From: Thermus sp. CCB_US3_UF1 | GTDB lineage: Bacteria > Deinococcota > Deinococci > Deinococcales > Thermaceae | Assembly (NCBI RefSeq): GCF_000236585.1 | Contig: NC_017278.1 | Coordinates: 186,001 to 250,000 of the forward strand | DNA: 64,000 bases | Direction of reading: 5' to 3' | Part shown: positions 1 to 64,000 of the stretch, piece by piece | How the letters are laid out: every line of letters begins with the position of its first letter | How positions within the stretch are numbered: the first letter of the stretch is position 1 | Made by a program: the position numbers and the translations under genes | Notes under the pieces: model-generated | The model's input: only the letters and a program-made list of their open reading frames with translations | Told to the model about the DNA's origin: nothing | Database searches by the model: none

Positions 1-494
1 GCTACAACAACCTCAACCTCCTCTACCACCCCGACATGATGGCTTGGTTCCGGAGCCAGCCTTTCGGGACAGGTACCCTGCTGGAGGCCCTGAAGCGGGA
101 CCTGGGGTACCGGCTTTACCTGAGGCGGGTGGAGGTGAGCGGCGTGCACCTTTCCCCCAACCAGGCCTTTACCGTGAGGCTTTACCTGGAGAACCAGGGC
201 TTTGGGGGGCTCTACAACCCCAAGGGGCTGGAACTGGTCTTCATCCGGGAGGGGGACGGGCTGAGGGTGGCCCGCACCCTGCAGGCCACGGGCTTTTACG
301 GCCCGCCCCCGGGGGAGGAGGGGATGTACGCCTACACCGTTCCTGCCCCGGGCCAGCCTGGGACCTATGCCCTGTGGCTGCGGATTTATGACCCGGACCT
401 CCCCAATAACCCTGCCTACAGCGTTCCCTTGGCGAGCCGGCTGGAGCGCCGGGAGGGGCGGAACGCTTTGGGGTTTGTCGTGGAGGTTAGGTAG
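1..494 (+). CDS. DUF4832-type protein, C-terminal part (start lies before the window)
   Basis: The reading frame is open from base 3, before the first in-frame ATG at 36, so the gene is cut by the window edge. The visible 160 or so residues match the end of the DUF4832 family: a helix with LGYRLYLRRVEV, then an Ig-like beta sandwich with LYLENQGFGGLYNPKGLELV and a closing LRIYDPDLPNNPAYSVPLAS followed by GRNALGF. DUF4832 domains usually follow a TIM-barrel, glycoside-hydrolase-like domain in exported proteins; that part is not visible here. Substrate unknown. It ends 398 bases before the next gene, which points to a separate transcription unit. Confidence 0.75.
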   Translation, partial: YNNLNLLYHPDMMAWFRSQPFGTGTLLEALKRDLGYRLYLRRVEVSGVHLSPNQAFTVRLYLENQGFGGLYNPKGLELVFIREGDGLRVARTLQATGFYGPPPGEEGMYAYTVPAPGQPGTYALWLRIYDPDLPNNPAYSVPLASRLERREGRNALGFVVEVR

Positions 495-775
495 AAGGGT
501 CTCCGCCCCTCTCCCGGCCCCTGCCCGGGGAGGTTGGCCTGAGGGTTCCCTGTTTTCAGCTTCTGCGGCCTGGCCCCCACCTCTCCCGTGCCTGGGCCGG
601 AGATCGGGATCCGCACCCGGGGTTTTGGGTCCCGAAGGCCTTCACAGGGGTGGGAGTTCCGAGGCGCAGAGGGTAGGGGCCCCCTAGGCCAAGGCTGGCC
701 CCGGGAGGAGCGAGGGAAAAAGCCGCCCTATGCCCGCGAGGTCCGGAGGGGTCAGGATCCCTGCGGGGGCCTTTG
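495..775. other. Intergenic region, no gene recognised
   Basis: GC-rich stretch between the DUF4832 gene and the surface-protein cluster. All six frames hold only short, compositionally implausible ORFs. Around 515-535 there is a weak GC-rich inverted repeat that could act as a terminator for the upstream gene, but it has no T tract. Nothing else is supported. Confidence 0.5.
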
Positions 776-864
776 GTGTGAAAAGGGCTTCATTCCCCTC
801 GAGGGGAAAGCGCGTGGGTGTGGGGCTGGGGTGGCCTCGAGGGTTTTCACACGGTTTTCACACG
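776..864 (+). promoter_or_regulatory. Repeated TTTTCACAC sites upstream of the surface-protein cluster
   Basis: TTTTCACAC occurs at 844-852 and again at 855-863, an exact 11-bp (one helical turn) tandem spacing. The reverse complement GTGTGAAAA lies at 776-784. The same GGTTTTCACA core appears at 4160-4169, just before another gene of the cluster. Helically phased copies plus an inverted copy suggest binding sites for an unidentified regulator. No convincing -35/-10 pair could be assigned. Confidence 0.4.
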
Positions 865-892
865 CCCTCGGGATGATCTACCGGGGGTAGGT

Positions 893-1381
893 ATGCGCAA
901 AGCCCTTGTTCCAGCCCTTTTCCTAGCCTTGCTCGTGGCCCTGGCCCAGGCCCTTAACCTGGACCTCCGGCCCTATCTGGTAAAGGCGGTGGAAGGCAAG
1001 GAAACCTACGAAGAGAACCCCTTGGGCGTCAGGCCGGGCGACCTCCTGGAGTGGCGCCTCCTGGCGGAGAACCGCTCCCAAGGGGCCCTGCGCCAGGTGG
1101 CCTTGGTGATCCCCATTCCCAAGGAAACCCGCTATCTGGAGGGGACCGCCAAGCCCCTAAGCCTTGGTTCGGCCACCATCCGCCCGGAGTTCAGCTTTGA
1201 CGGGGGGAAGACCTTTGGTTTCCCCCCCCTGAAGAAGCGGATCCGGGTGGTGGAAAACGGGAAGGAGGTGGAAAAGGAAGTGGAGGTCAAACCAGAGGAG
1301 TACACGCACGCCAGGTGGGTTCTCCCCGAGATGCCTAAGGGCGCCAGGGTGCAGGTGTCCCTGCGCACGGTTGTGAAGTGA
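893..1381 (+). CDS. Small exported DUF11-like protein
   Basis: 162 residues. The N-terminus has a signal peptide (MRKALVPALFLALLVALAQA), and the mature part is one Ig-like beta domain of the DUF11/conserved-repeat type with PGDLLEWRLLAENRSQGALRQVALVIPIP and WVLPEMPKGARVQVSLRTVV. It is therefore probably periplasmic or on the cell surface. I chose the ATG at 893 because the signal peptide starts there and upstream codons read as non-protein. It is the first gene of a co-directional cluster of larger proteins with the same repeat type; the next gene starts 16 bases after its stop. Probably structural, role unknown. Confidence 0.75.
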   Translation: MRKALVPALFLALLVALAQALNLDLRPYLVKAVEGKETYEENPLGVRPGDLLEWRLLAENRSQGALRQVALVIPIPKETRYLEGTAKPLSLGSATIRPEFSFDGGKTFGFPPLKKRIRVVENGKEVEKEVEVKPEEYTHARWVLPEMPKGARVQVSLRTVVK

Positions 1382-1397
1382 AGGAGGTTTGAGGAGG

Positions 1398-4064
1398 ATG
1401 AAGCGCATACATGTAGGGTTTCTTTTGGTCGTGCTGATGGGCCTGGCCTTGGCGGCTGGTACCCCTGCGGGTACCGCCATCACCAACCAGGCCACCGCCA
1501 CCTACATAGACTCGGCCGGCCAGCCTAGGACCACCACGTCCAACCTGGTCACCACCATCGTCCAGCAGGTCTACAGCTTTACCATTACCCCTGACGGGAA
1601 CAACGAGGGCAATCCCGGCCAGGTCCGCAGCGGTCTTCCCGGGTCCCAGGTGCTTTTCAACTACCGGGTGAGGAACAACGGTAACGGCACCGACACCATC
1701 AACCTGTCCATAGCCCAGGGCACCAGCGACAACTTTGACCTGCAAAACGTACGCATCCACCTGGATGCCAACTGCAACGGCAACGTGGACGCCGGGGAGG
1801 GGCAGGTCACCCAGGTGACCCTGCCGGCGGACGGCGAGGCCTGCCTGGTGGTGGCTGCGGTCATCCCCAGTGGGGCCACGTCCGGACAGTACGGCAACCT
1901 CAACTTGGTGGGAACTTCCCAAGGCAATGCCAGCGTAGTGGATAACAACAACTGGGCCCGGGCGGTGGCCACGGCCCAGGCAGCCCTTACGGCCTTCAAG
2001 GCTGCGACCCCCTCCGGAAGCGTCGCGCCTGGGACCCCCATCACCTACACCATCTCCGGCGCCAACACCGGCGGAAGTGGGGCGTACGGGTACCCCGTCA
2101 CCGTGGACAGCACCTCCCGGACGGGGATCCTCATAGAGGACGTCATCCCGAATGGCCTCCGGGTGACCGCCATGCCTACTGGCTCCGCGGGGGCGGGTAC
2201 CGTCCGGTTTGTCTACAACACCGGTTCCGGCTGGTCCACCCTTACGAGCTCTAACCTGCCCCTCACCGGCAACGGGACCGTCAGGATCGGCATGCTCATT
2301 GAGGGTAGCGGACCCTTCTTCCCCCAGGGAGCCCAGTACACCTTCAGCTTCCAGGCCCAGGTACCCTCGGGTGTCCCTGCCGGCACCAGCTACAGCAACT
2401 TCGCCGTGGTCCGGTTCGACGCCAACGGGGATGGGGATGCCGACGACCCCGGGGAGACCGTGACCACCAACACCACCACCAACACCGTGGGGGCTGCTTA
2501 CGCGGTCCAGGTAGGGCCCTACGGGTACCCCCTTGGGAACGGTACCGGCACCTACCTGGTGGGAGCCTACACCATCACCCGGAATGCGGACCAGCAGACG
2601 GTGAGCGCCGTCTACAGCGGGACCACGGTCATCTTCCGCCACACCCTTAGGAACACGGGGAACACGGCCGATAGCTTCACCTTGAGCCCTAGCGGGCAGC
2701 CCTCGGGCTGGGCCTGCCAGCTGGTGGCCGATGACCTCGCCACGCCCATCTCTGGCCCGGTGGGTCCTGTGGCGGCGGGGGCTGACCTGAACTTTGCCTT
2801 GCGCTGCCAGGTGCCGGCGGGCTACACCAGCGCTTCTGCCATAAACATCACCGTCACAGCTACGAGCGTAGGCGATCCTTCCAAGTGGGACGCTACCCAG
2901 GACACGGTGACCCAGGTTCTCCTGGGCTATGGCGTGGATTTGGCCGCCAGGGGCCGGGCAGGGGACAATGACCAAAGCAACGATAACCCGCCAGCCCAAA
3001 GCGCCAACCCTGGCCAGGCAGCCTACTTCCCCTTGGAGGTGTACAACGCCGGTCAGAACCCAGACGTCTACAACTTGGCCGCCAGCCTGCCGAGTGGCTG
3101 GAGCGCCATCTTCTACCCGGATGCCAACTGCGACGGCATGCCCGATGGAGCGCCCATCACCAACACCGCCTTGCTGAACCCTGGCGCCAAGCAGTGCGTG
3201 GTGGCTGCGGTATCCGTACCCGCGGGTACGGCGCCCGGTAGCAACCCCGTGGGCTTCACCGCTACCAGCACCACGCTACCCGGGGTGAGCGATGTGGTTT
3301 CCAGTACGGTTACCGTGAACCTGGTGGCCCAGGTCACCTTAGACCCCGACCGTTCCGGCACCGTGACCAGCCCGGGGACCCTGGTCTACACCCACACCCT
3401 CACCAACAGCTCCAATGCCCCGGCCTACTGCGACATCTCTGGCAATGGCGGGGCCCATGGCTGGACCTACCAGTACTCCACGGACGGGAGCAACTGGTAT
3501 GGGGCTTTGACGGATGTGTACGTGGCGCCCAATGGCGGCACCGCCACCATCTATGTCCGCCTCCAGGTACCCGCGGGCCAGCCTGTGGGCCGGACGGACG
3601 TGAACACCGTCACCGCCAACTGTGACGTGACCACGGGTACGCCGGACAACGTCTACGAGGCCACGGACACGGCCACGGAGACCACCACCATCGTGGGCGG
3701 GGAGCTCCGGCTGCAAAAGACCGTGGACAAGTCCACGGCCTACCCCGGGGACGTCCTCACCTACACCGTCACCGCCGAGAACATCGGTACCGGGAACCTC
3801 AAAGAGGTGAAGATCTCCGATCCCCTGCCGCACCACACCACCTTTGTGAGCATCTCCGCCACGGCCACGGGCTTCCCTGCTGGGGCCACGATCCTCTACT
3901 CCACGGACGGCACCACCTGGTCGTCCACGCCTCCCACCTCTCTGCCGGCGGGTGGGGTGGTGTACGTGGGCGTGGACACGGACGGCGACGGCAACATCAC
4001 TAGCGCCGACTTCATGCTGCCTGCGGCCAAGGTCACCATCACCCTGAAGGTGCAGGTTCAGTAG
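1398..4064 (+). CDS. Large exported DUF11-repeat surface protein
   Basis: 888 residues with a signal peptide ending near GLALAAG, followed by the TPAGTAITNQATATY start typical of Thermus/Deinococcus DUF11 proteins. The rest is a string of Ig-like beta domains rich in T, N, G and P. The last one (about residues 770-888) is a clear DUF11 repeat with LQKTVDKSTAYPGDVLTYTV. Asp/Asn-rich loops (DANCNGNVDAGE near residue 130, DTDGDGNITSAD near the end) look like calcium sites. Start ATG 1398 is preceded by AAGGAGG 10 bases upstream; an in-frame TTG at 1389 sits too close to that site. Probably a surface structural protein; partner unknown. Confidence 0.8.
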   Translation: MKRIHVGFLLVVLMGLALAAGTPAGTAITNQATATYIDSAGQPRTTTSNLVTTIVQQVYSFTITPDGNNEGNPGQVRSGLPGSQVLFNYRVRNNGNGTDTINLSIAQGTSDNFDLQNVRIHLDANCNGNVDAGEGQVTQVTLPADGEACLVVAAVIPSGATSGQYGNLNLVGTSQGNASVVDNNNWARAVATAQAALTAFKAATPSGSVAPGTPITYTISGANTGGSGAYGYPVTVDSTSRTGILIEDVIPNGLRVTAMPTGSAGAGTVRFVYNTGSGWSTLTSSNLPLTGNGTVRIGMLIEGSGPFFPQGAQYTFSFQAQVPSGVPAGTSYSNFAVVRFDANGDGDADDPGETVTTNTTTNTVGAAYAVQVGPYGYPLGNGTGTYLVGAYTITRNADQQTVSAVYSGTTVIFRHTLRNTGNTADSFTLSPSGQPSGWACQLVADDLATPISGPVGPVAAGADLNFALRCQVPAGYTSASAINITVTATSVGDPSKWDATQDTVTQVLLGYGVDLAARGRAGDNDQSNDNPPAQSANPGQAAYFPLEVYNAGQNPDVYNLAASLPSGWSAIFYPDANCDGMPDGAPITNTALLNPGAKQCVVAAVSVPAGTAPGSNPVGFTATSTTLPGVSDVVSSTVTVNLVAQVTLDPDRSGTVTSPGTLVYTHTLTNSSNAPAYCDISGNGGAHGWTYQYSTDGSNWYGALTDVYVAPNGGTATIYVRLQVPAGQPVGRTDVNTVTANCDVTTGTPDNVYEATDTATETTTIVGGELRLQKTVDKSTAYPGDVLTYTVTAENIGTGNLKEVKISDPLPHHTTFVSISATATGFPAGATILYSTDGTTWSSTPPTSLPAGGVVYVGVDTDGDGNITSADFMLPAAKVTITLKVQVQ

Positions 4065-4072
4065 CTTCTCTA

Positions 4073-4102
4073 GCTCCGCCCCAGGAGCCCCTGGGGCGGA
4101 GC
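4073..4102 (+). terminator. Strong hairpin after the DUF11 gene
   Basis: A perfect 13-bp stem (GCTCCGCCCCAGG with its complement) and a 4-base AGCC loop lie 9 bases after the stop codon. There is no T tract, so it is either a weak intrinsic terminator or a stability/processing hairpin between two genes of the cluster. Confidence 0.5.
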
Positions 4103-4159
4103 CCCCCTCCAGGGGGCGTGCGGAAACCAGAGAGGAAGTTTTGAGAAGAGCTTTCAAAG

Positions 4160-4169
4160 GGTTTTCACA
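4160..4169 (+). promoter_or_regulatory. Third GGTTTTCACA copy, upstream of the next DUF11 gene
   Basis: GGTTTTCACA, identical to the core repeated at 842-851 and 853-862, lies 13 bases before the ATG at 4183. Recurrence before two genes of one cluster suggests shared control; the binding factor is unknown. Confidence 0.35.
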
Positions 4170-4182
4170 GGGGGTGTAGAGG

Positions 4183-6876
4183 ATGAAGAAGGCGATGGGG
4201 ATGCTGGGGCGAAACAGGATGTGGCCCAAGAGCTTTGGGGCCCTCCTCTGGCTCCTTTCCATCGCCTTCGCCCTGACCCCTGCGGGAACGGTGATCCGCA
4301 ACCAGGCTGTGGCCTACGCGGGAGGGGAGCGGTACCTCTCCAACGAAGTGGAGGTTCTGGTGAGGCCCCTTTGCGTTCCCCTCCTTTCTCCTGATGGGAC
4401 CACGGCCCTCCCAGGGCAAGAAGCCGGGGTGAGCCCTGGGGGGTACGCCTACCTTCCCTTCCTCCTGACCAACGGGGGGAATGACCGTTTTTCCTTGCGG
4501 CTTTCCCACCTCTTTGGTCCAAGGGACTGGAACCCCGAGGAGGTCCACCTCTACCCTGACCGTGATGGGGATGCCCTGCCCGACCCGGGGGCTTCCCCTT
4601 TGGCGGAGGTTTCCCTGGCCATGGGGGAAAGCCTCCGGCTGGTGCTGCGGGTCAAAGCCCCTTCTGGCGCTTCTGGTGCCCTTCTTTTGAGCCCGGTGGC
4701 TTCCTGCCCCGAGGGCCAGGAGGATCGGGATAACTGGGCGAGGGTGGTGGTCCAGCCGGGCCCGGTCCTGGCCCTTCAGAAGGGGATGCCCCTCGAGGCC
4801 CTCCCAGGGCAGGAGGTCCTCGTGGTCTTGAGGGTGCGCAACCTGGGGGACAGGGAGGCCCAAGGGGTGGTGGCGACCGACGCCCCCCTGCCCCTCCCCT
4901 TCGTACCCAGCTCGGCCTCGGCCCCCAAGGGACGGGTGGAGTACTGGGATGGGGCCTTATGGGCCCCTTCGGAGCCGTCTGGGGTGCGCGGGGTGCGCCT
5001 GGTCCTGGAGCGGCTAGGGGTAGGGGAGGAGGCCTTCCTTGCCTTCCGCCTCCTCGTGCCCCCAGGAACCCCCCCAGGATTCGTGGAAAACCTGGCCCGG
5101 GCCGAGGGACCTGGAGGGCCTGTGGAGGCTAGGGCTTCCCTGCGCGTCCTTCCCCTTTACGCCCACCACCTGGGGCCGAGGGGCAACCCCAGGGCCCTCC
5201 CCGGCGGGGAGGGTTCCCCCGACGACCGGCAGGCCCAGCGGGGCCTCGAGGGCCAGACCCTCTGCTTCGCTCATACCCTGGAAAACGCCGGCACGGGCCA
5301 GGACACCTACGATCTAAGGGTGGAGGGCCTTCCCCAAGGGGTGGACTTCTGGTGGGAAGGCCCCACCGGCACCCCCTTGGGCCTCCCCCTTACCCTCTCC
5401 CCAGGGGAGAGCCGGGACTTTTCCCTTTGCCTCCGCCCCTCAGCCCCCATGGGCTTTACCGCCCGGGTGGTGGCCACCTCCCGGGCCACGGGGGCCAGCA
5501 ACGCCACCTGGGACCTCCTGGAGGTCCTGCCCGCCTCGGCCCTCACCCTTTGGAAGGAGGCCGACCCCCCATCGGGCACCACCCTGCGCCCGGGTCAGGA
5601 GGTGGTCTACACCCTGCGGATCCAAAACGCCTTTGCCCCCCTGCGGGGAGCCAGGGTGGAGGATGCCCTAAGCCCCTGGCTGGAGTTTGTGGAGGCCTCC
5701 CACGGGGGCCTGTGGGACCCCACCCGCCGCCTGGTGGTCTGGAACCTGGACCCCCTCCCCCTAGGGGAGACCCGCCTCACCCTGCGGGTGCGGGTGCGGG
5801 AGGATACGCCCGACGACACTCTGGTCCAAAACGCCTTTTCCCTGCGCGCCCAGGACCTGACCCAGCCCATCCTCTCTCCCCCCACCCGCCACCCCGTCTT
5901 CGGGGTACGCCTCCTCCTTCGGAAGGAGGTAAGCCCCAAAAGCGCCCGGGTGGGGGACCTCTTGCTCTACCGCCTGACCCTGGAAAACCCTTCCCCTAGT
6001 CTCCTTACCGTGCGCCTCAGGGACCTGCCTCCCCCGGGCACGGCCTACGAGCCCGGCACCGCCTTCCTGGGATGCGGCGCCTCCAAACTGCCCCTGGAAC
6101 CCAAGGTGCAGGAGGGCCTCCTCCTTTGGGAGGGCCTGGAGCTCCCGGGCCGTGGCCGGATTTGCCTGGAGTACAAGCTTCGCCTCCTCCCCGGGGCCCC
6201 AGAAGAACTGGTGAACACCGCCGAGGCCCAGGGCCTAAGCGCTAACGGGGCGGCCACGGCCAGCGGCAGGGCCCAGGCTCTCGCCAGGTTGGACCTAGGC
6301 CCCTTCGCCCTGGGGGGGGTCCTCTTGGGCCGGGTCTTCCTGGACCTGGATGGGGATGGGGTTTTCGGCAAGGGGGATCTGCCCTTGCCGGGGGCCCGGA
6401 TTCTCCTCAGCAACGGCACCCAGGCCCTTACCGACGCCATGGGACGGTACGCTTTCCGTAATCTTTCTGGCCTTCACCAGGTGATGCTGGACCCGGACTC
6501 CGCGCCCTTTGCTCCCCTTCCCCTGCCGGAAGGCCTGGGGGAGGGGTACCGCAAGCGGGTCCTGGTCCAGGGGGCCACGGTGGCGGACTTCCCCTTGCGG
6601 GTTCCCAAGGGGTACGTGAGGGTCTTGCGCGCCACCACCTTGCGCATGGGCCCTCTTTCCGTGGAGAAGCGGGTGGTGGAGGTGGCCGGGAAGGCCTTGG
6701 CGGAGCTACGGGTGCGCAGCCTCGAGGCCCTTCCCGAGCTGACCCTGCGGGACCCCTTGCCGGGGGGTGGGGAAAGGGTCTTTGCCTTTGGGCTCTTCCA
6801 GGGGGAGGAGGTCTTAGCCTATCCCCTGGAGCGTCCCATCCTCACTGACCCTGAGGTGCGTTGGAGGTATCCATGA
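4183..6876 (+). CDS. Large exported protein with DUF11 and SdrD-B-like domains
   Basis: 897 residues. A hydrophobic export segment (about residues 15-31, SFGALLWLLSIAFA) follows a basic N-terminus, then TPAGTVIRNQAVAYAGG, the same start motif as the preceding gene. The body is a chain of Ig-like beta domains, including DUF11 repeats near residues 455-690 (LTLWKEADPPSGTTLRPGQEVVY; LLLRKEVSPKSARVGDLLLY). Near residue 715 is an SdrD-B/CNA-B-like domain opening with VFLDLDGDGVFGKGDLPLPG. The start at 4183 is the first ATG; ATGs at 4201 and 4219 are alternatives. Its stop overlaps the next start in an ATGA, so the two are translationally coupled. Likely surface exposed. Confidence 0.78.
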   Translation: MKKAMGMLGRNRMWPKSFGALLWLLSIAFALTPAGTVIRNQAVAYAGGERYLSNEVEVLVRPLCVPLLSPDGTTALPGQEAGVSPGGYAYLPFLLTNGGNDRFSLRLSHLFGPRDWNPEEVHLYPDRDGDALPDPGASPLAEVSLAMGESLRLVLRVKAPSGASGALLLSPVASCPEGQEDRDNWARVVVQPGPVLALQKGMPLEALPGQEVLVVLRVRNLGDREAQGVVATDAPLPLPFVPSSASAPKGRVEYWDGALWAPSEPSGVRGVRLVLERLGVGEEAFLAFRLLVPPGTPPGFVENLARAEGPGGPVEARASLRVLPLYAHHLGPRGNPRALPGGEGSPDDRQAQRGLEGQTLCFAHTLENAGTGQDTYDLRVEGLPQGVDFWWEGPTGTPLGLPLTLSPGESRDFSLCLRPSAPMGFTARVVATSRATGASNATWDLLEVLPASALTLWKEADPPSGTTLRPGQEVVYTLRIQNAFAPLRGARVEDALSPWLEFVEASHGGLWDPTRRLVVWNLDPLPLGETRLTLRVRVREDTPDDTLVQNAFSLRAQDLTQPILSPPTRHPVFGVRLLLRKEVSPKSARVGDLLLYRLTLENPSPSLLTVRLRDLPPPGTAYEPGTAFLGCGASKLPLEPKVQEGLLLWEGLELPGRGRICLEYKLRLLPGAPEELVNTAEAQGLSANGAATASGRAQALARLDLGPFALGGVLLGRVFLDLDGDGVFGKGDLPLPGARILLSNGTQALTDAMGRYAFRNLSGLHQVMLDPDSAPFAPLPLPEGLGEGYRKRVLVQGATVADFPLRVPKGYVRVLRATTLRMGPLSVEKRVVEVAGKALAELRVRSLEALPELTLRDPLPGGGERVFAFGLFQGEEVLAYPLERPILTDPEVRWRYP

Positions 6877-9800
6877 GGTTTGGGCTGGTCTTGCTTCTGG
6901 CCTTTTTGCTCATCCAAGGGGTAGTTGGGGCTTCAGAAGCCCCTAAGGCAGAACTCAGGGTACGGGTATTCCTGGATCTACCAGGAGGGGAGCGGCCTGG
7001 GGAGGGGCTGTTGCGTGCGGGCGGGGAGGAGCGCCGGGTGGTGGGGGAGACGGTGCTTGCCCTGGCCCCTGGCAGGTACCCGCTGGCCTTCCTGGTCGAG
7101 GGAGCGGAGGTGGAGGGGCCTAGCGAGGTGGTTCTAGCTCCCGGGGAGAGGAGGGAGGTGGTCTACCGCCTGCGGCCCCGGGTGGAGCTGGTCCTCACGC
7201 CTCCTTCCCAGCGGCTTCCCGAGGGGGAGGAGGCCCGCTTCCTCTTGCGGGCCACCACGGACTACCCCGGGCTTTTGCCTGGGGAGCTGGCCTTGGAGCT
7301 ACCGGAGGGCTTGGAGGCCCTTTCGCCCACGCGGCTTGTGGGGGTGCTTTCCCGGGGTCGGCCTGCGGAGCTTTCTGTGGCGGTGCGGGGCCCGGTGGGG
7401 CAGTACCAGGTGCGGGGGGTGCTTGCCCCCTATGGCCTGGTACGGGCGGCCGGCGTGGAGTTTTACCGTAAGGCCACCTTCGCCTTGCGCAAGGAGGCCC
7501 TGACCCCCAGGGTGGAACGGGGTGGGGAGGCCCGCTTCCGCCTCACGGTGGCTAACCAAGGGGATGAGGCCGGGCGGGTGCGTCTAAGGGACCTGGGCGG
7601 GGAGGGCCTCGAGGGTCCCGGCCTGGATCAGGAGGTTTACCTCGAGGCAGGCCAAGCCCGGAGCTATGAGGTGGCCTTCCGGGTGGTGGGGGAAGGGGTA
7701 GCGGTGAACCGGGCGGAGCTCCTGGGGCCCGAAGGGGTGGTGGCCCGGGCCGAGGCCAGGGTGGAGGTCCTCCTCCCCAAGCCCCTTCTGGCCCGCGAGC
7801 TTCCCTTCCGCCGCTATTTGCCCGGGGAGGCGGTGGAGCACCGCCTAGTGGTGCGCAACCTAGGCCAGGCCCCCCTGCGCTACGTCCTGGAGGACACCTG
7901 CCCCGACTTTCTGGAACCCTCGGGGGCCCGCTTTGAGGGCACCCTGCCCCCTGGGGGAGAAACGGTCCACACCTACCGGGCCCAGGTGCGCTTTGGCCTC
8001 GAGGCCGAAGGGGTCTGCCAGGCCCTTTTGCGCCACCAAGGGGAAGGGGTGAGGGCGGAGGTCCCCCTTGCCCGGGTGCTCCTGGACCTCCGCAAGGAGG
8101 TAAGCCCACAGCGGATCCTGGAGGGCAGCGAGGCCACCTTCCTCCTCAAGGTCCATAACCCCGCGGACCACCCCGTGCGGGTGCGGCTGCTGGACACCCC
8201 CCCCAAGGGCCTGCCCATGGAAGGGCTGGCCTGGGAGGGCCTCCTGGAGGCGGGGGAGGTTCGGATCTTCCCCCTGAAGGCCTCTGGGGTGCCTGCGGGC
8301 CTCCACGTGAACCGGGCCAGCGCCTTCGTGGGCGAGGTCCCGGCTGCCTTCCCTGCAGAAGCCTCCTTAGCCGCCCTGCCCCTGTTGCTGCCCGAGCGGC
8401 TTTCCGAGATGGCCCTGCCCTTTAGGGTGGAGGGGCGGGGGGAGGAACTCCTCCTGGCCTTCTCCCTGCCCGAGGGAGCCGAGTACGTGCCAGGAAGCGC
8501 CCGGATTCTGCGGGAGGGAAGCCTCCTTCCCCTGGCGGATCCCCTTTTCCTCCAGGAAGGGGGGAGGCTCTACTGGCGCCTTCCCTTCCAGGGGGAGGGC
8601 GAGGTGCGCTTCCTCCTCCGCCACCGGGAGGCCCTGCCCCCCCTGGCGGAGCCGGGCCTGACCCTTTTGGCCTCGGGGCGGGAGGTCCCCTTGCAGGGGG
8701 CGGCCAGCTTAGCCGAATACCGCAGGGCCAAGCCCCTCAAGGGGGAGCGGCAGGGGGCGATCCGCGAGCCCCAGGACGGCCAGGTCTTCCAGGACCAGGG
8801 GGCCATCCGGGTGGTGGTGGAGGCGCCCTTGGGGCCCCTTGTCCTTAGGGTGAACGGGGAGCCCGTGGGCCAAGACCGCCTGGGCAAGGCGGAGCTGGAC
8901 GAGGGGCGGGGCTGGCAGCGGCTGGAGTACTACGGGGTGCCCCTCCGGGTGGGGCGGAACCTCCTGGAGGTGGAGGGGGTGGCCCAGGACCGCCTCGAGG
9001 TCTTCCGGGCCGGCAACCCCGTGCGCCTGCGCCTCACTTTGGTGGAGGCCAAGACCGATGGGCGCACCCCCCTCAGGGTCCTGGTGGAGGCCCTGGACGA
9101 AAACGGGCTTCCCTCGGGCTTTGGGCCCTTGAGCGTGGAAACGGATCTGGAGCCCCTGAACCCCGACGCCTTCCTGGCCCTCTCCGGCTACCAGATCCTC
9201 CTCAAGGATGGCCGGGGGGAACTCCTCCTGCGCCCCCTGGTGGCCCCGCGGGAGTTCTACGTGCGGGTGGGCTTCAACCGCCTCGAGGCCCAATCCCGCT
9301 TCTTCGCCGGGGAAGGGGCCAAGGGGCTTTGGCTGGCCCAGGGGAGCGTGGGGGTGGCTCTGAGGGACCCGGGGGCGGGCCTCCGCCTGGAGAACCTCCA
9401 CCCCTTCGGCCTGGCCCGGGCCTACGCCGAGGGGCCCTTCCTTGGGGGGCAGGCCCAGGGGGCCCTGGACACCGCAGGGGGGCTTGGGCAAAAGCTCACC
9501 CAGGAGCGCTTCCCCGTCACCGGGGCCGCCGCTGAGCCCAAGCGCCCCCTCACCTCCGATGACCCCATAGCCTTCCGCTATGACCAGCCCGGCTTTACCC
9601 TTGCCTACGAGCGGGCTCCCCTAGGAGCCTCCCTTCCCGAGGCCACGGCCCTAAGGCTCAGCACCCGGGGGGAGGCCCGCCTCGAGGGTTTCCTGGCCCT
9701 CCTGCCCCGAGGGATCGTGCGGGAAACCATTCGCCCAGACGGCACCTCCTTCTACCGCCTCTCCCAGCCCCCCAGGCCGGGCTCCCTCACCCTGACCCTG

Positions 9801-11318
9801 GTAGAAGGCTCCAAGGAAACCCGCCTGGAGGCGGGCCGGGACTATGCGGTGGATGACCTGGGCAACCTCCAGCTCGCCCGGCCCCTCTTCCCCACCACCC
9901 CCGACCTGGCCCCCGTCTACTTGGTGGCGGAGTACGCCCCGCAAAACGCCCCCCGCGACCTCCTGGCCTACGGCCTGGGGGCGGCCTACGAGGGAGGGGG
10001 CTGGCGGTTTGGCCTTTCCGCGGCCTACCTGGGGGCCTGGCGGTATGGGGCCGAGCTCGGCTACCAGGAGGGGACGGACCGCCTGGGCATTAGGGCGGGC
10101 TACGCCGAGGGCCGCCTGAGCCTGGCCCTGGGGGCTGAGGCCCGCCTCGGGGCCTTCCGCCTCCGGGGGGATCTGCGCTCGGAGGACCTGGCCCAAGGGG
10201 TGCGGGGCCTCCAGGGGGAGGCCCGCCTGGCCTACGAGGAGGGTTCCTTGGGGGTGGCCCTGGAGCAAACCACCCCAGCCCAGACGGCCTTCCTCCTGGA
10301 GTACCGGACCAGGCCCTTTTCCTTGGGGGCCGGCCTGGGCTACCTCTGGACCGAGGGGGCCCTGGCCCTCCTGGGCCGCGCGGGGTACGAGGAGGGGGGC
10401 AGGCGGCTCCTCCTCACCCACACGCAAGCCCTGGGCCCCGCCAAGGCCATCACCCGCCTGGATGCTGGCCTTCCCCTGGACCCCAACCTGGGCCTCGAGG
10501 CGGGCCTGGCCTACACCTGGGGGGAGGGTTTTGGGGGCACCGTGGCCCTGAAGCAGCGCTTCCAGGGGGCCAACCTGGCCCTTTCCTACGAGCTCCCCAC
10601 CGCCTCTGGCCAGGGCAACCGGGCCCGCTTTGGCGTGGAGGCCCCCCTGCCCTTGGACGAGCGCTGGAGCCTGAACCTGAGCGCCGGGGCCGAGCGGAGC
10701 TTCGCCAGGGGGGAAGGCCTCACCTCCTTCGGCCTTGCCGCCCGGTACAAGGCCGAGGAGTTCAGCGCCACCTTAGGGGCCGAGACCGCTTTCGCCCAGG
10801 AAACGAAGCTGGTCCTCAAGGGTGGGGCGGCAGGCAGCCTGGACCCCGAGAACACCCTTTCCGCCGACTTCGCCTACCAGGTCCTGCCCCGGCCCCAGGG
10901 CCGCTTCACCCTGGCCTACGCCCTCTTCGCCCCCCAGGCCAACCTCCTCACCTACCACCGCCTCCTCTGGGAGGGGGAGCCCGTGCTGGAGGGAGAGGCC
11001 CTCTTTGCCTACCACCAGCCGGGCTTCCAGCTCCGCCCGGGGCTCGCCTACCGGGTGAAGCCCCAGGACCCCGCGGCCAACACCTTCCAGGTGGGGCTGG
11101 GGGGCAACCTGTACCTCACGGAACGCTTTGGCCTAGGGGCTGCCCTCTACTATGTCTTCCAGCCTGCCACAGGAAGAAGCCGCCTGGCCCCCAGCGCGGA
11201 GTTCAGCCTGCGGGCCCTGGAGGGGCTTTGGCTCAATCTAGGCTACGGCTTTGGGGAAAGCCTTCTGCAGCCCGAAGGGCTTTACCTGCGCCTGGACCTC
11301 TTTGGAGGTAGCCGATGA
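6873..11318 (+). CDS. Giant exported protein: Ig-like repeats plus C-terminal beta-barrel-like region
   Basis: 1481 residues, signal peptide MRFGLVLLLAFLLIQGVVGA. The first two thirds are Ig-like DUF11-type domains (FYRKATFALRKEALTPRVERGGEARF; LLDLRKEVSPQRILEGSEATF). From about residue 1010 to the end the sequence turns into alternating amphipathic strands with aromatic girdles (AYGLGAAYEGGGWRFGLSA; LNLSAGAERSFARGEGL) and ends LYLRLDLFGGSR, as expected of an outer-membrane beta barrel. I infer a barrel-anchored surface scaffold. Start ATG 6873 overlaps the upstream stop (ATGA); the in-frame TTG at 6863 is less likely. Its own stop overlaps the next gene start in another ATGA, so four genes are tightly coupled. 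Confidence 0.75.
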   Translation: MRFGLVLLLAFLLIQGVVGASEAPKAELRVRVFLDLPGGERPGEGLLRAGGEERRVVGETVLALAPGRYPLAFLVEGAEVEGPSEVVLAPGERREVVYRLRPRVELVLTPPSQRLPEGEEARFLLRATTDYPGLLPGELALELPEGLEALSPTRLVGVLSRGRPAELSVAVRGPVGQYQVRGVLAPYGLVRAAGVEFYRKATFALRKEALTPRVERGGEARFRLTVANQGDEAGRVRLRDLGGEGLEGPGLDQEVYLEAGQARSYEVAFRVVGEGVAVNRAELLGPEGVVARAEARVEVLLPKPLLARELPFRRYLPGEAVEHRLVVRNLGQAPLRYVLEDTCPDFLEPSGARFEGTLPPGGETVHTYRAQVRFGLEAEGVCQALLRHQGEGVRAEVPLARVLLDLRKEVSPQRILEGSEATFLLKVHNPADHPVRVRLLDTPPKGLPMEGLAWEGLLEAGEVRIFPLKASGVPAGLHVNRASAFVGEVPAAFPAEASLAALPLLLPERLSEMALPFRVEGRGEELLLAFSLPEGAEYVPGSARILREGSLLPLADPLFLQEGGRLYWRLPFQGEGEVRFLLRHREALPPLAEPGLTLLASGREVPLQGAASLAEYRRAKPLKGERQGAIREPQDGQVFQDQGAIRVVVEAPLGPLVLRVNGEPVGQDRLGKAELDEGRGWQRLEYYGVPLRVGRNLLEVEGVAQDRLEVFRAGNPVRLRLTLVEAKTDGRTPLRVLVEALDENGLPSGFGPLSVETDLEPLNPDAFLALSGYQILLKDGRGELLLRPLVAPREFYVRVGFNRLEAQSRFFAGEGAKGLWLAQGSVGVALRDPGAGLRLENLHPFGLARAYAEGPFLGGQAQGALDTAGGLGQKLTQERFPVTGAAAEPKRPLTSDDPIAFRYDQPGFTLAYERAPLGASLPEATALRLSTRGEARLEGFLALLPRGIVRETIRPDGTSFYRLSQPPRPGSLTLTLVEGSKETRLEAGRDYAVDDLGNLQLARPLFPTTPDLAPVYLVAEYAPQNAPRDLLAYGLGAAYEGGGWRFGLSAAYLGAWRYGAELGYQEGTDRLGIRAGYAEGRLSLALGAEARLGAFRLRGDLRSEDLAQGVRGLQGEARLAYEEGSLGVALEQTTPAQTAFLLEYRTRPFSLGAGLGYLWTEGALALLGRAGYEEGGRRLLLTHTQALGPAKAITRLDAGLPLDPNLGLEAGLAYTWGEGFGGTVALKQRFQGANLALSYELPTASGQGNRARFGVEAPLPLDERWSLNLSAGAERSFARGEGLTSFGLAARYKAEEFSATLGAETAFAQETKLVLKGGAAGSLDPENTLSADFAYQVLPRPQGRFTLAYALFAPQANLLTYHRLLWEGEPVLEGEALFAYHQPGFQLRPGLAYRVKPQDPAANTFQVGLGGNLYLTERFGLGAALYYVFQPATGRSRLAPSAEFSLRALEGLWLNLGYGFGESLLQPEGLYLRLDLFGGSR

Positions 11319-11746
11319 AATTCCTAGCTCTCCTTCTCAGGCGAGCCAAATCGGTTCTGACCCGTACCTTCCCCTGGCTAAGCGGTTTGCCACTAGCCCT
11401 ATTCCTTGTGCTGCTTAGGGGTAACGGTGGAGGTGGGCCCTGCGCATGTGGATTCTGTGGGGGTGCTGCCTGTACCGCTTCCCCTCACCCCATTCACCAG
11501 GCAGGGTTCTTCGCCTGGGTGTACGCCTTTTGGACAGCCTTCTTGTTCTCACTGAAGCAATGGAAGGTATGGAAGCTGATACGGAGGCCAACAGGTGCCT
11601 TTGTGTTTTTGATTGCCCTTGTTCTCCTTCCCATTAGAGGCAGCAACTTCCCAGTGATTGATCTGCCATCCCCTCCTTCCAATCCTCTCCCACTACAAGC
11701 AGGTTCCCTTGTCATCCCCATGAATGACAGTCTGCAAAACCTGAGT

Positions 11747-11755
11747 GGAACCCCC
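11747..11755. repeat. Target-site duplication, left copy (GGAACCCCC)
   Basis: Nine bases identical to 12935-12943, immediately outside the left end of the IS4-family element. Keeping a single copy restores the reading frame of the interrupted gene. Confidence 0.85.
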
Positions 11756-11773
11756 CTCAGTACACGTCAAAAC
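11756..11773 (+). repeat. IS4-family left terminal inverted repeat
   Basis: Matches the inverted right end 12917-12934 at 16 of 18 positions; the inner 14 bases are identical. Confidence 0.85.
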
Positions 11774-11842
11774 GTGGGACCACCCCTTTAGGATGGACCT
11801 GCGCCCACGTGGATGGGCAGGTACCCATAGGAGGTGGTCCCC

Positions 11843-12934
11843 ATGGAACAGCTTACCCCACTCATCAACGCCTTGAAGCGATACTGGAAGGCCGACCTCA
11901 GGCGCCTCACCTTCCTGGCCGCCCTGGTGATGGCTCTGGTCACCGCCCGCACCACAAGCGGCCCCAGACTCGCTCTTTCCCTCGGCTCCATAGCCAGCCC
12001 TGACCCCCGCTCCGCCTACCGAAGGTTCCAGCGGTTCTTGGCCTGGCCGGGGCTGGACGGGGAGGGCTATGCCCGCTTCATCTTCGCCCTCCTCCGACCC
12101 CAAGGGCTCCTCCTGGTCATGGACCGGACCGAGTGGGAGCTGGGGAAGAGCAAGGTCAACCTCCTGATGCTGGCCTTCCTGTACCAAGGCCTGGCCGTCC
12201 CCCTGTTCTGGAGCTTCCTTCCCCACGACGGCAACTCCTCCACCCCCGAACGCATCGCCCTGATGGAGAGGGCCTTGGCTTTCCTGAGGGCCCACTTCCC
12301 CCACCTCCGGGTGGAGGGGTTCCTGGCGGATCGGGAGTTCATAGGGGAGGCGTGGTTCCGGTACCTGGAGGAGAAGGGCATCCCCCGGTGCATCCGAATC
12401 AAGGCCAACACCCGGATGTGGCGGTTGGGCTCGGGCCCTCGGGCCTGGGAGCTCTTTGCCTCCCTGAAGGTGGGAGAGAGCCGGGTGCCCAGGCGGCGGT
12501 ACTGGGTCTACGGGCGGCGCATGTGGGTGGTGGGGTTGCGCCTTGGGGTCCGGGAGTGGCTGATTGTGGCTACGGACCTGGACCCTCACCGGGTGCTGGA
12601 GGTGTACGGGCTCAGGTGGGGGATAGAGCGGCTCTTTGGGGCCCTGAAGGGGCGGGGATTTGACCTGGAGGCCACGCACGTGACGCGGGGGGAGAGGCTT
12701 TCGCGGCTTTTGGTCCCCTTGAGCCTGGCCTTCGTGTGGGCGTTTCGGACGGGGCTTGTGCTGCACCGGGTGCGTCCGGTGAGGCCCAAGAAGCACGGGA
12801 GGCTGGGACAGAGCCTCTTCCGGGCGGGGCTGGACCTGCTCACCCTTTGGGCGCTTGCCCTCTGGGGTGCAGGGGGAGGAAGGCGCGGAAGTCCCTTGGG
12901 GTTATGCCCTATGGAGGTTTTGACGTGTACATAG
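11843..12934 (+). CDS. IS4-family DDE transposase
   Basis: 363 residues. Catalytic DDE residues are visible: first Asp in VMDRTEWELGK, second Asp in FLADREFIGEAW, and Glu in YGLRWGIERLFGALKGRG, which fits the IS4 signature Y-(2)-R-(3)-E-(6)-K exactly. The ATG at 11843 has an AGGAGGT site seven bases upstream; the in-frame GTG at 11834 overlaps that site. The stop codon TAG (12932-12934) is formed by the last three bases of the element, inside the right inverted repeat. The gene reads in the same direction as the host gene it interrupts. Confidence 0.93.
   Translation: MEQLTPLINALKRYWKADLRRLTFLAALVMALVTARTTSGPRLALSLGSIASPDPRSAYRRFQRFLAWPGLDGEGYARFIFALLRPQGLLLVMDRTEWELGKSKVNLLMLAFLYQGLAVPLFWSFLPHDGNSSTPERIALMERALAFLRAHFPHLRVEGFLADREFIGEAWFRYLEEKGIPRCIRIKANTRMWRLGSGPRAWELFASLKVGESRVPRRRYWVYGRRMWVVGLRLGVREWLIVATDLDPHRVLEVYGLRWGIERLFGALKGRGFDLEATHVTRGERLSRLLVPLSLAFVWAFRTGLVLHRVRPVRPKKHGRLGQSLFRAGLDLLTLWALALWGAGGGRRGSPLGLCPMEVLTCT
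12917..12934 (-). repeat. IS4-family right terminal inverted repeat
   Basis: Inverted counterpart of 11756-11773. It also contains the last codons and stop of the transposase. Confidence 0.85.
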
Positions 12935-12943
12935 GGAACCCCC
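12935..12943. repeat. Target-site duplication, right copy (GGAACCCCC)
   Basis: Identical to 11747-11755. The host reading frame resumes at 12944 with TTT AAC CTA (FNL). Confidence 0.85.
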
Positions 12944-15900
12944 TTTAACCTAGCTGCCTATGGTCTGGTCAACCACTTGCTCCAAAACAAGATTCCCGTG
13001 TACTGGGTCATTCGCTCAGGGAAGCCCAAAGATGGAGTGGACTTCTCGGCACGCGCAGAGCGCGTTTTACCCTCTGCCCTAGCTGAGAGCAACCTTAACT
13101 TCTCAGGGGGGCCTTTTGTTGTTCCTGCAGAGTTTGCCGATCAAGCCGTCACGCTGGCGACGAATTTTGGTAGGCAAGTAGCTGTTTACCGCCTTAAGGA
13201 GGATGTAACTGCAGATGTCCGTTACATCCTAACTTTTAAACCCAGGATTTTGGTCCACTACGACAATTCCACAATCCACACAAGTATTCTTCTTGCTGCG
13301 GGCTTCCCAACGACATCCTACCAAACAGCTACCCAAACCACTCAGCTAAGCTCTAATAGCTGTTTCACATTGCACACAGCTCCCCATACCACCACCCCCA
13401 TTCCTGGAGCTGGCGATTTTGTTAGCAGTGGCGGCAACCTCATGGCCCAATGTCAAGCCATTTTCTGGTACGAAAATCAATACAGTTTCCAAATAAACGG
13501 AAATATGCAGATAGATAACAGAAATCTAGTTCTGTCATATCCTAACCCCGACTTGCACTTCAGCCAGTTCACGGGGACTTTAGACCCGAATCCGGGAGGC
13601 TCAGAGGAAGACTGGAGGGTGGTGGGTTCCCTAAAGAACAACGCCCATCCCCATGCCCTGGCCGTTTTGTCGGGTACCACGTATTACCAGGCTACAGCTT
13701 CCAAGCACTTTTCTGGAGCCGGTGGAATGGTGTTTTACCTTGGCGGTCACAATTATAACGATAACAACCTGCCTTCCTATAATGGGAGGCGGATGTTTTT
13801 GAACACGGTTTTTGTGCCCTCTACACGACCCCAAACCTGCGGCCTTTTGTTCGGCATGCTACGCGGTAGCGTCTTTTTGGACTTAGATGCGGACGGCATC
13901 TGGGATGCCGGTGAGCCCCCCTTACCGGGTATTTCCGTGAACCTGACCGGTCCTGAAAACCGTACCCTGACTACAAGCAACTCTGGTTCCTTCGCTGCGG
14001 GTGTGGATTTGGGAACTTACCAAGTAACTGTGGTAGTACCCTCTTGGGCTCAAGTAACCACTGGGAATGCTATCCAAACCCTTAACGTACTTCCTTACAG
14101 GGTCAACCAAACCACCCCTGTGGGTTTGACATACCAAGCATCTCCCTTGTCTGGGCAACTGGTGATCAATGAGCTCCTTTTCCGCCAACGTTCAGGAGAT
14201 GTGGATGAGTTCATTGAGCTTTACAACGCGGGCTCCAGTCCGGTGGACCTTACAGGCTTTCGCCTCATGGATGGTAATATTTTGATTAACTTGCCCAATC
14301 TCTTGGATGGTACTGGCTCCATCACCGGTTCCAACACGCCCTTTTCCTTCCCCTCAGGCACCGTTTTGGGGCCGGGAGAGTACCTGGTAGTTTGGGTGGG
14401 AAGTCCCTCAACAGAACGGAATGCCCCTGGAGCGCGTTACCAGTTCTACCTAGCCCAAACCCAACCCCGCCTGAACGACAGTGGGGATGACCTTTGGCTT
14501 TACGATGCACAGCTTCGCCTGGTGGACTATGTGGCCTGGGGTAGCTTTTCCGAGAACTACTACCCACGCCACCTGTGGGACGCCAGCTACCAGGCCAACC
14601 TGGTTTCTGTGGGTCCTGGCCAGTCCATCAGCCTGACCCCTAACGGCCAGGACACCCACACCTCGGCCTGTTGGGAGCCCACCACCAGCAACCAGGCCCA
14701 AGGGCGGTGCCTGGGGTGGTTGCCCACTGTGGACACCGATGAGGTTGCGGGCAGGATTACCAGCGTGGGCCGCAACAACAACGGCTTTACCGTAGCGGGG
14801 TTCGTCTACCACGACCGCCAGCCCAATGGGATGCGGGACCCCGCCGAGGACTGGTCGGATGGGGCCACGATCTGGGTGAAGCTGGTCCAAGGAAGCACTG
14901 TGGTGGCCACGGCCCAGGTGGACCCGGGGAGCGGGGCCTTTGGGTTCCAGGGGGTTATGCCGGGGAGCTACACCCTGCTGGTGGACAATAACAGCTCTAC
15001 CTCGGACCTCACCCCCACCCCCCCTTCGGGCTGGCTTTTCGTCACGCCCCCCGGGGGAAGCCTTTCCGTGAATGTGAGCGGCAACGTCCAGGGCCTCCTC
15101 TTTGGCCTCTTCCAGGGTAGCCTGGTGGAGGGCCGGGTGTTCTGGGACGACGGCCTGGGTGGGGGTGTGGCCAACGACGCCCTGCAAAACGGCGGGGAAG
15201 GAGGCGTGGGCGGCGTGGAGGTACGGGCCACGGACGGGGCGAACCTCCGCACCGCCCTCACGGATGGGGCTGGGTTCTACCGCCTCTACCTGCCCGCCTC
15301 CTGGGGGAGTGTGGTCCTCTCTCACCCCCTGCGCCCGGCCACGGGCTGGAACGACGGGAGCGTGGCGCAGAGGGTAACCTCCTGGTCCCAGGCTGCAAGC
15401 CCTTCCTCCCCTGGGGCCCAGGTGGCCCTGGGGGCGGCCTCGAACCTGGCGGGAAGCACCCTGGTCCGCAACTTTGGCGCGGTGCGGGAAAGCCGCCTCT
15501 ACCCGGATGGCTCGGGGCAGACGGGCTCCCCTGGGGTCTACACCTTCGCCCACAGCTACCGGCCCGGCACCCTGGGGAGCGTGGTCTTTTCCCTGGCCTC
15601 CCCGCCCCGCTACGCCTACCAGGTGCGGCTGGATGCGAACTGCAACGGCTCCTTTGACCCGGGGGAGGGCTGGACCCCCTTCCCGGCCAGCTTGGCCGTG
15701 GGCCCCACCTGGCCCCGGGAGCCCGATGGGAGCCTGAGGGCCTGCGCCCTCGAGGTGCGGGCCCTGGTCCCCGCGGGGGAGCCCCAGGGGGCTGTGGACG
15801 TGGCCCTGGTGCAGGCCACCCTCACCTGGGCCAACCTGGCCTCCGTTCAGGAGGTGGATGGCCTCACGGATACCCTCCAGGTGGTGGGGGGAGAGGTGCG

Positions 15901-16270
15901 CCTCAGCAAGCGGGTGCGCAACGTGACCCAGGGCACCCCCTTGGGCACCACGGGACAGGGGAGGCCGGGGGACATCCTGGAGTACTGCATCGCCTACCGC
16001 AACCTAGGCACTTCCCCCGTGGGGAGCTTTACCCTAACCGACCCGGTCCCCTTCTTCACCAATCCCGAGAGCAGCGTGGGGGACTATGGGAACCGGGCCA
16101 TCCGCTGGGTGCAAGGGGGCACCACCTCCTTCCTGACCGCGGCCCAGGACGGGGATGCGGGGGAGATTGTGGGAGGGGTGGTCCGGGTTCTTGTGGGGAG
16201 CCTGGGTCCCGGTGGGGAAGGGGAGGTGTGCTACCGGGTGCGGGTGCGCTGAGGGGTTGGGTTTTGGTTT

Positions 16271-17062
16271 TCAGTCCAGGATCTCGGACGCGTGACGGAT
16301 GGCCCTGGCCCTTTTGCCTTCGAGCTCCAGGAAGATGTAGCTCACCCGCAGGGGTCCCGAGGCCGGCCTGAGGGCCAGGCCCTTGGGGGGAAGCCTGCGC
16401 CTCAGGGCCTCCACCAGGAAGTCGGGCTCGTACCCCTGGTAGCCCCCATCCGCCCCCACCATGCCCACGTCGGAAACGTAGGCCGTCCCCTTGGGCAGGA
16501 CGCGGGCGTCCTGGGTGGCCACGTGGGTGTGGGTGCCGAGGAGGGCGGAGATCTGCCCGTCAAAGAGGTAGGTGCACCCCAGCTTCTCGAACACGGACTC
16601 GGAGTGGAAGTCCACCAGGACCGGCACCTCCCGCTACCCCTCCAGGAGGGCCTCCAGGGCCTCGAGGGGATCCCCCGCCAGGGGCAGGGCGCTCCGGCCG
16701 GCCAGGTTCACCACCAAAAGCTCCCTTCCCCCCTTGCGCAGGAGGAGGCTTCCCTTGCCGGGGGCGTGGCGGCTATAGTTGAGGGGCCTTAGGACCCGGG
16801 CGTGCCCCAGGACCATCTCCGCCTCCGGCGGGTCAAAGGAGTGGTTCCCCCCCGTGAGGGCGTCCACCCCCAGGCGCACCAGGCGCTCCACGCTCTCGGG
16901 CCGCATGCCCGCCTTCCCCAGCTCGGGGACCGTGAGGTCCAGGTTCTCCCCGTTGGCTACCACGAAGTCGGGCTCCAGCTCCCGCCTCAGCCGGGGCAAC
17001 TCCCGCTCCAGGGCCCTTACCCCCGGCTCCCCCACCACGTCGCCGAAAAAGAGCACCCTCAT
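16271..17062 (-). pseudogene. YmdB-like metallophosphoesterase, broken by an in-frame TAG
   Basis: The product resembles the 250-260 residue YmdB/TIGR00282 family of calcineurin-like cyclic-nucleotide phosphodiesterases. Metal-site motifs are present on both sides of the break: GDVVGEPG, VVANGEN and GGNHSFD before it, and VDFHSE and LLGTHTHVATQD after it. A single TAG at 16636-16634 splits the frame after LEALLEG; reading continues in the same frame as REVPVLVDF. A CAG-to-TAG change would explain it. Either the gene is dead, or it makes two halves (a GTG at 16627 could restart), or it is a sequence error. The ATG overlaps the upstream permease stop (ATGA), so it belongs to the ABC importer operon. 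Confidence 0.85.
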
Positions 17063-17871
17063 CCCCGCACGCCTCCTTCCATAAGGGTTTCCAGAATCCT
17101 CCGGTGGAAGAGGAGGAAGAGGACCAGGGTGGGCAGGGTGGCCAGCACGGAGGCCGCCATGAGGGGCCCCCAGGCGTTGGACCCTTCCCCCCCGGCAAAG
17201 CGCTGCACGGCCACCGTGAGCACGTACATCTCCGGCCGGTTGGCCACCAGCATGGGCCAGACGAACTGGTTCCAGGCCCCGATGAAGAGGGTGAGGAAAA
17301 GGGCCAGGAGGGTGGGGCGGTTGGCGGGGAGGAGGACCCGGAGGAGGAGGTCCTTGGTCCCCGCCCCGTCCACGATGGCCGCCTCGAGGATCTCCCTGGG
17401 AAAGCCCAGGAAGTGCTGCCGGAGGAGGAAGGCGGCGTACCCCGCGGTGAGCATGGGCAGGATGAGGCCCGGGAAGGTGTTGAGGAGGCCCAGGCGGGCC
17501 ACCAGGAGGTAGCTCGGCAGGTAGGTGACCACGAAGGGGACCAGCATGCTGAGGACGAAAAGGCCCAAGAAGAACCCCCCCAGGGGCGGCCGCCGGAAGG
17601 CGAAGGCATACCCGGCCAGGACCCCCAGGAGGACCTGGCCCAGGGCCGAGCCCAGGGCGAAGGCCAGGGTGTTCAGGGTGTACCGGGCCCAGGGGAGCTT
17701 CTCCAGGACCACCCGGTAGTTCTCCAGGGTCAGGGGGTGGGCGAAGGGCCAGGGGCTGGTGAAGAGGGCCTGGGGCGGGGTTAGGCTCAGGCCCACCTGG
17801 TAGGCGAAGGGGAGGAGGGTGAGCCCCGCCGCCAGAAGGAGCAGGAGGTGGGGAAGGAGCCGCCTACCCAT
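17059..17871 (-). CDS. ABC importer permease, MalG/UgpE type
   Basis: 270 residues with about six membrane segments and the EAA loop of carbohydrate-type importers (EILEAAIVDGAGTKDLLLRVLLP). It forms the inner-membrane channel with the neighbouring UgpA-like permease. I chose the ATG at 17871 (MGRRLLPHLLLLLAAG) because codons upstream of it do not read as protein; it overlaps the preceding gene by 8 bases. Order in the operon is binding protein, permease, permease, phosphoesterase, as in ugp-type clusters. No ATPase gene lies nearby, so a shared MalK/UgpC-like ATPase encoded elsewhere is needed. Confidence 0.85.
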   Translation of the reverse strand: MGRRLLPHLLLLLAAGLTLLPFAYQVGLSLTPPQALFTSPWPFAHPLTLENYRVVLEKLPWARYTLNTLAFALGSALGQVLLGVLAGYAFAFRRPPLGGFFLGLFVLSMLVPFVVTYLPSYLLVARLGLLNTFPGLILPMLTAGYAAFLLRQHFLGFPREILEAAIVDGAGTKDLLLRVLLPANRPTLLALFLTLFIGAWNQFVWPMLVANRPEMYVLTVAVQRFAGGEGSNAWGPLMAASVLATLPTLVLFLLFHRRILETLMEGGVRG

Positions 17872-18781
17872 ACCCCCTCCGGCCCAACAGGTAGAGCTGC
17901 CCCAGGATGAGGGCCCCAAGCCCCAGGGTGAGGAGGACGGCCTGGGCCGCGGCCACCCCGGCCCGGAAAAAGCGGAAGGCCTCCTGGTAGACGGCGTACA
18001 TGAGGTGGGAGGTGTGGCCGAAGGGCCCCCCTTGGGTCATGACCTCCACGGGCACGAAGGCGTAGTCCAGGGCGCTGGCCAGGGCGCTCAGGAGGAGGAA
18101 AAGGAGGGTGGGGAAGAGGAGGGGGAGGAGGACGTGCCGCAGGAGGGGCCAGCCCTGGGCCCCATCCACCCGGGCGGCCTCCAGGACCTCCCGGGGGAGG
18201 GCCTTGAGCCCCGCCAGGGCGATGAGGTAGTGGAAGCCCAGGAACTTCCAGTTGGCCACCAGGGCTATGGCGGGAAGGGCGTACCGGGGGTCCGCCAGGA
18301 AGTTTGGGGCAGGAAGCCCCAGGGCGGCCAGGCCCTTGGCCAGGGGTCCGGCGGCGGGCAGGTAGAGGTACAGCCACACCAGGGCGGCCACGGAGACCGC
18401 GGCCACCGTGGGGGCAAAGAGGAGGGCCTGGTACAGCTCGGCCCAACGCCCCTTCACCTGCAAGGTCAGGAGGGCCAGGCCCAGGGGGAGGAGGAAGTTG
18501 CCCAGGAGGGCCAGGCCCATGTAGAGGAGGCTTTGCCGGAGGAGCTGGCCGAAGAGGGGGTCCTGGAGGAGGAGGCGGTAGTTGGCAAGCCCCACGAACT
18601 CGGCCTTGGGCCGCACCAGGTTCCAGTCGTGGAGGCTCAGCCAGAGGTTGTAGAGGAGGGGCCAGTAGACGAAGACGAGGAGGAGTAGGAGGCCTGGGGC
18701 CAGGAGGAGGAGGGCCTCGAGGTCGGCCTGCCTCCTCCGGCCCCCTTGGCCCAAGCCCCTGGCCGCCCCTACTCCCTGCAC
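17864..18781 (-). CDS. ABC importer permease, MalF/UgpA type
   Basis: 305 residues with a basic N-terminus, six predicted membrane helices and the EAA motif VLEAARVDGAQGWPLLRHVLLP. It is the partner of the following MalG-type permease. The GTG start at 18781 overlaps the end of the binding-protein gene by 13 bases, showing translational coupling. Substrate is not readable from the permease alone. The ugp-like order, the phosphoesterase at the operon end and the PHO-box-like promoter suggest glycerol-3-phosphate or a related phosphodiester, but a plain sugar remains possible. Confidence 0.85.
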   Translation of the reverse strand: MQGVGAARGLGQGGRRRQADLEALLLLAPGLLLLLVFVYWPLLYNLWLSLHDWNLVRPKAEFVGLANYRLLLQDPLFGQLLRQSLLYMGLALLGNFLLPLGLALLTLQVKGRWAELYQALLFAPTVAAVSVAALVWLYLYLPAAGPLAKGLAALGLPAPNFLADPRYALPAIALVANWKFLGFHYLIALAGLKALPREVLEAARVDGAQGWPLLRHVLLPLLFPTLLFLLLSALASALDYAFVPVEVMTQGGPFGHTSHLMYAVYQEAFRFFRAGVAAAQAVLLTLGLGALILGQLYLLGRRGYG

Positions 18782-20040
18782 CGCTCCGTCCCGATCAGGC
18801 GGTTGATCTCCGCCGCCGCCTCCTTGAGGGCTGCCTCAGGGGTGGCCTGGCCCGCCAAGGCCTTCTGCACCGCCCGGAAGAGGGTCTGGCTGGCGGCAAG
18901 GCCGTTGGGGCCGGGGAAGCCGGTCCAGGGAGCCGTGAAGGGGAGCTGCTCCACCGCTACCCTTTGGATGGGGTTCTTCTCCACAAAGTCCTTCAGGTAC
19001 CGGGGGTCGCGGATGAGCTCGGGGAGAAGGGGGACGTACCCTGTCCCCTTGGTCCAGAGGGTGAACCCCTCGGGGCTGGTGAGGAACTGGATGAACTTCC
19101 AGGCCGCCTCCTGCCTCTTGGGGTCCTGGCTGAAGACCATGAGCACGTTCCCCCCGCTGGGCAGGGCCGGGGGCTTGCCCCCGAAGGTGGGGAAGCGGGT
19201 CGCCCGGAGCTCAAACCGCCCCCGGGTCTGCTCCTGGAGCCCGGCCCGGCGGGCGATGGTGGTCATGAAGCTGGCGGCCTCCCCTGCTAGGAAGGCCTGC
19301 TCCCCCTGCTGAAGGGGCACCCCCAGGGCGAGCCCTTCCCGGACCAAGCCCGCCCACATCCCCAAGGCCTCGGCGGCCTCCTTGCTGTCCAAGCCCGTGC
19401 GGAAGAACCCCCCTTCGCAGCGGAGGAGGGTTCCCCCGTTGGAGCGGATGAGGGCCTCCACCGCCCAGTTGTCGTCCAGGAGGATGAGGTAGATGCCGTA
19501 CTTGCCTGTGCGTTCCTTGATCTGCCGGGCAGCCCGCCGCCACCCCTCCCAGGTGGCGGGGGGACGGTCAGGGTCCAGGCCGGCGCGGCGGAAGAGGTCG
19601 GCGTTGTAGTAGGCCACGATGTTGGAAAGGGAGTAGGGCATCCCCACCAGGACCCCGTCCACCTGGCCCAGGGCCAGGACGTTAGGGGCGAAGCGGCGAA
19701 GGTGCCTTTCCCCGCCGTAGCGCTTGGCCAGCTCGTCTATGGGCACGTAGGGCAGGTTCTTGGCGGCGTAGCGGGTGTAGAGGTAGCCCATCTGCACCAC
19801 GTCTGGGGGGTTGCCCGCTGCCAGGGCCGCCTGGAGGTTCTGCAGCAGGCCGGTGTAGGCGTTGGGATTGTAGCGCTCTTCCACCTTGATCCCCGGGTTC
19901 CGCCGCTCAAACTCCCGGATGAGTTCCCTAAGGGCGGGCAGGCCGAAGACCTCGGTGTTGATGTGCCAGTACTGGAGGGTGATGGGGGCTTGGGCCAGGG
20001 ACAGGCCCGCCGCCACCACAAACCCAAGAAGCCCCTTCAT
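18769..20040 (-). CDS. ABC importer substrate-binding protein, UgpB/sugar type
   Basis: 423 residues, family 1 extracellular solute-binding protein. Signal peptide MKGLLGFVVAAGLSLAQA, then ITLQYWHINTEVFGLPALRELIREFE, a Pro-Asp motif (NPPDVVQMG) and the hinge typical of UgpB/MalE proteins. It captures substrate in the periplasm for the two following permeases. ATG 20040 is preferred: a GGGAGGTG site lies seven bases upstream, whereas the in-frame GTG at 20049 overlaps it. The promoter region carries the YTGAC direct repeat also seen before three other units of this cluster, so phosphate control is plausible. Exact ligand unknown. Confidence 0.88.
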   Translation of the reverse strand: MKGLLGFVVAAGLSLAQAPITLQYWHINTEVFGLPALRELIREFERRNPGIKVEERYNPNAYTGLLQNLQAALAAGNPPDVVQMGYLYTRYAAKNLPYVPIDELAKRYGGERHLRRFAPNVLALGQVDGVLVGMPYSLSNIVAYYNADLFRRAGLDPDRPPATWEGWRRAARQIKERTGKYGIYLILLDDNWAVEALIRSNGGTLLRCEGGFFRTGLDSKEAAEALGMWAGLVREGLALGVPLQQGEQAFLAGEAASFMTTIARRAGLQEQTRGRFELRATRFPTFGGKPPALPSGGNVLMVFSQDPKRQEAAWKFIQFLTSPEGFTLWTKGTGYVPLLPELIRDPRYLKDFVEKNPIQRVAVEQLPFTAPWTGFPGPNGLAASQTLFRAVQKALAGQATPEAALKEAAAEINRLIGTERCRE

Positions 20041-20060
20041 CCCCTTCACCTCCCATCCCT

Positions 20061-20092
20061 AGGGTGGGGGAGGCCCATCAGAGGGCGGTCAG
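20061..20092 (-). promoter_or_regulatory. PHO-box-like direct repeat before the UgpB-like gene
   Basis: On the minus strand CTGAC (20092-20088), six bases, CTGAT (20081-20077): an 11-bp direct repeat. Ten bases further is CACCCT (20066-20061), a weak -10. Layout is the same as at 24202, 25676 and 26223. It also overlaps the divergent promoter of the HEPN gene. Confidence 0.5.
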
Positions 20093-20097
20093 GCCGG

Positions 20098-20103
20098 TAA
20101 AAT
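20098..20103 (+). promoter_or_regulatory. -10 element of the HEPN/MNT operon
   Basis: TAAAAT ends six bases before the ATG at 20110, so the transcript would start at or next to the start codon, i.e. leaderless as often in Thermus. No good -35 is visible; that region is occupied by the 11-bp repeat of the divergent promoter. Confidence 0.5.
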
Positions 20104-20109
20104 GGCGGC

Positions 20110-20493
20110 ATGAACCGGGCCCGGGACTGGCTGGAGCAGGCCAGGCACAACCTGGGACACGCCCAAAGAAGCCTGGACCTAGGGGACTACGCCTGGGCCT
20201 GCTTCGCTGCCCAGCAGTCGGCGGAGGCGGCCCTCAAGGGCCTCCACCTCTCCAAGGGGCAGGTGGCCTGGGGCCACTCCATCCTGGATCTCCTATCCGG
20301 CTTGCCCGAAGGGGTGGAACCCCCCGAGGCCCTGTTGGAAGCGGCCAAGGTCCTGGACAAGTACTACATACCCACCCGCTACCCCGACGCCCACCCCGCT
20401 GGGCCCGCCGCCCGCCACTACACCCGCCTCGAGGCCCAGGAGGCCCTGCGGTTGGCCGAGGAGATCCTTCGCTTCGTGGAGGCCCGGATGTGA
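20110..20493 (+). CDS. HEPN-domain protein, presumed toxin of an HEPN/MNT pair
   Basis: 127 residues, the usual size of the short HEPN family. Four-helix pattern beginning MNRARDWLEQARHNLGHAQRSL, with the conserved AQQSAEAALKGLH helix. The motif IPTRYPDAH contains R-X4-H, the signature of HEPN ribonucleases; YYIPTRYPD is common in this subfamily. Its TGA overlaps the GTG start of the nucleotidyltransferase gene. Known pairs act as toxin-antitoxin modules in which MNT modifies and silences the HEPN RNase; whether this pair does so here is inferred. Confidence 0.85.
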   Translation: MNRARDWLEQARHNLGHAQRSLDLGDYAWACFAAQQSAEAALKGLHLSKGQVAWGHSILDLLSGLPEGVEPPEALLEAAKVLDKYYIPTRYPDAHPAGPAARHYTRLEAQEALRLAEEILRFVEARM

Positions 20494-20894
20494 CGCGGAT
20501 CTTTCCCTTTGACCCCAAGGCCAGGCTGGAGGAGGTCCGGCGGGCAGCCCAAAGCCTACAGGAGTGGCCCGAGGTCCTGGGGGTGGTGCTCTTCGGTTCC
20601 CTGGCCCGGGGGGAGGCCACGGCCTTCAGCGACGCGGACCTCCTGGTCCTCCTGGCCCACACCCCCTTGCCCTTCCCCGAGCGGCTCCTCCGCTACCGCC
20701 CCCAAGGGGTGCGGGGGGTGGAGGTCTTCCCGTACACCCTGGAGGAGGTCCGGCAAAGCCTCCGGGGGGCCTGGGGCCTGGCCCCGGTGGCCTTGCGAGA
20801 GGGAGTGGTCCTTTGGGAGCGGGAAGGTGCCCTGAGGGCCTTGGCTGCCGAGCTAGGGGACGCTATCCTTGGGGGAAGCGCAGGAGGCGGGTGA
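20490..20894 (+). CDS. MNT-type minimal nucleotidyltransferase, presumed antitoxin
   Basis: 134 residues with the pol-beta superfamily core VVLFGSLARGEATAFSDADLLVLL, which supplies the GS motif and the first two metal-binding Asp residues (SDADL). A third acidic position is probably in GVEVFPYTLEEV. The GTG at 20490 overlaps the HEPN stop, so the two proteins are made in fixed stoichiometry. MNT partners of HEPN proteins AMPylate the toxin in studied systems. Its last 32 bases overlap the 3' end of the opposing ABC ATPase gene, tail to tail. Confidence 0.85.
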   Translation: MTRIFPFDPKARLEEVRRAAQSLQEWPEVLGVVLFGSLARGEATAFSDADLLVLLAHTPLPFPERLLRYRPQGVRGVEVFPYTLEEVRQSLRGAWGLAPVALREGVVLWEREGALRALAAELGDAILGGSAGGG

Positions 20895-21771
20895 AGCCCA
20901 GTCCCACCCGTTCCCCGGGCCGGGCCTCGAGGCGCACCCAGGCCTCCCCCCAGGGGAGGTGGACCCGGCAGAGGACCTCCCCCCTGAGGGTCCGCCGCTC
21001 CAGAACCAGGGCCTCCACCTCCCCTCCCTCCCGCACCCACTCCTGGCGGAAGGCCAGGACCTCCCCGTCCTGGGGAAGGAGGTTGGCCCGGCCCAGGGCC
21101 AGGAAGGCCGCCAGGGAGCCTGGGGCCTCGTAGACCTCCTCGGGGGAGCCCACCTGGAGGAGCCTCCCCTCCGCCATCACCCCCACCCGGTCGGCCAGGA
21201 GCATGGCCTCCTCCGGGTCGTGGGTCACGTGGAGGGCCGTGGTCCCCATCTCCTTGAGGAGCACCCGCACCTCCAGCCGGAGTTCCTCCCGCAGCACAGG
21301 GTCCAGGGCGCTGTAGGGCTCGTCCAGCAGGAGAACCTTGGGCCTGCGGGCCAGGGCCCGGGCCAGCCCCACCCGCTGCCGCTGCCCCCCGGAGAGCTCC
21401 CCTGGACGCTTCCCCGCGTGGTCCAGAAGCCCTACCCGTTCCAGGAGGGCGAGGGCCTCTTTGCGGTCGGGCCTTGGCATGACCAGGAGGAGGTGTTCCA
21501 GGGCGGTGAGGTGGGGCCACAGGGCCTGGTCCTGAAAGACATAGCCCACCTGGCGCCGCTCTGGGGGCAGGTGGGTGACCTCCTTCCCCCCCAGGTACAC
21601 CCGGCCCCGGTCAGGGAGGAGGAGGCCCGCCACCAGGTGGAGCAGGGTGGTCTTGCCGCTCCCCGAGGCCCCCAGGAGGACGAGGACCTCCCCCTCCCCC
21701 ACCTCCAGGTCCACCCCCTCCACCCCGCCTCCCCGGGGATAGCGCTTGCTCAGGCCTTCCAGCCTCACCAC
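20863..21771 (-). CDS. ABC importer ATPase, FbpC/PotA/ThiQ type
   Basis: 302 residues. Walker A GASGSGKTT, Q-loop YVFQDQALWPHLT, signature LSGGQRQRVGLARAL, Walker B VLLLDEPYSALD and H-loop HVTHDPEEAM are all intact. A TOBE-like C-terminal beta domain follows. It powers the fused permease encoded just upstream. The start is one of two adjacent GTG codons (21771 or 21768) overlapping the permease stop; a GGGGAGG lies upstream at suitable distance. Family members import ferric iron, thiamine, polyamines or 2-aminoethylphosphonate, so the ATPase alone does not identify the substrate. Confidence 0.88.
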   Translation of the reverse strand: MVRLEGLSKRYPRGGGVEGVDLEVGEGEVLVLLGASGSGKTTLLHLVAGLLLPDRGRVYLGGKEVTHLPPERRQVGYVFQDQALWPHLTALEHLLLVMPRPDRKEALALLERVGLLDHAGKRPGELSGGQRQRVGLARALARRPKVLLLDEPYSALDPVLREELRLEVRVLLKEMGTTALHVTHDPEEAMLLADRVGVMAEGRLLQVGSPEEVYEAPGSLAAFLALGRANLLPQDGEVLAFRQEWVREGGEVEALVLERRTLRGEVLCRVHLPWGEAWVRLEARPGERVGLGFTRLLRFPQG

Positions 21772-23222
21772 CTTGGCCTCCCCAAAAGGGTGGTAGCGGA
21801 TAGGGCCATGAGCAGGAGGCCTAGGGCCGCAGCCTCCCGGTAAAGCCCCCCGTTCAGGGCCGAGAGGACCGCCACCCCCACGGTCTCCGCCCCGGGGGCG
21901 TAGAGGAGGGCAGACAGGGTGATCTCGGCGAAGGCCAGGGGGAAGATGAGGAAGAAGCCGGCGAAGGCCGAAGGGAGGAGGAGGGGGTAGCCTAGGCGGA
22001 GCCAGGCCCGCCACGCCCCAAGCCCGTGGACCCGCCCCGCCCACACCGCCCCCTCCACCCGCACGCTCCCCTCCAGAGCCCGCAGGGCCAGGGCGGCGAA
22101 GTTGAGGAGGTAGGCCAGGAACAGGATCCACGGGGTGCCGTAGAGGGGCGTGGGGCCCAGGAGGAGGATGAGCCCCAGGCCGAGGAGGGTGCCGGGAAGC
22201 AGGTAGTGGAGGTCCAGGACCCTCCTAAGCCGCCCCAGGGCCTGGGGAAAGGGCCGGAGGGCCAGGGCCAGGAGGAGGAGAAGGCCCGTGGTGGCGAGGG
22301 CCAGGAGGAGGGAGTTGCGGAGCCCCCTCTGGACCAAGGGTAGGGCTAGGGCCTCCCCGAAGGCCGGGTCCAGGGCCCCGGTATAGGGGTTTTGTAGGGC
22401 TTCCCGCACGAGGCCGAGCAGGGTTAGGGCCAGGGCCAGAAGGGCGTAGAGGGCAAAGAGGTGGCGGTAGATGGGCCTGGGGGGCGGGAGGAGGGGTTCT
22501 TGGGCCTCCAGGAGGGGGGGGCGGGAGAGGAGAAGGGCGGGAAGGGCCAGGAGGGCCAACCAGATGCCCAAGGCCGCCGCCTCCCCCAAGGGGTCTTGGG
22601 CCAGGGGGCTCATGAGGCGGGCGTAGGCCAGGGTGGGAAGGACATAGACCCTTTCGGGGAGGCCCAGCACCGCGGGCACCCCGAAGTTGCCCAAAAGGGC
22701 CAGGTACAGGGCCCCCCCTGCGGCCAGAAGGGGGGGCAGGAGGGGGGGGAGGAAGACCCTGAGGGCCCTCACCCCCACCACCCCGTGCACCCGGGCTGCC
22801 CCTAGAAGGCCCAGGGCCACCCGCACCTGAGGCTTGAGGAGGAGGTAGGCCAGGGGGGTGTAGTGCAGGGTCCAGGCCAGGAGGATTCCTGGGGCCCCAT
22901 AGGCCTCCATCCCTATCCCCTCCAGGCTGAAGAGCACCCCCATCCCCGTCACGAAGGGGGGGACCAGGTAGCCCAGGAGGAGGAGCCCCTCCCATCCCCG
23001 GCCCACCCGGCCCAGGAGGCCCCATGCGGCTAAGGCCAGGGCGAGAAGCAGGGTGAGCAGGGTGCCCGCACCCGCCAAAGCCAAGCTTTGCAGGACCACG
23101 TCCAGGTCCTGCAGGGTCCGGGGGAAGGTAGGGAGGCCGCGGAGAAAAAGGAGGAAGAGGGGCAGGGCCAGGGCCAAGGCCAAGCCCCAAAGGAATATGC
23201 GCAGAAGGGGGAGGGTTTTCAC
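21765..23222 (-). CDS. ABC importer double permease, FbpB/ThiP/PhnV type
   Basis: 485 residues, roughly twelve membrane helices: two permease modules fused in one chain, as in FbpB and ThiP. Module one has the coupling loop near LLGAARVHGVVGVRALRVFLPP, module two near VRVEGAVWAGRVHGLGAWRAWLRLGYP; both are degenerate EAA loops. The GTG start overlaps the binding-protein stop (GTGA) and the stop overlaps the ATPase start, so the three genes form one coupled operon. Substrate could be ferric iron, phosphonate or another anion. Confidence 0.87.
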   Translation of the reverse strand: MKTLPLLRIFLWGLALALALPLFLLFLRGLPTFPRTLQDLDVVLQSLALAGAGTLLTLLLALALAAWGLLGRVGRGWEGLLLLGYLVPPFVTGMGVLFSLEGIGMEAYGAPGILLAWTLHYTPLAYLLLKPQVRVALGLLGAARVHGVVGVRALRVFLPPLLPPLLAAGGALYLALLGNFGVPAVLGLPERVYVLPTLAYARLMSPLAQDPLGEAAALGIWLALLALPALLLSRPPLLEAQEPLLPPPRPIYRHLFALYALLALALTLLGLVREALQNPYTGALDPAFGEALALPLVQRGLRNSLLLALATTGLLLLLALALRPFPQALGRLRRVLDLHYLLPGTLLGLGLILLLGPTPLYGTPWILFLAYLLNFAALALRALEGSVRVEGAVWAGRVHGLGAWRAWLRLGYPLLLPSAFAGFFLIFPLAFAEITLSALLYAPGAETVGVAVLSALNGGLYREAAALGLLLMALSATTLLGRPRW

Positions 23223-24163
23223 CGCCGTAGGCCGAAAAGGGTGTTGAACCGCTCCAGGGTGGCGCTGTCAGCGAACCGGGCCTTGAGCCCTACCACCTGT
23301 TCGGGAGCTCCTTGGGGTCTAGGAGCCCCGGGCATCACCGGGTAGTACCCCCTCTCGGCGAAGATCCTCTGGGCCTCGGGGGAGAGGAGGAAGTTGAGGA
23401 AGCGCACCGCCAGTTCGGGGTTCTTGCTCCAGGAGGCCACGGCCACGGGGGTGGGCACCAGGATGGCCCCGTCCCGGGGATAGACCACGGCCAGGGGGGC
23501 TCCCCGGGCGATCTCCTGCCGCACCCCGAAGTCGGTGGTGATGGCGAGGCCGTACTCCCCCCGGGCCAGCTTCTGCTGGAGCACGGGGTTGGACTGCTCT
23601 ATCCGGAGGCCCTGCTCCTTTAGCTGGGCGAAGAAGCCCATCCCTAGCCGCTCTGCCAGGGTACCCACCGTGGCCAAGGCGGCCCCGGAGAAGTTGGGGT
23701 CGGGCATGGCCAGGAGGTTGCGGTACTCCGGCCTTAGGAGGTCCCGCCAGAGGGCGGGTGGGGTCCGCACCCTTTGCGTGTTCACGGCCAGGATGTTGTA
23801 GAGGAGGCGCACCTCGTGGTAGAGCCCCCCTCCCGGGGCGTACTGCACGGGGTAGCCCGGAACCGTGGGCGGCACCCGGCGGAGGAGGCCCTTGGCCCCA
23901 AGCTCCTTGAGGAAGTCCTCGTTGGCGAACCAGAGCAGGTCGGGTTGGGGGTTGCCCGCCTCCAGTTCCGCCCGCAGCTTGGCCACCACCTCCCCCGTGC
24001 CTGAGCGGAAGACCTGGACCTGGACCCCGGGGTTCCGGGCACGGAAGGCCTCCACCAGGGCGTTCACGTCAGCCAGGACCTCCGAGGTGTAGAGGGTAAG
24101 GGTGCCCTGGGCCAGGGCAGATCCCACCAAGAGCGCAAGGGTAAGGACGCTTTTCCCCTTCAC
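23219..24163 (-). CDS. ABC importer binding protein, iron/phosphonate (AfuA/PhnS-like) type
   Basis: 314 residues, signal peptide MKGKSVLTLALLVGSALAQG, then GTLTLYTSEVLADVNALVEAFRARNPGVQVQVFRSGTGEV, the start of the ferric/2-aminoethylphosphonate-binding family. LLWFANEDFLKELGAKGLL and a C-terminal FLLSPEAQRIFAERGYYPV fit. The paired Tyr residues that bind iron in FbpA proteins are not obvious, which leans toward a non-iron anion such as a phosphonate or phosphoester. The GTG at 24163 lies just downstream of a TAGCCT -10 preceded by the 11-bp YTGAC repeat shared with other phosphorus-type genes here. Confidence 0.82.
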   Translation of the reverse strand: MKGKSVLTLALLVGSALAQGTLTLYTSEVLADVNALVEAFRARNPGVQVQVFRSGTGEVVAKLRAELEAGNPQPDLLWFANEDFLKELGAKGLLRRVPPTVPGYPVQYAPGGGLYHEVRLLYNILAVNTQRVRTPPALWRDLLRPEYRNLLAMPDPNFSGAALATVGTLAERLGMGFFAQLKEQGLRIEQSNPVLQQKLARGEYGLAITTDFGVRQEIARGAPLAVVYPRDGAILVPTPVAVASWSKNPELAVRFLNFLLSPEAQRIFAERGYYPVMPGAPRPQGAPEQVVGLKARFADSATLERFNTLFGLRR

Positions 24164-24170
24164 GGTTCCG

Positions 24171-24202
24171 AGGCTATGGGGTCCGTGTCAGGAGCGCGTC
24201 AA
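24171..24202 (-). promoter_or_regulatory. PHO-box-like repeat and -10 before the Fbp/phosphonate-type operon
   Basis: On the minus strand TTGAC (24202-24198), six bases, CTGAC (24191-24187), ten bases, then -10 TAGCCT (24176-24171). The start codon GTG 24163 follows almost at once, so the mRNA is nearly leaderless. Geometry is identical to the boxes at 25676 and 26223. Confidence 0.6.
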
Positions 24203-24279
24203 TCGGTTTCGCCCATGATGTCTGGCTGGATCCTTCAACCCCGCGGGAGGATGGGAACCGGCAGGGGATCCTTAATGTA

Positions 24280-24311
24280 GGAAAAGCCCGGGGGCCCCTT
24301 TCGGGGGCCCC
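24280..24311 (-). terminator. Intrinsic terminator of the phytase-esterase-like gene
   Basis: GGGGCCCC stems (24311-24304 and 24298-24291) with a 5-base loop, followed on the minus strand by CGGGCTTTTCC. It lies 18 bases after the stop of the minus-strand gene ending at 24329. Confidence 0.6.
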
Positions 24312-24328
24312 ACAGGGGGTGTCTTCGC

Positions 24329-25606
24329 TTACCGCTTGAGGGCTGGGTCTAGGTTCAGAGGCTTGGCCAAGCGGATCCAGATGAACTCGTTGGGGTCCTT
24401 CACCCCGGCCCCCCGCCCGCCCGTGGCCGGGTAGTTGTTGTCGTTGACCAGGAGGAGGGTCTCCCCGTCCAGGGGGAGGACGGCCTCAATGGTGAAGTAG
24501 GGGAAGCGGTAGGCCCCGCCCCGGCTGAAGGGGGAAAGCCCCCTGGGGTCGCGCAGGTTCAGGAGGTCCACCAGGAGCTCCTTGCTCACGAAGCCCTGGG
24601 CGTCCTTGCGCTTCAGGTTCACCAGGTAGACCCGCTTGAACCGGGCCTCGTCCCCCTGGCGGCTGTCCCGCTCGATGACCAGGTACTCCTCCTCGTTCAC
24701 GGCCACGATGTCCCCGATGGCGTGGGCGGGGTCCTCGAGGCGGTAGAGCCCCGCCAGGCCCAGGTAGCGCCGGGCGGCGGGGTCAAACTCGTAGATGCGC
24801 AGGGTCCCGGGCGGGTCCCCCGCCACCGCCCCCTCCAGCATGGGGTAGATGCGGGTCTTGCCCGGGTTGATGGCCATGCCCTCAAACCCCCGGGAGGTGG
24901 CCAGGTTGGCGGGATAGGCCTGCCCAGGGGCCGGGGGGTTGAGGAGGAGGGCCGGGTTCTGGGGGGCCCGCACCTGGTCCTTGGCCGGGTCCTTGCCCTG
25001 GCCGAAGTCGGGGGTGGGGTAGGGGGGGTCCAGGAGGACCCCATCCGGGCCGAAGCGGAGGAGGTAGGGGCCGAACTCATCCCCCACCCACAGGCTCCCG
25101 TCCGGGCCGATGACGAAGGACTCGGGGTCAAAGTCGTACCCCGTGAGGAGGCGCTCCCGCGTGCCCTCGTTCAGGATGGGGAAGGGCACCTTGCGCAAGG
25201 GGTCGCGAAGCTGCACGTGGCGCAGGACCTCCACGCCCCCCTCCCCGCCTTGGGCCGTCTTGGGCTCGGGCCGCACCAGGTAGAGGCGGAGGAGGTAGTC
25301 GGGGCTGTTGGCCTTGCTGCCGAAGCCGTTGTCGGAGAGGACCCAGTAGGTGCCCGCCACCGGCCCCCGCTGGATGGCGCTGAAGCCCTGGACGGGCTGG
25401 CCGGCAAAGGCGGGGCTAGGGGAACGGAAGCCCGGGGTCTCCCGGTAGGCCCCGCTCGGGGGGCCGGGGGCAAAGGTGTCCGCGGGCAGGAGGGCCCAGC
25501 CCACCAGCTCCAAGGCGGGCGTGGCCTCCCCCTGGCCTGCCCCCCGGGGGGAGGCCAGGTACCCAAGGAAGGCCAGGAGGGTGAGGAGGGGAAGGAGGTT
25601 TTTCAT
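24329..25606 (-). CDS. Exported esterase-like phytase family protein (first of two)
   Basis: 425 residues, N-terminal signal MKNLLPLLTLLAFLGYLASP. The remainder is a beta-propeller-like protein of the esterase-like-activity-of-phytase family: VQGFSAIQRGPVAGTYWVLSDNGFGSKANSPDYLLRLY, PESFVIGPDGSLWVGDEFGPYLLRF, GFEGMAINP and a closing LLLVNDNNYPATGGR. Repeated Asp/Asn/Glu positions (SDNGFG, GDEFGP, NDNNYP) are the likely metal and phosphate ligands. Probably releases phosphate from organic phosphoesters outside the inner membrane; substrate unknown. ATG 25606 has a GGAGGTG site eight bases upstream. Transcribed divergently from a frameshifted lipoprotein gene, with a triple CTGAC promoter box. 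Confidence 0.82.
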   Translation of the reverse strand: MKNLLPLLTLLAFLGYLASPRGAGQGEATPALELVGWALLPADTFAPGPPSGAYRETPGFRSPSPAFAGQPVQGFSAIQRGPVAGTYWVLSDNGFGSKANSPDYLLRLYLVRPEPKTAQGGEGGVEVLRHVQLRDPLRKVPFPILNEGTRERLLTGYDFDPESFVIGPDGSLWVGDEFGPYLLRFGPDGVLLDPPYPTPDFGQGKDPAKDQVRAPQNPALLLNPPAPGQAYPANLATSRGFEGMAINPGKTRIYPMLEGAVAGDPPGTLRIYEFDPAARRYLGLAGLYRLEDPAHAIGDIVAVNEEEYLVIERDSRQGDEARFKRVYLVNLKRKDAQGFVSKELLVDLLNLRDPRGLSPFSRGGAYRFPYFTIEAVLPLDGETLLLVNDNNYPATGGRGAGVKDPNEFIWIRLAKPLNLDPALKR

Positions 25607-25627
25607 ACGGCTTCACCTCCAAGGGGA

Positions 25628-25676
25628 AGCCTAGGGGGGGTTTGTCAGTGGAAGGTTTGGGTCAGCCCGGGGTCAG
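25628..25676 (-). promoter_or_regulatory. Triple PHO-box-like element and -10 before the phytase-esterase-like gene
   Basis: On the minus strand CTGAC at 25676-25672, 25665-25661 and 25648-25644 (spacings 11 and 17). Ten bases after the last copy is a -10 hexamer TAGGCT (25633-25628). The 11-bp spacing and 10-nt gap match the other boxes of the cluster. Confidence 0.58.
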
Positions 25677-25750
25677 GGAAGGCTCAACCCAACCTAAAGG
25701 CCAGAGGGGCCATGCGCCTCTACCCTGAAGGGTTGAAGGAGGTAAGGTCC

Positions 25751-26175
25751 ATGAGGTTTGCGGTCCTTGCCCTGGCGGCCCTCCTGGGGGCCTGCGCCCC
25801 CGGCCCGTGCCCGAGCTGGAGGTTTCCCGTCGCTTTGGCCTGGTGGTGCCCGACGGGGTCCTCCTGGCCCGGGAGGGGGAGGGCCCGGTGGAGGTCACCG
25901 AGTTCCGCTTTCCCCCGGACTCCTCCTACCGGGCCTACTCCCTGGAGGAGCTGGGGGAGCGCCTCCGCGCCCAGCTGGAGGCCCGGGGGTTTTCCCTCCG
26001 CTGCCGCACCTATAACGCCCTTCCCCTCTTTGGGGGGCCCCAGTACACGGTCCGCCTGGCCCGGGGGGCAGAGGGGGTGGGGACCTTCCTGAGGCCCCTT
26101 CCCCAGCCCGACGCCTACCGGGTGGAGGTGGCCCCCGGTGACCCCAACCCGCCCCTAGGCTGCCCCGCCCGGTAG
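25751..26175 (+). pseudogene. Small lipoprotein gene with a frameshift in a C tract
   Basis: Bases from ATG 25751 encode a lipoprotein signal with lipobox (MRFAVLALAALLGACAPG), but this frame then becomes nonsense-like. The real body lies one frame over, from about 25807: VPELEVSRRFGLVVPDGVLLA to the stop at 26175. Adding one C to the run of five Cs near 25797-25801 would join them (CAPRPVPELEV) into a protein of about 141 residues. A GGAGGTAAGG site precedes the ATG. No known family recognised. It is a recent pseudogene, a slippage-prone coding tract, or a sequencing error. Confidence 0.7.
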
Positions 26176-26191
26176 CCCCCCGCCCCGGGAT

Positions 26192-26217
26192 ACCCCCTGC
26201 CTCGGGCAGGGGGTTTG
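26192..26217 (+). terminator. Hairpin terminator after the lipoprotein gene
   Basis: Perfect 10-bp stem ACCCCCTGCC / GGCAGGGGGT with a TCG loop and a short TTT tail, 17 bases after the stop at 26175. Confidence 0.65.
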
Positions 26218-26222
26218 GCTCC

Positions 26223-26254
26223 CTGACCAGGGATTGACAGGCTTCCCGTACCAT
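26223..26254 (+). promoter_or_regulatory. PHO-box-like repeat and -10 before the second phytase-esterase/nuclease operon
   Basis: CTGAC (26223-26227), six bases, TTGAC (26234-26238), ten bases, then -10 TACCAT (26249-26254). The clearest of four matching elements. Predicted transcription start is about 26261. Confidence 0.62.
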
Positions 26255-26271
26255 CCCCCCGGGTGGTACCT

Positions 26272-27555
26272 ATGAGAAAGCCCAGCCCGCTTTTTTGGAC
26301 GCTATCCCTCTTGGCCCTTCTGGGAGCCCAGGGCCAGGCCCCCGGGGCAGGGGAGGTCCAGGTGGTGGGGCCCTACGCCCTGCCCCCCACCCCCATCCGG
26401 GCCCTGAACCCCCACCTGCGGGAGGCCGAGGTGCAGGAGGCCTTGCGCCGGGGCTGGCCCGTGGCCGATCGGCCCGCCATCGGCTCGGGGCTTGCCTACC
26501 TGGGGGGTGGGCGTTTCCTGGGCCTCACGGACCGGGGGCCCAACGGGGACTGCCCGGGGGGGAAGTTCTTCCCCCTGCCCCGCTTCGCCCCGGCCTTGGT
26601 CCCCTTCCGCCTGGATGAGGCGGGGAGGGCCATCCGCCTCGAGGCCCCCCTCCTCCTCCGCACCCCGGGCGGCTCCCCCCTCACGGGCCTGCCCAACCGG
26701 GAGGAGGAGGACATCCCCTTTGCCGCCGCCGACTGCAAGGAGAAGCTGCCCCTAGACCCGAGCGGGGTGGACACCGAGGACCTGGCCGTGCTGCCGGGGG
26801 GTAAGGGGTACCTGTTGGTGGAGGAGAACTCCCCCTCCCTCCTCTACGTGGACCCTCGAGGCCGCCTCCTGGTCCGCTATACCCCCGAAGGGGTGCGCTT
26901 CTCCGCCCGCTACCCGGTGCGGGACATCCTCCCCAAGGTCCTGGCCCTGCGCCGCAACAACCGCGGCCTGGAGAACCTGGCCCTCTCCGGGGACGGGAAG
27001 ACGGCCTGGGCCGTCCTGCAAAGCCCCATCGGCTCCACCCGCGACCCCGCCTACGACGCCAGCCTGGTGGCCCGGGCGGTCCGCCTGGACGTCTCCGACC
27101 CCGAGCGGGTCCGGGTGACGGGGATGTACCTGGTGCCCTTCTCCGACCCCAAGGACTACCCCAAGCCCAACCGCCCCCGGGACATGAAGTACTCCGCCGC
27201 CACCTGGGTGGATGGGGAGAAGATCCTCCTCCTGGAGCGGGCCGAGGGCGGGGCCCGGGTCTACCTGGTGGACTTCGCCCAGGCCACGGACCTCCTGGCC
27301 CATCCCAAGGGGGCAAGCCCCGAGCTGGACAGGGCGGGCACGGACTACGCCGCCCTGGGCATCCGCCTGGCCCCAAGGCGGCTTCTCCTGGAGACCTGGC
27401 GCTTCCCCGCCTTTGACACGGACAAGCTGGAGGGCCTGGCCCTCTTGGAGGACGGCAGGACCCTGGCCATCGTCGACGACAACGACTTCGCCATCACGGG
27501 GAAGGAAGGGCCTTCAAGGGCCTGGCTGGTGCGGCTGGCCGAGGGGTTGCGGTAG
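26272..27555 (+). CDS. Exported esterase-like phytase family protein (second of two)
   Basis: 427 residues, signal peptide ending near LLGAQGQAPGA. Same family as the protein at 24329 but clearly divergent: GSGLAYLGGGRFLGLTDRGPNGDCPG, VDTEDLAVLPGGKGYLLVEENSPSLLYVD, NRGLENLALSGDGKTAWAVLQSP and ALVDDND-like closing motif IVDDNDFAI. The acidic residues (TDRGPNGD, EENSPS, DDNDFA) are candidate metal ligands. Presumably a periplasmic or secreted phosphoesterase. The ATG at 26272 has no good ribosome site; with a start of transcription near 26261 the mRNA is almost leaderless, and GTG 26263 is the alternative. Fifteen bases separate it from the nuclease gene, so both probably share the PHO-box-like promoter. 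Confidence 0.8.
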   Translation: MRKPSPLFWTLSLLALLGAQGQAPGAGEVQVVGPYALPPTPIRALNPHLREAEVQEALRRGWPVADRPAIGSGLAYLGGGRFLGLTDRGPNGDCPGGKFFPLPRFAPALVPFRLDEAGRAIRLEAPLLLRTPGGSPLTGLPNREEEDIPFAAADCKEKLPLDPSGVDTEDLAVLPGGKGYLLVEENSPSLLYVDPRGRLLVRYTPEGVRFSARYPVRDILPKVLALRRNNRGLENLALSGDGKTAWAVLQSPIGSTRDPAYDASLVARAVRLDVSDPERVRVTGMYLVPFSDPKDYPKPNRPRDMKYSAATWVDGEKILLLERAEGGARVYLVDFAQATDLLAHPKGASPELDRAGTDYAALGIRLAPRRLLLETWRFPAFDTDKLEGLALLEDGRTLAIVDDNDFAITGKEGPSRAWLVRLAEGLR

Positions 27556-27570
27556 TCCGGAGGATCCCAT

Positions 27571-30500
27571 ATGCGCAAGGTGGGTTGGTTGTGGCTATGG
27601 ACGGTGGGCCTCCTGGCGGCCTGCACGGGCCAGCGTTCCTCCACTGGGGGGGAAACCCCTGTTCGGGTGCTGAACGTTCCAGACACCGTGCAGGCGGTCA
27701 CCTTGGAGGTGAACGGCACCCCCTATCCCGTGGCCCGGGAGGGGGAGGTCTGGACCGCCCGGGTCCGCCTTCCCCAGGGGGAGCATACCTTCATCGCCCG
27801 AGGCCTGGACGCGCCCGGGGGCATCGTGCTCTACAAGGCCCACGAGCGCAAGCGGGTGGTGCCAGGGCAGGAGGTGCGCCTGCGGATGTACCGCCTCACC
27901 TCCGATCTGGAGGTGGAGGTGGAGAACCCTGCCCCTGGGGAAGCCTATCTGGCCAAGGCGGCCGGGGCCATGGCTGCCCTGCCTGGGGGGCGGGGCCTCC
28001 TGCAGGGGGTGCCCACGGGCCGGGGGGTAAGCCTCCTGGTGGAGGCCAGGGACCCCTCGGGGATGCTCCTCCGCCAGGGGACGGCCCAGGTGGACCTCTC
28101 CGAAACCCCCCGTTCCGTGCGGGTGCGGCTTGGGGAGGTGGCCCACGAGCCTCCCCGGGTGCGGCTCGTGGGCCCTGTTCAGGTGGAGAGGGGCCAGGCC
28201 TACACCCTGCGGGTGGAGGCGGAAGACCCCAACCCCCAGGACCGGGGGGTGGTCCTTAGCCGGCTGGCCGTGGAATGGGGGGATGGGGCCAGGGAGGAGG
28301 TGGCCCTCTCCGGGCGGCAGGCGGTGCGGGAACTGGTCCACACCTATACCGCTTCGGGCAGCTACACGGTGAGCGTCCGGGTGGAGAACAGTGCCCGCCT
28401 TGCGGCCCAGGAGAGCCTGGCCCTGGCGGTGCTGGAGCCGGAAACCCCGGTGACCATCGAGCCTGGCCCCGACCTGGCCCGGGTGGCCCTGGCGGTCACG
28501 GGGGCTCCCGAGGGCACCGAGGCCCTCCTGGCGGAGATCACCCCGGAAACCCCTCTGGTGCCCCAGGCCCTCAGGCCCCTGGACCTGAGAAACCGCTACC
28601 AGGTGGCCCTCTTCCCCCAAGGGGGCGCCTGGCGGGGTGGCCTCCACCTCCCCAGGGGCTTGGGCTACCGCCTCCTCCTCCGGGCCCGGGTAGGGGGACA
28701 GGAGGTCCTGTCCAGGGAGGAGGCCTTCCGCACCGACGGGGCCGAGGTGGTCCTGGAGCGGCCCTTCGTCCCTGCCCCCGAGTACGCCTGCCCTGCCCCG
28801 GGGGCGCCCCTGAAGGCCGCCTACGAGGTCCAGGGCCGGGGGGCCCGTAGCCCCCTTGAGGGCCAGACCGTGGCCGTGCGGGGGGTGGTGACCGCCTTCT
28901 TCCCCGGGCTCCAGGGCTTCTTCCTGCAAGACCCAAGGGGGGATGGGGACCCCGCCACCTCCGATGGCCTCTTTGTCTACTACGGCAACACTAGCCTCTC
29001 CCTAACCCCGGGCCAGTACGTGCAGGTGGTGGGCCAGGTGGCCGAGTATGCGGCCAGCGGGGACACCCTGGGCACCCTGACCCAGCTCCGCCTCAGCGGC
29101 CACGCGGTCTGCGGGGAGGCGGGCCTTCCCCAGGCGGTCTCCCTTAGCCTGCCCGCCCAGGACCTCGAGGCCCTGGAGGGGATGCGGGTGCGCCTTTCGG
29201 GCCTCACGGTGACCGAGGTCTACAACCTGGGCCGCTTCGGCGAGCTTACCCTGGCCCCAAGCCGCCTGGTCCACCCCAACGCCGACGGGGATCCCGCCAC
29301 CCGCCTGGATCCCAACACCCCACCCTACCCCGGGCATACCCTGGTCCTGGACGACGCCTCCACCCGGCAAAACCCCAGCCCCATCCCCTACCTGCCCCAG
29401 GGGGGCACCCTGAGGGTGGGGGACCGCCTGGTGGCGGCCGAAGGGGTTCTGGAGTGGCGCTATGGTGCCTACCGCCTCCAGCCCACCCAGGCCCCCACCT
29501 TCCAGGCGGCCAACCCCAGGCCCGCCCCACCTTCTGGGCCAGGCCTCAGGGTGGCCTCCTTCAACCTCTACAACTGGTTCACCACCCTTTCCGGCACCTT
29601 CACCCCCCCGGGGTGCACTACCCCCTTGGACCGGCGCGGGGCCACCAGCCAGCAGGAGCTGGAGCGGCAGCGGGCCAAGCTGGTGGCGGCCCTCACCGCC
29701 CTGGACGCCGACGTGGTGGCCCTCCAGGAAGTGCAAAACAACGGCGCCACGGCCATCCAGGCCCTGGTGGACGCCTTGAACGCCGCCTTGGGCCCCGGCA
29801 CCTACGCCTACGTCCCCGATCCCGAAGGGGGGCTAGGGTGCGACGCCATCAAGGTGGGCTTCATCTACAAGCCCGCCCGGGTGGAGCCCGTGGGCGCCCC
29901 CAAGGCCCTGCAAAGCCCCACCTTTGAGCGCTACCCCCTGGCCCAGGCCTTCCGGGACAAGGCCACCGGGGGGGTCTTCACCGCGGTGAGCGTCCACCTG
30001 AAGAGCAAGGGAGGCTGCGACCCCTCCGACCCCGACACCGGCCAGGGGTGCTGGAACCGCCGCCGCACCGCCCAGGCCCAGGCCCTGGCCGGCTGGGTGG
30101 ACACCCTGAAGGCCGTGGACCCAGACGTGGTGGTGCTTGGGGATTTCAACGCCTACGAGGAGGAAGACCCCCTGGCCCTCCTCAGGGGCCGGGGCCTGGT
30201 CCCCCTCCTTTCCGGCCACCACACCTACGTCTACATGGGGCTTTCCGGGGCCCTGGACCACGCCTACGCCACCCCCAGCCTCTCCGCCCAGGTGCGGGGG
30301 GCCTTGGCCTGGGCCATCAACGCCGAGGAGCCCAGGGTCCTGGACTACACCTTGGCCAACAAGCCGGACGACCGCTTCGCCCCTGACCCTTACCGCTCCA
30401 GCGACCACAACCCCCTTCTCCTCCGCCTGGAGCTCGCCCCCGACCGGCCGCCTTGCGCCGGGGAGGGGGCGCGGGTGGTCATCAACGAGTTCCGCTTCCG

Positions 30501-30987
30501 GGGCCCTAGTGGCGGCAACGACGAGTTCATCGAGCTCTTCAACCGCTCCTGTACCCCCGTAAACCTCGGGGGGTGGAAGGTGCAGGGGTTGAGCGGAACG
30601 GGCTCCACCTGGAGCGACCGCGCCACCCTCGCCAACGTCACCCTGGAACCCGGCCAGTACTACCTGCTCGCCAACACCAGCAGCGGGGGTTACAGCCTGG
30701 GCGTGGCTCCCGACCAGACCTACACCACCGGCATAAGCGACAACCGGGCCGTGCGCTTGCTGGATGCCGGAGGGCAGGTGGTGGACCTGGTGGGCTTCGC
30801 TTCCAGCGGCCAGTTCGAGGGCCAGGGCCTGGCGGACGGCCCCACGTCCAGCACCGGGTTGGGCCAGATCAGCTGGAAGCGGATCCCCTCCGGCAAGGAC
30901 ACGGACAACAACCTCCAGGACTTCCAGTTCGGCCAGGGGTGGGCCAACCCGCAGAACCGCCAAAGCCCCCTCTACGGGGATAACTAG
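27571..30987 (+). CDS. Large surface lipoprotein nuclease (ExeM/NucH-like) with lamin-tail domain
   Basis: 1138 residues. A lipoprotein signal with lipobox LLAAC starts it. Beta-rich Ig/PKD-like modules follow (PKD pattern near residues 200-290, ending HTYTASGSYTVSVRVENSA). An OB-fold of the ExeM type is near 425-560 (GQTVAVRGVVTAFFPGLQGFFLQDP). The endonuclease/exonuclease/phosphatase domain (about 655-960) has FNLYNWF, VVALQEVQNN, VVVLGDFNAYEE and SSDHNPLLL. A lamin-tail domain closes it (VVINEFRFRGPSGGNDEFIELFNRSC). Such proteins degrade extracellular DNA; in this context the likely benefit is phosphate and nucleosides. It probably shares a transcript with the preceding phytase-esterase-like gene. 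Confidence 0.88.
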   Translation: MRKVGWLWLWTVGLLAACTGQRSSTGGETPVRVLNVPDTVQAVTLEVNGTPYPVAREGEVWTARVRLPQGEHTFIARGLDAPGGIVLYKAHERKRVVPGQEVRLRMYRLTSDLEVEVENPAPGEAYLAKAAGAMAALPGGRGLLQGVPTGRGVSLLVEARDPSGMLLRQGTAQVDLSETPRSVRVRLGEVAHEPPRVRLVGPVQVERGQAYTLRVEAEDPNPQDRGVVLSRLAVEWGDGAREEVALSGRQAVRELVHTYTASGSYTVSVRVENSARLAAQESLALAVLEPETPVTIEPGPDLARVALAVTGAPEGTEALLAEITPETPLVPQALRPLDLRNRYQVALFPQGGAWRGGLHLPRGLGYRLLLRARVGGQEVLSREEAFRTDGAEVVLERPFVPAPEYACPAPGAPLKAAYEVQGRGARSPLEGQTVAVRGVVTAFFPGLQGFFLQDPRGDGDPATSDGLFVYYGNTSLSLTPGQYVQVVGQVAEYAASGDTLGTLTQLRLSGHAVCGEAGLPQAVSLSLPAQDLEALEGMRVRLSGLTVTEVYNLGRFGELTLAPSRLVHPNADGDPATRLDPNTPPYPGHTLVLDDASTRQNPSPIPYLPQGGTLRVGDRLVAAEGVLEWRYGAYRLQPTQAPTFQAANPRPAPPSGPGLRVASFNLYNWFTTLSGTFTPPGCTTPLDRRGATSQQELERQRAKLVAALTALDADVVALQEVQNNGATAIQALVDALNAALGPGTYAYVPDPEGGLGCDAIKVGFIYKPARVEPVGAPKALQSPTFERYPLAQAFRDKATGGVFTAVSVHLKSKGGCDPSDPDTGQGCWNRRRTAQAQALAGWVDTLKAVDPDVVVLGDFNAYEEEDPLALLRGRGLVPLLSGHHTYVYMGLSGALDHAYATPSLSAQVRGALAWAINAEEPRVLDYTLANKPDDRFAPDPYRSSDHNPLLLRLELAPDRPPCAGEGARVVINEFRFRGPSGGNDEFIELFNRSCTPVNLGGWKVQGLSGTGSTWSDRATLANVTLEPGQYYLLANTSSGGYSLGVAPDQTYTTGISDNRAVRLLDAGGQVVDLVGFASSGQFEGQGLADGPTSSTGLGQISWKRIPSGKDTDNNLQDFQFGQGWANPQNRQSPLYGDN

Positions 30988-31002
30988 CCCTGCCTCTGCC
31001 GC

Positions 31003-31028
31003 GGAGGGGGCCCTGCGGGGCCCCCTCC
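31003..31028 (+). terminator. GC-rich hairpin after the nuclease gene
   Basis: Perfect 11-bp stem GGAGGGGGCCC / GGGCCCCCTCC with a TGCG loop, 15 bases after the stop. No T tract, so termination may be inefficient. Confidence 0.5.
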
Positions 31029-31071
31029 CGGCCTCTGGCCCCTCCGGGGGCCGGGGAGGCGGGGCAACCCC

Positions 31072-31101
31072 TTGACAAAAGCAAGCATAAACGATTACAA
31101 T
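31072..31101 (+). promoter_or_regulatory. Sigma-A promoter of the DeoR sugar operon
   Basis: -35 TTGACA (31072-31077), 18-bp spacer, -10 TACAAT (31096-31101). Transcription should start near 31108, six bases before the ATG at 31114, giving an essentially leaderless first gene. Strongest promoter consensus in the window. Confidence 0.8.
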
Positions 31102-31104
31102 TGC
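31081..31104. promoter_or_regulatory. Palindromic operator overlapping the promoter
   Basis: A 24-bp imperfect palindrome GCAA-N3-TAA-N-CG-N-TTA-N3-TTGC spans the spacer and -10 of the promoter. Placement predicts repression by the DeoR-family protein encoded directly downstream. Confidence 0.55.
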
Positions 31105-31113
31105 GCAAAACCC

Positions 31114-31854
31114 ATGCCCCTGGCCACCCTAAGACGGCAGAACCTGCTGGAGCTTCTCCGCCAGCACCGCGGCCTCAGCACCAAGGAGCTGGCCCGGCGC
31201 CTGGGCGTCTCCGAGGCCACGGTGCGCCGGGACCTGGCCGCCCTGGCCCGGCAGGGCCTCCTCCAGCGGGAACACGGGGGGGCCATCGCCCCCGAGGCCG
31301 AGCCCCCCTACGCGGAAAAGCTCGCCCGGAACCGGGAGGCCAAGGAGGCCATCGCCCAAAGGGCAGCCCTTCTCGTGCCCGATGGGGCCACGGTGGTCCT
31401 GGACTCGGGGACCACCCTCCTGGCCCTGGCCCGGCTCCTTTCGGGGCGGCCCCTGAGGGCCATCGCCCTGGACCTGCCCATCGCCCAGGCCCTGGCCCAG
31501 GGGGAGACGGAGGTCCTCTTGGCGGGAGGCCGGGTGCGCAACGGCTTTTTCAGCCTGGTGGGCCCCTGGGCGGAGGAGCTTTTGGGAAGGGTGCGGGCGG
31601 ACCTCTTCTTCCTGGGGGCCGACGCCTTTGACCCCGAGGGGGTGACCAACCACACCTTTGAGGAGGCGGCGGTGAAGCGGAAGGCCATGGAGGTGAGCCG
31701 GAAGACGGTGCTCCTGGCGGACGGGAGCAAGTGGGGGAAGCGGGCCCCCGCCTTCGTGACCCCCCTTTCGGCCCTGGAGCGGGTGATCACCGATCTGGAG
31801 GACCCCACCCTGGAGGCCTTGGTACCCGTGGAGGTGGTGCGTGGAGCGCTTTGA
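31114..31854 (+). CDS. DeoR-family transcriptional regulator
   Basis: 246 residues, normal for DeoR. N-terminal HTH: RRQNLLELLRQHRGLSTKELARRLGVSEATVRRDLAALARQGLLQREHGGAI, the classic DeoR signature. The C-terminal sugar-phosphate-sensing domain has DSGTTLLALARLL, LLAGGRVRNGFFSLVGP and FLGADAFDPEGVTNHTFEEAAVKRKAM. Predicted repressor of the downstream catabolic operon and of itself, released by a phosphorylated sugar, perhaps the kinase product. The ATG at 31114 was chosen because the promoter -10 ends 12 bases upstream; the longer frame from 31072 would start inside the -35. It overlaps the next gene by 14 bases. Confidence 0.88.
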   Translation: MPLATLRRQNLLELLRQHRGLSTKELARRLGVSEATVRRDLAALARQGLLQREHGGAIAPEAEPPYAEKLARNREAKEAIAQRAALLVPDGATVVLDSGTTLLALARLLSGRPLRAIALDLPIAQALAQGETEVLLAGGRVRNGFFSLVGPWAEELLGRVRADLFFLGADAFDPEGVTNHTFEEAAVKRKAMEVSRKTVLLADGSKWGKRAPAFVTPLSALERVITDLEDPTLEALVPVEVVRGAL

Positions 31855-32641
31855 AGCCCTCTTTGGCCCCAAGCCCGTGATCGCCATGGTGCACCTCCGG
31901 GCCCTTCCCGGCACCCCCCTGTACGAGGGGGACCTGGAGGGGATCGTGGAGGCGGCCCGGCGCGACCTCCTGGCCCTGCAAGAGGCCGGGGTGGACGCGG
32001 TGATGTTCGGCAACGAGAACGACCGTCCCTACCAGCTTAGGGTGGACCCCGCCAGCACCGCCACCATGGCCTACGTGATCGGCCGGCTGCGGGGGGAGAT
32101 CCGGGTCCCCTTCGGGGTGGATGTCCTCTGGGACCCCCTGGCCACCATGGCCCTGGCGGCGGCCACGGGGGCGGCCTTTGCCCGGGAGATCTTCACCGGG
32201 GTCTACGGCTCGGACATGGGGCTCTGGCAGGGGCGGGCGGGGGAGGCCTTGCGCTACCGCCGGCTTCTTGGCCGGGAGGACCTCTTTCTCCTCTACAACG
32301 TTTCGGCGGAGTTTGCCTCTCCACTGGATGCCCGCACCCTCCCCGAGCGGGCGAGAAGCGCGGTCTTCTCCAGCCTGGCCGACGCCGTCCTGGTCTCGGG
32401 GCCCATGACGGGGGAGGGGGTGGCCCTGGAACACCTCCGGGCGGTGAAGGAGGCCCTGCCTGGGGTGCCCGTTCTGGCCAACACCGGGGTGCGGCACGAG
32501 ACCGTGGCCGAGATCCTGGGGGTGGCGGACGGGGTCATCGTGGGCACGGCCCTGAAGCGGGACGGCGTCACCTGGAACGAGGTGGACCCCGAGCGGGCCA
32601 GGGCCTTCATGGACCGGGTGCGGGAGGCCAGGGGGCGGTGA
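31841..32641 (+). CDS. BtpA/SgcQ-family TIM-barrel protein
   Basis: 266 residues. Opens with KPVIAMVHLRALPGTPLY and continues DAVMFGNENDRPY, FGVDVLWDP, GLWQGRAGEALRYRR, DAVLVSGPMTGEGV and VLANTGVRHETVAEIL, all BtpA-family hallmarks with the phosphate-binding loop of a TIM barrel at the end. BtpA was named for photosystem I biogenesis in cyanobacteria, but in other bacteria (SgcQ) relatives sit in sugar operons and probably act as aldolase-, isomerase- or epimerase-like enzymes on phosphorylated intermediates. Here it lies between the regulator and a sugar kinase, supporting an enzymatic role. GTG 31841 overlaps the regulator gene. Reaction unknown. Confidence 0.82.
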   Translation: MERFEALFGPKPVIAMVHLRALPGTPLYEGDLEGIVEAARRDLLALQEAGVDAVMFGNENDRPYQLRVDPASTATMAYVIGRLRGEIRVPFGVDVLWDPLATMALAAATGAAFAREIFTGVYGSDMGLWQGRAGEALRYRRLLGREDLFLLYNVSAEFASPLDARTLPERARSAVFSSLADAVLVSGPMTGEGVALEHLRAVKEALPGVPVLANTGVRHETVAEILGVADGVIVGTALKRDGVTWNEVDPERARAFMDRVREARGR

Positions 32642-34113
32642 TGGTCCTGGGCGTGGACATCGGCACCACGGGGGTGAAGGCCCTCCTCCTCTCCGAGGAG
32701 GGAAGGGTGCTGGCCGAGGCCGAACACCCCCATGCCCTCCGTGCCCCGGCCCCGGGCTTCGCCGAGGAGGACCCCGAGGACTGGTGGCAGGGCCTCAGGG
32801 CCACCCTGGCCCGCCTCCTGGAGGGGCGGGACAAGGCCTCCCTCAGGGCCATAGGCCTTTCCGGGATGGTCCCCGCCCTGGTCCTTCACGACGGGGAGGG
32901 CAGGCCCTTAAGGCCTTCCCTGCAGCAGAACGACGCCCGGGCGGTGCGGGAGATCCGGGAGCTGGAGGCCCACTTCGGAAACCAGTGGCTCTTCGCCCGC
33001 ACCGGGGCCACCTGGAACCAGCAGGTCCTGGCCCCCAAGCTCCTCTGGCTGAGGCGGCACGAGCCCCAGGCCTTCGCCCAGGCCCGCTGGATCTCGGGCT
33101 CCTACGAGCACCTGGCCTTCCGCCTCACGGGGGAGCGCTACCAGGAGGCCAACTGGGCCCTGGAGTCTGGCCTTTGGGACCCCAAGGCGGAGGCCTGGCT
33201 GGCCGAGGTGCTGGCCTATGTGGGCCTCGAGCCGGACCGCCTCGGCCCCGTGCGCCGGCCCCACGAGGGGGTGGGGGAGGTGACGGGGGAGGCGGCCCGG
33301 GCCACGGGCCTCCCCAAGGGCCTCCCCGTCATCGCGGGGAGCGCGGACCACATCGCCGCCGCCCTGGCCTCGGGGCTCAAGGAGCCGGGGGAGGCGGTGG
33401 TGAAGCTGGGCGGGGCGGGGGACTTCCTCTACGCCATCGACCGCTTCGCCCCGGTCCCCGAGCTCTTCATCGACTTCCACGACCTGCCCGGGCTTTTCGT
33501 GATCAACGGGTGCATGGCCACCACGGGAAGCCTCCTCAAGTGGTTCCAAGGGGCCTTCCGCCCCGGGGTGGGGTTTGCCCAGCTGGACGCGGAGGCGGAG
33601 GGGATCCCCCCCGGGAGCCAGGGCCTGGTGGTCCTCCCCTACTTCCTGGGGGAGAAGACCCCCATCCACGACCCCGAGGCCCGGGGCACGGTGGTGGGGC
33701 TCACCCTGAGCCACACCCCGGCCCACCTCTGGCGGGCCCTCCTGGAGGCGGTGGCCTACGCCTTCCGCCACCACCTGGAGGTCCTCGAGGCCCGCGGCCA
33801 CCGGGTGGAGCGGCTCTTCGTCATGGACGGGGGGGCAAGGAGCCCCCTCTGGCGGAGGATCCTGGCCTCGGTGCTGGAAAGGCCCCTGGAGCGCCTCCTA
33901 GGCGGGGAGCGGGGAAGCGCCTACGGCACCGCCTTCCTGGCCGGGGTGGCGGCGGGGCTTTGGGGCTTTGCCGACCTAAGGCGGGAGGTGGCGGAGGTGA
34001 CGGAACCCGAGCCCACCTGGATCCCCCCCTACCGGGAGCTCTACGGGGTCTACCGGGAGGTTTACCAGAGGCTCAAGGACCTCTACCCCAGGCTGGGAGG
34101 TGGGTATGCCTAA
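32641..34113 (+). CDS. FGGY-family carbohydrate kinase
   Basis: 490 residues, the usual FGGY size. The N-terminal ATP-site motif LGVDIGTTGVKALLLSEEGRVLAE, SLQQNDARAVREI, GSADHIAAALASGL with the following GGAGDFLYAI, and the C-terminal VMDGGARSPLWRRILASVLERPL are typical. It phosphorylates a sugar or polyol imported by the operon's ABC system; nearest characterised groups are xylulokinase-like. The ATG at 32641 shares one base with the BtpA stop (TGATG), so translation is coupled. Substrate not deducible from sequence. Confidence 0.85.
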   Translation: MVLGVDIGTTGVKALLLSEEGRVLAEAEHPHALRAPAPGFAEEDPEDWWQGLRATLARLLEGRDKASLRAIGLSGMVPALVLHDGEGRPLRPSLQQNDARAVREIRELEAHFGNQWLFARTGATWNQQVLAPKLLWLRRHEPQAFAQARWISGSYEHLAFRLTGERYQEANWALESGLWDPKAEAWLAEVLAYVGLEPDRLGPVRRPHEGVGEVTGEAARATGLPKGLPVIAGSADHIAAALASGLKEPGEAVVKLGGAGDFLYAIDRFAPVPELFIDFHDLPGLFVINGCMATTGSLLKWFQGAFRPGVGFAQLDAEAEGIPPGSQGLVVLPYFLGEKTPIHDPEARGTVVGLTLSHTPAHLWRALLEAVAYAFRHHLEVLEARGHRVERLFVMDGGARSPLWRRILASVLERPLERLLGGERGSAYGTAFLAGVAAGLWGFADLRREVAEVTEPEPTWIPPYRELYGVYREVYQRLKDLYPRLGGGYA

Positions 34114-34876
34114 CGCCTTGGTGACGGGGGCGGGCACCGGCATCGGCCGGGCCATCGCCGAGCGGCTGGTGCGGGATGGGTTCAAGGTCTGGGTCACGGA
34201 CCTTAAGGAGGAGTGGGCCCAGGAGGTGGGGGAGGCCCTGGGCATGCCCCACCTCAAGGTGGACGTGACCAGGCGGACCGACCTGGAGCAGGCCCGGGAA
34301 CGGGTCTATGCCGAGGATGGCCGCCTGGACCTCCTGGTGGCCAACGCCGGGGTTTCCACCATGAACCCCTTCCTGGACCTCACCGAGGAGGAGTGGGACT
34401 TCAACTTTGCCGTGAACGCCAAGGGCACCTTCCTCACCCTGCAGACCTTCGCCCGGGCCATGGTGGCCCAGCCCCCCATGCCCGGCCGGGGGGTGCGGGG
34501 CAAGCTGGTGGCCATCGCCTCCATGGCCGCCCGCCAGGCCGCTCCCCTTCTCGCCCACTACTCCGCCAGCAAGTTCGCTGTCCTGGGCCTGGTCCAGGCA
34601 GCGGCCAAGGAGCTTGCCCCCTACCGCATCACGGTCAACGCGGTGAACCCGGGCTTCGTGCGCACCTCCATGCAGGAGCGGGAGGTGGCCTGGGAGGCCA
34701 GGCTTCGGGGCCTCACCCCGGAGGAGGTGGTCCAGGACTACCTGCGCCAGACCCCCTTGGGCCGCCTCGAGGCCCCCGAGGACGTGGCCGGGGTGGTGAG
34801 CTTCCTGGCGGGCCCCGATGCGGACTTCATCACCGGGGAGGCGGTGGAGGTGAACGGCGGTGCCTGGATCTTCTAG
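34106..34876 (+). CDS. Short-chain dehydrogenase/reductase (polyol or sugar dehydrogenase)
   Basis: 256 residues, classical SDR. Cofactor site VTGAGTGIGRAIAERL with an Asp after the second strand (WVTDLKEE), which favours NAD over NADP. NAG motif LLVANAGVS, active site Ser in IASMAARQAAP and YSASK (Tyr-x3-Lys), and PGFVRTSM. Likely oxidises a polyol or sugar taken up by the operon, before or after the kinase. ATG 34106 overlaps the kinase stop by 8 bases and has a GGGAGGTGGG site just upstream. Its 3' end overlaps the permease start by 17 bases. Confidence 0.87.
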   Translation: MPNALVTGAGTGIGRAIAERLVRDGFKVWVTDLKEEWAQEVGEALGMPHLKVDVTRRTDLEQARERVYAEDGRLDLLVANAGVSTMNPFLDLTEEEWDFNFAVNAKGTFLTLQTFARAMVAQPPMPGRGVRGKLVAIASMAARQAAPLLAHYSASKFAVLGLVQAAAKELAPYRITVNAVNPGFVRTSMQEREVAWEARLRGLTPEEVVQDYLRQTPLGRLEAPEDVAGVVSFLAGPDADFITGEAVEVNGGAWIF

Positions 34877-35675
34877 GGGGCTTCGCCACCTGGCCCACGC
34901 CCTCCTCTGGGCCTACAGCCTGGCCTTCCTCCTTCCCCTCCTCTGGACCCTGCGGAGCGCCCTCCTGCCCGAGGGCTTGGCCTATGCCCTGCCGCCCGCC
35001 TGGGGACCCTGGACCCTGGAGAACTTCGCCCAGGTCCTCCAGGGGCCCCTGGGCAAGGCCTTCCGCAACAGCCTCCTGGTGGCGGGCCTGGTGGTGGCCC
35101 TCGGGCTTCCCCTGGCCGCGGGCCTGGGCTACGCCCTGGCCCGCCACCGCCTGGGCGGCGAGCCCCTACGCTTCGCCGTCTTGGCCACCCAGATGCTTCC
35201 CCCCATCGTCCTGGCCCTGCCCCTCTTTGCCCTTTTCCGGGCCCTGGGGCTTTCGGGCTCCCTTTGGGCCCTGGTCCTGGCCTACCTGGCCTTTGCCCTC
35301 CCCTTCATGGCCTGGCTCCTCCTGGGCTTTTTCCAGGGGCTTCCCCGGGAACTCCTGGAGGCGGCCTATGTGGACGGGGCGAGCCCCTACCAGGCCTTTT
35401 TCCGCGTGGTCCTGCCCCTCTCCGCCCCTGGCCTCTTCGCCGCGGGGGTCCTGGGCTTCCTCCTTTCCTGGAACGAATTCCTCTTCGCCCTGCTCCTCTC
35501 GGGGAGGGAGACCCAGACGGTGCCCGTGGCCCTCTCTGCCCTGGTGACCCAGCGGGGGGTGCTCTTCGCCCAGGTGGCGGCGGGGGTGGTGCTCTCCGTG
35601 ATCCCTGTGGCCCTTCTCGCCCGCACGGTGGACCGGTACCTGGTGGAAGGTCTCACCCTGGGGGCGGTGAAGTGA
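34860..35675 (+). CDS. ABC sugar importer permease, MalG type
   Basis: 271 residues, six predicted helices, EAA loop LLEAAYVDGASPYQAFFRVVLPLSAPGL. Half of the membrane channel; the MalF-type partner is encoded after the binding protein, an unusual split order (G-type permease, binding protein, F-type permease). The GTG at 34860 lies inside the SDR gene; no later start gives a better N-terminus, so the exact start is uncertain by a few codons. No ATPase in the operon. Confidence 0.83.
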   Translation: MPGSSRGLRHLAHALLWAYSLAFLLPLLWTLRSALLPEGLAYALPPAWGPWTLENFAQVLQGPLGKAFRNSLLVAGLVVALGLPLAAGLGYALARHRLGGEPLRFAVLATQMLPPIVLALPLFALFRALGLSGSLWALVLAYLAFALPFMAWLLLGFFQGLPRELLEAAYVDGASPYQAFFRVVLPLSAPGLFAAGVLGFLLSWNEFLFALLLSGRETQTVPVALSALVTQRGVLFAQVAAGVVLSVIPVALLARTVDRYLVEGLTLGAVK

Positions 35676-35688
35676 AGGAGGTGATGGC

Positions 35689-36951
35689 ATGAGGCGGCTT
35701 TTGGCGGTGGCGTTGGCCCTTTGGGGCCTCTCCCTGGCCCAGGGGGTGGTGCTCCGGGCCCTCATGGAGGACGTGCCCGAAACCCGGATCATCGAGGCCC
35801 TCCTCCCCGAGTTTGAGCGGGCCACGGGCATCCGGGTGGAGTTTGAGAAGGTCCAGTACGCGGCCATGCACGACAAGCTGGTGGCCCAGCTCCTGGCCCC
35901 GGAAAGCGCCTACGACTTCCTCCAGGTGGACTTCCTCTGGGCAGGGGAGTTCCCGGCGGCGGGGTGGCTGGAGCCCCTGGAGCCCTTCGTGAAGGCCAGC
36001 GGCTTTGACCTCACCCCCTACTACCCCTCCATGCTGGACCTGGTGGGCTACTACCGGGGGACCCTCTACATGATCCCCATGTACAACTACGCCATGGGCC
36101 TCATCTACCGCAAGGACCTCCTGGAGCGCAAGGACCTCAAGGGCCGCTTCCAGTCCCAGTTCAAACGGCCCCTGGCCCTGCCCAAAAACCTCCAGGAGTA
36201 CGTGGACCTCTCCCTCTTCATGGCCAGAAACGCCGGGGTGGCGGGGGCAGCCATGCAGGGGCAGCGGGGGGACCCCAACTTCATGGAGTTCTCCAACTAC
36301 CTCTTCGCCGCCGGGGGGGACTACGTGGACAAGGGGGGACGGGTTGTGCTCAATAGCCCCCAAGGGGAGCGGGCCCTCACCCTCTACGTGCGCAACCTGC
36401 GGGAGGGGGCCCAGAAGGGGGCCCTGAACGCCAACCTGGACGACACCTTCCGGGTCATGTGCCAGGGCGGGGCCTTCAGCATGGTCACCTACTGGTGGAT
36501 GCTGCCCCAGCTCAACGACCCCAAGCAGTGCCCCAAGGTGGCGGGGAAGGTGGCCTTGAGCCCCATGCCGGGCGGGGTCGGGGTGAGCGGGGGCTGGGGC
36601 TGGGCCATCCCCAAAAACAGCCGCAACAAGGAGGCGGCCTGGCGGTTTATCTCCTGGGTGGAGTCCAAGGAAATCGTGAGGCAACGGGCCCTCCAGGGCC
36701 ACGCCCCCACCCGTAAGGACGCCTTCCAGGACCCCGAGGTGCTGCGGAAGTACCCCTACTACAAGGAGGCGGAGCGCATCCTGGCCAGGGCCAAGAAGGT
36801 GCCCATCTTCGCCTACACCGCGGAGATGGAAGACGTGGTGGGCCGGGAGATCAGCCTGGCGGCTGCAGGGCAGAAGGGGGTCAAGCAGGCTCTGCAGGAT
36901 GCGGCCAAGGGCCTCGAGGCCCTCCTCCGCAAGGCGGGCCTCCTGAGGTAG
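35689..36951 (+). CDS. ABC sugar importer substrate-binding protein
   Basis: 420 residues, family 1 solute-binding protein. Signal peptide MRRLLAVALALWGLSLAQG, then VVLRALMEDVPETRIIEALLPEFERATGIRVEFEKV, SAYDFLQVDFLWAGEF and a Tyr/Trp/Met-rich pocket region (PMYNYAMGLIYRK, VTYWWMLPQL) typical of carbohydrate or polyol ligands. Periplasmic receptor for the two flanking permeases. ATG 35689 has an AAGGAGGTG site five bases upstream. Ligand unknown; the DeoR, kinase and SDR neighbours suggest a free polyol or pentose-like sugar. Confidence 0.86.
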   Translation: MRRLLAVALALWGLSLAQGVVLRALMEDVPETRIIEALLPEFERATGIRVEFEKVQYAAMHDKLVAQLLAPESAYDFLQVDFLWAGEFPAAGWLEPLEPFVKASGFDLTPYYPSMLDLVGYYRGTLYMIPMYNYAMGLIYRKDLLERKDLKGRFQSQFKRPLALPKNLQEYVDLSLFMARNAGVAGAAMQGQRGDPNFMEFSNYLFAAGGDYVDKGGRVVLNSPQGERALTLYVRNLREGAQKGALNANLDDTFRVMCQGGAFSMVTYWWMLPQLNDPKQCPKVAGKVALSPMPGGVGVSGGWGWAIPKNSRNKEAAWRFISWVESKEIVRQRALQGHAPTRKDAFQDPEVLRKYPYYKEAERILARAKKVPIFAYTAEMEDVVGREISLAAAGQKGVKQALQDAAKGLEALLRKAGLLR

Positions 36952-36960
36952 GGGGGCGGG

Positions 36961-37806
36961 GTGGGGGAGAGGCGCTCGGCCTGGGTCCTGGCCCTGCCTG
37001 GACTCCTCCTCCTGGCCGGGGTGGTGGGCTTCCCCCTCCTTTACGCCCTGTTCCTCTCCCTCACCGGCTACACCTTCCTCCGGCCCAGCTACGCCCTCCA
37101 GGGCCTCGCCCGCTACCGGGAGGCCCTGGCGGACCCCTACTTCCTCAATGCCCTCGGCCTCACCGCCCTCTACCTCCTCCTCACCGTGGGCCTTACCCTG
37201 GCCTTGGGCCTCCTCCTGGCCGTCCTCCTGCACCAGAACCTCCCCTTTAGGGGCTTCCACTACTTCGCCGTGAGCCTGCCCATGCTCATCGCCCCGGTGG
37301 GGGTGGGGCTCATCTGGAAGATGATCCTCCACCCTGAGCTGGGCATCCTGGCCTACCTCCTGGGCGGGGTGGACTTTTTCGGGGAGGCCCGCTACGCCCT
37401 CCTCTCCCTGGCCCTGGTGGACGTGTGGCAGCAGGTTTCTTTTGCCGCCCTGGTCCTCCTGGCGGGCCTTAGGAGCCTTCCCCGGGAGCCCTTGGAGGCG
37501 GCCTATGTGGACGGGGCCACCCCCTGGCAGGCCTTCTGGCGGGTCACCTTTCCCCTGCTCCGGCCCGTCCTCCTGGCCCTCCTGGTCCTGCAAACCCTCA
37601 CCGAGGTGCGCACCTACGACCTGGTCTACGTCCTCACCCGGGGGGGGCCGGGCTCGTCCACAGACCTGGTGAGCTACTACATCTACCGCAAGGCCTTCCT
37701 GGGCCTGGACCTTTCGGGGGCGAGCGCCATGGGGTACCTGCTCCTGCTCCTTTCCCTCCTTCTGGTGGCCGCCTACTACCGCCTTCTGACCCGAGGGTGG
37801 ACATGA
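36961..37806 (+). CDS. ABC sugar importer permease, MalF type
   Basis: 281 residues, six predicted helices, EAA loop PLEAAYVDGATPWQAFWRVTFPLLRPVLLALL. Pairs with the MalG-type permease encoded two genes upstream. GTG 36961 starts nine bases after the binding-protein stop, preceded by a G-rich site. Its stop overlaps the next ATG (ATGA). Confidence 0.85.
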   Translation: MGERRSAWVLALPGLLLLAGVVGFPLLYALFLSLTGYTFLRPSYALQGLARYREALADPYFLNALGLTALYLLLTVGLTLALGLLLAVLLHQNLPFRGFHYFAVSLPMLIAPVGVGLIWKMILHPELGILAYLLGGVDFFGEARYALLSLALVDVWQQVSFAALVLLAGLRSLPREPLEAAYVDGATPWQAFWRVTFPLLRPVLLALLVLQTLTEVRTYDLVYVLTRGGPGSSTDLVSYYIYRKAFLGLDLSGASAMGYLLLLLSLLLVAAYYRLLTRGWT

Positions 37807-38576
37807 GGTTGGGTTTCCGCCCCCCCAAGGACCCCGAGGGCTTCCTGGCCTACGCCCGGGTCCTCGCAGGGAGGTATGCCTTCATCGAGGTCCCTGGCTC
37901 GGCCGCCCCCCATCTGGAGGGGGTGGCCCAGGAGGCCAGGGGGATGGGGTACCGCCTCACCTACCATGCCCGCTACCTGGACCTCTACCCGGGCTCCCCG
38001 GTGCCCGAGATCCGGGAGGCCTCCCTGAGGCTCCTCAGGGAGGACCTGGAGCGGGCGGCCCGCATGGGGGCCTTTCTGGTGAACGTCCACGCGGGGAACA
38101 TCCCCTGGACGGACTACCCGCCCCCGGGCCTTTCCCCAGCCCACGAGGCCCTGCGGGAGGCGGAGGGGAGGCTCCGCCGGGAGTACCTGGAGAGGGCCTT
38201 GGAAGCCCTTGCGGGCCTGGCTAGCCTGGCCCTGGACCTGGGCCTAAAGCTTACCCTGGAGAACCTCCCTGCCCCCCAGGAGGTGCCCAGGACCCCCGAG
38301 GAGATGGCCCTCTTCTTGGCGGTGCCGGGGTTGGAGTTCTGCCTGGACCTGGGGCATGCCCAGATGGCCGGGCAGGACCCCAAGGGTTTCCTGGAAGCCC
38401 TAGGGGGTAGGCTTGTCCACGTGCACGCCCACCGGAACGACGGGCGGTTTGACCTGCACCTGCCGCCCCGCCCGGAAGACCTAAACCCTTTCCTGGACAC
38501 CCCCTGCACCCTCCTGGTGGAGCTCCCCCCCAGGGGGGTAGGGGAGTACCTGGCCTTGGTGGGAGACCAACCGTAA
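37803..38576 (+). CDS. Xylose-isomerase-like TIM-barrel sugar isomerase/epimerase
   Basis: 257 residues of the AP-endonuclease-2/xylose-isomerase-like TIM-barrel family. Metal-binding positions visible in order: FIEVPGSAAP, LVNVHAGN, TLENLPAP (Glu), LEFCLDLGHAQ (Asp/His) and RLVHVHAHRNDGRFDLHLPP (His cluster). Probably isomerises or epimerises a sugar in the operon's pathway; members also include inosose dehydratases and endonuclease IV, but the sugar-operon context argues for a carbohydrate. ATG 37803 overlaps the permease stop. Last gene of the DeoR operon; no clear terminator follows. Confidence 0.78.
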   Translation: MRLGFRPPKDPEGFLAYARVLAGRYAFIEVPGSAAPHLEGVAQEARGMGYRLTYHARYLDLYPGSPVPEIREASLRLLREDLERAARMGAFLVNVHAGNIPWTDYPPPGLSPAHEALREAEGRLRREYLERALEALAGLASLALDLGLKLTLENLPAPQEVPRTPEEMALFLAVPGLEFCLDLGHAQMAGQDPKGFLEALGGRLVHVHAHRNDGRFDLHLPPRPEDLNPFLDTPCTLLVELPPRGVGEYLALVGDQP

Positions 38577-38618
38577 GGGGTAATCGCTTCTAATACCAAC
38601 AAAATCCGACCAGAATAC

Positions 38619-38647
38619 TTGACTTTTCCTCCCCCCCGGGTTACCCT
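38619..38647 (+). promoter_or_regulatory. Promoter of the heme-uptake operon
   Basis: -35 TTGACT (38619-38624), 17-bp spacer, -10 TACCCT (38642-38647). An AT-rich stretch (38581-38612) upstream may act as an UP element or regulator site. Transcription start is expected near 38654. Confidence 0.65.
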
Positions 38648-38667
38648 CCCGGTGTAGGGGGTGGCCT

Positions 38668-38988
38668 GTGTTCGTGGTGATGAACCGCATCCCGGTTAAA
38701 CCCGAGTACGCCGATAGGTTTGAAGAGGTTTTTCGGACCCGGGCCCGCCTGGTGGACCGGATGCCTGGATTCATCCGCAATCTGGTCCTTAGGCCCAAGG
38801 ACCCGGAGGACCCCTACATCGTCATAACCTTTTGGGAGAGCGAGGAGGCTTTCCGCGCCTGGACGGAGAGCCCCGAGTTCCGCGAGGGCCATGCCCGCAG
38901 CGGCACCTTGCCCAAGGAGGCCTTCCGGGGCCCGAACCGCTTGGAAACCTTTTCGGTCTTCTTGGACTCGCAGGACAGCCATGGCTAG
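38668..38988 (+). CDS. Antibiotic-biosynthesis-monooxygenase (ABM) fold protein, IsdG/HmoB-like
   Basis: 106 residues. VVMNRIPVKPEYADRFEEVFRTRARLVDRMPGFIRNLVLRPK and YIVITFWESEEAFRAWTESPEFREGHAR are the typical dimeric alpha/beta-barrel ABM pattern, closest in style to heme-degrading IsdG/HmoB proteins. As first gene of a heme-importer operon it probably opens or binds imported heme in the cytoplasm; the His near FREGHAR is a candidate axial ligand. GTG 38668 is the first in-frame start; GTG 38674 and ATG 38680 are possible. Overlaps the next gene by 8 bases. Confidence 0.8.
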   Translation: MFVVMNRIPVKPEYADRFEEVFRTRARLVDRMPGFIRNLVLRPKDPEDPYIVITFWESEEAFRAWTESPEFREGHARSGTLPKEAFRGPNRLETFSVFLDSQDSHG

Positions 38989-39610
38989 GCCTGACATCGA
39001 AACGCCTTCCGCCTGGGTACTTCTGAAGCGGGCCCGGGAACGGGTTTACACCCTACCGGAGGATTTTCCGGGCTTTCGGGGGACCCTGGCCCTTTTTGCC
39101 GGGGGTTTATGGCACTTCGGCCGGGTGGAGGTCCAGGGGTTTAGCCCCAAGGTGGACCTTTTGGGCCATCTTCGCTCCGTGGCGGAGAGGGAACTCGCCT
39201 CCCTCCTGGGCCACCGCCGTCCAGTGCCCTTCCCCGAAGGGGAGGGGAAGTACCCCATGCGCCTCTTTGAAGAGGGTCCCCTAGGAACGGGGATCGCCCT
39301 CGAGGATCCCTTCCGCTCCCGCATATGGGTAAAGGGGAACCGGCTTCAGGTGATCGAGCGGCACCTGGCTGGGGGCTCCTTTCGCATCCACCTGGAGGTT
39401 TGGCGGGAGGTGGAGGAAGGGCTTCTGCCCCAGCGTTTCCTCCTGGTCCATCGGGACCCTGAGGGGCGGGTGGTGAGGGTGGAGCGTTTCCGGGACGAGT
39501 ACCAAAAGGTGGGTCCCTACTGGCTTCCCGTAGAACGGGAAGTGGTGGTGGAGGCCAAGGGGCTTGAGGTGCTTGTGCTGCGTCTGGAGGAGCTGGAGGT
39601 GAACGGATGA
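38981..39610 (+). CDS. DUF3386-like protein of heme-uptake operon
   Basis: 209 residues, no signal peptide. LLKRARERVYTLPEDFPGFRGTLALFAGGLWHFGRVEVQG resembles the start of DUF3386 proteins known from cyanobacterial heme/iron clusters. Then LLGHLRSVAERELASLLGHRR, and a beta-rich C-terminal half with LRLEELEVN at the end. Cytoplasmic, function unknown; position between a heme-oxygenase-like gene and the heme-binding protein suggests heme handling. ATG 38981 overlaps the ABM stop; its own stop overlaps the HmuT start. Confidence 0.65.
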   Translation: MARPDIETPSAWVLLKRARERVYTLPEDFPGFRGTLALFAGGLWHFGRVEVQGFSPKVDLLGHLRSVAERELASLLGHRRPVPFPEGEGKYPMRLFEEGPLGTGIALEDPFRSRIWVKGNRLQVIERHLAGGSFRIHLEVWREVEEGLLPQRFLLVHRDPEGRVVRVERFRDEYQKVGPYWLPVEREVVVEAKGLEVLVLRLEELEVNG

Positions 39611-40512
39611 AGGGGTTCTATGTGGGGCTTTTGCTTTTGTCTTGCACCCTAGCCCAGGCCCAGCCCTTCCGGGTAGTGGACGCCAAGGGGACGGAAATAC
39701 AGGTGCGTTCCCTTGAACGCATCGTCAGCTTGGACGGAATCACCACGGAGATCCTCTTCGCCTTGGGCGTGGGGGACAAGGTGGTGGGCCGGGATGATTC
39801 CAGCTACTATCCACCGGAAGTCCTCAAGCGTCCCAGCGTGGGCTATCAGTTCCGGCTTTCCGCGGAGGGGATCCTCTCCTTAAGGCCCACCTTGGTCATC
39901 GGCCGGGAAGATGTGCGCCCACCCCAGGTGGTGGACCAGCTTCGGGGGGCCGGGGTGGCCGTGGTCCTGGTGCCCACGGAGCCCACCGTGGAGGGGGCAA
40001 AGCGAAAGATCCGCACCGTGGCCCAGGCTGTTGGCCGGTTGGAGCAAGGAGAGGCTCTGGTACGTGCCTTGGAGCGGGATTTGCTGGCCTTGCGGGCCTT
40101 TCAAGCTCAGCAAGCTCCCAAAGGTAGGCTCCGGGGCCTCTTCCTCTACCTGCGCGGCCCCCAGACCACCTTCGTGTGCGGGGAGGGGAGTACCCCCGTG
40201 GGGATGATGGAGCTGGCGGGCCTGATCAACGCAGCCAAGGGCATCCGGGAGTGCCAGCCCATGACCGCGGAGAGTGTGGTGGCGGCCCGTCCTGACGTGC
40301 TGGTGGTCTTCCAAAAGGGCTTGGAGAGCGTGGGTGGCCTGGAGGGCCTTCTCAAGCTTCCTGGTGTGGCCCAAACCCCTGCGGGGCAGAACCGCAAGGT
40401 GGTGGCCATGGACGACCTCTACCTGGGTTCCTTTGGGCCTAGGGCTGGCAGGGCCGCCCTGGACCTTTTCCGTGCGGCTTACCTGCGGGAAGGGTTCGTG
40501 GAGGTGCGTTGA
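39607..40512 (+). CDS. hmuT: Heme ABC importer binding protein (HmuT-like)
   Basis: 301 residues, signal peptide ending at AQAQP. FecB/BtuF fold: ERIVSLDGITTEILFALGVGDKVVGRDDSSYYPPEVLKRPSVGY, LSLRPTLVIGREDVRPPQVVDQL, VPTEPTVEGAKRKIRTVA, GGLINAAKG-like ELAGLINAAKGI and PDVLVVFQKGLESVGG. YYPPEVLKRPSVGYQFRLSAEGILSL is typical of HmuT heme-binding proteins (Tyr as axial ligand). Periplasmic heme receptor for the downstream FecCD permease. ATG 39607 overlaps the DUF3386-like stop. Confidence 0.86.
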   Translation: MKGFYVGLLLLSCTLAQAQPFRVVDAKGTEIQVRSLERIVSLDGITTEILFALGVGDKVVGRDDSSYYPPEVLKRPSVGYQFRLSAEGILSLRPTLVIGREDVRPPQVVDQLRGAGVAVVLVPTEPTVEGAKRKIRTVAQAVGRLEQGEALVRALERDLLALRAFQAQQAPKGRLRGLFLYLRGPQTTFVCGEGSTPVGMMELAGLINAAKGIRECQPMTAESVVAARPDVLVVFQKGLESVGGLEGLLKLPGVAQTPAGQNRKVVAMDDLYLGSFGPRAGRAALDLFRAAYLREGFVEVR

Positions 40513-40631
40513 TGGTTTCACCTCGGCTTTATCGGGCTTTCCTCAAGGCCCTTTTCCTCCTTTGGCTCCTGGGCAAACCCCTACCCCAAAGCCCCCGGGA
40601 GGCCTTCGGGGGGCAGGAGGTGAGGGGATGA
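40512..40631 (+). CDS. Possible 39-residue small protein between hmuT and hmuU
   Basis: The ATG at 40512 shares a base with the hmuT stop (TGATG), and the TGA at 40629-40631 overlaps the hmuU ATG, so the ORF fills the 115-base gap between two coupled genes exactly. The peptide starts MVSPRLYRAFLKALFLLWLLG, with one short hydrophobic stretch, then a polar Pro/Gly tail. No family recognised. It may be a small membrane subunit, a translational bridge that keeps hmuU coupled to hmuT, or chance. A GGAGGTGAGG site for hmuU lies in its last codons. Confidence 0.4.
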   Translation: MVSPRLYRAFLKALFLLWLLGKPLPQSPREAFGGQEVRG

Positions 40632-41659
40632 GCGGCCTCGGGGTCGCCCTGCGGGCCCGGGCTTACCGCCTTGCCCTTCTGGGCCTGGCCCTCCTCCTGC
40701 CCCTGGCCTTGCTCCTTGGGGCGGGCCTGGGAGCCTACCCCATACCTCCCCTGGCCATACCGGGGATCCTCTACCGGGGGGAGGGGTTGGAGTACCAGGT
40801 CCTGACCGCCCTTCGCTTTCCCAGGGTTTTGGGGGCGGCCTTGGTCGGAGGGCTGTTGGCCCTGGCGGGAGCCGTGCTCCAGGGGTTTTTCCGCAACCCC
40901 TTGGTGGACCCGGGGCTGATCGGGGTCTCCTCGGGTGCGGCCCTGGGGGCAGCCTTGTTCATCGTTCTCGTACCCGGGGCGGGAAACCTAGAGGTCTACG
41001 CCCTTCCCCTTTTCGCCTTCCTCGGAGGGCTTCTGGCTACCCTTCTCCTCTGGCGCATCGCCCAGACCCCCTTGGGGGTCCAGGTTTCCGTGCTTCTCCT
41101 CTCGGGCATCGCCCTGAATGCCCTGGTGGGGGGTGGGATCGGCATCCTCACCTTCCTCGCCAGCGAACAAGAACTCCGGAGCCTGACCTTCTGGACCCTG
41201 GGCGGGTTTTCTGGGCTGACCTGGAGGCTTCTCCTGGCCGCCTTACCCCTAGCCCTTCTCGCCCTCTACCTCCTTTTCCCCTTGGCCCGGGGACTCAACG
41301 CCCTGGCCCTGGGGGAGCGGGAGGCCTTCCACCTGGGGGTGGGCCTCGAGGGCCTCAAACGGAGGGCGGTGGCTGGGGCGGCCTTGGGGGTGGGGGTTTC
41401 CGTGGCCCTGGCAGGGGGAATCGGCTTCATCGGCTTGGTGGCCCCCCATCTCTTCCGGCTCTTGGCAGGACCGGACCACCGCTACCTGCTGCCCGGGGCC
41501 TTTCTCCTCGGGGCTAGCCTGGCGGTGCTTGCCGACCTCTTGGCCCGCACCCTGGCGGCCCCAGCGGAGATGCCCGTGGGGGTAATCACCGCCCTTCTGG
41601 GGGGACCCTTCTTCCTCTATCTGGTGCTGCGCTACAAGCGGGAGGTGTACCGTGCTTGA
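40628..41659 (+). CDS. hmuU: Heme ABC importer permease (HmuU/FecCD family)
   Basis: 343 residues, about ten membrane helices. FecCD/BtuC hallmarks: LRFPRVLGAALVGGLLALAGAVLQGFFRNPLVDPGLIGVSSGAALGA, WTLGGFSGLTW, GFIGLVAPHLFRLLAGPDHRYLLPG and PAEMPVGVITALLGGPFFLYLV. The GxxAPH segment is the cytoplasmic coupling helix. Starts at ATG 40628 with GGAGGTGAGG upstream; overlaps the HmuV gene by 8 bases. Confidence 0.9.
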   Translation: MSGLGVALRARAYRLALLGLALLLPLALLLGAGLGAYPIPPLAIPGILYRGEGLEYQVLTALRFPRVLGAALVGGLLALAGAVLQGFFRNPLVDPGLIGVSSGAALGAALFIVLVPGAGNLEVYALPLFAFLGGLLATLLLWRIAQTPLGVQVSVLLLSGIALNALVGGGIGILTFLASEQELRSLTFWTLGGFSGLTWRLLLAALPLALLALYLLFPLARGLNALALGEREAFHLGVGLEGLKRRAVAGAALGVGVSVALAGGIGFIGLVAPHLFRLLAGPDHRYLLPGAFLLGASLAVLADLLARTLAAPAEMPVGVITALLGGPFFLYLVLRYKREVYRA

Positions 41660-42428
41660 GGCTAGGGGGCTGGGCTACAGGAAGGAGGGGCGGTGGCTCC
41701 TTCGGGGGGTAGACCTCTCCCTTGCCCCAGGGGACTTCCTGGCGGTTTTGGGTCCCAACGGCAGTGGCAAAACCACCCTCCTCCGCCTCCTTGCAGGGGA
41801 GCTTTCCCCGTCGGAAGGGGAGGTGCGGCTCCTGGGCAGGCCCCTTGGGTCCTACACCCCCCTGGAGCTTGCCCGCCAGCGGGCCGTGCTCTCGCAAAAC
41901 CGGGAGTTGGCCTTTTCCTTTACGGCCTACGAGGTGGCTTTCCTGGGCCGCCACCCCCATCTTGAGGGCAGGGAGCGTTCCCTGGACCACGAAAAGACCC
42001 TCGAGGCCCTTCGGCGTGCCCAGGCCCTTCCCCTCCGGGAAAGGCTATACCCTACCCTCTCCGGGGGGGAGGGCATACGGGTAGAGGTGGCGAGGCTACT
42101 CAACCAAGAACCGAGGTTCTTTCTTTTGGACGAGCCCACCAACCACCTGGACCCCCGCTACGCCCTGGAGGTTCTGCTCCTCTTCCGTGCCCTGGCCTAT
42201 GAGGGGAGGGGGGTGCTGGCCGTGCTTCACGATCTCAACCTGGCTTCCCTTTTCGCCAACCGTCTTCTCCTCCTCAAAGGGGGACGGGTTTTGGCCTATG
42301 GCAGCCCGGAGGCGGTGCTCTGTCCTGAGCTTCTGGAGGAGGCTTACGAGGTGCCTTTTTATGCCCTGGCCCATGGGGGGGTATCCCTTTTCCTGCCTGT
42401 TCCCCGGGAGGTGGTCCGTGGAACCTGA
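41652..42428 (+). CDS. hmuV: Heme ABC importer ATPase (HmuV-like)
   Basis: 258 residues. Walker A GPNGSGKTT, signature LSGGEGIRVEVARLL, Walker B RFFLLDEPTNHLD and H-loop LAVLHDLNLAS are intact. The signature departs from the usual LSGGEQQRVQLAR at QQ (GI here), a mild oddity that keeps LSGGE. Powers the HmuU permease. GTG 41652 overlaps the permease stop. C-terminal LPVPREV is typical of HmuV. Confidence 0.9.
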   Translation: MLEARGLGYRKEGRWLLRGVDLSLAPGDFLAVLGPNGSGKTTLLRLLAGELSPSEGEVRLLGRPLGSYTPLELARQRAVLSQNRELAFSFTAYEVAFLGRHPHLEGRERSLDHEKTLEALRRAQALPLRERLYPTLSGGEGIRVEVARLLNQEPRFFLLDEPTNHLDPRYALEVLLLFRALAYEGRGVLAVLHDLNLASLFANRLLLLKGGRVLAYGSPEAVLCPELLEEAYEVPFYALAHGGVSLFLPVPREVVRGT

Positions 42429-42729
42429 ACACGCCCAGGAGGTGGCCCGGCTTTCCCCTACCCGCTACCTGGCCCGTTGCGCCTGCCATGGGGGTACCTA
42501 CCATCTCCATTGGGATGCGGGCACCTTTCGCCTTAACCAGGAGGGCATCGCTTTCTTGATGAGGGTTTTGCAGGAAGTTCTAGAGAATGGCACCGGAGGG
42601 GTGGTCTGGTTGGGTTCCGTGGGCCTCCGCTTTGGACCGGAGGAGGGGGAGGAACTTCTCCGCCTTCTCCGCGCGGGTTTGGCCTTGCCTTGGGATAGAC
42701 CAGTTTTTTGGTTTCGGCAGATCCACTGA
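42418..42729 (+). CDS. Small Cys/His-rich protein at the end of the heme operon
   Basis: 103 residues, translationally coupled to hmuV (11-base overlap, GTG 42418). The segment ARCACHGGTYHLHW packs two Cys and three His in twelve residues, followed by FRLNQEGIAFLMRVLQEVL and a C-terminal helical part. No signal peptide. This resembles short bacterial proteins that open with a CxCG/HLxW motif, but I cannot name a family. Metal or heme binding is inferred from composition and operon. Its stop codon borders the IS256-type insertion exactly: the 8-bp target duplication starts inside the TGA. Confidence 0.7.
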   Translation: MEPEHAQEVARLSPTRYLARCACHGGTYHLHWDAGTFRLNQEGIAFLMRVLQEVLENGTGGVVWLGSVGLRFGPEEGEELLRLLRAGLALPWDRPVFWFRQIH

Positions 42730-42735
42730 TGAGGG
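42728..42735. repeat. IS256-type target duplication, left copy (GATGAGGG)
   Basis: Identical to 43994-44001. It overlaps the last two bases of the upstream stop codon. Confidence 0.9.
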
Positions 42736-42769
42736 GGTCGTGTCAAGAGTTATGTGTAAGAGTCTGTGT
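42736..42769 (+). repeat. IS256-family terminal inverted repeat, left
   Basis: Imperfect inverted partner of 43960-43993. It contains the transposase stop codon (42745-42743). Confidence 0.85.
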
Positions 42770-43921
42770 ACGGGGGGCATACCGCTCCTGAAGCATCTTC
42801 TCCAGCACCTCCTTCACCTCCGAGAACCCCTTTAGTTTCCGTTCTGCCCACCTCCCTTCCTGCCTCTCCGACTCCAGGTAAAGAAGCTTGTACACCGCCT
42901 CTTCCTTAGGAAACTTGTGGTCCCGCACCTTCGTCCCCCGCCGCACTTCCCGGATAAACCGCTCCATCAGGTTGGTGCTCCGCAGGTACGGCCAAAGCAC
43001 CTTGGGGTACCCGTAGAACCGCAGGAAGGCCCCCGAATCCTGTACCCAAAGCCCCACCACCCCCGGGTACCGCGAACCCCAGGCGGCCTTCACCTCCTCC
43101 AAGGCCCCAAGAGCTTCTTCCCGGCTCTCCGCCCCGTACACCCGCCTCAGGTCCTCCGCCAGCAGGCCCCGGTCCCGCGCCCGCACCTGGGACAGGCTCC
43201 ACCGCACCCCGTGCACCACGCACCGCTGCCATTCCGCCTGAGGGTAGACCCTGCGGATCGCTTCAGGAAGCCCGGGCAGCCCGTCGGTGATGAAGAGCAA
43301 TACCCGCCGCAGGCCCCGCTGCCAAAGCTCCCCCAGGACCCCCTCCCATCCCAGGGCGCTCTCCGTGGGCAACAGCCAAAACCCCAGGACCCGCCTCTCC
43401 CCATTAGGGGCGATGCCCAGGGCCACATACACGCTTTCCCGTACGATCCCTTCTCCTTCCCTGAAGACCTTTAGGGAAAGCCCGTCCAGGTAGACGAAGG
43501 CCATCTCCTCGGGCAAAGGCCGGGTGCGGAAGGCTCCTGCCGCCTCCAGGACCTCGTCCGTCAGGGCGCTCAGGGTCTCGTGGGAGTAGCGGTGGCCTAA
43601 GAGCAGGCTCAGTATCTCGGCCGCCTTGCGCTGACTGACCCCGGCGGCGTAAAGGGCTACCGCCACTTCCCCCACGTCCACCAGGCGGCGGACGTAGGGC
43701 TTAAGGAAAGCCGGGTAATACCGAGATTCCCGATCCCTAGGGACCTTCAGGTCCACCTGGCCGAAGGTGGTCTCCAGCTTGCGGGGGTAGTAGCCGTTCC
43801 TGCGGCCTCCGTGCACCTGCAAGAAGGCCGTCCGGTCCAGCTCCAGAACCGTCTGCAGAACCTCGGCTACTGTCTCCCGCACCGCTTCCCTCAGCAAGAT
43901 CCGCAAGGTATCCTGGTCCAC
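42743..43921 (-). CDS. IS256-family mutator-type transposase
   Basis: 392 residues. Catalytic residues lie in VYLDGLSLKVF (Asp), LLFITDGLPGLPEAI (Asp) and STNLMERFIREVRRGTKVRDHKFP (Glu), the last being the IS256/mutator signature. N-terminal helices and the LDRTAFLQVHGGRRNGYYPRKLET segment are typical. GTG 43921 is preferred: GAGGAGGT lies six bases upstream and the longer frame from 43963 would run through the inverted repeat. Intact, so the element may be active. Confidence 0.93.
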   Translation of the reverse strand: MDQDTLRILLREAVRETVAEVLQTVLELDRTAFLQVHGGRRNGYYPRKLETTFGQVDLKVPRDRESRYYPAFLKPYVRRLVDVGEVAVALYAAGVSQRKAAEILSLLLGHRYSHETLSALTDEVLEAAGAFRTRPLPEEMAFVYLDGLSLKVFREGEGIVRESVYVALGIAPNGERRVLGFWLLPTESALGWEGVLGELWQRGLRRVLLFITDGLPGLPEAIRRVYPQAEWQRCVVHGVRWSLSQVRARDRGLLAEDLRRVYGAESREEALGALEEVKAAWGSRYPGVVGLWVQDSGAFLRFYGYPKVLWPYLRSTNLMERFIREVRRGTKVRDHKFPKEEAVYKLLYLESERQEGRWAERKLKGFSEVKEVLEKMLQERYAPRTQTLTHNS

Positions 43922-43959
43922 GGGGCACCTCCTCGTGCTAAGGTGTGCCCCCCTATTAA

Positions 43960-43993
43960 ACACGGACCCTTACACATAAATCCTTACACGACC
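43960..43993 (-). repeat. IS256-family terminal inverted repeat, right
   Basis: Reads inward GGTCGTGTAAGGATTTATG; inverted counterpart of 42736-42769. Confidence 0.85.
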
Positions 43994-44001
43994 GATGAGG
44001 G
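43994..44001. repeat. IS256-type target duplication, right copy (GATGAGGG)
   Basis: Identical to 42728-42735. This copy supplies the GAGGGG part of the ribosome-binding region for the ATG at 44009. Confidence 0.9.
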
Positions 44002-44008
44002 GTGAAAG

Positions 44009-44926
44009 ATGCGTAGGGTTTTCTTTGCTTTCCTGTTTACAGCCGTCGCCCTGGCGCAACAGGGGACGTGCCCTGGAGAAAGGGTTCCCCACGACCTTGG
44101 GGAAGTCTGCCTTTCCAAAGTGCCTGACCGGGTGGCGGCCTTGGATTGGAGGCCTCTGGAAGACCTCTTGCTTCTGGGGGTTAGGCCTGTGGCCGGGGCG
44201 GACCTGGCTGACTTCCCCAAATGGGTGAAGGTTCCCCTTCCCCAAGGGATCGCGGATCTAGGTGGGCGCACCGCCCCCAACCTTGAGCGCCTCCTTGCCT
44301 TGAGGCCTGACCTGATCCTGGGCTACACGGGCTTTCAAGGCCGTCTCTATCCGGAGCTGTCCCGCATCGCCCCCACGGCCCTCTACGATTACCTGCCTTC
44401 GGAGGGGCAGCTTGCTGCCATGCGCCGACACTTCCTGCTCCATGCCCAGCTGGTGGGCAAGGCCAAGGAGGGGGAGAGGATACTCTCGGATTTAGACCGC
44501 TTTCTGGCCCAGGCCCGGGAGCGCTTGGAGCAGAGGGGGCTCGGGGGTAGGCCCTTCCTCCTGGTGCAAGCCTGGGCCAGGGACAAGGTGTACAACATCT
44601 TCACCCGCTCCACCTTGGCCTCCGAGGTCCTGGAGGCCGTGGGTCTGCGCAACGCCTGGACGGGGAAGGCTGAGGCTTACGGTCTTTCCCGGGTAGGGCC
44701 CGAAGGGCTGGTGCGCCTGGTGCGGGAGAACCCAGGGGTGCAGGTGTTGCTCATCGCCCAGCCGGGAAACAACCCCCTGGCTGACCCTGCCATTGGGCCC
44801 CTGCTCCGCCTCCAGGGGGCCCGGGTCCATCCCATGGATCCGGCCACCTGGACCTACGGGGGTCCCCTTTCGGTTCGGGTACTGGTGGAGGAGGCGTTGC
44901 GGGTCCTTCTGGGGGGTAAACCATGA
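44009..44926 (+). CDS. Iron-siderophore/heme-type ABC binding protein (FecB/FhuD-like)
   Basis: 305 residues, signal peptide MRRVFFAFLFTAVALAQQ. FecB-type bilobal fold: PDRVAALDWRPLEDLLLLGVRPVAGADLADFPKWV, LGGRTAPNLERLLALRPDLILGYTGFQGRLYPELSRIAPTALYDYLP, and a C-terminal LPLLRLQGARVHPMDPATWTYGGPLS-like domain. WxYGGPLS endings are common in FepB/FhuD-like proteins. No permease or ATPase follows, so it probably uses HmuUV or remote partners. It was clearly the last gene of the heme operon before the IS256 insertion: without the element only nine bases separate it from the upstream stop. Confidence 0.82.
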   Translation: MRRVFFAFLFTAVALAQQGTCPGERVPHDLGEVCLSKVPDRVAALDWRPLEDLLLLGVRPVAGADLADFPKWVKVPLPQGIADLGGRTAPNLERLLALRPDLILGYTGFQGRLYPELSRIAPTALYDYLPSEGQLAAMRRHFLLHAQLVGKAKEGERILSDLDRFLAQARERLEQRGLGGRPFLLVQAWARDKVYNIFTRSTLASEVLEAVGLRNAWTGKAEAYGLSRVGPEGLVRLVRENPGVQVLLIAQPGNNPLADPAIGPLLRLQGARVHPMDPATWTYGGPLSVRVLVEEALRVLLGGKP

Positions 44927-45127
44927 GCCAAGGTGGCCTTGCATTCACCCCCATTCCCGGGGCCTTCCCTGGAACATAGGTTAGGGAAGGGGCCCTGGGG
45001 CCCTTCTCCCAGGGACCCGGGGGTAGCTTGGCCTTTGACCCCCCTTTCCCGAGGGGGGGCAAGGGGGAAGCCTTGGGTGTGGCCTGGTGGGCCTCCTGCC
45101 CTAACATCGAGATGATGCCCATCCTCC
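44927..45127 (+). other. Intergenic region before the riboswitch promoter, no gene recognised
   Basis: GC-rich, with only very short ORFs (one 18-codon ORF from the ATG overlapping the upstream stop). A GC-rich imperfect inverted repeat around 44990-45015 might terminate the upstream gene; it has no T tract. Nothing else seen. Confidence 0.4.
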
Positions 45128-45156
45128 TTGACCCCCCACACAACCCATGGTAGCCT
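45128..45156 (+). promoter_or_regulatory. Promoter of the cobalamin-riboswitch operon
   Basis: -35 TTGACC (45128-45133), 17-bp spacer, -10 TAGCCT (45151-45156). The predicted start near 45163 sits just before the first riboswitch stem. Confidence 0.65.
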
Positions 45157-45162
45157 CCCCTT

Positions 45163-45320
45163 CAGGGTGCCCAATACCTGGGGTGCCCTGGCCGCGATGC
45201 CAGGCCGACAGGCCTGGACGCCCCTTGGCGGTGGGGGAAGTCCGGTGAGAGTCCGGCGCTGTCCCGCAACGGTAACCGGTCCTACCTGGCCGGAAGCCCG
45301 AGTACCCGCTTCGCGGTCCT
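45163..45320 (+). promoter_or_regulatory. Cobalamin (B12) riboswitch
   Basis: The conserved core is present: GGGGGAAGTCCGGTGAGAGT then CCGGCGCTGTCCCGCAACGG and TAA (45233-45275), followed by the GCCGGAAGCCCGAGTACC element (45289-45306), the B12-box region. Upstream stems GCCAGGCC/GGCCTGG (45199-45216) fit the aptamer's 5' arm. It precedes metE and the nrdBA genes, B12-independent enzymes that are known riboswitch targets elsewhere. Adenosyl- or methylcobalamin binding should shut the operon down. Confidence 0.93.
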
Positions 45321-45399
45321 GCCCCGTAGCCCTCGAGGCAAGGGTGAAGGTGGTGATGCCTGTGGGACCTTAGACCCAAGTCTCCCCAAAATCCGTAGG

Positions 45400-45457
45400 G
45401 CGGAACCCTTGTGGTCCGCTAGGCTTTAGGTTCCTGGGGCGGAGGTTTTCCTTCCGC
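45400..45457 (+). promoter_or_regulatory. Leader hairpins, candidate riboswitch expression platform
   Basis: Two GC-rich hairpins: 45400-45419 (7-bp stem with one bulge, CTTGT loop) followed by GGCTTTAGG, and 45439-45457 (GCGGAGG / CCTTCCGC, one bulge, TTTT loop) ending seven bases before the AGAGGAGGT ribosome site of the first gene. Either could be the terminator or the site-masking stem; I cannot tell which by eye. Confidence 0.35.
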
Positions 45458-45476
45458 AAGGACAGAGGAGGTTTGC

Positions 45477-45854
45477 GTGCGGGAAACCCGCATGGTCCAC
45501 CTGGTGTTTCCCGGTGAGACCAACCACTACGGCACCCTTTTCGGCGGCACGGTCATGGCCTGGATGGACCAGGCGGCCTTCGTGGCCGCCACCCGCCACG
45601 CGAGGCGCAAGGTGGTTACCGTCCATTCCGACGCCGTGGACTTCCAGCGCCCGGTGCCCCTGGGCTCCATCGTGGAGCTGGTGGCCCGGGTGGTGGGGGT
45701 GGGGCGTACCTCCATGCGGGTGGCGGTGGAGCTTTGGGTGGAGCCCTTGGAGGGGGATAGGTACCTGGCGGCCAAGGGTGGGTTCGTGCTGGTGGCCTTG
45801 GATGGGGAGGGGCGGCCTGCGCCGGTCCCTCCCCTGGAAGGGGTGAAGGAATGA
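45477..45854 (+). CDS. Hotdog-fold acyl-CoA thioesterase (YciA/BFIT-like)
   Basis: 125 residues. MVHLVFPGETNHYGTLFGGTVMAWMDQAAFVAATRHARRKVVTVHSDAVDFQRPVPLGSIVELVARV is the typical hotdog pattern, with the N-H-Y-G-T-L-F-G-G-x-x-M-x-W-x-D active-site helix of acyl-CoA hydrolases. Cleaves fatty acyl-CoA in the cytoplasm. GTG 45477 has AGAGGAGGT five bases upstream. First gene after the riboswitch; its stop overlaps the metE ATG. Its reason for being under B12 control is unclear, possibly handling of acyl- or methylmalonyl-type CoA esters. Confidence 0.85.
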   Translation: MRETRMVHLVFPGETNHYGTLFGGTVMAWMDQAAFVAATRHARRKVVTVHSDAVDFQRPVPLGSIVELVARVVGVGRTSMRVAVELWVEPLEGDRYLAAKGGFVLVALDGEGRPAPVPPLEGVKE

Positions 45855-48001
45855 CGGTGAGGACTTTGGCCTACGGTTTTCCCCGGCTGGGTCCGGACCG
45901 GGAGTATAAGCGCCTTTTGGAAGGCTTCTGGTCCGGGGAGGTGTCGGAGGAGGCCTTCCGGCAGGGGCTAGAGGGGTTGGAGGCCCTGCGGCTTGCGGCC
46001 TACCGCCGCCATGTGGACCTCTACCCCGTGGGGGAGATGAGCCTCTACGATCCCCTGCTGGACCTGGCGGTGATGGTGGGGGTCTACCCCATAGACCCCC
46101 AGGACCTGGGGGCCTACTACGCCCTGGCCCGGGGCAAGGGGGCCCTGCCCCTGCGGAAGTGGTTCGGCACCAACTACCACTACCTGGCCCCCCTGCTGCC
46201 CGAGGCGCCCCGCTACAAGCCCCACTGGAACAAGCCCCTGGAAGCCTTCCGCAAGCACCCTGAGGGGCTTCCCCACCTCCTTGGGCCCTATACCCTTCTC
46301 CGCCTGGCCCAAAACCCTCCAGAGGGAGGGGAGCGGGCCCGCCACCTCGAGGCCCTGGGCGAGGTCTACGCCGCCTTCCTTGGGGAACTCAAGGGGGCAG
46401 GGGCCCCCCTGGCCCTCCTGGAGGAGCCGGCCCTGGGCCTGGATGGGGCCGAGGAGGACCTCCCGGCCTTGGAAAGGGTTTATGGCCGCCTCCTGGAGGC
46501 CCTGCCCCTGGCCCTCCTCACCCCCTACCTCCTCCCCCGGCCGGAGGTGGGGGCGGGGCTTTACCCCCTTCCCTGGGCCGCGGCAAGCCGGGACCTCGAG
46601 GCCCCCCGGGGAGGCCCCAGGGTGCCCATCCTGGGGGTGGTGGAGGGGCAGGGGGTTTGGCGCACCCCCCTCCTGGAGGTGGCCCGCCGCCTGCGGGAGG
46701 CCTTGGGGGAGGGGGAGGTCTGGCTTGCCCCCCGGGCCCCCCTTTACCACCTGCCCTGGCGGGTGGGGTCCCCGCCCCCGGGTCTGGAGGGACGGCTGGC
46801 CTTTGCCGAGGAGAGGCTTGGGGAGCTTGCCCTCCTGGCCCGTCTCCTCCGGGGGGAGGAGGGGGCCCTGGCCGAGGCCCAGGCCTGGCGCGCCCCCGGG
46901 GAGCCCCCCAGGCTACCTCCCCTTTCCCCCCCTCCCGGGCCCCGTCCCCCGGGGCCTGTGCGCAAGGAAGCGCAAAGGGACCTCCCCCTGCCCCCCTTCC
47001 CCACCACCACCATCGGCAGCTTCCCCCAGACCCAGGAGCTACGCGCCCTCCGGGCCCGCTTCCGCTCGGGAAAGCTTTCCCCCGAGGCTTACGGGGAGGC
47101 CATACGGGAGGCCATCGCCCGGACCATCCGCTTCCAGGAGGCCGTGGGCCTGGACCTCCTGGTCCACGGGGAGCCGGAGCGGAGCGACATGGTGGAGTTC
47201 TTCGCCGAGCGGCTGGAGGGTTTCCACACCCACCCCTCGGGCTGGGTCCTCTCCTACGGCAGCCGGGTCTACCGCCCTCCCATCCTGGCGGGGCCGGTGC
47301 GGCGCAAGGGGCCCCTGGCCCTGGAGGAGCTCCGCTACGCCCAAAGCCTTACCCCCAAGCCCGTGAAGGCCATCCTCACCGGCCCCATCACCCTGGCCGC
47401 CTGGAGCTACCTGCCTGAGGGGGCCAGCTTCGCCGAGGCCGTCCTCCACCTGGCCGAGGCCATCGGGGAGGAGGTGCGGGCCCTGGAGGGGGCAGGCTTC
47501 CGCTTCCTGCAAATCGACGAGCCCGCCCTCCTGGAGAAGCTTCCCCTGCGGGCCGAGGCCCAGCCCGCCTATCTGGAGCTGGTGCGGGAGGCCTTCCGGC
47601 GGGCGGTGCCCGTGGGGCCGGGGGTGCAGGTCCACCTCCACCTCTGCTACTCCGAATACGCCGCCTTGAGGCCCTTTCTGGAGGCCATGGACCCCGATGT
47701 GGTGAGCCTCGAGGCCGCCCGGCAGGAGCCCCGCTTCCTGGGGGCCCTGGAGGGTCTGGACCTGGGCCTGGGGCCCGGGGCCTTCGACGTGCACTCCCCC
47801 CGGGCCGTGTCCCCGGAGGAGATGGAGGGGAGGCTCCTCGCCTACCTGGACCACATCCCCCCCTCCCGCCTCTGGGTCAACCCCGACTGCGGCCTCAAGA
47901 CCCGTACCTGGCCCGAGGCCGAGGCCAACCTGAAGGCCATGGTGGAGGCGGCCCGGCGCCTTAGGGCCCGTTTTGGAGGCGAGGATGCTCACAGAACCTA
48001 G
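45851..48001 (+). CDS. metE: Cobalamin-independent methionine synthase MetE
   Basis: 716 residues, slightly short of the usual 750. The N-terminal barrel starts RTLAYGFPRLGPDREYKRLLEGFWSG. The catalytic C-terminal barrel has TTIGSFPQTQELRALRARFRSG, VHGEPERSDMVEFFAERLEGF, QIDEPALLEKLP, the zinc site VQVHLHLCYSEY (His, Cys) and NPDCGLKTRTWPEAEANL (second Cys). Transfers a methyl group from 5-methyltetrahydrofolate polyglutamate to homocysteine without B12. Placement behind a cobalamin riboswitch is classic: made only when B12 is short. The 3' end overlaps nrdB by 17 bases. Confidence 0.95.
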   Translation: MTVRTLAYGFPRLGPDREYKRLLEGFWSGEVSEEAFRQGLEGLEALRLAAYRRHVDLYPVGEMSLYDPLLDLAVMVGVYPIDPQDLGAYYALARGKGALPLRKWFGTNYHYLAPLLPEAPRYKPHWNKPLEAFRKHPEGLPHLLGPYTLLRLAQNPPEGGERARHLEALGEVYAAFLGELKGAGAPLALLEEPALGLDGAEEDLPALERVYGRLLEALPLALLTPYLLPRPEVGAGLYPLPWAAASRDLEAPRGGPRVPILGVVEGQGVWRTPLLEVARRLREALGEGEVWLAPRAPLYHLPWRVGSPPPGLEGRLAFAEERLGELALLARLLRGEEGALAEAQAWRAPGEPPRLPPLSPPPGPRPPGPVRKEAQRDLPLPPFPTTTIGSFPQTQELRALRARFRSGKLSPEAYGEAIREAIARTIRFQEAVGLDLLVHGEPERSDMVEFFAERLEGFHTHPSGWVLSYGSRVYRPPILAGPVRRKGPLALEELRYAQSLTPKPVKAILTGPITLAAWSYLPEGASFAEAVLHLAEAIGEEVRALEGAGFRFLQIDEPALLEKLPLRAEAQPAYLELVREAFRRAVPVGPGVQVHLHLCYSEYAALRPFLEAMDPDVVSLEAARQEPRFLGALEGLDLGLGPGAFDVHSPRAVSPEEMEGRLLAYLDHIPPSRLWVNPDCGLKTRTWPEAEANLKAMVEAARRLRARFGGEDAHRT

Positions 48002-48950
48002 GGTCCACTACCGCCCCTACGAGTACCCGGGGCTTCTCCGCTTCCGGGATGCCATCCGGCACAGCTACTGGGTGCACACCGAGTTCAGCTACGCCGCCGA
48101 CGTGCAGGACTACGCCCTGGTGGGGGAGGCCGAGCGGTCCCTGGTCCGGCGGGCCCTTCTCGCCATCTCCCAGGTGGAGCTTTCGGTGAAGCTCTTCTGG
48201 GCCCGGGTCTACGAGGTCTTCCCCAAGCCCGAGGTGGCCGAGGTGGGGATGACCTTTGCCGAAAGCGAGGTGCGCCACGCCAACGCCTACGCCCACCTCC
48301 TGGACCTCCTCTCCCTCTCGGAGGCCTTCCCCAAGGCCCTGGAGGAGCCCCCCCTGAAGGCGCGGCAGCGCCTCCTGGCCTCGGTGCTGGAGCGGGCCCG
48401 CGGGGGGAGCCTGCGGGAGTACGCCCTGGCCCTCCTCCTCTTCTCCGCCTTCACGGAGCACATCTCCCTCTTTTCCCAGTTCTACATCCTCATGGCCCTG
48501 AACCGCCGCCAGGGGCGGTTCAAGGGGATCTCCAACGCCATCGAGGCCACCAGCAAGGAGGAAAACCTGCATGGGCTCTTTGGGGTGGAGCTTCTCCGCC
48601 TGCTCAGGATGGAGCGGCCCGAGCTTTTCGTGGGCTTTGACGAGGAGGCCCTGGGCTTTGCCCAGGAACTCTTCCGGGCCGAAGAGGACCTCCTCTCCTG
48701 GCTTTTCGCCGGAGGGGAGCCCGAGGCCGTTGCCTTCGCCGAGGTGCGGGAGTTTCTCAAGGCCCGCTACAACGAGGTCCTGGCCCTCCACGGCCTGCCC
48801 AGGCCCTTTGCGGTGAAGGAGGAGCTCCTTCGGGACACGGACTGGTTTGCCCTGGAGCTTTTGGCGGACAAAGAGGTGGACTTCTTCAACAAGCGCTCCG
48901 TGGCCTACGCCCGGAGGGTGCAGAGCTACGATCCGGAAAGCCTTTTCTAG
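47985..48950 (+). CDS. nrdB: Class I ribonucleotide reductase small subunit NrdB
   Basis: 321 residues, ferritin-like. Metal and radical residues are visible: AISQVELSVKLFW (acidic ligand), FAESEVRHANAYAHLL (Glu95, His98 and radical Tyr102 in ExxHxxxY), LLLFSAFTEHISLFSQ and ATSKEENLHGLFG (EExxxH). The Tyr at the radical position argues for a tyrosyl-radical diiron or dimanganese enzyme, not the Phe-type class Ic. The C-terminus ends YDPESLF. ATG 47985 has GGAGG five bases upstream; the in-frame TTG at 47973 overlaps that site. Supplies the radical to NrdA encoded ten bases downstream. Confidence 0.93.
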   Translation: MLTEPRVHYRPYEYPGLLRFRDAIRHSYWVHTEFSYAADVQDYALVGEAERSLVRRALLAISQVELSVKLFWARVYEVFPKPEVAEVGMTFAESEVRHANAYAHLLDLLSLSEAFPKALEEPPLKARQRLLASVLERARGGSLREYALALLLFSAFTEHISLFSQFYILMALNRRQGRFKGISNAIEATSKEENLHGLFGVELLRLLRMERPELFVGFDEEALGFAQELFRAEEDLLSWLFAGGEPEAVAFAEVREFLKARYNEVLALHGLPRPFAVKEELLRDTDWFALELLADKEVDFFNKRSVAYARRVQSYDPESLF

Positions 48951-48959
48951 GAGGATGGC

Positions 48960-51728
48960 ATGCGGAAGACGAAGCGGGAGTATGAACCCTGGTACTGGGC
49001 CAACGAATGGACCCGGCTCTACATGAGCCGGGGCTACCTCCTCCCCGGGGTTTCCGTGGAGGAGCGGGTGCGGCAGATCGCCAGGCGGGCCGAGGCCCTG
49101 ACCCGGATCGAGGGGTTTGCCGAGAAGTTTGAGCGCTACATGGCCCGCGGCTGGTACTCCCTGGCCACCCCCATCTGGGCCAACTACGGCCTTGGGCGGG
49201 GCCTTCCCATCTCCTGCTATGGCACCTACGTGGAGGACGACACCGCCTCCATCCTGAGGGCCGTGGCCGAGATCGGGATGATGAGCAAGCAAGGAGGGGG
49301 GACCTCGGTCTACCTGGGCAACCTTCGTCCCCGGGGGGCCCCCATCCGGGACAACGGGGAGTCCAATGGCTCCTATGCCTTCGCCAGCCTCTTTGACCGG
49401 GTGATTGAGGTTTTCAACCAGGGCTCCACCCGCAGGGGGCAGTGCGCCGCCTACATCCCCATCGAGCACCCCGACTTCCCGGAGTGGCTCAGGATCCAGC
49501 GGGAGGGGTCGGAGATCCAGTCCCTCTTCTGGGGGGTTACCGTGGGGGACGCCTGGCTCGAGGCCATGGTGGCAGGGGACCGGGAGAAGCGGGAGCGCTG
49601 GGCCCAGGTTCTCAAAAGCCGGGCCGAGGTGGGCATCCCCTACATCTTCTTCCGGGATAATGCCAACCGGGCCCGGCCGGAGATCTTCAAGCGGCTTGGA
49701 GTGGAGATCCATGGGTCGAACCTCTGCGTCGTGGGGAGTTCCCTTGCGGTGACCTCGGAAGGCATACGCAGGGTGGAGGACCTTTACCGGGAGGGAAAAC
49801 CCCTCACGCTCTTCGATGGGGAGAAGCCTGTACCAGCCTCACCGATGTACCTCATAGAGAGGGATGCCGACGTATACACCGTCATAACGAAATCTGGCAG
49901 AAGGCACACCGTAACCGGATACCACAAGGTGAAGACCCAAAGGGGCATGGTACCTGCCTTGGAGCTCAAGCCGGGGGATAAAATTGCCATCCAGCGGAAC
50001 GAGGGTTTGTTTGGTTCTTACCACAACCCGGACCTGGCTTTTCTCCTTGGCCTGTACCATGGTGACGGCACGCAAACGGATAAGCAAATCTTTATAGACC
50101 TTTGGGAACATGACTTTGACCTGAAGGAGAAGATAGAGGCTTGCGTGGAGAGGGTGTACCTGGCGAACGGTTGGGATGCGTATGAGGTTTTTGTCCCCAG
50201 TGTGAGAACCGCCAGCAGAAGGGCCAGCATCCCCAGGTTCTACCCTACGCCTCAAGTGGGCAAAGAGAAAAAGCTTAGGCTTGGGAGCACAAAACTAAAG
50301 CAACTTGGCTTCGAAAAGTTCCTCATCCCGGACTGGATTTGGCAGGGAGACAAGGAGACCCAGGCGGCTTACCTTAAGGGACTTTTCTACGCTGATGGGA
50401 CCGTTCGTGTTGGCGAATCTGAGGGGAACCCCATCCAGCTTGCCTTAGCCTCTGTCAACAAGGAATTCCTCCGTCAGGTCCAAATCATCCTCACCAATCT
50501 GGGGATCAACTCCAGGATTTATAAGCTTCATGATGCCGGAAATACTCTTCTACCAGATGGTCGTGGCGGGCATAAGGAGTACCCAACCAAGGACTCTTGG
50601 CGTTTGGTGATAGGGGATAAGAATTCTGCCCTAAAGTTTGAGGACCTAACAGGCTTCTTGTCCCGTAAAGGCGTGCATCTGGAGCGTCGGGAGTACCGGG
50701 ACAACACAAAGAAGTGGGACGAAGTCGTGGCTGTGGAATACGCCGGGAAGGAGGACGTCTATTGTTGCACGGTCTACACAGATGAGCATGTGTGGGTTTG
50801 CGATGGAATAATTACATCAAACTGCACCGAAATTGCACTTCCCTCCACCCCAGAGGAGTCCTTTGTCTGCTGTCTCTCCTCCCTGAACCTCCTCCACTTT
50901 GACGAGTGGAAGGACACGGATGCGGTGGAGACCCTGACCATCTTCCTGGACTCGGTGCTGGACGACTTCATCGAGAAGGCCCAGGGCATCCCCTACATGG
51001 AGCGGGCCGTGCGCTTCGCCCGGCGCTACCGGGCCATCGGCATCGGGGTTTTGGGCTGGCACAGCTACCTCCAGTCCAAGGGCATTCCCCTGGAGAGCGC
51101 GGACGCGGTCTTCCTCAACGGGCTCATCTTCAAGACCATCCTGGAGCGGGCCGAGGAGGCCTCCCGCTGGCTCCGGGCCCGCCACCCGGAGGATGAGCTT
51201 GCCGAGCTCATGGAGAGGAGGAACGCAACCCTGATGGCCGTTGCCCCCACCAAGTCCAGCTCCTTCATCCTGGGCCAGGTTTCCCCCTCCATAGAGCCCT
51301 ACACCAGCAACTACTACCTCAAGGACCTGCAGAAGGCCCGCGTGCCTTTCAAGAATCCCTTCCTGGAGGAGCTCCTCCGGGCCAAGGGCAAGGACGAGGA
51401 GCGGGTTTGGCGGAGCATCTTGGAGCACAACGGCTCCGTGCAGCACCTGGACTTCCTCACGGACGAGGAAAAGGACGTCTTCAAGACCTTTGCCGAGGTT
51501 TCCCAGAAGACCCTCATCAACCTGGCCGCTGGGCGGCAGCGGTACATCGACCAGGGCCAGTCCCTCAACCTGGTGATCCACCCCGAGGCCCCGCCCAGGG
51601 ACGTGAACGAACTCTACCTCCACGCCTGGCGCTCGGGGCTGAAGGCCCTCTACTACCAGTTCAGCAGCAGCACGGCCCAGGCCTACAGTCGGGACCTCCT
51701 CCTCTCCTGCCGGGCCTGCGAGGGGTAG
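48960..51728 (+). CDS. nrdA: Class I ribonucleotide reductase large subunit NrdA, interrupted by an intein
   Basis: 922 residues as encoded; after splicing 556. Extein motifs: GRGLPISCYGTYVEDD (active-site Cys), MMSKQGGGTSVYLGNLRPRG, HGSNL|CTEIALPS (Asn, catalytic thiyl Cys, Glu), VCCLSSLNL (partner Cys), YRAIGIGVLGWHSYLQ, KALYYQFSSSTAQ (Tyr-Tyr radical path) and C-terminal SCRACEG redox pair. The intein (residues 256-621) sits immediately before the thiyl cysteine, so activity depends on splicing. The N-terminus starts directly with the catalytic domain; the ATP-cone regulatory domain is missing. Forms the deoxynucleotide-making complex with NrdB. Under the cobalamin riboswitch, presumably as alternative to a B12-dependent class II enzyme. 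Confidence 0.94.
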   Translation: MRKTKREYEPWYWANEWTRLYMSRGYLLPGVSVEERVRQIARRAEALTRIEGFAEKFERYMARGWYSLATPIWANYGLGRGLPISCYGTYVEDDTASILRAVAEIGMMSKQGGGTSVYLGNLRPRGAPIRDNGESNGSYAFASLFDRVIEVFNQGSTRRGQCAAYIPIEHPDFPEWLRIQREGSEIQSLFWGVTVGDAWLEAMVAGDREKRERWAQVLKSRAEVGIPYIFFRDNANRARPEIFKRLGVEIHGSNLCVVGSSLAVTSEGIRRVEDLYREGKPLTLFDGEKPVPASPMYLIERDADVYTVITKSGRRHTVTGYHKVKTQRGMVPALELKPGDKIAIQRNEGLFGSYHNPDLAFLLGLYHGDGTQTDKQIFIDLWEHDFDLKEKIEACVERVYLANGWDAYEVFVPSVRTASRRASIPRFYPTPQVGKEKKLRLGSTKLKQLGFEKFLIPDWIWQGDKETQAAYLKGLFYADGTVRVGESEGNPIQLALASVNKEFLRQVQIILTNLGINSRIYKLHDAGNTLLPDGRGGHKEYPTKDSWRLVIGDKNSALKFEDLTGFLSRKGVHLERREYRDNTKKWDEVVAVEYAGKEDVYCCTVYTDEHVWVCDGIITSNCTEIALPSTPEESFVCCLSSLNLLHFDEWKDTDAVETLTIFLDSVLDDFIEKAQGIPYMERAVRFARRYRAIGIGVLGWHSYLQSKGIPLESADAVFLNGLIFKTILERAEEASRWLRARHPEDELAELMERRNATLMAVAPTKSSSFILGQVSPSIEPYTSNYYLKDLQKARVPFKNPFLEELLRAKGKDEERVWRSILEHNGSVQHLDFLTDEEKDVFKTFAEVSQKTLINLAAGRQRYIDQGQSLNLVIHPEAPPRDVNELYLHAWRSGLKALYYQFSSSTAQAYSRDLLLSCRACEG
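49725..50822 (+). other. RIR1-type intein with LAGLIDADG homing endonuclease
   Basis: 366 residues. Block A begins CVVGSSLAVTSEGIRRVEDL with Cys1; block B is YTVITKSGRRHTVTGYHKV. Two LAGLIDADG motifs are FLLGLYHGDGTQ and YLKGLFYADGTVRV, both with the metal-binding Asp, so the endonuclease looks intact. The C-terminal splice junction is VYTDEHVWVCDGIITSN followed by +1 Cys. The last residue is Asn as required; the usual penultimate His is replaced by Ser, an atypical feature. The DNA is visibly AT-richer than the flanking exteins, a sign of separate origin. Confidence 0.95.
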
Positions 51729-51744
51729 GCTGGATGGTAGGGGC

Positions 51745-52605
51745 ATGCGGGTAGCCAGCCTGGTCCCCTCGGGCACCCTCCTCCTGCGGGCCCTAGGGGT
51801 GGAGCCCGTGGGGGTAAGCCACGCCTGCCCTAACCCTAGGGGGGCGGTGGTCCTCACGGAAAGCCTCATTCCCAAAGGCCTTTCCCAGGAGGAGATTGAC
51901 CGCCGGGTGCGCGAGGCCTACGCCCAAGGGGCCTCCCTCTACCGGGTGCGGGGGGAGGCCCTGGAGGCCCTGGCCCCGGACCTCCTGGTGGCCCAAGGGG
52001 TGTGCGAGGTCTGCGCCGCCACCCCCCAGGAGGTGGCAGGCGCCCTGCGTTTCCTCTCCCAAAGGCCAAGGGTGCTGGAGCTTAGGGGCACCCGCCTGGG
52101 GGACCTCTTCGCCGAACTCCAGGCCCTAGGGGAGGCCACGGGAAGGGAGGGGGAGGCCCGGGCCTTGACCCAGGCCCTTAGGGAGCGGCTCCTGGCCCTT
52201 CCCCTGCCCTCCCATAGGCCCAGCGTGGCCTTCCTGGAGTGGCTGGACCCCCCGTACCTGGGGGGGCACTGGGTGGCGGAGGTGGTGGAGGGGGCCGGGG
52301 GGCGGTACCTGGGGCCGGGCCCCGGGGAGCGGAGCCGGAGGGTGGACCCTAAGGGGCTGCCCCAGGCGGAGGTGGTCCTCCTAGCCTTCTGCGGCTACAG
52401 CCTGGCCGAGGCCCAGGAGGCCGTGGCCCGCCACCTCTCCCGCGGAGGGTGGCTTGGGGAGTACCTGAGGGGGCGCCGGGCCTACCTCCTGGACGCCGCC
52501 CCCTTCCAGGCCCTGACCCACCTGACGGTGGAGGGGGTGGAGCTCCTTTCCCGCCTCCTCCGGGGGGAGGAGGGGGTGGAGGGCCTGGCCCTTCCCCTGG
52601 CCTGA
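51745..52605 (+). CDS. Cobalamin-binding protein, BtuF-like, without signal peptide
   Basis: 286 residues of the FecB/BtuF fold: MRVASLVPSGTLLLRALGVEPVGVSHACPNPRGAVVLT, LVAQGVCEVCAATPQEVAGALRFL (the QxxCxVC segment typical of cobalamin-binding relatives), WLDPPYLGGHWVAEVVEGAGG and LLDAAPFQALTHLTVEGVELL. It starts straight into the first beta strand with no export signal, so it either stays in the cytoplasm or the start is misplaced; no upstream start with a signal is visible. No BtuCD genes nearby. Last gene of the riboswitch operon (16 bases after nrdA), so B12 scarcity should raise it. Confidence 0.78.
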   Translation: MRVASLVPSGTLLLRALGVEPVGVSHACPNPRGAVVLTESLIPKGLSQEEIDRRVREAYAQGASLYRVRGEALEALAPDLLVAQGVCEVCAATPQEVAGALRFLSQRPRVLELRGTRLGDLFAELQALGEATGREGEARALTQALRERLLALPLPSHRPSVAFLEWLDPPYLGGHWVAEVVEGAGGRYLGPGPGERSRRVDPKGLPQAEVVLLAFCGYSLAEAQEAVARHLSRGGWLGEYLRGRRAYLLDAAPFQALTHLTVEGVELLSRLLRGEEGVEGLALPLA

Positions 52606-52639
52606 CCCGGCCCTGAAGGGAAGGTGATAGACCAAAGGC

Positions 52640-53230
52640 ATGGCGAAGGTGCGCAGAACAGGCCCCGGTGCCCTTGCCCTCCTGGTCGGGCTTTCCCTGC
52701 TCCTGGCCGCCTGCGGGGGCCCTGCCGGATCCCTCCAGGACCCCCGCCTCGAGGTCCTGGAGGATATGCGCCGCCTGGGGCTACCCCCCGAGGTCATCGC
52801 CACCTATGGGGAGGCTTTGGAGAGCCTGGGGCCTCGCCTTGCCCCTCAGGGAACAGGGGACCTGCAACTGGTCCAGGCCATCGCCCTGGGGAGCGTGCCC
52901 CACTATGAGGCCTACTACGCCCGCCGCCAGGACTACCCCCAGTTCGACTGGAGCCGGGATGGGTGTTCTGCCCCCGAGGGCCTGGGCCTCGGGTATCGGG
53001 AGACCTTCCGGCCTGCCTGCAACGTCCACGACTTCGGCTACCGCAACTTCCCCCGGTTCCCCGAGCTCTATAACGAGAGGGGAAGAAGGCTTGCCGACGA
53101 CAACTTCCTCGTCAACATGAACGCCATCTGCCGCCCCATGGGCCTGGTGAACCGGGCAGCCTGCTATTCGGCGGCCCACGCCTACTACTGGGCGGTCCGG
53201 GCCTTTGGGGGCGGGCACTTCTACCGTTAG
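52640..53230 (+). CDS. Phospholipase A2-like lipoprotein
   Basis: 196 residues. Signal with lipobox LLLAAC near residue 28, then a prokaryotic phospholipase A2 domain: FDWSRDGCSAPEGLGLGYRETFRPACNVHDFGYRNFP has the calcium loop, the disulfide Cys and the His-Asp catalytic pair, and LADDNFLVNMNAIC supplies the second Asp and another Cys. Probably hydrolyses phospholipids at the cell envelope or outside. ATG 52640 has a GGGAAGGTGAT site further upstream than usual. A separate unit from the riboswitch operon, though only 34 bases away. Confidence 0.85.
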   Translation: MAKVRRTGPGALALLVGLSLLLAACGGPAGSLQDPRLEVLEDMRRLGLPPEVIATYGEALESLGPRLAPQGTGDLQLVQAIALGSVPHYEAYYARRQDYPQFDWSRDGCSAPEGLGLGYRETFRPACNVHDFGYRNFPRFPELYNERGRRLADDNFLVNMNAICRPMGLVNRAACYSAAHAYYWAVRAFGGGHFYR

Positions 53231-53253
53231 GCGGCTTAGGGGGGAAGCCTCAC

Positions 53254-53643
53254 ATGGGGGGCAACACCGGGAGCCAGACGGCTACCCTGCTCATCCGCTC
53301 CATGGCCCTGGGCCAGGTGCGGCCCCGCCTTGGGGACTTCCTCCTCGTCCTCAGGCGCGACATCCCCGTGGCCCTGGGGGTGGTGATCGCCCTCCTCGAG
53401 GCCCTTCTGGCCTTTTTCTCCAAGGGGGTGGGCACGGAGATCCTTCTGGTGGTGGGCCTTTCCATGCTCACCACCACCGCCTTGGGGAGCCTGGTGGGGA
53501 TTTTCCTACCCTTCCTGGCCAAGCGCCTGGGGGCCGACCCCGCCACCCTGAGCGCCCTGGTGATCACCTCGGGGATGGACCTCCTTGGGGTGATGGTCTA
53601 CTTCGGCTACGCCTACGCGTTCCTGGGGGATTTGCTCCGCTAG
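53254..53643 (+). pseudogene. MgtE-type magnesium transporter, C-terminal membrane fragment
   Basis: 129 residues. MGGNTGSQTATLLIRSMALGQVRPRLGDFLLVLRRD is the GGNxGxQ segment of the MgtE membrane domain, normally near residue 320 of a 450-residue protein, followed by the last three helices (ALGVVIALLEALLAFF, LSMLTTTALGSLVGIFLPFLAKRLGADPATLSALVITS, GVMVYFGYAYAFL). The cytoplasmic N and CBS domains and the first helices are absent, so this is a truncated gene or a very short homolog. The start at 53254 is the first ATG of the conserved part. Confidence 0.6.
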
Positions 53644-53829
53644 GAGGGGCCCATGGGGCTTTGGGAGTTCGTCCTGCGCTTGCTGGTGGTCCCTCATCGG
53701 GGAGAAAGCAGCAACGTCTCCAGAGCCCAGCGGGGATAGGTACGGGCAGATCATCCGCTTTCCCCATGCCTCACCGGGCTTTTGAGGTAAAGTAGCAAAG
53801 GCGGTCTTGGCTGCCAAGGAGGCAAAACC
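53644..53829. other. Intergenic region, lower GC than its surroundings
   Basis: 186 bases with no ORF of plausible composition. The segment before 53800 looks like the relic of a coding sequence but has no recognisable family. TAAAGT near 53783-53788 might be a -10 for the next unit; no matching -35 is evident. Confidence 0.3.
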
Positions 53830-53901
53830 ATGGAGCGTAGGACTTTTGGTAAACTCCTAAAAACCAAGCTCACTGGCTGGGGCAAAAGGGGAGTCTTCTG
53901 A
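53830..53901 (+). CDS. Possible 23-residue basic peptide upstream of exbB
   Basis: ATG 53830 has a good AAGGAGG site eight bases upstream. The ORF reads MERRTFGKLLKTKLTGWGKR then GVF and stop, net charge about +7. It lies in a patch of lower GC, 30 bases before the exbB-like gene. It could be a leader peptide or a small cationic protein; a ribosome site plus ATG can also occur by chance. Confidence 0.3.
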   Translation: MERRTFGKLLKTKLTGWGKRGVF

Positions 53902-53931
53902 AGGATTTCGCGGGGAGAAAGGGTTGATACC

Positions 53932-54282
53932 ATGCGAGGGGGAGAACTTATCTTGCAAGCGGGACTTGTGTTTTGGGTGCTGGTGGTCCTTTCGGTGTAT
54001 GTTTTCTACCTTCTCCTCTACGCCCTCTTCCTCCTGCAGCGCGAAGGGAAGGTGGAGCCCTCCCTCCTCCTCCGCCTCGAGGGCCTAGCCCAGCTCGCCC
54101 CCTTGGTGGGCCTCCTGGGCACGGCCTTGGGGATGATCCAGGCCTTCCTGGCCCTTTCCGGGGAGGGGAACCCCCAGGGCCTGGCCAAGGGCATCGCGGA
54201 GGCCCTGGTGAACACGGCCATGGGCCTCCTGGTGGCCGTGGTGGCCTACGGGGGACGGGTTTTCCTGGAGCGGGGGAGATGA
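53932..54282 (+). CDS. Short ExbB/TolQ/MotA-type proton channel protein
   Basis: 116 residues, shorter than the usual 200 or more. An N-terminal membrane helix ([25 protein letters not shown]), then the conserved ExbB core [60 protein letters not shown], including the GLLGTxxGM and ALxxTAxGLxxA helices. It lacks the large cytoplasmic loop. Forms a proton-driven motor with the following ExbD-like protein. The ATG overlaps nothing upstream; its stop overlaps the ExbD ATG. Confidence 0.82.
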
Positions 54283-54662
54283 GGCCCCTCAACCTGGTTC
54301 CCCTTATCGACCTCTTCCTTCTCCTCGCCCTCTTCGGGCTTATGCTGGCCCAGTTCCCCGAGGCCCTCTCAGGGGGGATAGCCCAAGAGCGGGCCCTCCG
54401 GGTGGAACTCCCCCAGGGGGAAGGAACCCCGGGAGGAGGAGCGCTGCTCATTGAGCTTTCCCGGGATGGGAGGCTGGCCCTGGAGGGGAAACCCCTCCCC
54501 TCCCTGAAGGCCCTCGAGGAGGCCCTGAAGGCCCTCCCCCTAGGGGATAGGCCCGTGCGCCTGGAGGCAGACCGGGAAGCGGCCCACGGGCAGGTGGTGG
54601 CGGTGATGGAGGCGGTGCGTCGTGCTGGGGGAAAGGGAGTCCAGGTGGCGGTCAAGAAGTAG
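54279..54662 (+). CDS. ExbD/TolR-type protein
   Basis: 127 residues. [29 protein letters not shown] is the ExbD membrane helix with the proton-carrying Asp (PLIDLFLLL). The periplasmic domain follows with [27 protein letters not shown] and [33 protein letters not shown], typical of ExbD/TolR. Couples the proton gradient to the TonB-like protein encoded next. Its ATG overlaps the exbB-like stop (ATGA). Confidence 0.86.
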
Positions 54663-55851
54663 GCGGCGGGCCTTCCTCCTTTCCCTCCTCCTCCACAGCC
54701 TCCTCGGGTGGGGCCTCCTCCTCTACGACCTTTTGCCCCCCATGCTTCCCCAAGAGGGGGCATACACCTACACCGTAACCTTTCCTCTTCCTAGGCCGCC
54801 CGAACCTTCCAAGGCCAACGAGCCCCCTATGCCCAAGCCCAACTCCCCTCAAAGGGAGGCCCTTCCGGGGAAGGGCGAGGGGCGTCGGGAAGGGCCTGCG
54901 GATGGGGCCCCTTCCCAGGTTCGGGGAACCCCTCTTCCCCCCATGGGAGAAAGGCAAGGGTCTTCCTCCCAAAGGCTTCCCCTCAAGGGGTCCCAAAGGG
55001 GGAGGGAGGAAGGGGGAGAGGGAAAGCCCCTTGCCCCCACACCCTCCCGGGAGGCGGTAGGGCCTTTGGACCCCCGCCCTCCAGAGGTTCCTGGGGTGGA
55101 GGGAGAGGTGGGGAGGAGAGAGGGCCCCCTGGGGGCTCCCTTCCCTCCTCAGGAGGTAGCTCCCCAAGGAGCGGAAGCCCCTGGAGGGGCCAAGGAGGAA
55201 ACCTCTCCCTCCCTCGGACAGGCGCCCTCCCCAGGGCCCAAAGAGGAGCCCCTGTCCCAAGCAAGGAGTCCTCTCCTGGGGGAAAAGAAAGAAGAGATCT
55301 CCCCTGGGAACGGGAAGGCTCAACTCTCCTCCGGGGTGGAGGCCCTTCGCAACGGGCAAGGGTCTTCCCCAGTTCCTACAGGGGAGCCTCTCTCCCAAGG
55401 AAGGGCCCTTTCCCGTGGGGAAGGGGAAGGGGAGGCCCTAGGGAGGGCTTCCCGGGAAGGTCTAGGTCGGGAGGGCCTCCCTCCCGTGGGAAAGGGGGGT
55501 AGCGGGGAGGAGGGGGCCCGGTGCGCCGTGGTGGTGGAACTCCGGGGCCTCCCCTACGCCCAGGGGCCCTCTCCCGCCATCCTGGACCCCCAGGGGAGGC
55601 TCGTCTGGCCCGACCCCAAGAGGGTGCAGGGGGTACCCACGGAGGTGGTGGACCGCTCGGGCATCGCCCTCTTTTTCCGCCCGGGGGAGTTCCGGGAGGA
55701 GGCCTACGGGCGGGTCTACCGGGTGCGGGCCCTCGCCACCCGCCCTCGCACCCCGGGAAGCCGCTTCCCCGAGTTGGTGGTGGTGGGGGAGGAGGAGGCG
55801 AGGCTCCTCCTGGGAGCGCCCCCCACCTGCCAGGCTGTCTTCATCCGCTAG
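54622..55851 (+). CDS. TonB-like envelope protein with long Pro/Gly/Glu-rich linker
   Basis: 409 residues. Basic N-terminus and one membrane anchor (AFLLSLLLHSLLGWGLLLYDLL), then about 250 residues of low-complexity P/G/E/K/S-rich linker able to span the periplasm. A compact C-terminal domain ends it (CAVVVELRGLPYAQGPSPAILDPQGRLVWPDPKRVQGVPTEV to VYRVRALATRPRTPGSRFPELVVV). Layout and neighbours say TonB, but this C-terminal domain is not the usual TonB fold pattern and I do not recognise it. GTG 54622 overlaps exbD by 41 bases; no other in-frame start precedes the anchor. Confidence 0.7.
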   Translation: MLGERESRWRSRSRRRAFLLSLLLHSLLGWGLLLYDLLPPMLPQEGAYTYTVTFPLPRPPEPSKANEPPMPKPNSPQREALPGKGEGRREGPADGAPSQVRGTPLPPMGERQGSSSQRLPLKGSQRGREEGGEGKPLAPTPSREAVGPLDPRPPEVPGVEGEVGRREGPLGAPFPPQEVAPQGAEAPGGAKEETSPSLGQAPSPGPKEEPLSQARSPLLGEKKEEISPGNGKAQLSSGVEALRNGQGSSPVPTGEPLSQGRALSRGEGEGEALGRASREGLGREGLPPVGKGGSGEEGARCAVVVELRGLPYAQGPSPAILDPQGRLVWPDPKRVQGVPTEVVDRSGIALFFRPGEFREEAYGRVYRVRALATRPRTPGSRFPELVVVGEEEARLLLGAPPTCQAVFIR

Positions 55852-55861
55852 GAGGTAGAGG

Positions 55862-56473
55862 ATGCGCAAAGGGTTCGTCCTGATCCCCCTTTTGGTTTTG
55901 GTCCCCTCCCTGGCCTGGTCCCCCGCCCCCACCCTCGAGGAGGCCCAGGGGGTGGTGGAAGGGGTCTACAGCCGCCTGCCCCGCCTCCCCGTGGCCTGGG
56001 AGAGCGAGGCCCCCCCTTGGCGTCCCTGGCGGGGGGAGTGCCCCTCCTCCGGGGGGAGCCGCCCCGTGGCCGTGCGGGTGGGGGGGCAGCTGGAGGTGGT
56101 GGAGATCCTGGCGGAAAGGGCGCGGAACGAGTTCCGCCGGGTCCGGGCCCAGGAGGTCCTGCCCCAGGCCAAGCGCTTCCTGCCCGACGGCCACCTGCGG
56201 GTCTACCTCACGGTGGAGGGGCTGGCCCGCCTGGAGTGGCGGGAGGCCTACACCCTGGGGGCCCTGGTGGGGGATAAGCCCAGGCGGGCCTACCGGGTCA
56301 CCTATTTGGACGACTGGCAGAAGGAGGAAAAGGGGTACCGGGGGACCCTGGTCTTCTACCTGGACCTCTCGGAAGGGGTGGACCCCCAGGGGGAGCTTCT
56401 CCTCCTCCTCATGACCGAGGCCGAAGCGGACTGCGTCTACGCCTTGTCCGTGCCCCTCGGGCGGTTCCGATAG
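55862..56473 (+). CDS. Exported protein of unknown function, partner of the TonB-like gene
   Basis: 203 residues, signal peptide MRKGFVLIPLLVLVPSLAWS. The mature part starts SPAPTLEEAQGVVEGVYSRLPRLPVAWE, has ARNEFRRVRAQEVLPQAKRFLPDGHLRVYLTVEGLARLEWREAYTLG and two isolated Cys (RGECPSS, EADCVYAL) that could form a disulfide. No family recognised. ATG 55862 has an AGGAGGTAGAGG site upstream and follows the TonB-like stop by ten bases, so it is probably the last gene of the exbB-exbD-tonB-like operon. Confidence 0.7.
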   Translation: MRKGFVLIPLLVLVPSLAWSPAPTLEEAQGVVEGVYSRLPRLPVAWESEAPPWRPWRGECPSSGGSRPVAVRVGGQLEVVEILAERARNEFRRVRAQEVLPQAKRFLPDGHLRVYLTVEGLARLEWREAYTLGALVGDKPRRAYRVTYLDDWQKEEKGYRGTLVFYLDLSEGVDPQGELLLLLMTEAEADCVYALSVPLGRFR

Positions 56474-56544
56474 GCTAGACCCTATTTCCTGAGGAGGCTT
56501 GGTGGGGATGAAGCTTTGCAGACCAACCATGATGAAGAAGCAGG

Positions 56545-56691
56545 GTGGAACCTCCTTGGGGTAGTCCATACGCGTTGCTCCCAGAACCCCTGGTCCAAAG
56601 ACACCAGGGTCCTTATCTGCAAGAGGCGGTAGCCCGGTTCAGCCTCCATTACAAGGCGGGCTGGCGGGTCCTGCGGGAAGGGGAGGCCTAG
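56545..56691 (+). pseudogene. Possible remnant coding fragment next to the Argonaute gene
   Basis: An open frame of 48 codons (GTG start) whose end reads QGPYLQEAVARFSLHYKAGWRVLREGEA, with protein-like composition and Thermus-type codon use. No start context and no family recognised. Its TAG shares CTAG with the Argonaute stop, tail to tail. Probably the 3' relic of a lost gene; chance is not excluded. Confidence 0.3.
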
Positions 56692-58766
56692 ACGAAGAAC
56701 AGGCTGCTGGGTTGGATGCGGCCCTGGGGGAAGCTTCCCACCCGGGCCCGCTCCTTCACCAGGCGGTCGGCCAGGTGCAAGGGGGCGGGCAGGCGGGGAA
56801 AGAGGAAGCCGCTGGGAGGGTACAGGCGGGTCAGGTGGTAGACTTGCCGCGCTACCTCCTCCAAGGGGGTTTCCCCTGCTTCCCGCACCACCTTGAGGGG
56901 CCTCGGCGTACCCCGGCCTTCCCGGTGCACGGTGAGGAGCAGGAAAGCATCCCCTTCCAGGGGGAGGAAGACCCCGTCCCCCAACCGGCCCCGCACGGGA
57001 TAGATCCGTCCACCCCCTGTCTTGCGCACGGAGATGAGGTCGTAGCTGATCTCCTCCTGGCGTAGCCCTTCCAGGGCCAGGCGGAACTCCCCTTGCGGGA
57101 TCCGCCCATCCCGGAGGAGGAGGACGTGGCGGGGAAAGCGGCCGTAAGCGTTGTGAAACCCCTTTAGGGTATTCGCCAGCAGGTCCCAGGCTACCCGTTC
57201 GGGGATGCGTTCCCCCACCTGGGCCTCCGGAAGGGCCCAGCCGAGGAAGCTTCCGTCCCCCGTGGTGGCGCAGGCGGCGCCGCCAAAGCGGAGGGTATCC
57301 CGGCCCCCGGCATCAAACCCCACGGCCAGCTCGGCGGCATACCTCCCTTCCAGGGCCACCACCGGCCAGCCCAGCTTGGCCAGGAGGCCCAGGAGGGCAT
57401 TGGCCATCCGGTGCCGATCCCCAGGGCCGAGGGGGGTGTTGAGGAGCTGGGTGGGTAGGCCTTCCTGCAGGGCTAGGGCCTTGAGGCGGTTCCGCCTTTC
57501 CGGGCTCAAGGGTGGGGTGAGGACCAGAAGGGCCTCGGCCCCTTGGGCCCGGATCCCCTCCAAGGCCTGGCGGAAGGCCAGTTCCCGCTCGGGTAGGGGT
57601 GTCTGCCCTATGAGAAACCTCATGGACACCCCGCTGGCCCGGGCTACCCCCTTTAGGGCCTCGAGGAGAAGAGGAGGCCATCCCTGGCCCCCGTCCAGGC
57701 GGAGAAGGGCCACCGTGGCCTCCCGGGCCCCCAGGGCCCCCACCCTAAGGGCGTCCGCGGGCTTGCCCACCCGCTTACCCCCATGGGCCCGCAGCTGGGC
57801 TTGCGGAAGGCGCCGGGCCTGGACCCGGAGAGGGCGGGCTTCGGGGAGGCCGAAAAGTCTCTGGGCCACCACCCGGGCCACCTGCTCGGCGTCCTTCCGG
57901 CGCGGCTCCGGTGGGATCTGCAGGGCCAGGGGTTCTTCCAGCTCCTCCAGGGTGAGGACGGGCACCAAGAGCCCGGTGAGGTGGGGGGTTTCCTTGGCCC
58001 TCCTGGGGTCCCGCACCCAGACCACCCGCCCCGGGGATCCCCCTTCCCAGTGCCCCTTTTGCTTGTGGTAGGCGAGGAGGCTGAGCCCGTTCTCCAGGAG
58101 GACCTCCTCCGGGGCCTCCTCCCCCAGGCGGACCACCTCCCACACCCCCCGGTAGCCTCCCCCGTAGGCGTTGCGGGCCCTGGCGGGAAGGGGATGCCCC
58201 TGGGCCAGCCACCCCTCGAGGTCCAGGGTGGCCTCGAGGCGGTGGACCAGGTCCACCTCCAGCAGCCATCGGCCCTCAGGGTCCACCATCAGGTCCAGCT
58301 CGGCTCCCCGTAGAAGCCGCCATCCGGGGCCTTCTCTTAGGGGTTTGAGGCCAAGGAGCCGCCGGCCCTCAACGCGGTAGCCTTTGGGGAAGGCCTGCTG
58401 CAGGCCAAGCTCCAGGCGCCGCCGGGCCAGGGCGTTCAGGGCCTCCCGGTCCCCAGGCCGGGCGGGGTCCAGGGGGCGCCGGCCCTGGGGCAGAAGGCGG
58501 TAGGCGTGGGACCCCCTACTCCCCGCCACTTGCCCCTCCAAGGCCAGCCCTTCCGGTAGCGACCAGGAAACCAGGCCTGTACCGAAGCGGGCCACCATGG
58601 GGCCCACCTGCCGGGCCAGGCGGCCCAGGAGGGCGTAGGTGGCCTCGGGTTCCGGGGGAGGGTCCAGCTGCACCTGAAGGAGCCAAGGGGAGGCTTCCTC
58701 CTCCTCCAAGGGGCGCAAGGGGAAGCGGTTCAGGAAAACTTCCACGGTCTGCACAGGGCCTATCAT
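56688..58766 (-). CDS. ago: Prokaryotic Argonaute (TtAgo-type DNA-guided DNA nuclease)
   Basis: 692 residues; TtAgo has 685. Opens TVEVFLNRFPLRPLEEEEASPWLLQVQLDPPP, close to the TtAgo N-terminus. Then LEAWLAQ-like GWLAQGHPLPARARNAYG and HLTGLLVPVLTLEELEE (PAZ/L2 region), and LQEGLPTQLLNTPL (MID). The PIWI tetrad is complete: VGFDAGG (D485), VGERIPE (E519), LLLRDGRIPQ (D553) and PLHLADRLVKE (D667), each about seven residues after its TtAgo equivalent. C-terminus LFFV as in TtAgo. The relative in T. thermophilus uses short DNA guides against plasmid DNA and helps separate replicated chromosomes. Start ATG 58766; coding upstream of it is shadow of cobB. Confidence 0.96.
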   Translation of the reverse strand: MIGPVQTVEVFLNRFPLRPLEEEEASPWLLQVQLDPPPEPEATYALLGRLARQVGPMVARFGTGLVSWSLPEGLALEGQVAGSRGSHAYRLLPQGRRPLDPARPGDREALNALARRRLELGLQQAFPKGYRVEGRRLLGLKPLREGPGWRLLRGAELDLMVDPEGRWLLEVDLVHRLEATLDLEGWLAQGHPLPARARNAYGGGYRGVWEVVRLGEEAPEEVLLENGLSLLAYHKQKGHWEGGSPGRVVWVRDPRRAKETPHLTGLLVPVLTLEELEEPLALQIPPEPRRKDAEQVARVVAQRLFGLPEARPLRVQARRLPQAQLRAHGGKRVGKPADALRVGALGAREATVALLRLDGGQGWPPLLLEALKGVARASGVSMRFLIGQTPLPERELAFRQALEGIRAQGAEALLVLTPPLSPERRNRLKALALQEGLPTQLLNTPLGPGDRHRMANALLGLLAKLGWPVVALEGRYAAELAVGFDAGGRDTLRFGGAACATTGDGSFLGWALPEAQVGERIPERVAWDLLANTLKGFHNAYGRFPRHVLLLRDGRIPQGEFRLALEGLRQEEISYDLISVRKTGGGRIYPVRGRLGDGVFLPLEGDAFLLLTVHREGRGTPRPLKVVREAGETPLEEVARQVYHLTRLYPPSGFLFPRLPAPLHLADRLVKERARVGSFPQGRIQPSSLFFV
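58761..58766 (+). promoter_or_regulatory. -10 element of cobB, overlapping the Argonaute start codon
   Basis: TATCAT ends six bases before the cobB GTG (58773), giving a leaderless cobB mRNA. Its last three bases are the complement of the Argonaute ATG. No strong -35 is visible. Confidence 0.4.
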
Positions 58767-58772
58767 AAAGGC

Positions 58773-60092
58773 GTGCAGCTTCCCAGGCTCCTCCTCGCGG
58801 CCCCCCATTCCGGGGCGGGGAAGACCACCTTGGCCCTGGCCCTCCTCCAGGCCCTCCGGGAGCGGGGCCTGGCCGTCCAGCCCTTCAAGGTGGGCCCGGA
58901 CTACATCGACCCCACCCACCTGGAGCTGGCCTCGGGCCGGCGCCCCTACAACCTGGACGGCTTCTTCCTGGACGGGGAGGGGCTCCTCTCCCTCTTCCGC
59001 CACGGGGCCAGGGGGGCGGACCTGGCCCTCATCGAGGGGGTCATGGGCCTCTTTGACGGCAAGGACCCCCAGGGCCGGGTGGGCTCCACCGCCCAGGTGG
59101 CGAGGCTCCTCCAGGCCCCCGTGGTCCTGGTGGTGGACGCGGGGGGGATGGCGGGCTCCATCGCCCCCCTGGTCCAGGGGTTTGCCCGCTTTGACCCCGG
59201 GGTGCGGGTGGTGGGGGTGCTGGCCAACCGGGTGGGCTCGGCGCGCCACGCGGAGATCCTGAGGGAGGCCCTGGCCCCCTTGGGCCTCCCCCTCCTGGGC
59301 TGGCTGCCCCTGGACCCTGGCCTGGAGCTTCCCGAGCGGCACCTGGGTTTGGTGCTGGCGGGGGAGGTGCGGCCTCCCCTGGAGGCCCTGAGGAAGGCCC
59401 TCCGGCTGGACCTGGAGGGGCTCTTGCGCCTGGCAGGGGAGGCCCCGCCCCTGCCCGAGGCCCCCCCCTTCCTCCCCGAAAGGCACCCCCCCAGGGCCCG
59501 GGTGGCCTACGCCTGGGACCGGGCTTTCCGCTTCTACTACCCCGAGGCCCTGGAGCTCCTGGAGGCCCTGGGGGCCGAGCTCATCCCCTTTAGCCCCCTG
59601 GCCGATGGGGCCTTGCCCCAGGCCGAGGCCCTCCTCCTGGGGGGTGGCTACCCCGAGCTCTTCGCCCGGGAGCTCTCGGAGAACACCCCCATGAGGGAGG
59701 CCATCCGCCGCTTCAGGGGGCCCGTGGTGGCCGAGTGCGGGGGGTACATGTACCTCTCCCGGGGGCTTTGGGTGGGGGAGGCCTTCTTCCCCATGGTGGG
59801 CCTGGTGCCCGGGGAGGCGCGGATGGGGGAGAGGCCGGTCCTGGGCTACCGGGAGGTGGAGGCCCTCCGGGATAGCCCCCTGGCCCAAAGGGGGGAGGCC
59901 TTCAAGGGGCACGAGTTCCACTACGCCCACCTCCCCCCTTCCCCGAGCCCCGCTTGGCGCCGGGTGGGAGGGGAGGAGGTGGAGGGGTACACGGACGGGA
60001 GGGTCCTGGCCAGCTTCGTCCACCTCTACCTGCCCGCCAGGCCCCAGGGGGCCCTACGCCTTCTCCTCAGTGCCCAGAACCCCCTAGGGTAG
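58773..60092 (+). CDS. cobB: Cobyrinate a,c-diamide synthase (CobB/CbiA)
   Basis: 439 residues, normal for CobB/CbiA. The N-terminal P-loop is LLLAAPHSGAGKTTLALALLQAL with VGPDYIDPTHLELASGRRPYNLDGFFLDG and LIEGVMGLFDG. The C-terminal glutamine amidotransferase domain has ELIPFSPLADGALPQAEALLLGGGYPELFA, the nucleophile Cys in VVAECGGYMYLSRGL, and GHEFHYAHL near the end. Amidates the a and c side chains of cobyrinate using glutamine and ATP. Starts at GTG 58773. Divergent from the Argonaute gene with only six bases between start codons, so the promoters must overlap coding sequence. Confidence 0.95.
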   Translation: MQLPRLLLAAPHSGAGKTTLALALLQALRERGLAVQPFKVGPDYIDPTHLELASGRRPYNLDGFFLDGEGLLSLFRHGARGADLALIEGVMGLFDGKDPQGRVGSTAQVARLLQAPVVLVVDAGGMAGSIAPLVQGFARFDPGVRVVGVLANRVGSARHAEILREALAPLGLPLLGWLPLDPGLELPERHLGLVLAGEVRPPLEALRKALRLDLEGLLRLAGEAPPLPEAPPFLPERHPPRARVAYAWDRAFRFYYPEALELLEALGAELIPFSPLADGALPQAEALLLGGGYPELFARELSENTPMREAIRRFRGPVVAECGGYMYLSRGLWVGEAFFPMVGLVPGEARMGERPVLGYREVEALRDSPLAQRGEAFKGHEFHYAHLPPSPSPAWRRVGGEEVEGYTDGRVLASFVHLYLPARPQGALRLLLSAQNPLG

Positions 60093-60308
60093 AGGTTTGG
60101 GGAGGGTTCTCTGGCCGCGGTTTTCCCTCGGGGAGGCCTCTTTCACCTCACCCTGGCCGAGTTGGCCGAAGAGGTGGGGGAGCTGGATGAGCCTACCCCC
60201 ATGGGAGTCGCTTTTATGGGAAGGTGTGCTCCGAAGGGGGTTTTTATCCTTTTTCTTGATGGATTTGTGGTATCCGCGGGCTTGGCTTTGATAAAGCACT
60301 ATCTTTAG
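60093..60308 (+). pseudogene. Unidentified coding remnant after cobB
   Basis: Directly after the cobB stop, in the same frame, 71 codons read with protein-like composition: GSLAAVFPRGGLFHLTLAELAEEVGELDEPTPMGVAFMG up to a TAG at 60306. There is no credible start codon at its beginning. The second half (FILFLDGFVVSAGLALIKHYL) is AT-richer. I read it as the degraded end of a lost gene; family unknown. Confidence 0.3.
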
Positions 60309-60329
60309 TAGCGGGAGGTGAAGCCTACC

Positions 60330-60358
60330 CCGGGTAGGAATAACCCTACCCGGCTTTT
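60330..60358 (+). terminator. Rho-independent terminator
   Basis: Perfect 9-bp stem CCGGGTAGG / CCTACCCGG with an AATAAC loop, followed by CTTTTGCC. Best intrinsic terminator in the window; it should end transcripts from cobB. Confidence 0.75.
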
Positions 60359-60789
60359 GCCTTGGGTGGACTTCAAGGAGATCCTGGGCGCAGGCCTCTA
60401 CAGCTACGAGGAGGGGGTCCGCCACCCCGGTTGGGAGCGGGAGTGGTCCAACCCCCTCAGGGAGACGGAGGAGGACGGCTTCCAGAGCTTCGCCCACAGG
60501 GAGAGGCGGCCCTTCCCCTTCCAGGCCTTCTGGGAGTTTCTGCAAGGCCTTCCCCCTATGTCCTCTGGGCCAAGGGGTTTGTGCGCCTCGCCCACCATCC
60601 CCCGGCTCTCCTCTTCCCAAGCGGAGGAGAGCCTGGCCCCTCGAGGCCCTAGAGGAGGTGGAAGCCCATCCAGAGGTTCCCTACCTGGACCTAGGCGGAG
60701 AGGAGGAGGCCACGGAAATCGTTTTCATCGGCCAGGGGATCCTGCGGCGGCAGGAGCTGGAACGGGCCCTGGCCGTTTGTCTGGGGTAG
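60357..60789 (+). pseudogene. CobW-like (COG0523) C-terminal fragment with two frameshifts
   Basis: Three frames join into one CobW C-terminal domain: LPWVDFKEILGAGLYSYEEG to SFAHRERRPFPFQAFWEFLQGLPP (frame of 60357), then YVLWAKGFVRLAHHPPALLF (shift near 60555), then LEALEEVEAHPEVPYLDLGG to EIVFIGQGILRRQELERALAVCLG (shift near 60640), stop at 60789. RPFxxxxFWEFL, RAKGF-like WAKGF and VFIGQ are CobW-domain hallmarks. The GTPase half is missing. CobW proteins are metallochaperones linked to cobalamin synthesis, matching the cobB neighbour. Clearly non-functional. Confidence 0.75.
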
Positions 60790-61013
60790 AGGACCAACCC
60801 GCGGACCTCCGGTCCCGCCCACGCTCCTCTGGGCGTTGGGGTGCTTGTCCCTGCAGGATGTCCATGGGGTCCTCGAGGCGCCCTCCCGCCGTAGCCCTGG
60901 ATTGGGCATGTTCTTGCCCCCACGGGGCAAGGCTTTGGGGAAAGGGGAACCCCCCTCCCAGAGGCAGGCACCGTGCCCTGGCGGAAGGGCCTGGGAGGGG
61001 TATCCTATGGGGG
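60790..61013. other. Intergenic/decayed region, nothing recognised
   Basis: No ORF with plausible composition and no clear promoter or terminator. It lies between two pseudogenes and is probably decayed sequence. Confidence 0.4.
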
Positions 61014-61314
61014 ATCACCACGGAGGAACGCCTCCTCAAGCTGGAAGGGATTGTGGAGGCGGTGGTGCGCCTTCTCCCCGAACGGAAGCCTGGAAGGCAG
61101 GCTGGAGGCTTTCCGGCAGGAGCTCAGGGGGGAGATCTAGGCCCTGAGGGGAGAGACCAGGCAGAGGGTAACCGTCCTGCGGCAGGAGATGGAAAGGGGT
61201 ATCGCCGCTTTGTGGCAGGAGGTTAAGGCTGAAATCAACACCCCCTTCAACCGCCTCATGCTGGTCTTCACCGGCCTAGGGGTGGTCCTGCCCCTCCTAA
61301 CCCTGCTGCGCTGA
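61014..61314 (+). pseudogene. Coiled-coil, tail-anchored small protein gene with frameshift and stop
   Basis: TTEERLLKLEGIVEAVVRLLPE is read from 61014; a +1 shift near 61080 continues NGSLEGRLEAFRQELRGEI, then an in-frame TAG (61137-61139), then ALRGETRQRVTVLRQEMERGIAALWQEVKAEINTPFN and a hydrophobic tail RLMLVFTGLGVVLPLLTLLR. This is the pattern of small Thermus coiled-coil proteins with a C-terminal membrane anchor. No start codon remains in frame. Function of intact relatives unknown. Confidence 0.65.
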
Positions 61315-61449
61315 AGGGCATGGTTTCCCCCAAGGGCTTAGGCCCTAGGGCTGACCGGGAGCAGAAGTATCAGGTGGCCTGCCCATCCCCGGCCTCCGGG
61401 AATGGCCCTGCGGGCCGAAATCTCCCGGCTTTCCCCCAGGTGGCTTGGG

Positions 61450-61480
61450 TTGCCTGGGGTTTGGTTTTGGAAAATACTTT
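61450..61480 (+). promoter_or_regulatory. Possible promoter of the Can1-like gene
   Basis: TACTTT (61475-61480) ends four bases before GTG 61485, in an AT-rich patch, suggesting a leaderless mRNA; TTGCCT (61450-61455) is a possible -35 with a long 19-bp spacer. Confidence 0.3.
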
Positions 61481-61484
61481 TGCT

Positions 61485-63431
61485 GTGCATTGGGCCTTGG
61501 TGTCTCTGGTGGGCAATGACCCTGCCCCCGGGGCCATGGGGGCTAGGGTCTTCCTCAGGCGCTTTGCTGCTTCCACCCCTGCGCCCCGTGTCTTTTTGGT
61601 GAGGGACCACTCGCCCGAGGAACCCCTACGGCGGCCCCGCCTCGAGGCCCTCCAGGGATGGCTGCACGGCCTTGGCTTCAGGGTGGAGTGGGTGGACTTG
61701 GGCTTTGTGGAAGGCCACCAGGAGCCCCTGGTTCTCAACCTAACCGGGGGGGACAAGGCCACCTTCTTCCGCCTTTACCGCCTGGCCTCGGCCCGGGGAT
61801 GGCCAGGCTTTCTCATCGAAGCCCACGGCGCCCAGCCGGTCTTGGTGGAGCTTTCGGGGTGGGTGGGACCTCTTCCCAAGGAGGAAGGCCTCTCCCTCGA
61901 GGACTACCTCGCCCTCTACGCCCGCCCGGCGGGCGCCAAACCCCGAGGGGAGCCTGGCCGGGTCCCTCCCGCCTTGGCCGGGGTTTCCTGGACTCTCCTG
62001 GACCTCGAGGGAGAGGAGGTGCTCTATGGGGTGGAAGCAGGACGCCCTCTGGTTTTCCTGCCTCGCCCCCACCCGGCCTTTAAGGACCAGGTCAACCGCC
62101 TAAGGGAAAAAGCCAAGCGCCTGGGCGGGCAGCAAGCCCTAGGCGTGGCCCTCCTGCCCATGGACAAGGTCCTGGGCCAGCACGAGAACAACCGCGAGTG
62201 GGTTCTGGCCCACTACCAGACCTACGCCCGCGAGGCGGGGGTCTTAGCCCTTGATCCCCGGGAGGAGGGGGCCTTGGGGCGCGCCCTTTCCCTACCCTCT
62301 CCAAACCCGGGGGCCAAGGACCTGCCCTTCCGGCCCCCGGAGGCCGGTCCCGTTCTCCTGGGCCTTCTGAGCGAGCAGCCCATCCCTCTCCTGGCCTCTT
62401 TCCTGGTCCATCGGCCCAAGGAGGTGCTGCTGGTGTCCACGCAGGACCTGGAAAGGCGCCTGGGCCGGCTGGCCTCGGCCCAGGCAGCCTTTTCCCGTTT
62501 GGGGGCCCGGGTGCAGGTGCGGCAGGTATCGGGTCCATGGGCTTTGGACGAGGTGGAAGCCCTTTTCGCTCCGGTGCTTGGGGCGATCCAGGCCCGGGGG
62601 CTTTCCGGGGTAGCCAACCTGGCCGGGGGAACCAAGGCCATGGCCCTGGGCCTGCTCCGGGTCCTTCCCCCGGGCTTCCGGGTGGAGTACCTTCGGGGGA
62701 GCACCCTTGAGGGGCTCCCAGAGGGGGATCCCCTGCCCGTGCCCTGGGCCGAGGTGGGGCCGGAGGCGGTGTTGCACCTTTATGGCTACCAGTTGGAGAG
62801 GGACCCGAAGCTGGGGCAGATCCAGCCCCACCAGGAAGTGTTGGCCAGGGCGGAGGAGTTTTTGCGCCACGTGGAAGACCCCCAGCGTGCCAGGGCCTTC
62901 TTGGAGGCATGGGAGAAAAGTTTTGCCGCCGAGGCGGAGGGTTTCAGGCTACGCTGGAGGGACTTGCGGCCCAGCGCGGGGCTGGCCCTAGAGTACCTGG
63001 CCTTCTTCCACCTGCACCGCCTGCTTACCCCTAGGGGGGCCAGGGTGGAGCCAGGTGCCCACCTACGCCCCCTTTGGGCCCACCCTGGGCTGAACCCCAG
63101 GGAGGTGGACGGCTTGGTCTGGCACCGGGGGAGCCTGGCCTTTGTGGAGTGCAAGCCCGACCTCCGCTCGGCCCTCTCCAAACACCAGGAGGACGCCGCC
63201 CTCTTCGTGCTGCAGGAAAACTTCGGCGGGGTGTTTGGCCGTGGCCTCCTTCTGGTCCAGCGGGGAAGGTGGAAACCTCACGAGAAACCCCCGGCGGAGC
63301 TTCCCTGGGTCCTGCGCAACCCAAGGCTCCGTCTCCTCAGCCTCGAGGGCGGAACCCCATACCCCGGGGGCCGGGTCTACGCCTTCCCTGAGGAGCTAGA
63401 GGAAGCCCTCAGGGATTGGGGATGGCCCTAG
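61485..63431 (+). CDS. Can1-like two-CARF nuclease of type III CRISPR signalling
   Basis: 648 residues from GTG 61485; T. thermophilus Can1 is about 636. First CARF-like domain: MHWALVSLVGNDPAPGAMGARVFL with ligand-loop LVLNLTGGDKATFFRLYRLA (residue 85). Middle: a degenerate nuclease-like region. Second CARF: GPVLLGLLSEQPIPLLASFLVHRPKEVLLVST with GVANLAGGTKAMALGLLRVL (residue 378). C-terminal PD-(D/E)xK nuclease: LALEYLAFFHLHRLLTPRGARVEPGAHL, NPREVDGLVWHRGSLAFVECKPDLRSALSKH. Expected to bind cyclic tetra-adenylate made by a Cas10 and then nick supercoiled DNA. The in-frame region 61320-61484 reads as non-protein. Convergent with the cmr6 gene; the two stop codons share CTAG. Confidence 0.85.
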   Translation: MHWALVSLVGNDPAPGAMGARVFLRRFAASTPAPRVFLVRDHSPEEPLRRPRLEALQGWLHGLGFRVEWVDLGFVEGHQEPLVLNLTGGDKATFFRLYRLASARGWPGFLIEAHGAQPVLVELSGWVGPLPKEEGLSLEDYLALYARPAGAKPRGEPGRVPPALAGVSWTLLDLEGEEVLYGVEAGRPLVFLPRPHPAFKDQVNRLREKAKRLGGQQALGVALLPMDKVLGQHENNREWVLAHYQTYAREAGVLALDPREEGALGRALSLPSPNPGAKDLPFRPPEAGPVLLGLLSEQPIPLLASFLVHRPKEVLLVSTQDLERRLGRLASAQAAFSRLGARVQVRQVSGPWALDEVEALFAPVLGAIQARGLSGVANLAGGTKAMALGLLRVLPPGFRVEYLRGSTLEGLPEGDPLPVPWAEVGPEAVLHLYGYQLERDPKLGQIQPHQEVLARAEEFLRHVEDPQRARAFLEAWEKSFAAEAEGFRLRWRDLRPSAGLALEYLAFFHLHRLLTPRGARVEPGAHLRPLWAHPGLNPREVDGLVWHRGSLAFVECKPDLRSALSKHQEDAALFVLQENFGGVFGRGLLLVQRGRWKPHEKPPAELPWVLRNPRLRLLSLEGGTPYPGGRVYAFPEELEEALRDWGWP

Positions 63432-64000
63432 AGAACCCCCAGCTTTTGCAACACCTGCCTGAGGGTTTCGCTCCTTTTGGCCCACGCCTTGAGGTCCGCG
63501 GCGTTTTGTAGGAACTTCCTTTCCTCCATGGCCTCCTTGAGGCCTCGGAGCTCCTGGGGGCTGAGCCCCAGGATGGCCTGCGCCTCCCTTTCCAGGAAGG
63601 CCGGGAGATCCCGGTACTTGGTGGACCTGAGCTGGGTGCGAAGGGCCTCGTAGGCTGGGCTGGAGGCGGCCTGGGGGGGTGAGGGGGCGGATTCTCCCTC
63701 CAGGTCCATCCTCCCGTACCCCGAGGCCGTCTTGGCCCCTACCCCCTCCTCCCTGAGGGCCCAAGCCAGGATGCGCCAGGCGGCCTGGAGCCAGGGCCGG
63801 GCCTCCTCCCGGGGTACGCCCGGGGCCGGGGCCAGGGCCAGGAGGAAGGTGCCCTTGACGCTCAGGAAAGGGACGGGCACGGGGCTATCCCAGTCCGCTG
63901 GGGGGGCTCCCCCACCCCCGTAGTAGTCGGCGTGGTGGGGGTTCATGAGGTCGGGGTGGATCCTCCAGGTCTTGGGGTAGGGGAGGGCGTCAAAGAAGAC
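63428..64000 (-). CDS. cmr6: Type III-B CRISPR RAMP protein Cmr6, C-terminal part (cut by window end)
   Basis: The frame is open to base 64000; about 190 residues are visible: VFFDALPYPKTWRIHPDLMNPHHADYYGGGGAPPADWDSPVPVPFLSVKGTF, then GVGAKTASGYGRMDLEG. VFFDAxP, the NPHxxDYY loop, the DWxSPVPVPFLxV strand and the G-rich GVGAKTxxGYG loop are diagnostic of Cmr6. It caps the 3' end of the crRNA-bearing Cmr backbone. After the RAMP domain a charged C-terminal tail of about 80 residues (ALRTQLRSTKYRDLPAFLEREAQAIL) is longer than in many homologs. Other cmr genes should lie beyond the window. Confidence 0.92.
   Translation of the reverse strand, partial: VFFDALPYPKTWRIHPDLMNPHHADYYGGGGAPPADWDSPVPVPFLSVKGTFLLALAPAPGVPREEARPWLQAAWRILAWALREEGVGAKTASGYGRMDLEGESAPSPPQAASSPAYEALRTQLRSTKYRDLPAFLEREAQAILGLSPQELRGLKEAMEERKFLQNAADLKAWAKRSETLRQVLQKLGVL

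Follow-up and report, generated by a model that had tools for sequence, protein, structure and literature searches.

The 64,000-nucleotide stretch of DNA analysed here (the window) comes from a Thermus-type genome of 2.26 Mb and carries, on its forward strand, a compact run of genes behind a cobalamin riboswitch. The first gene (45477..45854, with a GTG start) encodes a 4HBT hotdog acyl-CoA thioesterase, the orthologue of TTHB207 (PDB 2EIS), which scores 79.9 bits against PF03061 (gathering score 20.6). It is followed by metE (45851..48001), for a B12-independent methionine synthase; by nrdB (47985..48950), for the small subunit of a class I ribonucleotide reductase (RNR); and by nrdA (48960..51728), for the large subunit, of the NrdE-prime type. 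MetE has both the PF08267 and PF01717 domains, and the zinc-ligand motifs HLC and NPDCG are seen by eye; it scores 621 bits against NF003556 (cut-off 541) and lies below the cut-off of TIGR01371 (592 against 930). NrdB matches PF00268 with 141.8 bits and has the ExxHxxxY motif in the form EVRHANAY, while NrdA scores 940 bits against TIGR02510 (cut-off 602). The thioesterase gene overlaps metE by 4 nt and metE overlaps nrdB by 17 nt, which would fit a single transcript, and the order riboswitch-thioesterase-[metE]-nrdB-nrdA recurs across Thermus, in agreement with the tight packing of these four genes noted in an earlier interpretation of the locus made from the letters alone (the sequence-only reading). 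That reading also counted as an operon member the next gene, which is BtuF-like (51745..52605; PF01497-like, at 21.3 bits below the cut-off of 27.5) and has no obvious signal peptide. Within the stretches fetched, only three further Thermus-type genomes have a similar gene close by, in none of them directly behind nrdA; on this comparison it is an adjacent gene and not a conserved member of the operon. By inspection, a minus-strand reading frame at 42743-43963, which sits between a FecCD/ABC-type uptake cluster and a FhuD-like binding-protein gene, reads like an IS256-type transposase.

Two of the genes have histories of their own. metE is an optional inner gene, with a match in 16 of 50 Thermaceae genomes, one of these a fragment. 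At two further loci (L087 in genome G024 and L097 in G035) remnants of metE, in the form of short matching pieces only, lie between the thioesterase gene and nrdB. The window MetE is 79% identical to the protein of G043 and 77% identical to that of G011, which belongs to another genus, against about 63-66% for the other Thermus copies, and because of this pattern an exchange of metE between genera is suggested. The window nrdA is interrupted by an intein with a LAGLIDADG endonuclease domain (49725..50822, forward strand; PF14528, 69.7 bits; PF14890, 25.8 bits, below cut-off), which went unmentioned in the sequence-only reading. It is placed directly before the cysteine of the NrdA NLCxE motif, with junctions N-L/CVVGSS and ITSN/CTE, so that an essential-looking cysteine is split off from the residues before it. 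In the other Thermus operons compared, the matched copies of NrdA showed no such insertion.

The recognisable aptamer that had been described upstream of these genes corresponds, on a covariance-model search, to RF00174 at 45193..45328 on the forward strand (33.8 bits, gathering score 31.5; E 7.2e-5), the sole Rfam match in the 64,000 nucleotides at gathering thresholds. The genome has two cobalamin riboswitches; the second scores 62 bits, precedes a gene that reads as a periplasmic-binding-protein gene, and shows a terminator hairpin by eye. The window leader is conserved before the equivalent operon across Thermus; the Meiothermus-type copies are weaker, and many fall below the RF00174 cut-off. 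A promoter had also been proposed, and although a generic sigma-70 consensus scan returned none in the window leader, the proposal is credible because a TTNACN-17/18-TANNNT site is kept at the equivalent position in 22 of 22 Thermus-type leaders, the window included; the blank scan was therefore dropped as an argument against it. In the window the site reads TTGACC (45128-45133), 17 nt, TAGCCT (45151-45156), and so spans 45128..45156 on the forward strand. Comparison of leaders further revealed a near-invariant 3' extension of the aptamer (45329..45373, forward strand), possibly the expression platform. Within it, CCCTCGAGGCAAGGG is common to all Thermus-type nrd leaders compared and is also present in T. 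thermophilus HB8; both it and the 45-nt element as a whole are missing from the other cobalamin riboswitch of this Thermus genome. The end of the element could be read as a mini-ORF (45353-45373, forward strand; GTG ATG CCT GTG GGA CCT TAG, that is, VMPVGP and a stop). In 23 of 26 leaders this frame ends in GP-stop, with a stop codon that varies between TAG, TGA and TAA; the exceptions are one V-M-R-M-D-P-stop and two frameshifted copies. No intrinsic terminator (a G+C hairpin followed by a T run) was found at 44900-45500, a span that takes in the interval between aptamer and thioesterase gene, and the minimum-energy fold of the whole leader was rejected as a model of the switch, its z of -0.43 showing that shuffled sequences fold equally well.

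The presence of a cobalamin riboswitch before metE and nrdBA makes sense because MetE and NrdAB are the B12-free counterparts of enzymes encoded in the same genome. MetH, matches to an NrdJ-type class II RNR above cut-off, and two PF01642 mutases (methylmalonyl-CoA mutase) are all found there, and the B12-independence operon that had been claimed, with MetE and a class I RNR as substitutes for MetH and NrdJ, is thus supported as a coherent B12 swap at the level of gene content. Both halves of it have precedents. In Streptomyces the nrdABS genes are under a coenzyme-B12 riboswitch, and the class I RNR can replace the B12-dependent one (Borovok et al. 2006, as cited in PMC8620254). The window operon differs in that it adds MetE and a hotdog thioesterase, and in that its RNR is of the small NrdE-prime type. 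A cobalamin riboswitch likewise precedes metE elsewhere, for example in Mycobacterium (also cited in PMC8620254), and in the window, too, a riboswitch lies ahead of the B12-independent methionine synthase, with the difference that metE in the Thermaceae is an optional gene inside an RNR operon. That metE and class I RNR genes can be under riboswitch control is, then, already known. PMC11287211 lists as corrinoid-independent alternatives MetE, corrinoid-independent RNRs, the methylcitrate pathway (the known alternative to the mutase) and an alternative epoxyqueuosine reductase. The window operon shares the logic of this set; no thioesterase is named in the passages concerned, and the thioesterase clade would add to the set a component on the propionyl-/methylmalonyl-CoA side. 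Nor does the word 'thioesterase' occur in the body of the article by Sun et al. 2013, with its RegPrecise regulogs, and a search of open-access full text returned no report linking this thioesterase group to B12. As far as the open-access full text goes, the thioesterase is the undescribed component.

The thioesterase was compared with proteins of known structure and family. It matches PDB 2EIS with E 9.5e-64 and 2GVH with E 9.7e-56. These are the solved structures of two close homologues, respectively TTHB207, to which the T. thermophilus HB8 orthologue corresponds, and Agrobacterium AGR_L_2016p, a tandem double hotdog match. TTHB207 is labelled a hypothetical protein in the PDB; in the open-access literature no paper on it, and no B12 role for it, was found. 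Like the acyl-CoA thioester hydrolase YciA, the window protein belongs to the 4HBT hotdog family and keeps the Asn and Asp residues, here Asn16 and Asp31, which would be catalytic as in other hotdog enzymes. Unlike YciA it stays under the equivalog cut-off (NF007970, 73.3 against 162 bits) and stands apart in a quick tree, across forks of weak to moderate support, and the neighbours of E. coli yciA are unrelated to B12.

Among 50 Thermaceae genomes, a thioesterase orthologue (about 66% identity or more) lies in the same operon in 42 of the 43 that have a class I RNR and in none of the seven without one (Fisher p = 8e-8, with shared ancestry ignored and from genome lists compiled by hand). Judged by this distribution, the thioesterase is a constant member of the operon and not a hitch-hiker. 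Its place within the operon is another matter: the position as first gene given in the sequence-only reading holds for some lineages, Thermus among them, but in Meiothermus-type genomes the thioesterase gene comes last. There the order is usually riboswitch-nrdI-nrdE-[metE]-nrdF-thioesterase, with metE behind nrdF in one case, so that the RNR family differs (NrdIEF, against NrdB-NrdE' in Thermus) and the gene order is reversed, with the thioesterase drawn from the identical orthologue group. The pairing is repeated in three genomes that belong to other families in the phylum, in one behind RF00174 and in one behind AdoCbl-II, these two riboswitches scoring above cut-off. Three Deinococcus plasmids carry operons of the thioesterase-nrdI-nrdE-nrdF type, and in two of the three an AdoCbl-II match below cut-off lies upstream. 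The leaders before the thioesterase gene at Deinococcus loci L180, L182 and L183 have in common a conserved GGCACAGTCGCGCTACGGT motif.

To follow the thioesterase into other phyla, an alignment was built from plasmid matches in Shinella, Novosphingobium and Paracoccus and used to collect the best 80 related loci among the matches listed, from species genomes. As the query came from B12-linked loci, these are nearest relatives and not a random sample. Flanks of up to 9 kb, shorter at contig ends, were scored by BLAST to reference proteins, by a riboswitch sequence pattern that gave no match in shuffled sequence, and by Rfam. These best 80 listed loci belong to Proteobacteria, Myxococcota and Acidobacteriota, and 77 of them show at least one of four features: methylcitrate-cycle genes are present at 57, metE-type genes at 37, RNR genes at 33 (each counted from a BLAST match to either subunit, large or small; Pfam confirmed several as class I) and a cobalamin-riboswitch motif at 44. 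Of this set, 16 loci were tested with Rfam, and every one gave a cobalamin riboswitch. The controls were few and hand-picked from the match list: none of five YciA-type plasmid loci had B12-related neighbours in the annotation or a cobalamin riboswitch, and neither of two Thermaceae paralogue loci, for which only riboswitches were searched, had a cobalamin riboswitch. Outside the phylum of Thermus the arrangements vary, with riboswitch-DUF1852-MetE-thioesterase-prp in Novosphingobium, riboswitch-thioesterase-nrdA-nrdB-metE in Pyrinomonas, riboswitch-hotdog-nrdA-nrdD-activase-nrdB in Azospira, and metE-hotdog and nrdHIEF, each with one riboswitch ahead of it, in Shinella. In Myxococcus a riboswitch lies upstream of the thioesterase gene, with no B12-free gene detected nearby, and at most methylcitrate-linked alphaproteobacterial loci no riboswitch lies directly ahead of the thioesterase gene itself. 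The new B12-linked need, tied to acyl-CoA build-up, that had been guessed from the thioesterase thus gains independent support, in that the clade keeps company in other phyla with B12 riboswitches and with class I RNR, MetE or the methylcitrate cycle. The accompanying guess of a tie to a B12-dependent mutase is likewise supported, since a PF01642 acyl-CoA mutase is encoded in 25 of 25 further thioesterase-bearing genomes, against 8 of 14 control genomes. PrpB above cut-off is missing from 11 of the 25 (Myxococcota, Acidobacteriota and one uncultured proteobacterium).

The clade is not uniform. Asp31 is kept in the window protein and in its Thermaceae, Deinococcus and RNR-linked homologues; it is replaced by Gly, Ala or Ser in 59 of 60 methylcitrate-linked homologues (L188-L270, the paralogue row L146_5600 being left out), and because these lack the catalytic-type Asp they may act differently from the window protein. 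In the double hotdogs checked, the C-terminal halves have no Asp at position 31. A quick tree, in which the wrong-frame paralogue row L146_5600 is to be disregarded, grouped the Thermaceae operon proteins with those of Deinococcus (support 98); a wider group that takes in the RNR-linked proteins of Myxococcota, Acidobacteriota and Lysobacteraceae was less firm (89, open), and the methylcitrate-linked proteins made up another part. YciA-type and paralogue rows fell mostly outside, with weak to moderate support for the separating forks, and one YciA-type row (L273), long-branched, was placed inside the open fork. For these reasons the argument for a B12-linked clade does not rest on the tree.

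The simplest account is that the thioesterase probably provides a B12-free outlet for propionyl- or methylmalonyl-CoA. It is favoured because the mutase accompanies the thioesterase in all 25 further genomes, because PrpB is missing from 11 of them, and because G011, the only Thermaceae genome with a class I RNR and without the thioesterase, carries a prpC-prpD-prpB cluster. Against it stand the replacement of Asp31 in the methylcitrate-linked homologues, the lack of a riboswitch directly ahead of the thioesterase gene at most methylcitrate-linked alphaproteobacterial loci, and the genome G015, which has both a cluster of this type and the thioesterase. The Lysobacteraceae count against it too, since there the thioesterase is joined in the genome by a prpB gene (above cut-off in 5 of 6) and by a mutase that matches piecewise. 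The presence of methylmalonyl-CoA mutase fails as a divider between Thermaceae with and without the thioesterase, being found in 50 of 50. The PrpD-type matches of Thermus, weak and partial (E between about 1e-5 and 1e-8, with a few that narrowly pass the cut-off), were rejected as signs of a methylcitrate cycle. Three Thermaceae genomes (G027, G032 and G039) keep the mutase with neither an operon-type thioesterase nor a full-length PrpD match, so such a valve is dispensable there. As a member of the B12 regulon the thioesterase could, alternatively, work for class I RNR or for some other B12-free function in cofactor or thiol chemistry. This would agree with its presence and absence tracking RNR in the Thermaceae, and with RNR being its usual neighbour in Deinococcota, Myxococcota, Acidobacteriota and Lysobacteraceae. 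Several different RNR families are nevertheless paired with it; many Proteobacteria have it at the head of methylcitrate-cycle genes or beside MetE in an operon without RNR; and no RNR was detected near the Myxococcus riboswitch and thioesterase, all of which makes an RNR-related service unlikely.

The operon is plasmid-borne in several hosts, and YciA homologues of broad specificity exist, as might be expected if a general YciA-like housekeeping enzyme had hitch-hiked on mobile plasmid operons. We regard this as quite improbable, given the score of 73 against the YciA equivalog cut-off of 162 bits, the want of B12-related neighbours at YciA-type loci and of cobalamin riboswitches at paralogue loci, and the B12 link, in several phyla, at 77 of the best 80 clade loci listed. 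The need might, alternatively, be real and the substrate a different acyl-CoA of B12-dependent mutases, such as isobutyryl-, ethylmalonyl- or methylsuccinyl-CoA. The B12-dependent ethylmalonyl-CoA pathway operates in many alphaproteobacteria, and in Lysobacteraceae the mutase matches come as separate pieces, two within one long frame, as for a fused mutase, which we take to be of the IcmF type. Against such substrates, the commonest neighbours outside Deinococcota are methylcitrate-cycle genes, which are specific to propionyl-CoA (57 of the best 80 loci listed), and we consider this alternative likewise quite improbable.

Returning to the propionyl-/methylmalonyl-CoA outlet, sequence comparison shows which genes are present, that a riboswitch precedes them and that the thioesterase belongs to B12-independence loci of several phyla, and it is tempting to combine these findings in one scheme. 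When B12 is plentiful, the cobalamin riboswitch, presumed to be an OFF switch with B12 as its ligand, would hold the operon off. When B12 falls, MetE would replace MetH, NrdAB would replace the B12-dependent NrdJ, and the hotdog thioesterase would act as a safety valve, freeing CoA from thioesters that the B12-dependent acyl-CoA mutase, starved of its cofactor, could no longer clear, be it propionyl-CoA, methylmalonyl-CoA or a branched acyl-CoA related to them. Our confidence in this switch as a whole, with MetE, NrdAB and the acyl-CoA thioesterase all as B12-free replacements, is somewhat better than even. The broader proposal, that the thioesterase is the third arm of a cross-phylum B12-independence module and relieves a CoA trap with or instead of the methylcitrate cycle, we put at an even chance.

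B12-free substitutes are known for methionine, for deoxynucleotides and, in the form of the methylcitrate cycle, for propionate. The recurrence of the thioesterase beside B12-replacement genes in other phyla suggests a third chore that is switched on when B12 runs out. If this is true, a function would be assigned to the family that includes 2EIS, the T. thermophilus structure labelled a hypothetical protein; the survival of B12 limitation by bacteria with a methylmalonyl-CoA mutase but no methylcitrate cycle would be explained; and there would be a bacterial parallel to the trapping of CoA in methylmalonic and propionic acidaemia.
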